This document shows, piece by piece, positions 1 through 37,211 of a DNA stretch of 37,211 bases. Numbering within the stretch: the stretch's first letter is position 1; every line of letters begins with the position of its first letter. The stretch lies in the NCBI GenBank assembly GCA_007130355.1, contig SLSQ01000050.1:1-37211 (forward strand), given 5' to 3'. The notes beneath the pieces were generated by a model. The model ran no database searches. It was not told where the DNA came from and saw only the letters and a list, made by a program, of their open reading frames with translations. Both the position numbers and the translations under genes were made by a program. The stretch is from Trueperaceae bacterium. Lineage in GTDB: Bacteria; Deinococcota; Deinococci; Deinococcales; Trueperaceae.

Positions 1-824
1 AGCAGCGCGCAGCCGGCCGCCAGCGGACCGTCCGATCGGGCCGGACCGCCGGCGCCCTGGTAGCCCGCCAGGAACGCGGCGCGCAGCTCCGGACGGCCCG
101 GCCAGACGGTCGTCGCGAGGCGCGCCAGGTCGGTCTCGGGAAGGTCGGCCCGGGCGTGCTCGAGGTCGACGATCCCGCGGAGCTCCGCTCCCTGAACCAA
201 CCAGTTCCACGGCCCGAAGTCGCGGTGGCAGGCGGTCCGCGCGCGACCGGCGGCGAGCGCCGGCAGGCGGTCGAGGAGCCTCGGGCCCACCGGGCCGACC
301 AGCTCGGCGGCGGTCCGTCGCAGCTTCCGGATCCGCAGGGCGTACGCCTCGGCGACGTCACGGGCGTCGGCGGCGAAGGCGGCGAGCGCCGCGTCGGACC
401 GATGCAGCCGTGCCGACCAGCGGCCGGCGGCGGCGTGCACGGCCTCGTCGTCGGGGCCGCAGGCGTCGGGGCCGCAGGCGTCGGGGCCGAGGCCGGATCG
501 GTGCGTACCGGAGCCGGGAGCGCCGGCGAGCGGGCGCCCGGGGAGTTCGGACAGGAGGAGGAGCGGAGGGTCGTCGCGAACGGCGAGCAGGGTGGGCAGG
601 AGCTCGATGCCGGCCCGAGTCCAGCCGCGGAGCGCGTCCCGCTCGCGGCGGTGCTTGTCGCGCGTCCGGTGCCGCTTCGCGAACGCGCCGCCCCCTTCGA
701 ACCGGAGGTGGAGGACGCGCGCGTCGCCGTGGCCTCCGGAGCGGTCCTCCCAGCCACGCAGCGCACGGCCGGCGAGGAGGGCCGCGTCGGCGGCGAGGTC
801 GTGCGCGTCGGACGGGGCGGGCAC
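1..824 (-). CDS. Aminoglycoside phosphotransferase (APH)-fold kinase, 3' end cut by window
   Basis: I translated this on the minus strand from GTG at 824; the frame is open to base 1 (about 274 codons), so the C-terminus lies outside. The protein has the APH/choline-kinase fold signature: Brenner motif HRDFGPWN (H200, D202, N207) followed by the metal-binding IVDLEHA segment. The N-lobe holds FAKRHRTRDK, which may supply the ATP-binding Lys. Family members phosphorylate small hydroxylated substrates such as aminoglycosides, homoserine or fructosamines; nothing here fixes the substrate. A TACGCT -10 box ends 9 bases before the GTG and no Shine-Dalgarno is visible, so leaderless translation is likely. 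Residues about 113-125 contain a repeated PDACG unit from a DNA repeat. The gene is divergent from rpsO. Family assignment is firm, function unknown. Confidence 0.8.
   Translation of the reverse strand, partial: MPAPSDAHDLAADAALLAGRALRGWEDRSGGHGDARVLHLRFEGGGAFAKRHRTRDKHRRERDALRGWTRAGIELLPTLLAVRDDPPLLLLSELPGRPLAGAPGSGTHRSGLGPDACGPDACGPDDEAVHAAAGRWSARLHRSDAALAAFAADARDVAEAYALRIRKLRRTAAELVGPVGPRLLDRLPALAAGRARTACHRDFGPWNWLVQGAELRGIVDLEHARADLPETDLARLATTVWPGRPELRAAFLAGYQGAGGPARSDGPLAAGCAL
450..488. repeat. 15-bp tandem repeat, 2.6 copies, inside the kinase gene
   Basis: Unit GTCGGGGCCGCAGGC is repeated at 450-464 and 465-479, with a partial third copy at 480-488. In the minus-strand protein it encodes a repeated PDACG peptide in a linker-like segment. 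A multiple of three keeps the frame, so copy number could vary by slippage without breaking the gene. Confidence 0.8.
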
Positions 825-832
825 CGGTGTGG

Positions 833-839
833 TAGCGTA
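833..839. promoter_or_regulatory. Overlapping -10 elements (TAGCGTA / TACGCTA), divergent kinase and rpsO
   Basis: The heptamer TAGCGTA reads TAGCGT on the plus strand (833-838) and TACGCT on the minus strand (839-834). The minus-strand hexamer lies 9 bases before the kinase GTG. The plus-strand hexamer could start an rpsO transcript with a leader of roughly 70 bases. No good -35 is visible on either side. The minus-strand use is better supported. Confidence 0.45.
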
Positions 840-914
840 CCCCTTCGGACGACGCGGCCGCGACCCATCTATCGCGGGTTCGGTCGGGTCTCCACGATTT
901 GAAGGGAGCACGTC

Positions 915-1184
915 ATGGCCATGGACGCCGCAGCGAAACTCGAGGTCGTGCGCAAGTACGGCGAAAGCGAGACCGACACCGGCAGCACGCGGGTGCAGGT
1001 CGCCCTCCTGACCGCCCGCATCCAGGAGCTCTCCGAGCACCTGCAGCGGAACAAGAAGGACCACCACGGTCGCCGCGGCCTGCTGGTCATGGTCGGGAAG
1101 CGCAAGCGCCTCCTCTCGTACCTCGAGAAGACCGACTTCGAGGGCTACAAGAGCCTGATCGCCGATCTCGGCCTGCGTCGCTGA
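915..1184 (+). CDS. rpsO: 30S ribosomal protein S15
   Basis: An 89-aa protein of standard S15 length. It binds the central domain of 16S rRNA early in 30S assembly. Recognisable S15 segments are [16 protein letters not shown] (residues about 21-36), the [16 protein letters not shown] loop (about 42-57) and the KRKRLLSYL helix. ATG at 915 is preceded by the Shine-Dalgarno GAAGGGAG. A second ATG two codons later (921) is possible but less well spaced. The gene is followed by a strong hairpin and then pnp, the same rpsO-pnp order as in many bacteria. Confidence 0.97.
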
Positions 1185-1241
1185 CTTCGGTGCGACCGGA
1201 CGCGTTCGCGACGTCCCGTGCGCGTCGCTCGGCGTCGCCCT

Positions 1242-1272
1242 GCGGCGGAACGGTTCCGGACCGTTCCGCCGC
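1242..1272 (+). terminator. Perfect 13-bp hairpin between rpsO and pnp
   Basis: Left arm 1242-1254 (GCGGCGGAACGGT), 5-base loop 1255-1259, right arm 1260-1272, with no mismatch. There is no T-tract after it. It could be an rpsO terminator or attenuator, or a processing hairpin like the RNase III site in the rpsO-pnp spacer of E. coli. The hairpin is seen directly; its role is inferred. Confidence 0.7.
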
Positions 1273-1385
1273 GCACGTATACCGGCACGGTCCCCACGGG
1301 TCGCCGGCCTCCGAACCCCTCGCCCGATTTTGATCCCCGGCCCCGCTATCGGCCGGAACCCGGAACCACCGGCGAAGGAGATCAC

Positions 1386-3602
1386 GTGAACATTCCATCT
1401 GGACACAGATACGTCACCGAACTGGGCGGCCGCGAACTGGTCATCGAGACCGGCAAGTACGCCAAGCAGGCGTCGGGCAGCGTCACGGTCCGCTACGGCG
1501 ACACGATGGTGCTCGTCACCGCCGAGATGCAGGACGACCCGAAACCGATCCCGTTCCTGCCGCTCACCGTCGAGTACGAGGAACGGCACTACGCCATCGG
1601 TAGGATCCCGGGCTCGTTCCTGCGCCGCGAGGGGCGTCCGGGTGCCCAGGCGACGTTGAACGCACGGCTCACCGACCGTCAGATCCGGCCGCTGTTCCCG
1701 AAGCAGTTGCGGAACGAGACGCAGGTGATCGTGACGGTCCTCTCCGCCGACCAGAAGAACGACGCCGGTCCGCTCGGCGCGATCGGCGCCTCGGCGGCGC
1801 TCGCGCTGAGCGACGTGCCCTGGGAAGGTCCGACCGCCTGCCATCACGTCGGGTACCTGAACGGCGCGTACGTCATGGCGCCCACCTTCCAGCAGCTGCA
1901 GGAAAGCGACCTCGAGCTCACCGTCGCGGCGACCGCCGACGCGGTGCTGATGGTCGAGGCGGCCGCGAACGAGCTGCCCGAGGAGGTCATGGTCGGCGCG
2001 ATCGAGTTCGCGCAGCGCGAACTGCGGCCGGTGATCGACCTGATCGCGCGCATGCGCGACGAGCTCGGCAAGGAGAAGAAGTCGTTCGTCCCGGCGCTCG
2101 ACGTCGACCCGGCCGACGTCGACGCCGTCACCGAGGCGGCCGAGCGCGCCGGCCTGGCTCAGGTTCTGCGCACACCCGGCAAGCACGACCGCAGCACCGC
2201 GATCAAGGAGGTGCGCGACCGGATCCTCGACGCGATGATCCCCGATCCGGAGGCCGAAGGGGCCGCCGCCCGCCGCGCGGAACTGAAGTCCGCCTTCGGA
2301 ACCGCCGAGAGCCGCGTCATGCGCCGCATGGTGCTCGACGAACGGGTCCGCACCGACGGCCGGCGGCCGGACGAGATCCGGCCGATCTGGATCGAGACCG
2401 GCGTGCTGCCGATGGCGCACGGCTCCGCCGTGTTCACCCGCGGCGAGACGCAGGTGCTCTCGGTGAGCACCCTCGGAACCGGTCGCGACAACCGCCTGGT
2501 CGACGACCTGGGCCTCGACGACACCGAAGAGTTCATGCTGCACTACAACTTCCCGCCGTACTCGACCGGCGAGGTGAAGCGGATGATGGGCGTGTCGCGT
2601 CGCGAGCAGGGCCACGGCAACCTGGCCCGGCGCGCGATCGTCGGGCAGCTGCCCGACAAGGAGTCGTTCCCGTACGTGATCCGCTCGGTCGGCGAGACGC
2701 TCGAGTCGAACGGTTCGTCGTCGATGGCGACCGTCTGCGCCACCAGCTTGTCGCTGATGGACGCCGGCGTACCGCTCGAGGCGCCGGTCGCAGGGATCGC
2801 CATGGGCCTGATCAAGGACGGCGATCGCCACGAGATCCTCTCCGACATCCTCGGCAGCGAGGATGCGCTCGGCGACATGGACTTCAAGGTGACCGGCACC
2901 GAGCGTGGCGTGACCGCCCTGCAGATGGACATCAAGGTGCGCGGGATCGACGCGGAGGTGATGAACCACGCGCTCGATCAGGCGCGCGCCGGCCGGCTGC
3001 ACATCCTGGGCCTGATGAAGGAGGCGCTGCCGGAGCCGCGCCGCGACCTGAACCCGCGCGCCCCGCGGATCGAGACGGTCCGCATCCCCTCCGACAAGAT
3101 CGGCACCGTGATCGGACCGGGCGGGAAGCAGATCCGCGAGCTCGAAGCGCTCGGCGCCAAGGTCGAGATCGAGGAGGACGGTCAGGTCCGGATCTACACC
3201 GACGACGGCGAGGTCGCCGCCGAGGTGAAGCGCCGGATCGAGGCGCTGACCGAGTCGCCGGAGGTCGGCAAGACGTACGAGGGCAAGGTCGCCAAGATCG
3301 TCGACTTCGGCGCCTTCGTGACCCTCTTCCCCGGCACCGACGGACTGCTGCACATCAGCCAGATCGCCGAGGGGCGCGTCGAATCGGTCTCGGAGCACCT
3401 GAACGAGGGCCAGCCGTTGACGGTGAAGATCAACGCCATCGACGACCGCGGCAAGATCGACCTGGTCCGCCCGGAGCTCGAAGGGGTCGTGCCCCCGCGC
3501 GCGCCCCGTCGTGGCGGCGGCGACCGGCCCCCGCGCGGTGGCGACCGCGGACCGCGCGACCGTGGCCCCCGCGGCGGTGGCCGCGGACCGCGCGACGGCT
3601 GA
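1386..3602 (+). CDS. pnp: Polyribonucleotide nucleotidyltransferase (PNPase)
   Basis: 738 codons. A phosphorolytic 3'-5' exoribonuclease that forms a trimer and degrades RNA to nucleoside diphosphates. Order: first RNase PH core (about 10-140), helical linker (about 240-315), second RNase PH core from RTDGRRPDEIRPIW (about 321) onward, KH domain with the GPGG loop (about 577), S1 domain from VGKTYEGKVAKIVDFGAF (about 627), and a Gly/Arg-rich tail of about 35 residues with RGG-like repeats. GTG at 1386 was chosen: GAAGGAGA sits 5-12 bases upstream and family homology begins there. The frame is open back to 1218, but that stretch contains the intergenic hairpin. The RG-rich tail may add RNA affinity. 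Confidence 0.96.
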   Translation: MNIPSGHRYVTELGGRELVIETGKYAKQASGSVTVRYGDTMVLVTAEMQDDPKPIPFLPLTVEYEERHYAIGRIPGSFLRREGRPGAQATLNARLTDRQIRPLFPKQLRNETQVIVTVLSADQKNDAGPLGAIGASAALALSDVPWEGPTACHHVGYLNGAYVMAPTFQQLQESDLELTVAATADAVLMVEAAANELPEEVMVGAIEFAQRELRPVIDLIARMRDELGKEKKSFVPALDVDPADVDAVTEAAERAGLAQVLRTPGKHDRSTAIKEVRDRILDAMIPDPEAEGAAARRAELKSAFGTAESRVMRRMVLDERVRTDGRRPDEIRPIWIETGVLPMAHGSAVFTRGETQVLSVSTLGTGRDNRLVDDLGLDDTEEFMLHYNFPPYSTGEVKRMMGVSRREQGHGNLARRAIVGQLPDKESFPYVIRSVGETLESNGSSSMATVCATSLSLMDAGVPLEAPVAGIAMGLIKDGDRHEILSDILGSEDALGDMDFKVTGTERGVTALQMDIKVRGIDAEVMNHALDQARAGRLHILGLMKEALPEPRRDLNPRAPRIETVRIPSDKIGTVIGPGGKQIRELEALGAKVEIEEDGQVRIYTDDGEVAAEVKRRIEALTESPEVGKTYEGKVAKIVDFGAFVTLFPGTDGLLHISQIAEGRVESVSEHLNEGQPLTVKINAIDDRGKIDLVRPELEGVVPPRAPRRGGGDRPPRGGDRGPRDRGPRGGGRGPRDG

Positions 3603-3620
3603 ACCGAACGGACCCGAAGC

Positions 3621-3645
3621 TCGCACCGTCCGGACGACGGTGCGA
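3621..3645 (+). terminator. Perfect 10-bp hairpin after pnp
   Basis: Left arm 3621-3630 (TCGCACCGTC), loop 3631-3635, right arm 3636-3645. It begins 18 bases after the pnp stop codon. There is no T-tract. Likely a transcript end or an mRNA-stabilising 3' hairpin. Confidence 0.6.
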
Positions 3646-3801
3646 CCCGAGCGTCCCGACGTCCCGACGAAGGCGTCCGACCCGCCGCCGTTCCGGCCCC
3701 GCGCCGGCACGACGGTCCCTCTGAATATCGACGCGCCCGCCGCGCGCACGTCCCGGCACCCCCGACGACGCACCGCGGCACGAGGCGCCCCGCGAGGAGC
3801 C

Positions 3802-5463
3802 ATGGCACGAAAGAACGAGAAGTCCCTCCGCATCATCCCGTTCGGCGGGATGGGCGAAATCGGCAAGAACATGTTCGCCTTCCAGTACCGCGACGAGATC
3901 CTGATGGTCGACGGCGGGCTCGCCTTCCCGGACGCCGAGATGCTCGGCGTCGACATCCTGGTCCCCAAGATCGACTGGGTCGTCGAGAACGCCTCGAAGA
4001 TCAAGGGCTGGGTCCTCACCCACGGGCACGAGGACCACATCGGCGGCCTGCCGTACATGCTCAAGCAGCTGCCGAAGAAGATCCCCATGTACGGCGCGAA
4101 GCTGACGCTCGGCCTGCTGCGCGGCAAGTTCGACGAGTTCAAGCTCAAGGAGAGCGACGTCGACCTGCGCGAGATCACGCCCGACGACCGCGTCAAGATC
4201 AGCGACTGCTTCACCGTCGACTTCTTCCGTATGACGCACTCGATCCCCGACAACAGCGGCCTGGTGATCCACACGCCGATGGGACGGATCGTGCACAGCG
4301 GCGACTTCAAGCTCGACTACCACCCGGCCGACGGCAAGACCAGCCACCTCGCCAAGATCGCCGCCGCCGGCGTCGACGGCGTGCTGCTGCTCCTCTCCGA
4401 CTCCACGAACGGCGAGCGTCCCGGCTTCACCCCGAGCGAACGGGACGTGATGAACGCGGTCGACGACCTCGTGGCCGACGCGCCCGGGCGCGTGATCGTC
4501 ACCACCTTCAGCAGCCACGTGCACCGTCTGCAGAACTTCATCCGCGTCGCGGAGAAGCACGACCGTCGCGTGGTGGTCGAGGGCCGCTCGATGGTCAAGA
4601 ACACCAAGATCGCGCAGGAGCTCGGGTACCTGGAGACGAAGCGCCCGCTGCTGTCGATGGAGCAGGTGGACCAGCTCCAGAACGACAAGATCATGGTGCT
4701 CTGCACCGGCAGTCAGGGCCAGCCCATGGCCGCCCTGTCCCGGCTCGCCGGCGGCACGCACCGCAAGCTGAGCCTGCAGAAGAACGACACGATCATCATG
4801 AGCAGCAACCCGATCCCCGGCAACGAAGAGGCGGTCAACCGGGTGGTCAACCAGCTCTACGAGCGTGGCGTTCGGGTGCTCTACCCGCCCAAGTACAAGG
4901 TGCACGCCTCGGGCCACGCCAGCCAGGAGGAGCTCAAGTTGATCCTGGACCTGGCCCGACCGAAGTTCTTCATCCCCTGGCACGGCGAACCGCGCCACCA
5001 GGTGAACCACGGCTGGCTGGCCGAGAGCATGCCGCGCCCCCCGAAGAAGATCGTCATCCCCAAGAACGGCGACGTGCTCGAGCTGAGCAAGGACGACCTG
5101 AAGGTCGTCGGCGAGGTCGACGCCGGCATCGTGTACATCGACTCGATGGGCCGCAGCGCCGACGAGATCGGCGAGCCGATCATCCGCGACCGTCAGACCC
5201 TGAGCAACGAGGGCGTGGTCGTGATCATGGCGCTGGCGGGCAAGAAGCCTTCGGTCACGGTGATCGTGCGCGGCGTCGCCGGAAGCGGCAACGGCCTCAC
5301 CAAGGAGATCGAGAAGATCGCCCTGGACGGGGTGAAGCGCGGCATCCGCGAGAAGAAGCGTCTGAACGACATTCGCGACGACATCTTCTACCCGGTCCGC
5401 CGGCACCTTCGGAAGACGACCGGACGCACGCCGTTGATCGTGCCGACGGTGATCGAAGGCTGA
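3802..5463 (+). CDS. rnj: Ribonuclease J
   Basis: 553 codons. A metallo-beta-lactamase/beta-CASP ribonuclease with endonuclease and 5'-3' exonuclease activity in mRNA turnover and rRNA maturation. The zinc motif HGHEDH lies at H74-H79, followed by GGLP. Later beta-CASP segments are SDSTNGERPG, the FSSHVHRLQ motif, CTGSQGQPMAAL and HASGHASQEELK, then HGEPRHQ. The C-terminal domain ends in FYPVRRHLRKTTGRTPLIVP, typical of RNase J. ATG 3802 has an upstream GCGAGGAG and fits the start of homology; the open frame back to 3511 overlaps pnp and is spurious. Position after rpsO-pnp forms an RNA-processing cluster, although the 199-bp gap contains a hairpin, so a separate promoter is likely. Confidence 0.95.
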   Translation: MARKNEKSLRIIPFGGMGEIGKNMFAFQYRDEILMVDGGLAFPDAEMLGVDILVPKIDWVVENASKIKGWVLTHGHEDHIGGLPYMLKQLPKKIPMYGAKLTLGLLRGKFDEFKLKESDVDLREITPDDRVKISDCFTVDFFRMTHSIPDNSGLVIHTPMGRIVHSGDFKLDYHPADGKTSHLAKIAAAGVDGVLLLLSDSTNGERPGFTPSERDVMNAVDDLVADAPGRVIVTTFSSHVHRLQNFIRVAEKHDRRVVVEGRSMVKNTKIAQELGYLETKRPLLSMEQVDQLQNDKIMVLCTGSQGQPMAALSRLAGGTHRKLSLQKNDTIIMSSNPIPGNEEAVNRVVNQLYERGVRVLYPPKYKVHASGHASQEELKLILDLARPKFFIPWHGEPRHQVNHGWLAESMPRPPKKIVIPKNGDVLELSKDDLKVVGEVDAGIVYIDSMGRSADEIGEPIIRDRQTLSNEGVVVIMALAGKKPSVTVIVRGVAGSGNGLTKEIEKIALDGVKRGIREKKRLNDIRDDIFYPVRRHLRKTTGRTPLIVPTVIEG

Positions 5464-5470
5464 CGACGGG

Positions 5471-6154
5471 TCAGTCGACCCGCCCGGACGCGCGCTCGTC
5501 GTCCGCCCAGGCGACGAGCGCGAGCAGCGCCGGCACCGTTTCGGCCCGCCCCTCCTCGATCAGGTCCCCCGCGTGCAACAGCGCGTCGGCCGGCCGGTCG
5601 TGGGCATCGCGGCCGACGGCGTACACCGGCGTGCCGTCGCGCCACAGGGCCACCGCGGCGGCACACGGCACGGCGTAGAGCACGTCGACCTCGCGCGGGT
5701 CGGGTCGGAAGCCGGCGAGCGGCCGGGACGTGCGCATCGCGAACGTCTCGTGCAGTTCCCGATCGTTCGTCCCGTCCCCGTAGCGACGATCGCTGCGGAA
5801 GGTACCGAGCGCGTGCAGGTCCGTGACCTCGACCGGGAGGCCGAGCTCCTCCTCGACCTCGCGCAGCGCCTGCGGCCAGAACTCGCCGGACCGGAGGTGC
5901 CCGCCGACGGTCACGTCGAGCTTTCCGGCGCCGGTGTCCTTGTACGGCGAGCGGCGCTGGACCAGCACGCGCCCCTCGGGATCGACGATCCACAGGTGGA
6001 ACGCCCGGTGCAGGTCGCCGTCGCGGTGCACCTCGCGCCGCGACTTGACGACGCCGGTCGGGCGCCCCTGATCGTCGACGACGTCGAGCGGCTCGTCGGC
6101 ATCCTGGCGCGCCAGCGCCTCCCCTCGTTCCCGCAGCGGATCCGGTTTCGACAC
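5471..6154 (-). CDS. NUDIX hydrolase, isopentenyl-diphosphate-isomerase-like subgroup
   Basis: 227 codons, GTG start at 6154. NUDIX enzymes hydrolyse nucleoside diphosphates linked to another moiety. Residues about 45-85 resemble the IDI-like subgroup (HRAFHLWIVDPEGRVLVQRR, then VTVGGH). The NUDIX box reads GHLRSGEFWPQALREVEEELGL: the REVEEELG helix is intact, but the spacer after the first Glu has six residues rather than the usual seven. The start is supported by TAGGCT at 6166-6161, exactly 6 bases upstream, with no Shine-Dalgarno. The 3' end is convergent with RNase J (stop codons 7 bases apart). Substrate unknown; true IDI activity is unlikely because the C-terminal part does not look like IDI. 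Confidence 0.88.
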   Translation of the reverse strand: MSKPDPLRERGEALARQDADEPLDVVDDQGRPTGVVKSRREVHRDGDLHRAFHLWIVDPEGRVLVQRRSPYKDTGAGKLDVTVGGHLRSGEFWPQALREVEEELGLPVEVTDLHALGTFRSDRRYGDGTNDRELHETFAMRTSRPLAGFRPDPREVDVLYAVPCAAAVALWRDGTPVYAVGRDAHDRPADALLHAGDLIEEGRAETVPALLALVAWADDERASGRVD

Positions 6155-6160
6155 GACGTC

Positions 6161-6166
6161 AGCCTA
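6161..6166 (-). promoter_or_regulatory. Leaderless -10 box (TAGGCT) of the NUDIX gene
   Basis: TAGGCT on the minus strand with 6 bases to the GTG start. The expected transcription start falls at or next to the start codon. No convincing -35 is seen. Confidence 0.6.
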
Positions 6167-6210
6167 TCGAGACGCGGCGACCGGCGCCACCACGGATCGT
6201 GTGCCCTGCG

Positions 6211-7692
6211 TCACGACGGCGCCGGGGCCGCCGCCCGCTCCAGGCGCGTCACGAACCGGTCCAGGTCGTCGGGGCGGGTGCGGTGGTTGCAGAGCGCGAC
6301 GCGGATGCACGGACGACCGCGCAGCGTGGTCCCGGAGGGGACGAAGTCGCCCTCCTCCTGCAGCTCGTCGACCAGCGTCCGGTTCGCCGCGTCGATCGCG
6401 TCCCGATCGGCCCCCTCCGGCAGGACGCGAAGGCAGACGATATCGGCCTCGACCGGCGCGACCCGCTCCAGGACCGGGCTCGCGTCGACCCGCGCCGCGA
6501 GGTGCCGGGCCTGGTCCGCGTTCCGTTCGAGCACCCGTGCGAAGCCGTCGGTTCCGTACGCCAGGAAGCCCATCCACACCTTCAGCGCCTTGAAGCCGCG
6601 GGTCAGCTGGGGTCCGTACTCCGACAGCCAGGTCGAGCGGCCGGCCAAGCCCCTTCCGGACCGGGCCAGGTACGGCGGCATCACCGAGAACGCCTCACGG
6701 TGCGCCACCTCGTCCCGCACGAGCACCGCCCCCGCCTCGAACGGCGCGTGGAGGCCCTTGTGCAGGTCCAACGCGACCGAGTCGGCCCGCTCGATCCCCG
6801 CGATCTTCGGGCGAAGCCGTGCGGACAGGCCGTACGGCGCGCCGATGGCGGCGTCGACGTGGAACCAGAGGCCCTCCTCGGCGCACAGATCGGCCACGGC
6901 GTGCAGGTCGTCGAAGGCGCCGGTGTTCACCGTCCCCGCCGTGGCCACGACCAGCCACGGCCGCCGCCCCGCCGCCCGGTCGTGGGCGACCGCCCGTCGG
7001 AGCGCGGCCACGTCGATGCGGAACGCCTCGTCGGTCGCGACCGGGTGAAGGGCGCGGCTGCCGTGCCCCATCAGTTCCAGCGAGCGCGCGTGGCACGAGT
7101 GCACCTCGCCCGAGGCGTACGCGACGAGCGGCTCCCGCAGGCCTTCGATCCCTTGAACACGCACGTCCGGGACGTGGGCGTGCCGCGCCACCGCCGCACC
7201 GATCAGGTTGGCGACCGACGCGCCGCTGGTCATCACGCCGCTCGCCGACTTCGGCAGACCGATCATCTCCTTGCACCAGTCCAGCACCTGCCGCTCGACG
7301 CGTGCGGCGCCGATCTCGGTCCCGCCGAGGTTCGACGCGTCGATCGCCGCGAGGAACTCGGCGAGCGCGCCGATCACCGTTCCCGAACCCATGTAGTACG
7401 CCCAGAACCGTGGGTGGTCGTTCCCCATCCGGTACGGCACCACTCGCTCGCGGAACGCGGCGTAGGCGGCCTCGGCGCCCAGCGGGGTCCGGGGCGCCGG
7501 GCCTTCGAAGGTCGCCGCCACCTCGTCCGGCATCTTCGTCCAGACGGGCCGGTCCCGCACCGTGCGCAGATCGTCGAACGCGTCGTCGATCATTCGGTGC
7601 GCGAGCGCGCGCGTCCGGTCCCAGTCGCTGGGGTCGAGGGTCGGGCCGGCCCCGTCGCCTTCGGGTTCCTCGGTACGCCACGGTCGGTTCAT
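6211..7692 (-). CDS. PLP-dependent group II decarboxylase (aromatic-amino-acid/tyrosine decarboxylase-like)
   Basis: 493 codons. Members of this fold-type I family decarboxylate amino acids such as Tyr, Trp, DOPA or Glu. Seen: TSGASVANLIGA (phosphate-binding region, about 155-166), H198 in GEVHSCH (ring-stacking His), D280 in WFHVDAAIGAPYG (pyridine-nitrogen Asp), and the Schiff-base Lys K312 in SVALDLHKGLHAP. Most relatives have D-P/A-HKW around this Lys; here it is DLHKGL, so substrate preference may differ. ATG at 7692 follows a good GGCGAGGA Shine-Dalgarno. A 56-base gap separates it from the downstream NUDIX gene on the same strand, but that gene has its own -10 box. Family sure; substrate unknown. 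Confidence 0.92.
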   Translation of the reverse strand: MNRPWRTEEPEGDGAGPTLDPSDWDRTRALAHRMIDDAFDDLRTVRDRPVWTKMPDEVAATFEGPAPRTPLGAEAAYAAFRERVVPYRMGNDHPRFWAYYMGSGTVIGALAEFLAAIDASNLGGTEIGAARVERQVLDWCKEMIGLPKSASGVMTSGASVANLIGAAVARHAHVPDVRVQGIEGLREPLVAYASGEVHSCHARSLELMGHGSRALHPVATDEAFRIDVAALRRAVAHDRAAGRRPWLVVATAGTVNTGAFDDLHAVADLCAEEGLWFHVDAAIGAPYGLSARLRPKIAGIERADSVALDLHKGLHAPFEAGAVLVRDEVAHREAFSVMPPYLARSGRGLAGRSTWLSEYGPQLTRGFKALKVWMGFLAYGTDGFARVLERNADQARHLAARVDASPVLERVAPVEADIVCLRVLPEGADRDAIDAANRTLVDELQEEGDFVPSGTTLRGRPCIRVALCNHRTRPDDLDRFVTRLERAAAPAPS

Positions 7693-8012
7693 GGGAATCC
7701 TCGCCTTTCGCTCGGACGTCCGGCACGACCAGGCGCCGTCCGTCGCAGGTCGTCGCGTGCCGCGGTGCGTACGTCGTTCAGCCTACGACGCGACGTCCGT
7801 CGTGCGTTCCGGCCGAACCGGATCGGCGTCGCGGTCCGATGCACGATCGTTCACGACGTGCGAACGTGCGGAGGAGGCCGCGTCCGATACGTCGGTACCG
7901 ACTGGAGGCGACGCCATGGACCGAAGCGAACGTTCCCGAACTCTTCGTCGACGTCGGAACCTCCTCGCCCGGGTCCTCGCGGCCAGGGCCGTCGGTCGCG
8001 CGCCTCGCCGCC
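7693..8012. other. Intergenic stretch between decarboxylase and tRNA promoter
   Basis: No gene is convincing here. On the minus strand a TAGGCT (7785-7780) could serve the decarboxylase with a long leader. An ATG at 7916 with GGAGG upstream opens a plus-strand frame, but it runs straight through the tRNA gene without a stop. A 44-codon minus-strand frame (7917-7783) lacks a ribosome-binding site and has weak third-position GC. Confidence 0.5.
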
Positions 8013-8041
8013 TTGACCTGGTCGCGGAGCGCGAGTATGCT
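8013..8041 (+). promoter_or_regulatory. Consensus sigma-70-type promoter of tRNA-Pro
   Basis: -35 TTGACC (8013-8018), 17-base spacer, -10 TATGCT (8036-8041). Transcription would start near 8048, about 6 bases before the mature tRNA. This is the best-matched promoter in the window, as expected for a stable RNA. Confidence 0.85.
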
Positions 8042-8053
8042 TGGCGTCCGCGA

Positions 8054-8130
8054 CGGGGTGTAGCGCAGCCTGGTAGCGCACTTGACTGGGGGTCAAGTGG
8101 TCGCTGGTTCAAATCCAGTCACCCCGACCA
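8054..8130 (+). tRNA. tRNA-Pro (anticodon GGG)
   Basis: A full cloverleaf of 77 bases. Acceptor CGGGGTG (8054-8060) pairs perfectly with CACCCCG (8120-8126), with discriminator A8127 and encoded CCA 8128-8130. The anticodon arm is CTTGA-CTGGGGG-TCAAG, giving anticodon GGG, which reads CCC and CCU. The T arm is CTGG-TTCAAAT-CCAG. The D arm AGCGCAGCCTGGTAGCGC has the conserved GG. Confidence 0.97.
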
Positions 8131-8158
8131 ACGACGGCCGTCCCCCACGGCCTTGGCG

Positions 8159-8196
8159 ACGTGCAACGACCCCGTTCCGGCGGGGTCGCTGCACGT
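8159..8196 (+). terminator. Strong hairpin after tRNA-Pro
   Basis: Outer stem ACGTGCA/TGCACGT (8159-8165 with 8190-8196), a single A:C mismatch, inner stem CGACCCCG/CGGGGTCG (8167-8174 with 8181-8188), loop TTCCGG. No T-tract follows. Probable terminator separating the tRNA from kaiB. Confidence 0.7.
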
Positions 8197-8246
8197 GGCG
8201 CGTCGTGCTCCGGCCCCGTCCGACGTACGCGCGTCGTGGGGCGTGG

Positions 8247-8252
8247 TACGGC
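8247..8252 (+). promoter_or_regulatory. Candidate -10 box (TACGGC) of the kaiB operon
   Basis: TACGGC lies 6 bases before the kaiB GTG, the same spacing as the TANNNT boxes of other genes here, although its last base is C rather than T. The GGAG between it and the GTG is too close to act as a normal Shine-Dalgarno. Confidence 0.45.
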
Positions 8253-8258
8253 TGGAGC

Positions 8259-8561
8259 GTGCCGTCGTTCCGGTTCGAGCTGTACGTCGCAGGCGATGCG
8301 CCCCGGTCCCGCCTGGCGATCCGGGCGCTGACGGACCTCTGCGAGGAACACCTTCCCGGACGCTACGAACTGTCCGTGATCGACGTGACCGAACACCCGG
8401 AGCTCGCCGAGCGCGCCCACGTCCTGGCGACGCCGACGCTGCTGCGGCTGAGCCCGACGCCGCGGGTCCGGATCATCGGCGATCTCCGGCTGACCGCGAA
8501 GGTGCTGGCGGGCCTCGGCCTCGACGGCGCGACCGCGAACGACGATGGGGAGGTACCGTGA
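8259..8561 (+). CDS. kaiB: KaiB-type clock protein
   Basis: 100 codons, the usual KaiB length. In cyanobacteria KaiB changes fold and docks on the KaiC CI ring. The sequence matches KaiB throughout: LYVAGDAPRSRLAIRAL at the N-terminus, YELSVIDVTEHPELAE in the middle, and LATPTLLRLSPTPRVRIIGDL, very close to cyanobacterial ATPTL..ILPPPVR.IIGDL. GTG 8259 gives the normal KaiB N-terminus; the frame upstream runs into the tRNA and is spurious. The stop codon TGA (8559-8561) overlaps the kaiC GTG (GTGA), so the two are translationally coupled. It is first gene of a kaiB-kaiC-diguanylate cyclase operon. Confidence 0.93.
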   Translation: MPSFRFELYVAGDAPRSRLAIRALTDLCEEHLPGRYELSVIDVTEHPELAERAHVLATPTLLRLSPTPRVRIIGDLRLTAKVLAGLGLDGATANDDGEVP

Positions 8562-10090
8562 GCGACCGAGCAGCACCGGACCGTACGTCCGCCCGGCGAT
8601 CGCCCAGCGGCATCCCTGGGCTCGACCTCGTGACCAAGGGCGGCTTGCCCGCCGGACGGTCGGTGGTCGTGGCCGGTACTTCCGGGAGCGGCAAGACCGT
8701 GTTCGCGTCCCAGTTCCTCTCGGCCGGGATCCGCGACCACGACGAGCCCGGCGTGTTCGTCACCTGCGAGGAGCCGCCGGCCGGGATCCGGGACAACGTC
8801 GCGAGCTTCGGGTGGGACGTCGCCCGCTGGGAGCGGGACGGCGCCTGGCGCTTCGTCGACGCCACCCGTCAGCTCGACGGCATGCCGGTCCACGCCGGCG
8901 GCTACGACCTGACGGCGCTGCTGGCCCGGATCGAGGACGCCGTCGCCCGCGTCGGGGCACGCCGCGTCGTCGTCGACTCCCTGGACGCCCTCTTCACGCA
9001 GTTCGCGGGCGACGCCACCTTCCGGCACGAGCTGCACCGCGTTCTCGGCCTGCTGAACTCGTTGGGCGTGACCACCGTGCTCACCGCCGAGCGGGACCAC
9101 GACTACGGACCCAACTCCCGGCGCGGGGTCGAGGAGTTCGTCGCCGACAACCTGATCCTGCTCCGCAACGTCCTGAGCTCGGAGCGTCGTCGGCGCTCGC
9201 TCGAAGTGGTGAAGTTCCGCGGCGCGACGCACGATCGGGGCGAGTTCGGGTTCTCGATCACCCCGGACGGGATCTCGGTCATTCCCCATCTCGACATCCG
9301 GGACGACCGCGCGATGTCGGTCGAGCGCGCGTCGCTGGGGAACGCCGACCTCGACGCCATGTGCGGCGGCGGCGTCTTCCGGGATTCGGTGACGCTCGTG
9401 TCGGGCGCGGCCGGCAGCGGCAAGACGCTGCTCACGGCCTCGTTCGTGGCGGCGGGCGTCGCGGCGGGCGAACGGTGCCTGGTGTTCGCCTTCGAGGAAC
9501 GTCGCGAGCAGTGGCACCGCAACGCGCAGGGCTGGGGCTTCGACTTCGTCCGAATGGAGCGGGACGGCCTGCTCGACATCGTGAGCGACTACCCCGAGGT
9601 CGCGACCCTCGAGGACCACCTGGTGGCGATCACGTCGGCGATCGAGGCGTTCGGACCGCAGCGCGTGGCCGTCGACAGCCTTTCGGCGCTCGAGCGCGTG
9701 GCCACTCCGGACGCGTTCCGCAAGTTCGCCGTGAGCCTCAGCGCCTACCTGAAGCACCACGGGATCACCAGCCTGTTGACGTCGACCACGCCCACCTTCC
9801 TCGGTGGCGCGTCGCACACCGAGGCCCACCTGTCGACGGTGACCGACCTGATCATCCTGCTGCGCCACGTCGAGGTCGGCGGAGCGCTGCAGCGGGGCCT
9901 GACGGTCCTCAAGATGCGGGGGTCCCGCCACGACCACGACGTCCGCGCGTTCTCGGTGGACGCGCACGGGATGCATCTGGGAGCTCCGTACGACCGCACC
10001 TTCGGCCTGCTGGAGGACGGGCCGAGCGCGCACCCGCGCACGACCCCCGACGGATCCAGGGCGCCGGAGGCGGACGAACCTGATCCATGA
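8558..10090 (+). CDS. kaiC: KaiC-type double-domain ATPase/autokinase
   Basis: 510 codons with two RecA-like domains. CI: Walker A GTSGSGKT (40-47), catalytic Glu pair E71-E72, and GPNSRRGVEEFVADNLILLRN, close to cyanobacterial KaiC. CII: Walker A GAAGSGKT (283-290), Glu pair E313-E314, KMRGSRHD. The autophosphorylation region HTEAHLSTVTD keeps T421, S426 and T427, equivalent to T426, S431 and T432 of Synechococcus KaiC, so phosphorylation chemistry is plausible. The C-terminal tail does not resemble the A-loop/KaiA-binding peptide, and no kaiA is present. GTG 8558 overlaps the kaiB stop; the open frame back to 7562 crosses the tRNA and kaiB and is spurious. The stop overlaps the next gene as ATGA. 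Confidence 0.95.
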   Translation: MSDRAAPDRTSARRSPSGIPGLDLVTKGGLPAGRSVVVAGTSGSGKTVFASQFLSAGIRDHDEPGVFVTCEEPPAGIRDNVASFGWDVARWERDGAWRFVDATRQLDGMPVHAGGYDLTALLARIEDAVARVGARRVVVDSLDALFTQFAGDATFRHELHRVLGLLNSLGVTTVLTAERDHDYGPNSRRGVEEFVADNLILLRNVLSSERRRRSLEVVKFRGATHDRGEFGFSITPDGISVIPHLDIRDDRAMSVERASLGNADLDAMCGGGVFRDSVTLVSGAAGSGKTLLTASFVAAGVAAGERCLVFAFEERREQWHRNAQGWGFDFVRMERDGLLDIVSDYPEVATLEDHLVAITSAIEAFGPQRVAVDSLSALERVATPDAFRKFAVSLSAYLKHHGITSLLTSTTPTFLGGASHTEAHLSTVTDLIILLRHVEVGGALQRGLTVLKMRGSRHDHDVRAFSVDAHGMHLGAPYDRTFGLLEDGPSAHPRTTPDGSRAPEADEPDP

Positions 10091-10935
10091 GCCGACGGAC
10101 CGATGCCCCCGGCCCCGCGCAACTCAGGGCCATCTACCAGCGGATGACGGACGGCATCCTCATCGTGGGCGACGACGGCACCATTCTGGCGGCCAACCCT
10201 GCGGCGCGGCGCATGCTCCCCGACGGTGGATCCGGGCCGACCGGCGCCGTCTTCGGCTTTCCCATCGCCGACCGGAACGCCGTCGTGATCGAGCTCCTCG
10301 GCGCGGGCGGCAGGGTGCGGACCGCGGAGATGCGCGTGTCGACCCTCGACTGGCACGGCCGGCCGGCCCGGCTCCTGATCCTGCGCGACATCACCGAACA
10401 GACGGAACTGATGCACCGGCTGCACCTCGCGGCCAACTACGATCCGGTCACCGGCCTGCCGAACCGGCTCCTCTTCGAGGAGTACATCGGCCAGGCGATC
10501 CGCGAGGCGCGCCGCCACGGCCATCGGGTCGGCCTGCTGTTCGTCGACTTCGACGGCTTCAAGCGCGTCAACGACACCTTCGGGCACGACGTCGGCGACC
10601 TCCTGCTCCGTCGGATCGGACGCCGGCTGCACCGGGCGCTGCGAGAGGGGGACAGCGTGGCGCGCTTCGCCGGCGACGAGTTCCTGATCACGCTGACGCA
10701 GGTGAAGGACGTGCACGAGGCGAGCGTCGTCGCCGCCAAGGTGCTCGCGGCGTTCGAGGCTCCCTTCGAACTGGACGAGCACACCGTCGCCACCACGGCG
10801 AGCATCGGCGTCGCCTTCTTTCCCGACGACGCGGCGGACGCCTCGGAGCTGCTCCGTCGCGCCGACGGCGCCATGTACCGCGCCAAGGCCGAGGGCGGAG
10901 ATCGGTTCCGGACCTGTCTCGCCTCCGACGAATGA
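10087..10935 (+). CDS. PAS-GGDEF diguanylate cyclase, third gene of the kai operon
   Basis: 282 codons. Residues about 10-115 form a PAS-type sensor (MTDGILIVGDDGTILAANPAA at its start, LLILRDITE at its end). The GGDEF domain starts at ANYDPVTGLPNR (about 117). Metal and nucleotide residues are kept (FVDFDGFKRVNDTFGHDVGD), and the signature is AGDEF (195-199), a variant often active. REGD stands five residues before the signature, matching the RxxD inhibitory I-site, so product feedback is expected. It should make c-di-GMP from GTP. No membrane segment is seen. Its ATG overlaps the kaiC stop (ATGA), tying its synthesis to KaiC and suggesting it is an output of, or co-signals with, the Kai proteins. 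Confidence 0.93.
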   Translation: MSRRTDAPGPAQLRAIYQRMTDGILIVGDDGTILAANPAARRMLPDGGSGPTGAVFGFPIADRNAVVIELLGAGGRVRTAEMRVSTLDWHGRPARLLILRDITEQTELMHRLHLAANYDPVTGLPNRLLFEEYIGQAIREARRHGHRVGLLFVDFDGFKRVNDTFGHDVGDLLLRRIGRRLHRALREGDSVARFAGDEFLITLTQVKDVHEASVVAAKVLAAFEAPFELDEHTVATTASIGVAFFPDDAADASELLRRADGAMYRAKAEGGDRFRTCLASDE

Positions 10936-11035
10936 CGGGCGGTCGGCACGGCCGGATCGAACCCCGCCCCGGACCGTGGGCCGCTCGACCCCCGTCGGTG
11001 CGAGAACTGACCATCGTTTCGCTGGCACCTCCGCG

Positions 11036-11041
11036 TAGCAT
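11036..11041 (+). promoter_or_regulatory. Candidate -10 box (TAGCAT) of the stress-protein/glucan-synthase operon
   Basis: TAGCAT lies 33 bases before the ATG at 11075. Here a Shine-Dalgarno (GGAGGGG, 11064-11070) is present, so this would be a leadered transcript. No good -35 is visible. The 139-base gap after the cyclase gene shows only a weak bulged inverted repeat. Confidence 0.4.
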
Positions 11042-11074
11042 GGCCGGACGGGCAGGCCGAAGCGGAGGGGACGC

Positions 11075-12043
11075 ATGTTCTCGCACATCCTGGTTCCACT
11101 CGACGGGTCGAAGCTCGCGGAACGCGTGCTTCCGCACGTCCGCGCGTTCGCTCGCCTGAACGGCGCCCGCGTCACCCTCGCCCACGTCCTCGAACCGCCC
11201 ACCCTGGCCGGTCGGCGCGAGCCGACCGATCCGGTCCGGTGGCAACTCGCGGCGCACGAGGCCGAGCGGTACCTCGCCGACGTGCGCGACCGGCTCGGGA
11301 GCGACGTCTCTTCGGCCGAGTGCCGGATGTTCGAGGGGCGAACGGCGTCCAACATCGTCGGGTTCGCCCAGTCGGAAGCGGTCGACCTGATCGCGCTCGG
11401 CAGCCACGGCGAGGGCGGCCTGACGGGCTGGAACCTCGGCGCGACCGTGCACAGCGTCGCGCTGCACGCCCGAACGAGCGTGCTGATGGTGCGTGCCTAC
11501 GGGGCCGCCCCGAGCGCGGACGCACCGTCGCGCTACCGGCGCCTGCTGGTCCCGCTCGACGGCTCGCGCCGTGCCGAGATCGTCCTGCCGACCGTCCACG
11601 GACTCGCCGACGGCCACCGGTGCCGTCTGATGCTGGCGCACGTCGTCGAGCGCGCACCCAGCGCGAGCCGCTTGCCGCTTCCGGAAGCGGAAGCGGGCCT
11701 CGAGCGACGGTTCCTCGAGATGCGGCGACGGCGAGCCGAGCGGTACCTCGCCACGGTCCGAGAAGAACTTGCGGGCGTCGGCCACGACGTGGACGCGCGC
11801 ACGGAGATCGACGGCGACACCGTCGCCCGGCTCCACGACCTGGCGGACGCCGAAGACGCCGATCTCGTCGTCGTCAGCGCCCACGGCGCGTCCGAGAGCC
11901 ACCGGTGGCCGTTCGGCAGTTCGGTGCTGAACCTCCTCGTGTACGGCACCACGACGCTCCTCGTGGTCCAGGACCTGCACGGGCACGAACTGGTGCCCAG
12001 CGCCGCAGAGATCGCGGCCCAGGAACGGCACGGCCACGGATGA
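11075..12043 (+). CDS. Tandem universal stress protein (two UspA domains)
   Basis: 322 codons made of two UspA domains. Domain 1 (1-147) starts ILVPLDGSKLAERVLP and contains GSHGEGGLTGWNLGAT; domain 2 (about 153-305) starts LLVPLDGSRRAEIVLP and contains SAHGASESHRWPFGSS. Both fit the G-x2-G-x9-G(S/T) nucleotide-binding motif, so ATP binding is likely in each half. UspA proteins modulate stress survival, often by binding partners. No membrane segment is seen. ATG 11075 follows a strong Shine-Dalgarno. Its TGA overlaps the start of the giant glucan synthase (ATGA), so it may serve as a regulatory partner of that enzyme. Confidence 0.93.
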   Translation: MFSHILVPLDGSKLAERVLPHVRAFARLNGARVTLAHVLEPPTLAGRREPTDPVRWQLAAHEAERYLADVRDRLGSDVSSAECRMFEGRTASNIVGFAQSEAVDLIALGSHGEGGLTGWNLGATVHSVALHARTSVLMVRAYGAAPSADAPSRYRRLLVPLDGSRRAEIVLPTVHGLADGHRCRLMLAHVVERAPSASRLPLPEAEAGLERRFLEMRRRRAERYLATVREELAGVGHDVDARTEIDGDTVARLHDLADAEDADLVVVSAHGASESHRWPFGSSVLNLLVYGTTTLLVVQDLHGHELVPSAAEIAAQERHGHG

Positions 12044-15000
12044 GCCACCACGACCGGGCCTCGGGGGACGACGGCCCGGCACGCGACGCACCGCCCGAGG
12101 AGGCCGGAAGGGCGCGCGCGACCGCCCACCCGGTCGTGGCGCGACCGCGCCGTGCGCACCGGGCCGTCCGCCGGTCGGCGCCCCTCCGCGAGCGAATCCG
12201 TGCCGTGTTCGACGCCCTTCCGGTCGAGCCGTCCGCCCTGTCCTCGCGCACGCAGTGGCTCCTCGACAACGACTACCTGATCCTGCGGGCCCTGCGTCAG
12301 ACCGAGGACGACATGCCGCGGGCCTACTACGCGACGCTGCCCACGCTGGCGAACGGCACCCCGCGGGTCGAGGCGCTCGCGGGCGCGATCGTGGCGTGGA
12401 GCGAGCACCGGCTGGACCTGGCGCGGGTACGCCGCTTCGTGGAGGGACACCAGGAGGTGGCGCCGCTCACCCTCGGGGAGCTGTGGGCGCTGCCCACCTT
12501 CCTGCGGATCGTGGCGCTCGAATCGCTCGCCGAAGCGGCTCCGAACGCGCACGAGGCGGCCCGGGTCGAGGTCGAACACGACGAGACGCTGCCGGCGACG
12601 ATCCTGTCCCTGCACGCGCTCGACACGCACGATTGGACCGCGTTCGTGGAGGCCACGAGCCTCATCGAACGTCGCCTCCGCCAGGATCCGGCGGGAGCGT
12701 ACCTCCGCATGGACGAAGCGACGCGCGACCGCTACCGAGCGACCATCGAACGGCTCGCCGTGCGCTCCGGCCGCAGCGAGGAGGCGGTCGCGGCGGAAGC
12801 CGTGGCCCTGGCGAGGTCGGCGGCCGCCCGACCGGACGGGCGCCCCGAACGCGCGCACGTGGGGGCGTACCTGATCGGGTCGGCCGTATCGGAGTTCGAG
12901 CGGACGGTGGGCGCCCCGCCGACGCTCCGCATGCACCTCGAGCGTGGCGCGCGCCGCTGGGCGGCGCCCCTGTACGCGGCGGCCACGTCGCTCCTCGCCG
13001 TCCTCCTGATCGCGGCGACGACGGCCGTCGCGCTCCGTTGGGGCGCGCGCGTCGAGGCGCTGGCCCTGACGGCCGCCGTGGCGGTCCCGGCGTGGGTCGC
13101 GGCGGAGGCCGCGCTGCGCCGGCTGGTGACGCACCTCCTCCCGCCCACGCGGCTTCCGAAGCTCGAGCTTCGCGCCGGCGTGCCGCCCGACGCCCGCACG
13201 CTGGTCGCCGTGCCGGCGCTGTTCACGAGCGAAGCGGGGATCCACGATCTGTTCGCGAGGATCGAGCGGCACTACCTGGGACACCGCGATCCGCGTCTCG
13301 CCTTCGTGGTCCTGGGCGACGTGCCCGACGCCGCCGACCGGGTCGTGCCCGAGGACGCCGCCCTGCTGGACCGGGCCGAGGCCGAACTCGCCGCGCTCCG
13401 GGCCCGGCATCCCGAGGGGCGGTTCCTGCTGCTGACGCGGGAGCGGCGCTGGAACGCGTCCGAGGGCGTCTGGATGGGCTGGGAGCGCAAGCGCGGCAAG
13501 CTCACCGAACTGAACCGGCTGATCGTGCACGGCGTGCGCGGCGGCTTCCTGTTCCACGGCGACCGCGCCGAAGCGTTCGCCGGGTTCCCGTTCGTGATCA
13601 CGTTGGACGCCGATACGGTGCTTCCCCCAGGCAGCGCCTTCCGCCTGATCGGCACCCTCGCGCACCCCCTGAACCGGGCTTCGTTCGACGCGGCGAACCG
13701 TCTGCGGCACGGCTTCACGATCCTGCAGCCCCGGATCGAGGCCCACCCCGACGATGCCGACCGGACCCGGTTCGCACGGCTCTTCTCGCACGGCCGAACC
13801 GTCGATCTGTACGCGCACGCGGTGTCCGAGCCGTACATGGACCTGTTCGGCGAAGGGATCTACGCCGGGAAGGGCATCTACGACGTCGCGGCGTTCGAAC
13901 GCACGGTCGGCGACGTTCCTCCGGAGAACGCGATCCTCAGCCACGACCTGCTCGAGGGCGGGCTGGGCCGCGCGGGCCTCGTGAGCGACGTCGTCGTGCT
14001 CGAGAGCCAACCCCAGCACTACCTCGCCCACGCGCGGCGGCTGCACCGGTGGATCCGGGGCGACTGGCAGCTCCTCCCCTGGGCCGGCCGGCGGGTGCCC
14101 GGCCCCGAAGGACGCGTGCCCAATCCGTTGAGCCATACGGCACGATGGGTGCTTCGGCAGAACCTGGTGCGCAGCCTGCACCCTCCGTCCCTGCTGGCGC
14201 TGTTCGTCGTGGGGTGGACCGTCGCGCCGGGTCCGGCGTGGGCCTGGACCGGGCTCGCGCTCGCCCTCTCGGCCGCACCGTTGCTGCAGGTACCCCGGGC
14301 CCTCGTGCGCCTGGCGCGGCCCCGTCGCGCGGCCCGGCTCCCGCACGCCGCGGATCGGGACCTGCTCCGCTGGGCGGTCGACCTCGCCTTCCTCGCCCAC
14401 GCCGCCTGGGTGGCCGCGGCCGCCGTGACGACCACCCTCTGGCGCCTGCGAGTCTCGCGCCGGCACCTGCTGCGCTGGACGGAGTCGTCGCAGGACGCGC
14501 GGGACGCCTCGCGTCGCCGGAACGCGCTCGCACGCTGGCGTGCCATGAGCGCCGCCCCCCTCGCCGCCACGGTCGTGGGCGCGCTGATGCTCGGGGCGCG
14601 CCCCGAAGCGTGGCCGGTCGCCGTCCCGTTCCTGCTCGCCTGGGCCCTCTCCCCCCAGCTCGCGTACCTCCTGGATCGTCCCGTCCCGATCCAGGACCGG
14701 GCGCTGACCCCGGAACGGCGGCGCTGGCTGGCCACGATCGCGCGGAGGACCTGGCTCTACTTCGAACGGTTCATCGGGCCGGACGATCACTGGCTCCCGC
14801 CGGACCACTTCCAGGAGTCGCCGCGCGGCGAGGTCGCGCACCGCACCTCCCCCACGAACGTCGGGCTGCTGCTCGCGACCACCGTCGGCGCCCACGATGC
14901 GGGCTACCTGGGGGCGCGCGACCTGCTGCTCCGCCTCGGCAACACGTTCGCGACGCTGGACCGGCTGGAACGCCACCGCGGCCACTTCCTCAACTGGTAC

Positions 15001-18000
15001 GACACCCGCACCCTCCGGCCGCTGCACCCGAAGTACGTCTCGACGGTCGACAGCGGCAACCTCCTCGGCCTCCTCGTGGTGGTGCGGCAGGCGTGCCTCG
15101 AGGTCCCGGACGGCACGGTGCTGCGCTGGCGCCGGTTCGACGGCCTCCGCACCCTCGCGGACCTCCTGAAGGAAACGGTGGAGACGCTCGAGGACGACGG
15201 CGAACTCACGCGCTCGATCGTCGCCTTCCGGGAGCGGATCGACCGGACCGAAGGCCGGCCGGAGCGGTGGTCGCCGCTCGTCGACGAGCTGGCGTCGGAG
15301 GCCCTGCCCGAGCTCGAGCGGACCCTCCTGGAGCGCGTGCGTACCGCGGCCGGCGGCGTCGGGCACGAACGACTCGCCGACCTCGGCATCTGGTTGGGGC
15401 GCCTGCAGCAGCAACTGGACACGATGCGGGACGGACGCGACGCCCTGCTCCCGTGGCTCCGGCCCGACGCCCGCGTGTCGGCGCTCGATCCGGTCGTGGA
15501 CGAGATTCCGCTGCAGCTCGCCTTCCGCGACCTGCCCGCGGCGTACCGGACGATCCGCGAGGCGTTGGACGCGCTCGCACCGGCGAACGCCGTGGAGTCC
15601 GCACGCCGGACGCGCTTGCGCTCAGCGCTGGACGCGGCCGACGAGGTCGCCGAGCGTATCCGTCGGGACGCCGATGCGGTCGCGGCGAACGCCGAGAGGA
15701 TCCTGCAGGAGACGCACGTCGACTTCCTGTTCGACACGGAACGAAAGCTGTTCCGCATCGGCTACCACGTCGACGACGACCGCGAGGACGTGCACGCGTA
15801 CGACCTGCTGGCCTCCGAGGCCCGCATCGCCTCCTTCATGGCGATCGCCCTCGACCGGGTGGCGCCCGAGCATTGGCTCCACCTCGGTCGGCCGACGGCG
15901 CTGGTGGACGGTCGGCAGGTGCTCCTGTCGTGGAGCGGCACGATGTTCGAGTACCTGATGCCGACCCTGTTCATGCGCACCCCCGAGCGCAGCCTCCTGG
16001 CGCACGCCTGCCGCACGGCGATCGACCGCCAGATCGCCTTCGGCAGGGCGCACGGCGTGCCCTGGGGAACCTCCGAATCGGGCTACGCGCGCACGGACGC
16101 GCAGGAGAACTATCAGTACCGTGCCTTCGGCGTGCCCGACCTCGCCCTCTCCCACGAGGCGACCGGCCGTCAGGTCGTCGCGCCGTACGCGACGCTGATG
16201 GCGCTGCCGTGGACGCCGCACGAAGCGGCCGAGAACCTCGAGCGGCTGGTCGCGGCCGGAGCCATGGGGCGCTACGGCTTCTACGAGGCCCTGGACTACG
16301 CGCACGCGCGTCTGGCGCCCGGCGAGCGCTACACCGTGGTGCGGTCGTTCATGGTCCACCACCACGGGATGGCCTTCATGGCGCTCTGCAACCTGCTGCA
16401 CGACGGCCGCTTCGTCGAACGCTTCCACGCCGACGCACGGGTCCGGACGCACGAGGTGCTGCTCTACGAGGGCCTCGCGCCGGGCCCGCCCGACGAACGG
16501 ATCGAACGGGACGAACGCACGGAGGATCCGCGACCGCGCTTCCACGCTCCGCCCGTCGAGCCTTGGGAGGTACCGGTCCGCACCCGCAGCCCCGAGGTGC
16601 ACGCCCTCTCCAACGGCCGCTACACCCTCTTCATGAGCAACTCGGGAGCCGGCGCCAGCCGCTGGGAAGGACTGGACCTGACGCGCTGGCGCAGCGACCC
16701 GACCTGCGACGCGTGGGGCCAGTGGATCTACGTCCAGGACCTCGACCTGGACCGGACCTGGTCGGCGACCCCGAAACCGGTCGACGCCCCAGGCCAGCAC
16801 CCGCGGGTGACGTTCCATCCCCACCAGATCACCTTCCACCGTCGGGACGGGGACGTGACCACGCGCCTCGAGGTGATCGTCCCGCCCCAGGACGACGCGG
16901 AGATCCGCCGCGTCACCCTCGTCAACCACGGGGACTCGGTCCGACGCCTGGCCGTGACCAGCTACGGCGAGGTCGCCCTGGCCCCGCACGGCGACGACCT
17001 GCGCCATCCCGCGTTCGCCAAGATGTTCGTCGAGTGCTCGTGGCGCGCCGAGGACGACGGGCTGCTGTTCCGCCGTCGCCTGCGCAGCACGACCGACGCG
17101 CCCGCCTACCTCGTCCACCGTCTGGTCCACGATCGCGGCGCGCACCCGCCGCCGGAGATCGAGACCGACCGGGAACGGTTCCTCGGCCGTCACGGCCACC
17201 CAGGGGATCCCGCAGGACTGCGCGCGACCCGACTCTCGGGCACGCTCGGCGCGACGCTCGATCCGGTGTTCGCCCTGCGCACGCGGGTCGAGATCCCGGC
17301 CCACGCCACCGTGCGCCTGTCGTTCGTGACGGCGGCCGGTGGTTCGGCCCGCACCGTGCTCGACGTAGCGCACCGCTACGGACGCCGGGACCGGATCGAG
17401 GCGGCCTTCCTGGACGCCGCCGCGCGGCAGGGCCAGGTGGCGGCCCAGGTGGGGCTCGACGCGGCCGAGTCGGCCAGCGCGGACCGGCTCCTCTCCCGCC
17501 TGCTCTACCCCGACGCCGCGACACGCTCCGACGCCGCGATCCTGCGGAGCAACGTCTCGGGCCCGTCGGGCCTGTGGGTGCACGGCATCTCCGGCGACCA
17601 CCCGATCGTGCTGCTGCGCCTCCGTACGGAGGAGGACGTCGCCACCGTCCGCACCCTCCTGAAGATCCATCGCCTCTGGCGCAGCCAACGCTTCGTCGTG
17701 GACCTCGTGGTCCTCAACGAACTGGACCGTGGGTACGTCCAGACCACGCGCGACGCGGTCCGGCGGCTCGTCGTCGCCGCTGGCGACGAGGTCTGGCAGG
17801 ACCGGCCCGGCGGCATCTTCCTGCTGTCGTCGGCGCAGTTGGACGAGGCCGGCCGGGTCCTGCTCCAGTCGGCGGCCCGGGTGGTCGTGAACGTCGGCGA
17901 CGGATTCGTGCTCGCTCCGTTCCCGAGCGCCCCGGAGGACGGCCTGCCGGCCCTCGCTCCGTCGCACCACCGGCCCGACGCCGCGCCGGACACGCCTCCG

Positions 18001-20457
18001 CTCCCGCGTCCGACCGACCTTCTGTGCGACAACGGCTGGGGCGGCTTCTCGCCGGACGGCCGCGCCTACGTGACCTACCTGCAGGAGCAGGCGACCCCCG
18101 CGCCCTGGATCAACGTCCTGGCCAACCCGGACTTCGGCTGCCTGATCAGCGAGTCCGGTTCCAGCACGACCTGGTCGGCCAACAGCGGCGAGAACCGGCT
18201 GTCGCCGTGGTCCAACGACCCGGTGGCCGATCCCAGCGGCGAGGTGCTCTACCTGCGCGACGAGGAGACCACCGAGACGTGGACGCCCACCCCGCAGCCG
18301 ATGCCCGGCGGCCTTCCGTACCTCGTGCGCCACGGGCAGGGACGCACCACCTTCGAGCACCGCAGCCACGGCCTCGATCAGCGCATGGAGGTGTTCGTGC
18401 TGGACGACGCTCCGGTCAAGGTCGTCCGCCTGCGCCTCTCGAACCTGCTGACGCGGCCGCGACGCATCACGGCGACGTACTACCTCGAGTGGGTGCTCGG
18501 CCATGCGCGCGAGACCAGCGCCACGAGCGTGATTCCCGAATACGACGCGGACCTGGGGGCGCTGCTGGCGCGCAATCCGTTCCGCGACGCCTACGCCGGG
18601 CAGGTCGCGTTCCTGGCCGGGAACCGGAGCCCGCACGGCGTCACCTCCGACCGTCGGGAGTTCCTCGGTCGCGACGGCAGCACGCGACGGCCGGCGGCGC
18701 TGCGGCGGATCGGCCTGTCGGGCCGCGTCGAGGCGGGAAGCGATCCGTGCGCCGCGCTGCAGCTCCACGTCGACCTGGCGGCCGGCGCGAGCGACGAGGT
18801 CGTGTTCCTCGTGGGGGTGGGCGAGGACCGCGAGGAGGCGAAGGAGCTCGTGCGTCGGCACCGCAGCAGCGAGGCGGTGGCCCTGGGCCTCGAGCGGGTG
18901 ACGGAGGCCTGGGAGCGACGTCTCGGGACGATCCACGTGCGGACGCCCGACCCGTCGATGGACCTGATGCTGAACGGTTGGCTGCTGTACCAGAGCCTCG
19001 CCTGCCGCATGTGGGGCCGGACCGGGTTCTACCAGTCGAGCGGAGCGTTCGGGTTCCGCGACCAGCTGCAGGACTCGATGGCGCTGCTGCACGTCGATCC
19101 GGCCACCGCCCGCGCGCAGCTGCTGGAGGCGGCGCGCCACCAGTTCGAGGAGGGCGACGTGCTGCACTGGTGGCTCCCGCACGAGGGCCGCGGCGTGCGG
19201 ACCCGCATCTCGGACGACCTGGCCTGGCTCCCGTTCGTGACGGCGCACTACGTCGACGGGAGCGGCGACGCGGCGGTCCTGGACGAACGGGTGCCGTTCC
19301 TGCACGCGCCGGAGCTCGGACCGGACGAGCACGAACGTTTCGACCGTTTCCCCGCGACGGACGAGTCGTTCCCGCTCTACGTCCACGCCTGCCGCGCCCT
19401 CGAGCGAGCCGCCACCCAGGGCGCGCACGGCCTTCCGCTGATGCAGGGAGGGGATTGGAACGACGGCATGAACCGGGTCGGGGTCGAGGGACGCGGCGAA
19501 AGCGTGTGGCTGGCCTGGTTCCTGATCGCGACCCTGGAGCGGTTCGCGCCGCTGTGCGACGCGCGCGACGAGCCGCACCGCGCCGAGCGCTACCGTGAGC
19601 AGGCGGGCGCCTACCGACGCGCCATCGAGGCGCACGCCTGGGACGGCGATTGGTACCTCCGCGCCTTCTACGACGACGGTACGCCGCTCGGCAGCCACGC
19701 GGGCGACGACGCGCGCATCGACGCCATCGCGCAGGCGTGGTCGGTGCTGGCGGGACCGACCGACCCGGAACGCAGCGCTCGGGCGATGGCCTCGGTGCAC
19801 GAGCACCTGGTGCGCGACAAGGACGGGCTGGTGCTGCTCCTGGCCCCGCCCTTCGACCGGGGTCGGCACGATCCCGGCTACATCAAGGGGTACCCGCCGG
19901 GCGTACGCGAGAACGGGGGGCAGTACACGCACGCCGCGCTCTGGTTCGCCTGGGCGTGCGCCGCGTCCGGCGACGGAGACCGGGCCCACGATCTGTTCGG
20001 TCGGCTCAACCCGCTGCGGCACGCCGCCGACGCCGCCTCGGCCGCGCGCTACCGGCTGGAGCCGTACGTCGTGGCCGCCGACGTGTACGGGGTCGCTCCG
20101 CACGCCGGCCGCGGCGGCTGGAGCTGGTACACCGGCTCGGCGGCGTGGATGTACCGGCTGGGCGTCGAGGCGATCCTCGGCCTGCGGCGCGAGGGGACGT
20201 CGCTGGCGTTCGAACCGTGCATTCCGGCGGCGTGGCCCGGCTTCGAGATCCGGTACCGCTACGGCGCCACCGAGTACCGGATCCAGGTCGTGAACCCGGA
20301 CGGGGCCACCCGCGGCGTCGTCGGGCTCGAGCTCGACGGCGTCGCTCTGCCCACCCTGCGACTGCCGCTGGTGGACGACGGCGTCGCGCGTTCGGCGATC
20401 GTGCGCATGGGCGCCTCGGGTGCGTCGGGACCGATGGGAACGGCGGGCGCGGCGTAG
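12040..20457 (+). CDS. ndvB: Cyclic beta-1,2-glucan synthase (GT84-GH94)
   Basis: 2805 codons, near the roughly 2800 of NdvB/ChvB. It polymerises beta-1,2-glucan from UDP-glucose, trims and cyclises it at the inner membrane. Order: cytoplasmic N-terminus; hydrophobic segments about 305-360; glycosyltransferase domain with DADT (D523, D525) and HRWIRGDWQ (about 668); further hydrophobic segments about 710-880; glycoamylase-like domain about 900-1480 (GTSESGYARTDAQENYQYRAFG; VRSFMVHHHGMAFMAL); two beta-sandwich regions beginning SNGRYTLFMSNSG (about 1522) and NGWGGFSPDGR (about 1997); and the GH94 catalytic barrel with DQLQDSM and GGDWNDGMNRVG (D2472, D2475). ATG 12040 overlaps the stress-protein stop as ATGA; the frame back to 11239 is antiparallel noise. 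Product may be periplasmic osmoadaptive or surface glucan. Confidence 0.95.
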   Translation: MSHHDRASGDDGPARDAPPEEAGRARATAHPVVARPRRAHRAVRRSAPLRERIRAVFDALPVEPSALSSRTQWLLDNDYLILRALRQTEDDMPRAYYATLPTLANGTPRVEALAGAIVAWSEHRLDLARVRRFVEGHQEVAPLTLGELWALPTFLRIVALESLAEAAPNAHEAARVEVEHDETLPATILSLHALDTHDWTAFVEATSLIERRLRQDPAGAYLRMDEATRDRYRATIERLAVRSGRSEEAVAAEAVALARSAAARPDGRPERAHVGAYLIGSAVSEFERTVGAPPTLRMHLERGARRWAAPLYAAATSLLAVLLIAATTAVALRWGARVEALALTAAVAVPAWVAAEAALRRLVTHLLPPTRLPKLELRAGVPPDARTLVAVPALFTSEAGIHDLFARIERHYLGHRDPRLAFVVLGDVPDAADRVVPEDAALLDRAEAELAALRARHPEGRFLLLTRERRWNASEGVWMGWERKRGKLTELNRLIVHGVRGGFLFHGDRAEAFAGFPFVITLDADTVLPPGSAFRLIGTLAHPLNRASFDAANRLRHGFTILQPRIEAHPDDADRTRFARLFSHGRTVDLYAHAVSEPYMDLFGEGIYAGKGIYDVAAFERTVGDVPPENAILSHDLLEGGLGRAGLVSDVVVLESQPQHYLAHARRLHRWIRGDWQLLPWAGRRVPGPEGRVPNPLSHTARWVLRQNLVRSLHPPSLLALFVVGWTVAPGPAWAWTGLALALSAAPLLQVPRALVRLARPRRAARLPHAADRDLLRWAVDLAFLAHAAWVAAAAVTTTLWRLRVSRRHLLRWTESSQDARDASRRRNALARWRAMSAAPLAATVVGALMLGARPEAWPVAVPFLLAWALSPQLAYLLDRPVPIQDRALTPERRRWLATIARRTWLYFERFIGPDDHWLPPDHFQESPRGEVAHRTSPTNVGLLLATTVGAHDAGYLGARDLLLRLGNTFATLDRLERHRGHFLNWYDTRTLRPLHPKYVSTVDSGNLLGLLVVVRQACLEVPDGTVLRWRRFDGLRTLADLLKETVETLEDDGELTRSIVAFRERIDRTEGRPERWSPLVDELASEALPELERTLLERVRTAAGGVGHERLADLGIWLGRLQQQLDTMRDGRDALLPWLRPDARVSALDPVVDEIPLQLAFRDLPAAYRTIREALDALAPANAVESARRTRLRSALDAADEVAERIRRDADAVAANAERILQETHVDFLFDTERKLFRIGYHVDDDREDVHAYDLLASEARIASFMAIALDRVAPEHWLHLGRPTALVDGRQVLLSWSGTMFEYLMPTLFMRTPERSLLAHACRTAIDRQIAFGRAHGVPWGTSESGYARTDAQENYQYRAFGVPDLALSHEATGRQVVAPYATLMALPWTPHEAAENLERLVAAGAMGRYGFYEALDYAHARLAPGERYTVVRSFMVHHHGMAFMALCNLLHDGRFVERFHADARVRTHEVLLYEGLAPGPPDERIERDERTEDPRPRFHAPPVEPWEVPVRTRSPEVHALSNGRYTLFMSNSGAGASRWEGLDLTRWRSDPTCDAWGQWIYVQDLDLDRTWSATPKPVDAPGQHPRVTFHPHQITFHRRDGDVTTRLEVIVPPQDDAEIRRVTLVNHGDSVRRLAVTSYGEVALAPHGDDLRHPAFAKMFVECSWRAEDDGLLFRRRLRSTTDAPAYLVHRLVHDRGAHPPPEIETDRERFLGRHGHPGDPAGLRATRLSGTLGATLDPVFALRTRVEIPAHATVRLSFVTAAGGSARTVLDVAHRYGRRDRIEAAFLDAAARQGQVAAQVGLDAAESASADRLLSRLLYPDAATRSDAAILRSNVSGPSGLWVHGISGDHPIVLLRLRTEEDVATVRTLLKIHRLWRSQRFVVDLVVLNELDRGYVQTTRDAVRRLVVAAGDEVWQDRPGGIFLLSSAQLDEAGRVLLQSAARVVVNVGDGFVLAPFPSAPEDGLPALAPSHHRPDAAPDTPPLPRPTDLLCDNGWGGFSPDGRAYVTYLQEQATPAPWINVLANPDFGCLISESGSSTTWSANSGENRLSPWSNDPVADPSGEVLYLRDEETTETWTPTPQPMPGGLPYLVRHGQGRTTFEHRSHGLDQRMEVFVLDDAPVKVVRLRLSNLLTRPRRITATYYLEWVLGHARETSATSVIPEYDADLGALLARNPFRDAYAGQVAFLAGNRSPHGVTSDRREFLGRDGSTRRPAALRRIGLSGRVEAGSDPCAALQLHVDLAAGASDEVVFLVGVGEDREEAKELVRRHRSSEAVALGLERVTEAWERRLGTIHVRTPDPSMDLMLNGWLLYQSLACRMWGRTGFYQSSGAFGFRDQLQDSMALLHVDPATARAQLLEAARHQFEEGDVLHWWLPHEGRGVRTRISDDLAWLPFVTAHYVDGSGDAAVLDERVPFLHAPELGPDEHERFDRFPATDESFPLYVHACRALERAATQGAHGLPLMQGGDWNDGMNRVGVEGRGESVWLAWFLIATLERFAPLCDARDEPHRAERYREQAGAYRRAIEAHAWDGDWYLRAFYDDGTPLGSHAGDDARIDAIAQAWSVLAGPTDPERSARAMASVHEHLVRDKDGLVLLLAPPFDRGRHDPGYIKGYPPGVRENGGQYTHAALWFAWACAASGDGDRAHDLFGRLNPLRHAADAASAARYRLEPYVVAADVYGVAPHAGRGGWSWYTGSAAWMYRLGVEAILGLRREGTSLAFEPCIPAAWPGFEIRYRYGATEYRIQVVNPDGATRGVVGLELDGVALPTLRLPLVDDGVARSAIVRMGASGASGPMGTAGAA

Positions 20458-20470
20458 GGCGACGGCGGAC

Positions 20471-20504
20471 GCTTACGCCGCGCTTACGTGACCTGGCCTA
20501 CCTT
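20471..20504 (+). promoter_or_regulatory. Promoter with 11-bp-period direct repeat (PHO-box-like) and -10 TACCTT
   Basis: GCTTACG occurs at 20471-20477 and again at 20482-20488, giving 7-bp repeats separated by 4 bp. The second copy ends 10 bases before the -10 hexamer TACCTT (20499-20504), and no -35 is present. Two direct repeats on one face of the helix, at this distance from -10, are how PhoB/OmpR-family activators replace the -35. The regulator is not identified. Confidence 0.5.
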
Positions 20505-20612
20505 GGGAGCGCATCGCGCCGAAGGTGGGCACGTGCGCGGCGTGCGCCCTGGACCCGGACCGGGCGGCGCCGGCGGCGGAGATCCGACAGGTGCGGAGGG
20601 GTCGCGCCCGCC

Positions 20613-20717
20613 ATGCGGGAGGTCCGTCACTACTACGAGGGGGCGTACGAGTCGATCGCCGAGGAGAGGCCGTACTTCAACGACCAGCGGCTGTTCCACG
20701 AGACCGCCTCGTTCTGA
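20613..20717 (+). CDS. Small acidic/aromatic protein, 34 aa
   Basis: ATG 20613 to TGA 20717. The peptide runs MREVRHYYEGAYESIAEE and ends NDQRLFHETASF. I do not recognise it. Nearly every third codon position is G or C, as in the real genes here, and the composition (Tyr, Phe, Glu, Asn) is unlike GC-rich noise, which favours real coding. GCGGAGGGG lies about 12 bases upstream, a long spacing. In another frame, GTG 20525 opens a stretch beginning MGTCAACALDPDR with a C-x2-C pair and equally high third-position GC, reaching into this ORF. A frameshift or overlapping pair could make one longer protein of about 60 residues. The upstream direct-repeat promoter would drive either. Confidence 0.5.
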   Translation: MREVRHYYEGAYESIAEERPYFNDQRLFHETASF

Positions 20718-20784
20718 GGCCCCGAGACTCCGTCGTTCCGGCGCCAGGAGCGGCGCTTGGACGTTCGCACCGGTCGGGTCCGGG

Positions 20785-20790
20785 TACCGT
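20785..20790 (+). promoter_or_regulatory. -10 box (TACCGT) of the VTT-domain gene
   Basis: TACCGT ends 9 bases before the ATG at 20800. No Shine-Dalgarno lies between them, consistent with a leaderless or near-leaderless mRNA. Confidence 0.5.
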
Positions 20791-20799
20791 GGACCCGTC

Positions 20800-21540
20800 A
20801 TGGCCGCCGACGCAGACCCGTCCGATTCCGACCGACCCCACCAGGCCGCCCGCGGACGCGTCCCGCGCGGCCTGGTCGTCGGCGCCTGGGCGGTCGTCGT
20901 GGCAGCGTTCTGGGCGACGGTCCTGGCGACCGACGGCGGTCCGCTCGACACGCTCGCGGCCGGACTCGACGTCGCCGCTGCCGGAGCCTGGGCGCCGTGG
21001 GCCTTGCTCGCTGCCTACGCGCTTCGGCCGCTGCTGCTGATCCCGATCACCGTGATCAACCTGGCCAGCGGGTTCTTCCTGGGCGCCTGGCCGGGGCTGG
21101 CGGTCGCCATGACGGGAACGCTCCTGTCCGCCTCGATCGGCTACGGCCTCGGGGCCGGCTTGCGTTCGTCCCACGACGTCGAACGGTGGGCCGGTCGCTG
21201 GCGGTTCGTCACGATGCTGCGCCGCCGCGGGTTCGAGAGCGTCGTCGCCGGCGGGCTCATGTACCTCCACGCCGACATGGTGAACCTTCCGGCGGGCCTT
21301 CTGCGCATTCCGGTCCCACGCTTCCTGGCGGGGATCGTGATCGGGAACGCGCTCATGTTGACGACCGCCGTGCTGACCGGGGCGGCGGTCGACGGAACGC
21401 TCGCGGACGCCCGGTTCGAGGTCGACGTCGGCTTGCTGGCGGCGGCGGGCGCCCTGTTCGCGTTCAGCCTCGCCCTGGCCGCTGTGCTCCGCAAGCGGCT
21501 GCGGCCGGTTCCGCACGAGGCGCCTGGACCCGGCGCCTGA
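20800..21540 (+). CDS. TVP38/TMEM64 family (VTT-domain) membrane protein
   Basis: 246 codons. A polytopic inner-membrane protein related to DedA. The VTT core is visible as PLLLIPITVINLASGFFLG followed by WPGLAVAMTGTLLSASIGYGLG (about 80-125), with a re-entrant-type G/F-rich segment. Other hydrophobic stretches lie at about 23-43, 145-165, 173-195 and 208-230. DedA/VTT proteins have been linked to lipid scrambling and envelope homeostasis; this one cannot be assigned a substrate. ATG 20800 was chosen from the nearby TACCGT and the start of the hydrophilic N-terminus. The frame upstream overlaps the 34-aa ORF and is not coding. Confidence 0.85.
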   Translation: MAADADPSDSDRPHQAARGRVPRGLVVGAWAVVVAAFWATVLATDGGPLDTLAAGLDVAAAGAWAPWALLAAYALRPLLLIPITVINLASGFFLGAWPGLAVAMTGTLLSASIGYGLGAGLRSSHDVERWAGRWRFVTMLRRRGFESVVAGGLMYLHADMVNLPAGLLRIPVPRFLAGIVIGNALMLTTAVLTGAAVDGTLADARFEVDVGLLAAAGALFAFSLALAAVLRKRLRPVPHEAPGPGA

Positions 21541-21571
21541 CCTTCGGCTCCCGGCCCCGGTCCTCCTCCGT

Positions 21572-21603
21572 TCGGACCAGGGCCGTCTCGGCCCTGGGTC
21601 CGA
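21572..21603 (+). terminator. Hairpin after the VTT-domain gene
   Basis: Left arm 21572-21584 (TCGGACCAGGGCC), loop GTCTC, right arm 21590-21603, with one bulged base. No T-tract. It lies just upstream of the ABC operon promoter and probably ends the preceding transcript. Confidence 0.65.
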
Positions 21604-21625
21604 GGCGCCCGCCGGTACGGGCGAC

Positions 21626-21631
21626 TAGCGT
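21626..21631 (+). promoter_or_regulatory. Leaderless -10 box (TAGCGT) of the ABC exporter operon
   Basis: TAGCGT with exactly 6 bases (AGGGCC) to the ATG at 21638. Confidence 0.6.
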
Positions 21632-21637
21632 AGGGCC

Positions 21638-22660
21638 ATGACCCGAACCACGAACCCGCCCGCACCTCCCGCACCGACCCCGGACGCCGCTGCGACGCCC
21701 GTCGTCTCCGTCCGGAACCTCTCGAAGCGGTACGGCGCCGTCGACGCTCTCGACGGCCTGGACCTCACGGTCCCGCCGCGGAGCGTCGTCGGCTTCCTCG
21801 GTCCGAACGGTTCCGGCAAGACCACCGCCATGCGGATCCTGACCGGACTGGCCCGTCGGACCGACGGCCACGTCGCCCTGTTCGGACTGGACCCCGAGAC
21901 GGACGGTCCGCGCATCCGCTCCCGGATCGGCTTCCTGGCGCAGGAGCCACGCTTCTACGAGCACCTCACGCCGCGCGAGACGCTGGCGCTCTGCCTCGGG
22001 CTTCACGGAAGGCCGACGGGGGGACGGGCGTCCGACCGCCTCGACGAGGTCCTGGAGCGCGTCGGCATCGCGGACGCCGCGGACCGTCCGGTGCGCGGCT
22101 TCTCCGGCGGGCAGCGGCAACGGCTCGGGATCGCGCAGGCGATGGTGCACGAGCCGGAGCTGCTGATCATGGACGAACCGGCCGCCGCGCTCGATCCGGC
22201 CGGCCGCGCCTCGGTGCTCGAGATCCTGCAGGGGCTGCGGGCGCGCACCACCATCCTGTTCTCGACGCACATCCTGGACGACGTCCAAAGGATCGCCGAC
22301 CGGGTGACGGTCATTTCCGCGGGGCGGACCCTGGCCGAGGGCGCGACCGACGACCTTCGCGCCGGCTCGGACGGTACGCGGTTCGACCTTCGGCTCCGCG
22401 GGCCGGTGGCGGAGGTGGTCCGCACGCTCGAGCAGGAGCCGTGGACGATCGGGATCGAGGTCGTGCCCGACGGGGACGCCACCGACCTGCTCGTCACCGT
22501 CTCCGATCCCGACGCGGCCGAAGCCCAGTTGCTCCGGAGGACGCTCGAGGACCCCGAGGTCCGCGTGGTCGCCTACGGTCGGCACGCGTCGAGCCTGGAA
22601 CGGGTGTTCCTCGATCTGATCGCCCGCGACGGCGACGTGCGCCGGGAGGGGTCGGCGTGA
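21638..22660 (+). CDS. ABC transporter ATP-binding protein (ABC-2 type exporter)
   Basis: 340 codons. The nucleotide-binding domain spans about 22-240: Walker A GPNGSGKTT, Q-loop AQEPRFYEHLT, signature FSGGQRQRLG, Walker B LLIMDEP, switch His in STHILDD. A C-terminal extension of about 80 residues is typical of DrrA/CcmA-like exporter ATPases. The Pro/Ala-rich N-terminal 20 residues look disordered. The start is supported by the -10 box 6 bases upstream. Its stop overlaps the permease start (GTGA), giving a two-gene exporter. The cargo is unknown; drug, lipid or copper-related export are all seen in this family. Confidence 0.94.
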   Translation: MTRTTNPPAPPAPTPDAAATPVVSVRNLSKRYGAVDALDGLDLTVPPRSVVGFLGPNGSGKTTAMRILTGLARRTDGHVALFGLDPETDGPRIRSRIGFLAQEPRFYEHLTPRETLALCLGLHGRPTGGRASDRLDEVLERVGIADAADRPVRGFSGGQRQRLGIAQAMVHEPELLIMDEPAAALDPAGRASVLEILQGLRARTTILFSTHILDDVQRIADRVTVISAGRTLAEGATDDLRAGSDGTRFDLRLRGPVAEVVRTLEQEPWTIGIEVVPDGDATDLLVTVSDPDAAEAQLLRRTLEDPEVRVVAYGRHASSLERVFLDLIARDGDVRREGSA

Positions 22661-23427
22661 CCGGCGAACCGCGCTTCGGACCGCTCTCCGGCTTCACGGC
22701 GCTGTTCGCGAGCGAACTGCGACCGTGGATCCGTACCCGACTCGGTTGGGTCCAGGCCGCGATCTGGACCGCGATCCTGGTGGGCGGCATGGCGATCCCC
22801 CTCGTCGCCCTGCGCGACCTCTCCGACGGCGCGCCGGGAGGACCGGCGCTCAGCGCGACCGAGCTGCACTTCGCGCTCGGCGCGCTGGTGCCCGCGATCG
22901 GCGCGGTGATCCTGGCGCACGGCGCGATCCTCGGCGAACGGCAGGCCGGCACCGCCGCCTGGATCCTCTCCAAACCGGTGTCGCGCGCCTCGTTCCTGCT
23001 CGCGAAGTGGGCGGCGTTCGCGGTCGGTCTGCTCGTGACGGCGCACCTGATCCCGAGCACCCTCGGCTGGATCGTGCTGTCGACGATCGCGGACGAACCC
23101 CTCGCCCTCGGCCGCTTCGCAGCGGCGGCCGGAATGGCCGCGGCGCCGACCCTCTGGGCGCTCGGCCTGACGCTGTTCGTAGGCACGCTGCTGCCCAGCC
23201 GCGGCGCCGTTCTTGCGATCGGGCTGGCCGTCCTGGTGGGCGGCGACGTCGCGATGACGCTCGTCCCGGCCCTGGCCGAGGCCGGCCCCTGGCTGCTGGG
23301 GCGCATGGCGGTCGTCGTCGCCCAAGGGGGTCCGCTGGTGTCGCCGTGGCCGATCCTCGCCACGCTCGCCGGCGCCATCGTGCTCCCGCTGCTGGCGGTG
23401 GCCGCCTTCCGGCGGCAGGAGGTGTGA
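22657..23427 (+). CDS. ABC-2 type permease
   Basis: 256 codons, GTG start overlapping the ATPase stop. About six hydrophobic segments: near 27-47, 67-90, 120-145, 155-180, 186-205 and 230-250. Between them lies GERQAGTAAWILSKPVSRASFLLAKW, the usual coupling and second-helix region of ABC-2 permeases of the NosY/DrrB type. It should pair with the preceding ATPase as a homodimeric channel. Substrate unknown. Confidence 0.9.
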   Translation: MTGEPRFGPLSGFTALFASELRPWIRTRLGWVQAAIWTAILVGGMAIPLVALRDLSDGAPGGPALSATELHFALGALVPAIGAVILAHGAILGERQAGTAAWILSKPVSRASFLLAKWAAFAVGLLVTAHLIPSTLGWIVLSTIADEPLALGRFAAAAGMAAAPTLWALGLTLFVGTLLPSRGAVLAIGLAVLVGGDVAMTLVPALAEAGPWLLGRMAVVVAQGGPLVSPWPILATLAGAIVLPLLAVAAFRRQEV

Positions 23428-23431
23428 CCCG

Positions 23432-23472
23432 CGGCGGCCCACCGTGGGGCAGCGTCCCGACGTGGGCCGCCG
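23432..23472 (+). terminator. Inverted repeat after the permease gene
   Basis: Arms CGGCGGCCCAC (23432-23442) and GTGGGCCGCCG (23462-23472) with a 19-base loop. Possible terminator, ending 8 bases before the -10 box of the next gene. Confidence 0.45.
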
Positions 23473-23480
23473 GCAGACCG

Positions 23481-23486
23481 TACGAT
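23481..23486 (+). promoter_or_regulatory. Leaderless -10 box (TACGAT) of the hydrolase lipoprotein
   Basis: TACGAT with exactly 6 bases (CGCGGC) to the ATG at 23493. Confidence 0.6.
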
Positions 23487-23492
23487 CGCGGC

Positions 23493-24455
23493 ATGTCCCC
23501 GCGTCGCCTTCTTCTCGCCCTGGCGCTCGTCGCCCTCGCGTTGGCCGCCTGCGTCCCGGCCGCCGACCTGAGCCCCATCCCCGAGGACCGTGCCGCGGTT
23601 CTGCCCGGCGCCCGCACCGGCACGGTCGATCACGATCGCTTCCGCACCGCCTACGAGGTCGCCGGCGACGGTCCCGCGGTGGTGCTCGTCCACGGCGTCG
23701 GCGGCGGCTCGAGCGTGTTCCAGTGGCGCCGGAACGTCGCGGCCCTGACGGAGGCCGGCTTCCGGACGTACGCGCTCGACCTGCACGGGTTCGGACGCTC
23801 GACCGGGCCGCAGGGCCTCCTGACGAACGACCTGCTCGTCTCCCAGATCGCGATGTTCCTCGACGAGGTGGTCGAGGAGCCGGCGGTGGTGGTGGCGAAC
23901 GGGCTCTCCGCGGCGTTCGCCATCCGGGTGGCCAGCGAACGGCCGGACGCCGTGGCCGGCCTGGTGCTGGTGGGCCCGACCGGGTACGAGCGGCTGGCGC
24001 GGCCGCCCGGTCCCGAGCGCGTCCTGGCGTTCGAGCGCCTCGCCGGACTGGCGGGCGAGGCGCTGTACGCGGTGCTGCTCGAGGAGGGGGTGCAGCGACT
24101 GTTCCTGCTCGACGCCTACGCCGGCCGGGATTCGCTCGACGCGGAGATCCGTGCCACCTACGACCGCAACCTGCGTACCCCGTTCGCGAAGTGGGCGGTC
24201 CTCTCGTTCGTCACGGGCAACCTCGATCAGGACGTGTCGCAGCTCTGGCCCCGCCTCGACCTCCCGAGCCTGATCGTGTGGGGCGCGGACGCGACCACGA
24301 CGCCGATCGCGGACGCGGAGCCGTTCGTGCGCGACCGACCGGAGGTCCGGCTGCTGCCGCTGGCGAACGCGAAGTTGCTGCCGAACGAGGACCGCGCCGA
24401 CGCGTTCGACGCGGCCCTCCTCGCGTTCCTGCGGTCGTTCGACTTCGGCCGCTAG
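23493..24455 (+). CDS. Alpha/beta-hydrolase-fold lipoprotein, catalytic His apparently lost
   Basis: 320 codons. Residues 1-20 are a lipoprotein signal with lipobox LAAC (Cys20), so the mature protein is probably membrane-anchored. The hydrolase fold follows: VVLVHGVGGGSSVFQWRRN (oxyanion region, 63-81), DLHGFGRS (96-103), nucleophile elbow NGLSAA (S139) and the acid site WGADATTTP (D266). Where relatives have the catalytic His (usually G-H-x-x-x-x-E), this protein reads NAKLLPNED, with K294 in that place. It may therefore be a non-catalytic binding protein or use another base. The start is fixed by the signal peptide and the -10 box 6 bases upstream. Its stop lies 5 bases from the convergent hydrolase gene. 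Confidence 0.85.
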   Translation: MSPRRLLLALALVALALAACVPAADLSPIPEDRAAVLPGARTGTVDHDRFRTAYEVAGDGPAVVLVHGVGGGSSVFQWRRNVAALTEAGFRTYALDLHGFGRSTGPQGLLTNDLLVSQIAMFLDEVVEEPAVVVANGLSAAFAIRVASERPDAVAGLVLVGPTGYERLARPPGPERVLAFERLAGLAGEALYAVLLEEGVQRLFLLDAYAGRDSLDAEIRATYDRNLRTPFAKWAVLSFVTGNLDQDVSQLWPRLDLPSLIVWGADATTTPIADAEPFVRDRPEVRLLPLANAKLLPNEDRADAFDAALLAFLRSFDFGR

Positions 24456-24460
24456 TCGCC

Positions 24461-25357
24461 CTACGCTTCGGGCCCGAGGGCGCCGAGGAACCGATCGACG
24501 GCGTCGGCGACCGCTTCGGGACGTTCGACGCAGATCTGGTGGCCGGCCCCGGCGATCTCCTCGTAGCGCGCCCCGGGGATCGCGGCCGCGAACGCCCGCA
24601 CCTCGTGCGGCGGGGTCGAGCGGTCGGCGTCGCCGCACAGCACCAGGGTCGGGGCCGTGACCTCCCGGAGCCGGGAACGTAGGTCCTCGTCGCGCAGCGC
24701 GCGGCAGCAGGCGGCGTACCCCACGGCCGGCGTACGTGCGAGCAGGGTCCGGATCCCGTGCGCGGTGGCCGGTTCGCGCGAGGCGAACTCCGGGTGGAAC
24801 CAGCGCGCGAAGATCTCCGGCGCCGCCGCCTCCATCCCGTCCCGCAGCGTCGTCTCGATCCGGTGGTTCCAGTCCGCTTCGGTGCCGAGCTTCGCGCCGC
24901 TGTCCATCGCCACGAGCGCCGCGATCCGCTCGGGCGCGTCGAGCGCGAGCCGGAGGCCGATCTGGCCTCCGAGCGAGAGTCCGGCGATCGTCGCACGGCG
25001 GACGCCTTCGACGTCGAGCGTCGCGAGGACCACCGACGCGAGGTCGGCGATCGTGGTCGGTTCGCGGGGAGCGTCGCTCAGTCCGTGCCCGGGCAGGTCG
25101 AGGAGGATCGTGGCGCGTCCCGGGAGCCGCGCTGCGACGGCGTCCCAGATCCGGTGGTCGGTGCCGAGGGAGTGGAGGAACACGACCGGCTCGAACGGCC
25201 CCGGCTCGCTCGGTCCCGACCGGCTCAGGTGCACGACGGCGTCGCCGGCCCGAACGAAGCGGCGGACGGCGCCGACCGCTTCGGCCCGGTGTCCACGGAC
25301 CTCTCCGGCGTACCGGTCGTGCGGCGGGTCGGAACGGTCGTACGTCGGCGGGCTCAT
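24461..25357 (-). CDS. Alpha/beta hydrolase, 3-oxoadipate enol-lactonase-like
   Basis: 298 codons. It resembles PcaD-type hydrolases: VVFLHSLGTDHRIWDAVAA (oxyanion segment), LLDLPGHGLSD, nucleophile elbow GLSLGG, acid site in CGDADRSTPP, and the His in GAGHQICVERPEAV. The full Ser-Asp-His triad is therefore present, unlike its convergent neighbour. PcaD opens the 3-oxoadipate enol-lactone in protocatechuate catabolism, but no other pca gene is here, so lactonase activity is only suggested and many esterases look similar. ATG 25357 was chosen because TACCCT lies exactly 6 bases upstream; the frame extends back to 26356 but overlaps other genes. Confidence 0.87.
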   Translation of the reverse strand: MSPPTYDRSDPPHDRYAGEVRGHRAEAVGAVRRFVRAGDAVVHLSRSGPSEPGPFEPVVFLHSLGTDHRIWDAVAARLPGRATILLDLPGHGLSDAPREPTTIADLASVVLATLDVEGVRRATIAGLSLGGQIGLRLALDAPERIAALVAMDSGAKLGTEADWNHRIETTLRDGMEAAAPEIFARWFHPEFASREPATAHGIRTLLARTPAVGYAACCRALRDEDLRSRLREVTAPTLVLCGDADRSTPPHEVRAFAAAIPGARYEEIAGAGHQICVERPEAVADAVDRFLGALGPEA

Positions 25358-25363
25358 GGGCCG

Positions 25364-25369
25364 AGGGTA
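25364..25369 (-). promoter_or_regulatory. Leaderless -10 box (TACCCT) of the enol-lactonase-like gene
   Basis: TACCCT on the minus strand with 6 bases (CGGCCC) to the ATG at 25357. Confidence 0.6.
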
Positions 25370-25442
25370 GCGCGCGACGCGGCGGTCCGGTGCGGCCCCG
25401 GCTCGTAGCGGCATCGACCTCACGCCCACCCTCGGCGCGAAC

Positions 25443-25507
25443 CGGCCCACGACCCGTTCCTGCCCACCGCTGCGCGGATCCCGCCCCAGCGGGCCACGAC
25501 CGGTTCC
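25443..25507. repeat. Imperfect 18-bp direct repeat in a divergent intergenic region
   Basis: An 18-bp element beginning CGGCCCACGACC (25443-25460) recurs as CGGGCCACGACC (25490-25507) with 16 of 18 matches and a 47-base period. It lies between two divergent leaderless promoters. It could be a regulator site or chance similarity in GC-rich DNA. Nothing else is seen in this roughly 180-base gap. Confidence 0.35.
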
Positions 25508-25540
25508 CCAACGCGCACCGACGTGCGCCCTCGGGACCCG

Positions 25541-25546
25541 TACGCT
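25541..25546 (+). promoter_or_regulatory. Leaderless -10 box (TACGCT) of the DUF3006 gene (long form)
   Basis: TACGCT with exactly 6 bases (CGACCC) to the ATG at 25553. This supports the long form of the downstream ORF. A second TANNNT, TACCGT (25750-25755), could drive a shorter form. Confidence 0.5.
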
Positions 25547-25552
25547 CGACCC

Positions 25553-26134
25553 ATGGCGTCGTCGTCCTCGCCTCGTGCACGCGCCCGTCGTCGCGGGTTC
25601 CCCTACCGCGTCGCGAGCGGGGCCGTGGCGTTCCTCGCCGTCGCCGCCACGGCGTGCGTGCCGGCACACGATGCGTTCGACCGTCCGAGCCCGACCGTCC
25701 CGCACCACGACCGCGTCCGCAGCGGCGCCGATCGCCCCGCCGGACCTGCTACCGTCGACGGGTCCCGGAGGCACGCTCCGCCGCACCGACGGTCCGCACA
25801 TGGAAGGACGGTGACGCACCCGATGCCGCACGAACCGAACGCCGCCCCGAACGGCGGCGACCTCCTCGAGTCCTACGTGATCGATCGGATCGAGGACGGG
25901 GCCTGGGCGGTGCTCGAGGATCCGCACGGCCGTACGATCGACCTGCCGCGCGCCTGGCTCCCGACGGACGCCGAGGAGGGCACGACCGTCCGCATCGAGG
26001 TGGTCCACGAGGCCGACGGCTCCTCCACGCACCGCTGGACGATCGACGTCGCCGCCGGGCGGGAGCGGTCCGAACGGATCCGGTCGCTCCGGGACGCGCT
26101 GAAGCGGGCACCGTCCGGCGACCTCGACCTTTGA
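25553..26134 (+). CDS. DUF3006-domain protein, with possible lipoprotein-like N-terminus
   Basis: 193 codons in the long form. The last roughly 90 residues are a DUF3006 domain (YVIDRIEDGAWAVLEDP; IDLPRAWLP; EGTTVRIEV), a small domain usually encoded next to ComEC-type hydrolases, as here. The N-terminus has a basic stretch, a hydrophobic segment (VASGAVAFLAVAATAC) and a Cys near residue 35, resembling an export or lipoprotein signal with a weak lipobox (ATAC). Codons between about 25740 and 25810 lose third-position GC, so part of the frame may be non-coding. The DUF3006 protein could then start at GTG 25811 or ATG 25823 behind GGAAGGA. The stop overlaps the next gene (TTGA). Domain sure, start unsure. 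Confidence 0.65.
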   Translation: MASSSSPRARARRRGFPYRVASGAVAFLAVAATACVPAHDAFDRPSPTVPHHDRVRSGADRPAGPATVDGSRRHAPPHRRSAHGRTVTHPMPHEPNAAPNGGDLLESYVIDRIEDGAWAVLEDPHGRTIDLPRAWLPTDAEEGTTVRIEVVHEADGSSTHRWTIDVAAGRERSERIRSLRDALKRAPSGDLDL

Positions 26135-27261
26135 CCGGACCGAGCGCCGTGCGACCGAACGGTGCGGCCGCCCCGCGACGCGACGCCGTGCTCCGGCTCC
26201 TGGCGGCGATCGTGGGCCTGGCCGCGGCGACGCTCGTCGCGGCGCTCGAACTGATCGTCCTCGATGTCGGTCAGGGTACCGCGGTGCTGGTACGCGCTCC
26301 GGACGGACGAACGGCCCTGATCGACGCCGGACCGGCGAGCGCGGACGTCGCCGCACGGCTGCGCGGTCTCGGCGTCGATCGTCTCGACCTGGTGGTCGCG
26401 AGCCACGCGCACGCCGACCACATCGGCGGCATGCCCGACGTGCTCCGCACCTTCCGCCCGACCTGGCTGCTCGACAACGACCTGCCGCACGACACGCGCA
26501 CGTACGAGCGTACGCTCGAGGCCGCGCTCGAGGCGGACGTCGGCCTGCTCGCGCCGGAGCGCCGTACGATCACGCTCGGCGACGTCGAGCTGCACGTCCT
26601 CCCGCCGCCGGGCGTCGCTGCCTGGGGCCAGAACGACAACAGCGTGGGCGTGCGCGTCGAGTACGGCGCGTTCTCGGCCGTCCTCCCCGGCGATGCGGAG
26701 CCGGACCAGTGGGCGTGGTGGCTCGACCGCCACGGCGACCTGCTCGGGTCGGTCTCGGTGCACCTCGCCGCGCACCACGGCAGCCGAAACGGCGACACCG
26801 CCGAGGCGCTCGCGCGCCTGACGCCGGAGCTGGTCGTCGTTTCGGCCGGGCGCGAGAACCGCTACGGCCATCCTCACCCCGAGGCGCTCGCGCGCTACGA
26901 CCGCTTCGCCGGCTCGGTGCTGCGCACCGACCGGCACGGGACGGTCACGATCCAGGCGGAGCGGGACGGGAGCTTCGAGGTGACGGTCGAACGAACGCCG
27001 CCGGCGCCCGACCCCTCCCCCGAACCGGCCGCGCCCGCCGACGCCGAACCGGCGCCGGATCGCTGCGTCGATCTGAACCGGGCGCCGCCGGAACGCCTCA
27101 CGGAGATCGTGCACGTCGGTACGGACCGCGCCCATGCGATCGTTGCCGCCCGCGAGCGCGCGCCGTTCGCCGCGGTCGACGACCTGACGAGGGTCTCGGG
27201 GATCGCGGCCGGCCGGCTGGCCGACATCCGCGACGAGGGCCTCGCCTGCGTGCGCCCCTGA
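26131..27261 (+). CDS. ComEC-type metallo-beta-lactamase fused to a ComEA-type helix-hairpin-helix domain
   Basis: 376 codons from TTG 26131 (overlapping the DUF3006 stop); GTG 26149 is an equally possible start. A hydrophobic signal or anchor (about 22-42) is followed by a ComEC/Rec2-like hydrolase: LDVGQGTAVLV, DAGP, SHAHADHIGG (H92, H94, D96, H97), LPGDAE and AAHHGSRNG. A Pro/Ala/Glu linker (about 290-311) leads to a C-terminal HhH domain (312-376) starting CVDLNRAPPERLTEI and ending GIAAGRLADIRDEGL, like the DNA-binding domain of ComEA. The multi-membrane channel part of ComEC is absent. Likely an exported nuclease or DNA-binding protein in DNA uptake or scavenging; this is inference from domains. 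Confidence 0.88.
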   Translation: MTGPSAVRPNGAAAPRRDAVLRLLAAIVGLAAATLVAALELIVLDVGQGTAVLVRAPDGRTALIDAGPASADVAARLRGLGVDRLDLVVASHAHADHIGGMPDVLRTFRPTWLLDNDLPHDTRTYERTLEAALEADVGLLAPERRTITLGDVELHVLPPPGVAAWGQNDNSVGVRVEYGAFSAVLPGDAEPDQWAWWLDRHGDLLGSVSVHLAAHHGSRNGDTAEALARLTPELVVVSAGRENRYGHPHPEALARYDRFAGSVLRTDRHGTVTIQAERDGSFEVTVERTPPAPDPSPEPAAPADAEPAPDRCVDLNRAPPERLTEIVHVGTDRAHAIVAARERAPFAAVDDLTRVSGIAAGRLADIRDEGLACVRP

Positions 27262-27335
27262 ACCCGGGCACGGTCCGCGCCCCCGACCGCGCCGCCTCCC
27301 CCCGCTTCCCACCGACCGAGACCGAGGAGCGCACG

Positions 27336-28559
27336 ATGCACGAACCCCGCAGGTACGAGCTGTACGGACAGGCGTTCCAGGCGGACGCCCACGCGACCTA
27401 CGCCGCCATGCGCGAACGCGACCCGGTGCTGCGGCAGCCCGGGATCGACGGGCGCACGCCGATCTGGTTCCTGACCCGCTACGAGGACGTGGAGCGGATG
27501 CTCACGGACGAGGAGGCGTTCAGCCGCGATCCGAACCGGGCCGGCGTGTCGCTGCCCCTGTCGCCGGTCGAGGAGCTGCTCACCGACCACATGCTCAACG
27601 CGAGCGGCGACCGGCACCGCCGCTTGCGGACGCTGGTGCAGCAGGCGTTCACGCCGAAGCGCGTGCGCGAGATGCGCCCGTTCGTGCAGGACCTGGCCGA
27701 CCGGCTCCTCGCCGCGCAGGCACCGAACGGCCGCATGGACCTGATCGCCGACTACGCCTTCCCCCTTCCGATCGCGGTGATCCTCGAGCTCCTCGGGGTT
27801 CCGAACGCGGATCGCGACCGCTTCCGGACGTGGTCGGATTCGATCGTCACTCCGGCCCTGACCGAGGCGGAGCAGGCGGACGCCCGCACGAAGTTCGAGG
27901 CGTTCGTCGCGTACCTGGGCGACCTCTTCGCCCGTCGCCGCCATGAACCCGGGAACGACCTGATCTCGGCGCTACTGACCGCCGAGTCGGAGGGGGACCG
28001 TCTCTCCACCCCCGAGCTGTACGGCACGGTGGTGCTGCTGATCGTGGCCGGCCACGAGACGACCGTGAACCTGATCGCCAACGGGCTCCTGGCGCTGCAC
28101 CGCGAACCTGCGGCGCGCACGGCGTTCGAGTCGGCCGCCGCCCGTGAGGATCGCGACGAGGTCGCCGCCTTCGTCGAGGAGTCGATCCGCTACGACGGTC
28201 CGGTGTCGCGCGCGCTCAACCGCTGGGCGGTCCGGGACGTGACGGTCGGGGGCCGGACGATCCGGCGCGGCGAGATCGTGATCGGAGTGCTGGCCGCGGC
28301 GAACCGGGATCCGGAGCGCTTCGACGCGCCGGACGCCCTCGTGCCCGGCCGTCCGGAGGCGAGGGCCCACCTCGGGTTCGGCAAGGGGATCCACTACTGC
28401 CTGGGCGCACCCTTGGCGCGGCTGGAGGGCGAGATCGCGCTCGCGAGCTTCGTCCGGGCGCTGCCGGGCTGGCGGCTCGACCTGCCCGCCGACGGCGTGC
28501 CGCGCTACCGGCCGCAGCCTGGGTTCCGTTCGATCGCCGAACTCGACGTGCGTTGGTGA
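27336..28559 (+). CDS. Cytochrome P450
   Basis: 407 codons, the usual size for a soluble bacterial class I P450. I-helix AGHETT (238-243), K-helix E282-S-I-R285, and heme-ligand loop FGKGIHYCLGAPLAR with C355. Other typical segments are SGDRHRRLRTLVQQAFTPKRV in the C-helix and AAANRDPERFDAPD before the heme. It monooxygenates an organic substrate using electrons from a ferredoxin partner, neither of which is encoded here. ATG 27336 follows GACCGAGGAG. Its TGA overlaps the GTG of the FAD oxidoreductase (GTGA), so both are probably in one pathway. Closest to CYP107-like bacterial P450s by general look only. Confidence 0.95.
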   Translation: MHEPRRYELYGQAFQADAHATYAAMRERDPVLRQPGIDGRTPIWFLTRYEDVERMLTDEEAFSRDPNRAGVSLPLSPVEELLTDHMLNASGDRHRRLRTLVQQAFTPKRVREMRPFVQDLADRLLAAQAPNGRMDLIADYAFPLPIAVILELLGVPNADRDRFRTWSDSIVTPALTEAEQADARTKFEAFVAYLGDLFARRRHEPGNDLISALLTAESEGDRLSTPELYGTVVLLIVAGHETTVNLIANGLLALHREPAARTAFESAAAREDRDEVAAFVEESIRYDGPVSRALNRWAVRDVTVGGRTIRRGEIVIGVLAAANRDPERFDAPDALVPGRPEARAHLGFGKGIHYCLGAPLARLEGEIALASFVRALPGWRLDLPADGVPRYRPQPGFRSIAELDVRW

Positions 28560-29722
28560 CGTCGGACGGTTCGGCCGCGTCGGCCGGCCCGAACGTGCCG
28601 GTCTGGGATCCGGACGGCGCGCTGGCCCTGCCGCGCCTGCGAGGCGACCTCGCCGCCGACGTCTGCGTGATCGGCCTGGGCGGGGCGGGCCTGACGGCCG
28701 TGCTGCGCCTGCGCGAACGAGGCCTCCGGGTCGTCGGACTCGACGCAGGACCGGTCGCGGGCGGCGCGGCCGGTCGGAACGGAGGGCTGCTCCTCGCCGG
28801 CACCGCCGCGCCCTACCACCGGGCCGTCCGGGCGCTCGGGCGCGAACGGGCCCGTGCGCTGTACCGACGCACCGCGCGCGAGATCGGCGCGGTCCTCGAG
28901 GCCGCCCCGGGGACCGGATCGCGCCCCGGCTCGCTACGGATCGCGGCCAGCGCCGAAGAGCTCGCCGACGGCGTGGCGCAACGGCGCGCCATGCGGGCGG
29001 ACCGCCTTCCGGTCGAACCGTACGAGGGCCCGGAGGGTCGCGGCCTGCTCTTCCCCGAGGACGGAGCGGTCGACCCGCTACGGCGCTGTCGCGCCCTGGC
29101 ACGCGCGGCCGTCCGCGAGGGAGCCGACCTGAACGACCGGTCGCCCGTCACCTCCGTCGACGCTCCGGACGACCGGAGCGCGCGGGTGGTCCGTACGCCG
29201 CACGGACGGGTCCGCTGCCGCCAGGCGATCGTGGCGATCGACGGCGGGCTGGCACGGCTGCTGCCCGAGCTGGCCGGCACGGTGCGGACGGTACGGCTCC
29301 AGATGCTGGCGACCGCGCCGACCGATCGGCCGGCGCTGCCGCGACCGGTCTACTACCGCTACGGTTTCGAGTACTGGCGCCGTACGCCGGACGGGCGCAT
29401 CGCGCTCGGCGGCTTCCGCGACGTGGGGGGCGCGGGCGAGTCGACGGACGACCCGACCCCGGGCGACGTGGTGCAGGAGCGGCTGACCCGGTTCCTGCGC
29501 GAGCACCTGCGGGTGGAGGCCCCGGTCACGCACCGGTGGGCGGCGTCGGTCGGCTTCGGTCCGGGCACGCTGCCGTTCGTGGGCGAGGTGCGTCCGCGCG
29601 TGTGGGCGACGGGCGGGTACGACGGGACCGGCAACCTGATCGGCGCGGTCGCCGGTCGGGCGTTGGCCGACCGCCTGGCGGGCGACGACCCGGTCGAACT
29701 CCGCTGGCTCGGCGCGCGCTGA
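28556..29722 (+). CDS. FAD-dependent oxidoreductase (DAO / amine-oxidase-like)
   Basis: 388 codons, GTG start overlapping the P450 stop. It has an N-terminal dinucleotide fold with VCVIGLGGAGL (G40, G42, G45), then GLDAGPVAGGAAGRNGGLLLAG, a flavin-contact loop of the DAO family. The C-terminus has GTLPFVGEVRP followed by WATGGYDGTGNLIGAVAGR, the second FAD-binding motif. Overall it resembles PuuB/DadA-type amine and amino-acid oxidases. No signal peptide is seen. It probably oxidises a secondary amine or amino acid with O2 or a quinone as acceptor; coupling to the P450 suggests a small catabolic or biosynthetic pair, unproven. Confidence 0.88.
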   Translation: MTSDGSAASAGPNVPVWDPDGALALPRLRGDLAADVCVIGLGGAGLTAVLRLRERGLRVVGLDAGPVAGGAAGRNGGLLLAGTAAPYHRAVRALGRERARALYRRTAREIGAVLEAAPGTGSRPGSLRIAASAEELADGVAQRRAMRADRLPVEPYEGPEGRGLLFPEDGAVDPLRRCRALARAAVREGADLNDRSPVTSVDAPDDRSARVVRTPHGRVRCRQAIVAIDGGLARLLPELAGTVRTVRLQMLATAPTDRPALPRPVYYRYGFEYWRRTPDGRIALGGFRDVGGAGESTDDPTPGDVVQERLTRFLREHLRVEAPVTHRWAASVGFGPGTLPFVGEVRPRVWATGGYDGTGNLIGAVAGRALADRLAGDDPVELRWLGAR

Positions 29723-29797
29723 CCGGACTGCGGCCGTTCAGCGCGGCTCCGGGCCGGGCGTCCGGAACAGCACCTCCCGAGCGAAGCGATCGGTCCA

Positions 29798-29816
29798 CGC
29801 CGGCCCGAAGCCGGCG
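29798..29816 (+). terminator. Short hairpin downstream of the FAD oxidoreductase
   Basis: CGCCGGC (29798-29804), loop CCGAA, GCCGGCG (29810-29816), in the 247-base gap before the DUF302 gene. A minus-strand 28-codon frame crosses it (29824-29738), but it has no ribosome-binding site. Confidence 0.4.
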
Positions 29817-29922
29817 CGCAGCATGCCCGCCGCAGCGCGGGGCGGACCGTCCCCTCCGCTTCGAACCCCGTGCTGGACGCGGTCCGGCGCCGCCGGTCTC
29901 CGTCCACAGGCATACCCCCCAC

Positions 29923-29952
29923 TTCCCAACAGATATCCCCATGGGGTATCGT
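29923..29952 (+). promoter_or_regulatory. DUF302 promoter with CCCCATGGGG operator-like dyad
   Basis: Core palindrome CCCCATGGGG (29937-29946), flanked by GATAT on the left and TATC on the right, so nearly GATA-CCCC..GGGG-TATC. It overlaps the -10 hexamer TATCGT (29947-29952); a weak -35 TTCCCA lies at 29923-29928 with an 18-base spacer. A related half-site ATACCCCCC stands just upstream (29912-29920). Such ATACCC/GGGTAT dyads resemble CsoR/CstR-family operators, which respond to copper or sulfur species. The match is by eye. Confidence 0.5.
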
Positions 29953-29969
29953 GACGACCGGAGGTGACC

Positions 29970-30368
29970 ATGAACGAACGTCCACTGACCGCGCACGTTC
30001 CGGCTCCGGTCGACGCCACGCAGGAGCGCCTCGCGGCGGCGCTCCAGGAACGCGGCTTCGGCGTCCTGACCGAGATCGACGTCCAAGGGATCCTGAAGGC
30101 GAAGCTCGGGGCCGACCACGAGGCCCACCGCATCCTCGGCGTGTGCTCGCCCGGGATCGGCAAGGCGGTCCTCGACCACGACCGCGCCCTCGCCACCCTC
30201 CTGCCGTGCAGCGTCTCGCTGCGCGCGGCGGACGGCGGGACCGAGATCCGAATCCAGGACCCGGTCGATCTCTTCGAACGGATGGCGCCCGAGGCGGCGA
30301 CGGCGCTCGCCGAGGTCCTGGGCGACGCGCGGACCCGGCTCGGCGAGGCGCTGGACGCCCTGGGTTGA
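29970..30368 (+). CDS. DUF302 domain protein
   Basis: 132 codons. A typical single-domain DUF302 protein: GFGVLTEIDVQGILKAKLG (29-47), HRILGVCSPGIGKAVL (53-68), LLPCSVSLR (77-85). C59 and C80 sit where many relatives have cysteines. DUF302 proteins are cytosolic, of unproven biochemical role, and often occur with rhodanese, sulfur-oxidation or copper genes. ATG 29970 has GGAGG five bases upstream; GTG 29964 overlaps that site and was rejected. It is a single-gene unit bounded by hairpins on both sides. Confidence 0.92.
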   Translation: MNERPLTAHVPAPVDATQERLAAALQERGFGVLTEIDVQGILKAKLGADHEAHRILGVCSPGIGKAVLDHDRALATLLPCSVSLRAADGGTEIRIQDPVDLFERMAPEAATALAEVLGDARTRLGEALDALG

Positions 30369-30384
30369 CCTCGCGGCGAAGGGG

Positions 30385-30407
30385 GACCCGCGCTCCGGCC
30401 GCGGGTC
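30385..30407 (+). terminator. 8-bp hairpin after DUF302
   Basis: GACCCGCG (30385-30392), 7-base loop, CGCGGGTC (30400-30407), starting 16 bases after the stop. No T-tract. Confidence 0.5.
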
Positions 30408-30469
30408 GTAAGCGTGCGGCCGGCGGGGCGGGCGTCGGCCCGGGCGCGACCGTCCGGCGGGCCGTGCGG

Positions 30470-30475
30470 TAGCGT
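30470..30475 (+). promoter_or_regulatory. Candidate -10 box (TAGCGT) of prfC
   Basis: TAGCGT 60 bases before the prfC ATG. Start would be near 30482, giving a leader of about 55 bases with CGGAGC before the ATG. Confidence 0.4.
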
Positions 30476-30535
30476 GTGCGGCCTGTCGCATCGTGCCCGA
30501 TGCCTTCCGCGCCCTTCGCCCGACCGGAGCCCCGA

Positions 30536-32131
30536 ATGTCCGAACCCGTCCCGCTGCCGCCCGAGATCGCCCGTCGCCGGACGTTCGCGATCATCTCGCA
30601 CCCCGACGCCGGCAAGACCACGCTGACCGAGAAGCTCCTCCTCTACTCGGGGGCGGTCCGCGAGGCGGGCGCCGTCACCGGGAAGCAGGGGGCGAAGCAC
30701 GCCGCCAGCGACTGGATGTCGATGGAGCAGGAGCGCGGCATCTCGATCACGAGCGCGGCGCTCCGGATCGAGTACGACGGGCACGTCCTGAACTTGCTCG
30801 ACACGCCCGGGCACCAGGACTTCAGCGAGGACACCTACCGGACGCTGACCGCCGCCGACTCGGCGGTGATGCTGCTCGACGCGGCCCGCGGCGTGCAGGC
30901 GCAGACCGAGAAGCTGTTCGCCGTCGCGCGCCGGCGCGGCCTGCCGGTGTTCACCTTCGTGAACAAGCTCGACCGCCCGGCGCGGGATCCGATCGAGCTG
31001 CTCGACGAGCTGCAGACGGTGCTCGGCCTCGAGAGCGCGCCGGTCACCTGGCCGATCGGGGACGGGCCGGAGTTCCGCGGCGTCTACGAGGTCCCGACCC
31101 GCCGCGTCCACCTGTTCGAACGGACCGCCGGCGGCAGCCGACCCGCTCCGGTCGCCACCTCCGGGGTCGACGACCCGGCGCTGCGCGAACTGATCGGCGA
31201 CCGTCTGCACGACGTGCTGCAGGAACAGGTCGAGTTCGTCGACGGGGTCCTGCCGCCCCTCGATCCGGCGGCGGTGACGGCGGGCGAGATCACGCCGGTC
31301 TTCTTCGGCAGCGTGCTCACGAACTTCGGCGTCGAGCCGTTCCTGCGCAGGTTCCTCGAGCTCGCCCCGCCCCCCGGCGGCGTCGACCTGGTCGACGGGC
31401 GCATCGAACCGACCGATCCCGACTTCGCCGCCTTCGTCTTCAAGCTCCAGGCGAACATGGACAAGCAGCACCGCGACCGCACCGCCTACGTGCGGGTGGT
31501 GTCCGGCCGCTTCGAACGGGGCATGCACGTGCACCACGCCCGCAGTGGGCGGGAGCTGAAGCTCGCGCGGGCGCACCACCTGTTCGGCCAGGAGCGCGAG
31601 ACCGTCGAAGAGGCGCTGCCCGGCGACGTGCTCGGCCTGATCGTGCCGGGCGCCTTCCGGATCGGCGACGTGCTCTCGACCGTTCCGGGCCGACGCCTGC
31701 GCGACTTCCCCCGCTTCGCTCCGGAGTCGTTCGCCACCGTCCGCCCGGTCCAGGCCGACAAGCGCAAGGGGTTCCGCAAGGGCCTCGAGCAGCTCGCCGA
31801 CGAGGGCGTGGTGCAGGTGTTCCTGCCGGCGCAGGGGGCGCGCGACCCGATCCTGGGTGCGGTCGGACCGCTGCAGTTCGACGTCTTCCGCCACCGGATG
31901 CGGGAGGAGTACGGCGTCGAGGTCGCCCTGACCTCCGAGCCGCACGGGATCGTGCGCTGGCTCTCGAAGGAGCCCTCCCCCGCCCCGCGGTCGGCCAAGC
32001 TCGCCGTCGACGCCGACGGTCAGATCGTCGCCCTGTTCCGGAGCGCCTACGACGAACGCTGGTTCCGCGACGACCATCCGGACGTGACCGTCCGGGAGCT
32101 TCCCGAGGCGCAGGAGGTCGTGCGGCTCTGA
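30536..32131 (+). CDS. prfC: Peptide chain release factor 3
   Basis: 531 codons, against 529 in E. coli. A translational GTPase that removes RF1/RF2 from the ribosome after peptide release. G1 SHPDAGKTT (21-29), switch ERGISITSA (66-74), G3 DTPGHQDF (89-96), G4 NKLDR (143-147). Later segments are [23 protein letters not shown] and [21 protein letters not shown], typical of RF3 rather than EF-G. ATG 30536 fits the family N-terminus; an earlier in-frame ATG at 30476 would add 20 residues with no homology. Confidence 0.95.
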
Positions 32132-32178
32132 ACCGCCGCGCTCCCCACGGCGATGCCCACGCAGGAACGGACCCCACG

Positions 32179-32646
32179 ATGAGCGAACCGACGACGCCCC
32201 CGCCCGAGCCGACCGTCGTGATCAGCGACCTCGACGGCACGCTCGCGCACGTCGACCACCGTCTGCACCACATCCTCGAACCGCCGGCCGACTGGGAGGC
32301 GTTCTTCCTGGCGTGCGGCGACGACCCGCCGATCGAGCGGACGATCGCGGTCCTCCGGCACCTGCACGCGGCCGGTTACGAGATCGTCATCGTGAGCGGC
32401 CGCGGCGACGTCGCCCGCGACGCGACGGTCGCCTGGCTCGAGCGGCACCGCGTGCCGTGCGATCGTCTGTTCCTGCGCGCCCGCGACGACGACCGCCCCG
32501 ACGACGCGATCAAGCGGGACCTGGTCGAAGCGCACGGCCTCACGCCGGAACGGACCCTCGTGGTGCTCGAGGACCGGGCGTTCGTGGTCCGCTTCTGGCG
32601 CGAGCGCGGCTACCACGTGTTCCAGGTGGCGGACGGCGACTTCTGA
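32179..32646 (+). CDS. HAD-family phosphatase, polynucleotide-phosphatase-like
   Basis: 155 codons. HAD motif I is ISDLDGTLA (D17, D19); motif II is IVSGR; the acidic motif lies in VVLEDRAFVVRFWRERGYHVFQVADGDF. The pattern GRGD..RD.T..WL...VP.D.LFLR..DD.RPDD..K resembles the phosphatase half of T4 polynucleotide kinase, so a nucleic-acid end or small phosphoester could be the substrate. ATG 32179 follows CAGGAACGG. It sits 47 bases after prfC and may be co-transcribed. Convergent with the SCO gene (52-base gap, no clear terminator). Confidence 0.85.
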   Translation: MSEPTTPPPEPTVVISDLDGTLAHVDHRLHHILEPPADWEAFFLACGDDPPIERTIAVLRHLHAAGYEIVIVSGRGDVARDATVAWLERHRVPCDRLFLRARDDDRPDDAIKRDLVEAHGLTPERTLVVLEDRAFVVRFWRERGYHVFQVADGDF

Positions 32647-32698
32647 ACGGCAGGTCGCGCCCCGCGAGGACCGTCGCCGCCGTCGGCGTCCCGGATCC

Positions 32699-33358
32699 TC
32701 AGGGGCCGCGTGCGGGCGCGCCGAGCGCGGCGCGGACCTCCTCGGCGACCGGCTCCACGTCGGGCGACAGCCCCTCCTCGTGGAGCACGATCCGGCCCTC
32801 GCCGTCGATCACGATGATCAGGTTCGAGTGCGCGAAGCCGCCCTCCTGGAGCGGCCGGTACTGCACGCCCAGCATCGTGGCCAGCATGCGGATCTGCAGT
32901 TCGTCGCCGATCAGGAAGCGCCAGTCGTCCCGGTCGTAGCCTCGCTCCTCGGCGTAGCGTCGTAGCGCCTCCGGCGTGTCCGCGCCTGGGTCGAAGGTGA
33001 CGGCCAGGACCGGCAGGTCGAGGCCCGTCGCCTCCTGCAACCGGCGCGCCTTGTGGAGCAGGATCGGGCAGGCGGTCGCGCACGAACCGTAGAACATCGT
33101 GATCATCGCCGGTCCGCCCGCCAGGTCGGGCAGCCGCAGCTGTTCGCCGTGGGCGTCGGTCCAGACGGCGTCCAGGTGGTGCAGCGAGCCGTCGTGCGTG
33201 GGAGCCGTCGCCGGGAGTTCCTCGTGGTGCCCGTGACCGGCGCTCGAACCGTGACCCACGTCGTGAGCGTCGGCGAGACCGGTTCCGACCGTCCCGACCG
33301 CGAACGCGGTAGCGAGCACGACCGCCGAGGTGCGAATCCACCGTTCGAAGCTGCGCAT
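32699..33358 (-). CDS. SCO1/SenC-type copper chaperone
   Basis: 219 codons. An exported thioredoxin-fold protein that delivers copper to periplasmic cuproenzymes. Signal peptide 1-31 (cleavage near LADA-HD). Next is a His-rich stretch HDVGHGSSAGHGHHEE (32-47), a likely extra copper site. The copper ligands are C93 and C97 in YGSCATACP and H177 in GGFAHSN, all conserved. Also present is LAVTFDPGADTPEALRRYA. ATG 33358 has GGGGAG upstream; GTG 33367 overlapping the nirV stop is an alternative. Third gene of nirK-nirV-SCO, so copper loading of NirK is the natural guess; heme-copper oxidase is the classic SCO client. Confidence 0.93.
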   Translation of the reverse strand: MRSFERWIRTSAVVLATAFAVGTVGTGLADAHDVGHGSSAGHGHHEELPATAPTHDGSLHHLDAVWTDAHGEQLRLPDLAGGPAMITMFYGSCATACPILLHKARRLQEATGLDLPVLAVTFDPGADTPEALRRYAEERGYDRDDWRFLIGDELQIRMLATMLGVQYRPLQEGGFAHSNLIIVIDGEGRIVLHEEGLSPDVEPVAEEVRAALGAPARGP

Positions 33359-33363
33359 GCCGA

Positions 33364-34209
33364 TCACTCCCCGTTCCCGGGCGCATCGAAGGCGCACCGG
33401 AAGCCGAGCCGGGACGATCCGCGCTCGGCGACGAAGTTCATGCGGACGACGTGCCGCATCAGCGCCACCTGGTCCGCGAGGTCGTTGCCGGTGGTCAGGC
33501 GGGCGGCCGCCCCGCAACCGAGGCCGAACGGCGTGCCGTCGTCCTCGCCCGGGAGCACCGTCTCGAAGTCGTGCACCCACTCGAGCACCAGTCCGTGCAG
33601 GTCGTGGACCCCGAACGGGTTCGGCGCGCCCTGCCCGACCGGCCGGACCGACGCCTCGGGCGACGAGTACCAGGCGAACTGCGCGACCGCCTGGGCGACG
33701 TCGCGGCGCGCGCCGGCGCCGGCGACGTACTCCCATTCGTACTCGGTCGGGAGGCGCCCGCCGACCCAGTCGCAGTACGACGCGGCGGCGTACCAGGAGA
33801 CGTGCGTGACCGGAAGGTCGGGGGCCGCCGCGGGCGCCGATCCGAGCTCGGTCGTGCCGGCCCAGTGCGCCAGGTAGCCGGCGTTCGCGAACACGCTCGG
33901 GACCGCGTCGCGGCCCCAGTTCGGACGCGCCTCGACGAACGCCAGGAACGCCGCGTTCGTGACCGGCGTGGCCGCGAGCGCGAACGGTGCGACGGCGACC
34001 TCGGCGGCGTCGAGGACCAGGACCGTCTCGAACGTCCCGCCGGGAATCGCGATCCGGTCGGTCGCTCCGGGTGCGGACGCGGCCTCCTGCGCGAATGCCG
34101 ACGACGCGAACGTCGCGAGGATCGTGGCGGCGAGCGCGCCGAGCGCGGTGCGCGTGGGCCGGGATCGGTCGGATCGAGGGCGGGCGGATCGGAGCGTTCG
34201 GGCGGTCAT
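33364..34209 (-). CDS. nirV: NirV-like SUMF1/formylglycine-generating-enzyme-fold protein
   Basis: 281 codons. A signal peptide (about 1-40, ATFASSAFAQ) precedes a SUMF/FGE-type sulfatase-modifying-factor domain: IAIPGGTF, PVTNAAFLAFVEA, PVTHVSWYAAASYCDWVGGRLPTEYEWEYVAG, GVHDLHGLVLEWVHDF, and the C-terminal LGFRCAFDAP. NirV is the name of SUMF-domain proteins next to nirK in several denitrifiers; its role is not settled. ATG 34209 follows AAAGGA. Position directly after nirK, with a hairpin between them, makes the nirV assignment reasonable. Catalytic FGE activity is doubtful without a paired second Cys in the C-terminal motif. Confidence 0.88.
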   Translation of the reverse strand: MTARTLRSARPRSDRSRPTRTALGALAATILATFASSAFAQEAASAPGATDRIAIPGGTFETVLVLDAAEVAVAPFALAATPVTNAAFLAFVEARPNWGRDAVPSVFANAGYLAHWAGTTELGSAPAAAPDLPVTHVSWYAAASYCDWVGGRLPTEYEWEYVAGAGARRDVAQAVAQFAWYSSPEASVRPVGQGAPNPFGVHDLHGLVLEWVHDFETVLPGEDDGTPFGLGCGAAARLTTGNDLADQVALMRHVVRMNFVAERGSSRLGFRCAFDAPGNGE

Positions 34210-34231
34210 CGCCGGGTTCCTTTCCAAGGCT

Positions 34232-34260
34232 CGTCCCGCCGCCGGTTCGGCGGCGGGACG
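34232..34260 (-). terminator. Perfect 12-bp hairpin between nirK and nirV
   Basis: CGTCCCGCCGCC (34232-34243), 5-base loop, GGCGGCGGGACG (34249-34260). It stands inside the likely operon, so it may be a partial terminator or a stabiliser that raises nirK over nirV expression. No T-tract. Confidence 0.65.
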
Positions 34261-34319
34261 GGGAGGGCGGTACGGCGCGTGGCGGTCGGCGCGCTCGGCG
34301 CAGGGGCGCTGCGGCGTCC

Positions 34320-35432
34320 CTATTCGGCGCGAAGGACCCCGACGGCGCCCTTCTCCTTGTCGGCGAACTCGTGGTCGACCAGGTAGTACTCGCCCGCTTC
34401 GGGAACGATGAACTCGACCACCGCGCCCATGCCGGCTCCGACCAGGACGCTCTGCATGGCGTACATGTCGTTGCGCGGGTCGCCTTCGTAGTAGACGACG
34501 TCGAAGATGGCGCCGATCACGTGGAAGGTCGAGGTGTCGCTGGGGCCGACGTTCAGGAAGTGGATGCGGACGCGGTCGCCGACATCGGCTTCGAGCGGGC
34601 GGTCGCTGAGGGCGTTGCGGTGTCCGTTGAAGACGACGTGGCTCGGGTTCTTGTTCATGGCGGCCTGCGCGTCGAACTGGAAGCCGCCGTTCCCGCCGCG
34701 GGTCAGGTAGAACTCGCTCTGGACGACGACGTACTCGCGGTCGACCTGCGCGTCGGTCGGGAAGCCGTCCTTGGGCGAGACCACGACCAGGCCGTACTGG
34801 CCCATGGCGGTGTGCATCAGGACCATCGGAGTTCCGCAGTGGTAGATGTACGTGCCCGGGTAGTTCGCGACCCACTCGAAGCGGATCGACTCGCCGGGGG
34901 CGATGGTGCGCCACTTGTCGTTGGCGGCGACGGTGCCGGAGTGGAAGTCCATCGAGTGCGGCATCGGGGCGACCGCCTCTTGCACCGACTGCGGGTTGAA
35001 CTCGGCCAGCTGCGTCAGGAAGTCGGAGCCCTCTTGCTCGGGATCGGCGACCACGACGGTCTCGTCGCTGCGGTTCTTCATGGTGAAGATCACGCGGTCG
35101 CCTTCACGGACGTGCAGGACGGGGCCGGGTACGGCGCCGCCGTACGACCAGGAGGCGAAGCGCACGCCGGGCGCGATCTCGATGTCGGCGGCGAAGGTGT
35201 CGATGCGGACCTCGTGCGTGGTGGTTCCTTCGTGCTCGAGCGGGGAGAGGAACGGCGCCATCGAGAGGCCGGGTCCGACCACGGGCGGTCCGTCGTACGG
35301 CTCGGTGAACACTTCGGCTTCGGGCATTCCGAACTGCATGCCGTCGACCTCGAACGGTTCCTGGGCGTGCGCGGCGAAGGCGATCGAGAGGGCGGCGAGG
35401 GCGGTCAGGGCGGTGCGGGCGGTGCGGAACAT
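34320..35432 (-). CDS. nirK: Copper-containing nitrite reductase
   Basis: 370 codons. A periplasmic trimeric enzyme reducing nitrite to nitric oxide. Signal peptide about 1-23 (AHA-QE). Type 1 copper ligands: H159, C199, H207 and M210. Type 2: H164, H198 and H354. Catalytic D162 (MPHSMDFH) and H304 (FHVIG) are kept. The type 1 loop reads CGTPMVLMHTAMGQYG: the gap between H207 and M210 is two residues shorter than in classic class I NirK, as in more divergent NirK clades. Other segments are SYGGAVPGPVLHVREGD and SHVVFNGHRNAL. ATG 35432 follows GAAGGAGGAGACG. First gene of nirK-nirV-SCO; a dyad about 50-75 bases upstream may control it. No electron donor gene is nearby. Confidence 0.93.
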   Translation of the reverse strand: MFRTARTALTALAALSIAFAAHAQEPFEVDGMQFGMPEAEVFTEPYDGPPVVGPGLSMAPFLSPLEHEGTTTHEVRIDTFAADIEIAPGVRFASWSYGGAVPGPVLHVREGDRVIFTMKNRSDETVVVADPEQEGSDFLTQLAEFNPQSVQEAVAPMPHSMDFHSGTVAANDKWRTIAPGESIRFEWVANYPGTYIYHCGTPMVLMHTAMGQYGLVVVSPKDGFPTDAQVDREYVVVQSEFYLTRGGNGGFQFDAQAAMNKNPSHVVFNGHRNALSDRPLEADVGDRVRIHFLNVGPSDTSTFHVIGAIFDVVYYEGDPRNDMYAMQSVLVGAGMGAVVEFIVPEAGEYYLVDHEFADKEKGAVGVLRAE

Positions 35433-35478
35433 CGTCTCCTCCTTCGGTCCCCGGCGGGCGCGCGGTCGCGCTCGCTGC

Positions 35479-35506
35479 TTAACGAGGACATCTATGTCGG
35501 AGTTTA
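35479..35506 (-). promoter_or_regulatory. 28-bp dyad upstream of nirK
   Basis: Core GACATctATGTC (35487-35498), extended imperfectly to TTAACGAGGACAT..ATGTCGGAGTTTA with 9 of 13 bases matching between arms. The minus strand reads TAAACT at 35506-35501, a possible -10 with no -35, so the dyad would overlap the start site. It is not an FNR/CRP site (TTGAT-N4-ATCAA). Candidate operator for a NO, nitrite, oxygen or copper sensor. Confidence 0.45.
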
Positions 35507-35578
35507 GCGGTCCACCTTCGAGCCACCGAGGGACAGACGTCCTCGCGGAGGCCGGTGCGCGTCACCGGCGACCCGTCG

Positions 35579-35584
35579 TACGCT
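35579..35584 (+). promoter_or_regulatory. Leaderless -10 box (TACGCT) of the DinB-like gene
   Basis: TACGCT with 5 bases to the ATG at 35590; no Shine-Dalgarno. Confidence 0.55.
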
Positions 35585-35589
35585 CGGGC

Positions 35590-36078
35590 ATGGTCGAAGC
35601 CGATCCGATCGTCCCCGTCGTCCGCGACCTCCTGCGCGAAGGCGTCCACGGCACGGACGACGCCGCGCCCGACTGGTTCGCCGGCGCGCCCGCCCTCGTT
35701 CCTGCCCTCCGCGCGATCGACGCCGAGCGAGCGTCGACACCGCTCCGCCCCGGAGGGCCCACCCTCGCGGCCCACGCCGGCCACGTGGCCTGGTTCCTGG
35801 GTACCCTCGCCGCCTTCGCCCGCGGCGAGCGGCCCCCGATCGACTGGGCCGCGAGCTGGCGCGTACGCACGGTCGACCGGAACGGTTGGAACGCCCTCCT
35901 CGACGACCTCGCCGGCCACGCCGACGAACTCGACGCGCACCTGGCCGCCGGCGCGCTCGCCGGCACCGACGACGAGCGCCTCCGCCCGGTCGTCGCGACC
36001 GTGGCGCACGTCGCGTACCACCTCGGCGCCGTCCGCACCGCGCTCGCGGCGACCGCCCCGGACACGACCGACGGCTGA
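35590..36078 (+). CDS. DinB-like four-helix metalloprotein
   Basis: 162 codons. It resembles the DinB/YfiT superfamily: a helical bundle with three metal-binding His. Visible are LAAHAGHVAWFLGTL (about 57-71), the first His region, and VATVAHVAYHLGAVRTAL near the C-terminus, matching the usual H-x3-H pattern before LG-x-hydrophobic. Members include thiol-dependent S-transferases (e.g. bacillithiol- or mycothiol-dependent), but many have no known role. The start is supported by the TACGCT box. It is divergent from nirK and convergent with the catalase. Confidence 0.78.
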   Translation: MVEADPIVPVVRDLLREGVHGTDDAAPDWFAGAPALVPALRAIDAERASTPLRPGGPTLAAHAGHVAWFLGTLAAFARGERPPIDWAASWRVRTVDRNGWNALLDDLAGHADELDAHLAAGALAGTDDERLRPVVATVAHVAYHLGAVRTALAATAPDTTDG

Positions 36079-36111
36079 CACGCGACGACCGTCCCCGCTG
36101 GGGCATGGGAA

Positions 36112-36143
36112 CGGGCCGGAACCGATCGCTCGGTTCCGGCCCG
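36112..36143. terminator. 13-bp hairpin between the DinB-like gene and catalase
   Basis: CGGGCCGGAACCG (36112-36124), loop ATCGCT, CGGTTCCGGCCCG (36131-36143), perfect. It lies between two convergent genes and can act for both. It is followed by CTTCGCTTCG but not a true T-tract. Confidence 0.75.
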
Positions 36144-36210
36144 CTTCGCTTCGTGCTTCGCGCGCCGACGATGACCGCGCGTGCGGCCCGCGGCGGCGCT
36201 CAGGTCCGGG

Positions 36211-37211
36211 TCAGTCGGCCGCCTGCGCCCGGACGCGCTTCAGGGCCTCCTCGACGCGGCGAGCGTAGTCCTCGTCGGCTCGGCGCAGGTGCGAGATCCA
36301 GCGCTCCTGCACCTCCGGGCGGGCCTGACCGATGCCGCCGGCGGTTCGGGCCGCGACCCGGTCGCGGTGGTCCTCGTCGAACATCCGGTACAGGTTGCCG
36401 GCCTGCGTGTAGTCGTCGTGATCGGTATGGGCGTCCCAGCGGTCGACCACCGCCTGGCCCAGGTCCCAGGCCGGATCGCGGACCTCCGGATCCTCCTGCG
36501 GCGCGCCCTCGACGCTGTTCGGGTGGTAGTTCGGGTGCCCGTGCGGGTTCGGCTGGGCCATGTACCCGTCACGCGTGTACGTCGCCGTCTCGCTGCGCGG
36601 CCGGTTCACGTCCAGCTTGTCGTGGTTCACGCCCAGCCGGTACAGCTGCGTATCGGCGTAGCTCATCAGGCGCGCCTGCAGCATCTTGTCGGGGCTCGGT
36701 CCGATGCCCGGCACCAGCGCGCTCGGCTTGAACGCCGCCTGCTCGACCTCGGCGTGGTAGTCGACCGGGTTGCGGTTCAGGGTGAGACGCCCGACCTCGA
36801 TCAGCGGGAACTCGCCGTGCGGCCACACCTTGGTCAGGTCGAACGGGTTCCAGCGGAACGACTCGGCCTGCTCCTGCGTCATGACCTGGATCTTGAGCGT
36901 CCAAGACGGAAAGTCGCCGCGGTCGATCGCCTGGACGAGGTCCGCCTGGTGCGACTCGCGGTCCACCCCGACGACCTGGGCGGCCTCGTCGTCCATCAGG
37001 TTGCGGACGCCCTGATCGCTCTTCCAGTGGAACTTGACCCACACCCGCTCGCCGGCATCGTTCACCATCGAGTAGGTATGGCTCCCGAACCCGTGCTGGG
37101 TCCGGTAGCTGGCGGGCAGGCCGCGATCGCTCATCAGGATCGTGACCTGGTGCAGCGACTCGGGCGACATCGACCAGAAGTCCCACTGCATGTCCATGTC
37201 GCGCAGGTTCG
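36211..37211 (-). CDS. katA: Heme catalase, 5' end cut by window
   Basis: About 333 codons, C-terminal part of a monofunctional catalase; about 150 N-terminal residues with the distal His lie beyond the window. Seen: DFWSMSPESLHQVTILMSDRG, MQWDFW, FHWKSDQGVRN, WTLKIQVM, and the proximal heme ligand Tyr in RLMSYADTQLYRLG, then VNHDKLDVNRPR. The C-terminus is short, as in small-subunit clade 3 catalases. It removes H2O2 in the cytoplasm. The frame is open to the window end, so the ATG at 37197 is internal, not the start. The symbol katA is by type; the paralogue name cannot be fixed. Confidence 0.93.
   Translation of the reverse strand, partial: NLRDMDMQWDFWSMSPESLHQVTILMSDRGLPASYRTQHGFGSHTYSMVNDAGERVWVKFHWKSDQGVRNLMDDEAAQVVGVDRESHQADLVQAIDRGDFPSWTLKIQVMTQEQAESFRWNPFDLTKVWPHGEFPLIEVGRLTLNRNPVDYHAEVEQAAFKPSALVPGIGPSPDKMLQARLMSYADTQLYRLGVNHDKLDVNRPRSETATYTRDGYMAQPNPHGHPNYHPNSVEGAPQEDPEVRDPAWDLGQAVVDRWDAHTDHDDYTQAGNLYRMFDEDHRDRVAARTAGGIGQARPEVQERWISHLRRADEDYARRVEEALKRVRAQAAD

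Follow-up and report, generated by a model that had tools for sequence, protein, structure and literature searches.

A putative orphan microprotein gene behind a predicted, reversed OmpR/PhoB-type site, and two predicted promoter grammars, in the Trueperaceae

Introduction

Is a 34-codon open reading frame (ORF) in a GC-rich intergenic gap a gene, and does the tandem repeat ahead of it belong to its promoter? The locus lies in contig SLSQ01000050.1 of a Trueperaceae bacterium, and by "window" we mean the whole stretch of DNA analyzed, 37,211 nucleotides long. A preliminary description of the window had proposed that the repeat marks a PHO-box-like promoter and that the ORF might be joined by a frameshift to a second, upstream frame. 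Here we examine the ORF, the repeat, and the promoters of related genomes that carry similar repeats.

Results

The Gap and Its Features

The gap is 342 bp long, with an NdvB-like gene on one side and a VTT gene on the other. The features discussed below are the following:

12040-20457, + strand: NdvB-like ORF (cyclic glucan synthase type), very large; start approximate, named by eye from the sequence
20470-20477, + strand: first copy of the repeat, CGCTTACG
20481-20488, + strand: second copy, CGCTTACG, at an 11-bp period
20472-20488, - strand: CGTAAG-N5-CGTAAG, the repeat site read on the opposite strand, a match to the YGTAAG element; that strand lacks a -10 after it
20499-20504, + strand: TACCTT, candidate -10, 10 nt after the second copy
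20525-20611, + strand: C-x2-C frame with a GTG start; coding signal not above chance
20595-20601, + strand: GGAGGGG, Shine-Dalgarno-like, 11 nt 5' of the ATG at 20613
20613-20717, + strand: 34-codon ORF (ATG 20613, TGA 20717), probable microprotein gene
20785-20790, + strand: TACCGT, candidate own -10 of the VTT gene
20800-21540, + strand: VTT-domain membrane protein (PF09335), the gene after the gap

In a synteny comparison, the NdvB-like/VTT neighbor pair was absent from every relative fetched. Close VTT homologs mostly lie a short distance behind another membrane-protein gene, and the NdvB-like neighbor is 53-58% identical to its counterparts in same-genus genomes (67% for the best in the family). 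No terminator was found, RNA structure is not better than that of shuffles (z -0.53 and 0.20), and Rfam returned nothing at the locus, the only match being a tRNA elsewhere. A DNA search with the gap within the genus gave short GC-rich matches only.

The 34-Codon ORF as a Probable Gene

The GC content of the three codon positions in the 34-codon ORF is 0.59, 0.35 and 0.97, which confirms the nearly complete third-position GC noted before. With codon usage modeled on the NdvB-like and VTT genes, its coding log-odds come to 25.8 bits. The null was a set of 2000 simulated gaps (order-2 Markov, 342 bp each) with a 95th percentile of 7.0, and not one of them scored as high as the ORF. A six-frame segment scan likewise finds an isolated coding segment between the neighbors (20601-20714), which extends approximately from the ATG to the stop. 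The window contains 209 non-genic ORFs of 25-60 codons, counted from start to stop, and the 34-codon ORF is by far the best of them per codon (0.76 bits versus 0.48 for the next); in total score it is narrowly exceeded by a single longer ORF (27.4 bits over 57 codons). The Shine-Dalgarno-like GGAGGGG stands 11 nt from the ATG, a spacing that is long, still possible. By its codon statistics, then, the ORF is probably coding, i.e., a small-protein gene. The six-frame scan gives two other short isolated segments that are weakly coding, at 25598-25735 (+ strand, 17.4 bits) and 29759-29833 (- strand, 12.4 bits).

We searched for relatives of the 34-mer in 39 family genomes and 111 genomes of the order and class, in a genome-contig collection (exact 8-residue stretches), and in phages, plasmids, PDB, Pfam, NCBIfam and PHROGs, and found no homolog in any of them. 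Weak matches in two genomes (G028 and G069) were rejected: they lie within PilM- and PurQ-like genes, and either the frame or the strand is not that of the gene. The preliminary description had counted a lack of homologs in related genomes against its proposal, and on this point the searches go against it. For the ORF as a gene the missing homologs are weak contrary evidence, because the relatives are distant and a 34-mer easily drops below detection. The peptide does resemble a stretch of Zincin_1 (PF06262), RxVxxYYGSFxxIAExxPxF, ranking 2 of 2001 against shuffles for a family that was picked post hoc. Since Zincin_1 was selected for matching, we take the likeness to be accidental, or a lead at best. 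A Pfam search of the 34-mer returned neither Zincin_1 nor any other match, and the HExxH metal site of Zincin_1 is absent, the ORF stopping before that position. An AlphaFold model that shows the peptide as two strands is of low confidence (mean pLDDT 68, pTM 0.29) and not interpretable.

The Tandem Repeat and the Family's PHO Box

The heptamer GCTTACG is present twice at an 11-bp period (20471-20477 and 20482-20488), as first reported, and its full repeat unit is the 8-mer given above. Also borne out are the position of TACCTT, a weak -10, at 10 nt from the second copy and the lack of a TTGACA-type -35 upstream of it. Sites of the OmpR/PhoB family are laid out in this way, as a direct repeat with an 11-bp period just 5' of a hexamer resembling a -10. 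A 7-mer repeated at lag 11 with TANNNT 6-14 nt further on occurs at one place in the window (counted in two registers) against a mean of 0.025 in 40 simulated windows (forward strand), a post hoc figure, the features having been chosen in the preliminary description. The exact GCTTACG-N4-GCTTACG has a single occurrence in the 2.5-Mb genome, and with up to two mismatches it is not commoner than its control (11 versus 12 matches).

Is this repeat a PHO box? For comparison we took 31 PstS-type genes from family genomes, the source genome's included, and obtained a motif from their upstream regions by seeding with the consensus followed by refinement. The motif G[CA]TGACA-N4-C[CA]TGACA is common to 22 of the 31 regions, with TGA invariant in both halves in 22 of 22. 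In all but one of these boxes (21/22) exactly 9 nt separate the second 7-mer from a following TANNNT. The distance to the -10 played no part in finding the motif, and it therefore supports the motif independently. The PHO promoter grammar of the family is thus [CA]TGACR-N5-[CA]TGACR-N9-TANNNT (loci L116-L142). The source genome's pstS is outside the 22; the matrix scan missed its box, probably through a wrong ORF start, and a pattern search finds the box as CTGACGTGGGCCTGACG-N9-TACCCT (L145), which fits the family rule.

The window site shares several features with PhoB-activated promoters: two 7-mers in direct repeat at an 11-bp period, a nearby -10, no -35, and orientation on the gene strand. 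It scores 8.9 on the PHO matrix, second of approximately 74,000 window positions, where the pstS boxes reach 16.2 or more. It differs from them in that both halves read CTTAC instead of [CA]TGAC, with T replacing the invariant G each time, and in that its -10 lies at 10 nt and not at 9. No phosphate gene was found near it. Judged from the sequence and by the rule that holds in the family, the window repeat is not a PHO box, as it breaks two defining features.

A YGTAAG Element in the Family

The half-site of the window repeat recurs in the family. The pattern CTTACR-N5-CTTACR has approximately 110 distinct sites, the window site included, in 25 of the 39 family genomes (L146-L248), compared to eight matches for the reversed control. 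Read on the opposite strand, as YGTAAG-N5-YGTAAG, these sites have a characteristic relation to a -10: a TANNNT follows at 10-11 nt in 65 of the 110 (42 at 11 nt and 23 at 10 nt), versus approximately 1.3 sites at any other distance. Examples are L161:1501-1517, L197:1506-1533 and L231:1511-1527. Some sites carry further copies of the half-site on the same 11-bp register, and L151 (G012:C1:185422-185460) has four tandem CTTACR copies at this period. The predicted element YGTAAG-N5-YGTAAG-N10/11-TANNNT has the anatomy of a promoter activated by an OmpR/PhoB-type regulator, and it differs from the PHO box. The preliminary description was thus right about an OmpR/PhoB-type layout. It had also counted a lack of further copies against its proposal, and this applies in part: the source genome has no further exact copy, but in the family almost identical boxes stand before pilin and stress-type genes. 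The PHO identity, with the G and the spacing broken, does not stand.

By Pfam, the genes behind YGTAAG promoters include type IV pilins and pseudopilins, CheY-like and OmpR-family response regulators, MsrA, DUF255, UPF0176, a ClpC-like protein, a lytic transglycolase-type protein and others. Individual assignments are fallible in these GC-rich genomes, because the gene behind each site was taken as the longest downstream ORF. The PilA4-type pilins, with the general character of genomes in the order, would fit a Deinococcota lineage close to Truepera. An OmpR-family regulator gene has a YGTAAG box in front of it (L221 and L228), and this gene is a candidate for the YGTAAG regulator, through possible self-control. 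Similar half-sites are found in OmpR-family direct repeats: the PmrA-type box is CTTAAN-N5-CTTAAN and the CpxR-type box is GTAAA-N5-GTAAA. These belong to other organisms, and the period of the CpxR-type box is 10; the similarity is one of resemblance only. We found no published description of the YGTAAG element or of the family PHO motif in the literature searched.

In the source genome the element is present twice (control: 0), compared to approximately 0.2 per genome expected from the control count; in four genomes of the genus, CTTACR-N5-CTTACR has no exact match. The second site of the source genome lies in front of an oligopeptidase-like gene (type assigned by eye) and has the standard -10. 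The window site has two perfect half-sites at the 11-bp period (CGTAAG-N5-CGTAAG, - strand), identical in these respects to the element, but the microprotein ORF is on the opposite strand. On its YGTAAG strand there is no TANNNT at 10-11 nt and no gene; what follows there is the NdvB-like gene in antisense, entered from its 3' end. Over all sites, a forward TANNNT at 8-11 nt from the CTTACR boxes is not above chance. From these matches, the window site is more likely a real, oddly placed putative binding site than a product of chance.

A related arrangement is conserved in three related species (L203, L208 and L210), where CTTACG-N5-CTTACG-N9-TAACGT precedes a secreted propeller-type protein (identified by eye). 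Its half-site is that of the window and its orientation is forward as well; its spacing, at 9 nt, is PHO-like.

Discussion

The explanation we put forward is a free-standing 34-codon gene, lineage-specific in our searches, behind a predicted upstream OmpR/PhoB-family site with YGTAAG half-sites, a site not of PhoB; we hold it tentatively, at somewhat less than an even chance. RNA polymerase would start near 20511 from TACCTT, and the regulator site would then cover approximately -41 to -23. Since the site is reversed with respect to the usual activating arrangement of the element, the regulator would be likelier to block or modulate the forward start at TACCTT than to recruit polymerase. The transcript would carry the 34-aa peptide, translated from the ATG at 20613, and may continue into the VTT gene. 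It is tempting to go further and place the microprotein, via this reversed site, under the OmpR-type regulator that would serve the family's type IV pilin and stress-type genes, but this fuller version is quite unlikely on present evidence.

The ORF itself is best read as a probable orphan microprotein gene, with a remnant or chance as possible alternatives. Like orphan bacterial small proteins (at most 50 aa), the 34-mer is short and has its own start and gene-like codon use; it differs from them in having no homolog and in being known from sequence alone. It could instead be the leftover of a longer, decayed gene between the neighbors, with gene-like codons and no useful product. The lack of homologs and the unconserved neighbor pair, which suggests a young gap, agree with such decay, as does the weak Zincin_1 likeness; however, this likeness was a post hoc choice, the Pfam search was negative, and the coding signal begins at an ATG with a Shine-Dalgarno-like sequence and finishes at the stop. 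We regard decay as unlikely, if still worth keeping in mind. The frameshift raised in the preliminary description would yield a protein of approximately 60 residues, by a +1 shift or an assembly indel near the GGGG at 20598-20601, and drew on a similar codon bias in the C-x2-C frame. The GC3 of that frame is indeed high (0.93-0.95) and its coding-like stretch stops near the start of the 34-mer, but its overall GC is also high, and its score over 29 codons (2.7 bits to 20611, 6.5 bits when cut at 20590) is below 7.0, the 95th percentile of a null made for 34-codon ORFs. The second frame is thus without a significant coding signal, the 34-mer has a start and a GGAGGGG of its own, and a scan of the genome-contig collection with the fused query found no fused relative; a joined protein is highly improbable.

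With regard to the repeat, a variant PHO box that places the ORF under phosphate control could explain the strand and the period, which are those of PHO boxes, and the second-best matrix position in the window. The forward CTTACG pair with 9-nt spacing in three related species also speaks for it. Set against these are the change of the invariant G to T in both halves, the -10 at 10 nt where 21 of 22 boxes have 9, the source genome's own pstS, which obeys the rule, and the failure to find a phosphate gene nearby, and we consider a variant box improbable. Could the repeat and the ORF both be chance features of a GC-rich gap? They were selected post hoc, the forward -10 arrangement occurs at the chance rate, and the ORF has no relatives. 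Such an accident is nevertheless rather unlikely given that the ORF score appeared in none of the 2000 simulated gaps and that the half-site pair occurs twice in a genome for which approximately 0.2 are expected.

The window itself offers a putative orphan microprotein only, and the interest of these results lies mostly in the two promoter grammars. With the PHO and YGTAAG rules for a little-studied family, regulons in uncultured relatives become predictable and testable.

Small unnamed proteins of approximately 59-72 aa lie directly behind YGTAAG promoters at L219, L230, L231 and L241, some of them conserved between two genomes. At L214 (G024:C114, approximately 19308-19324), a standard YGTAAG promoter faces a VTT-family gene from its 3' end, and behind the promoter no ORF reaches 50 aa; this putative promoter could be the source of an antisense or small RNA.
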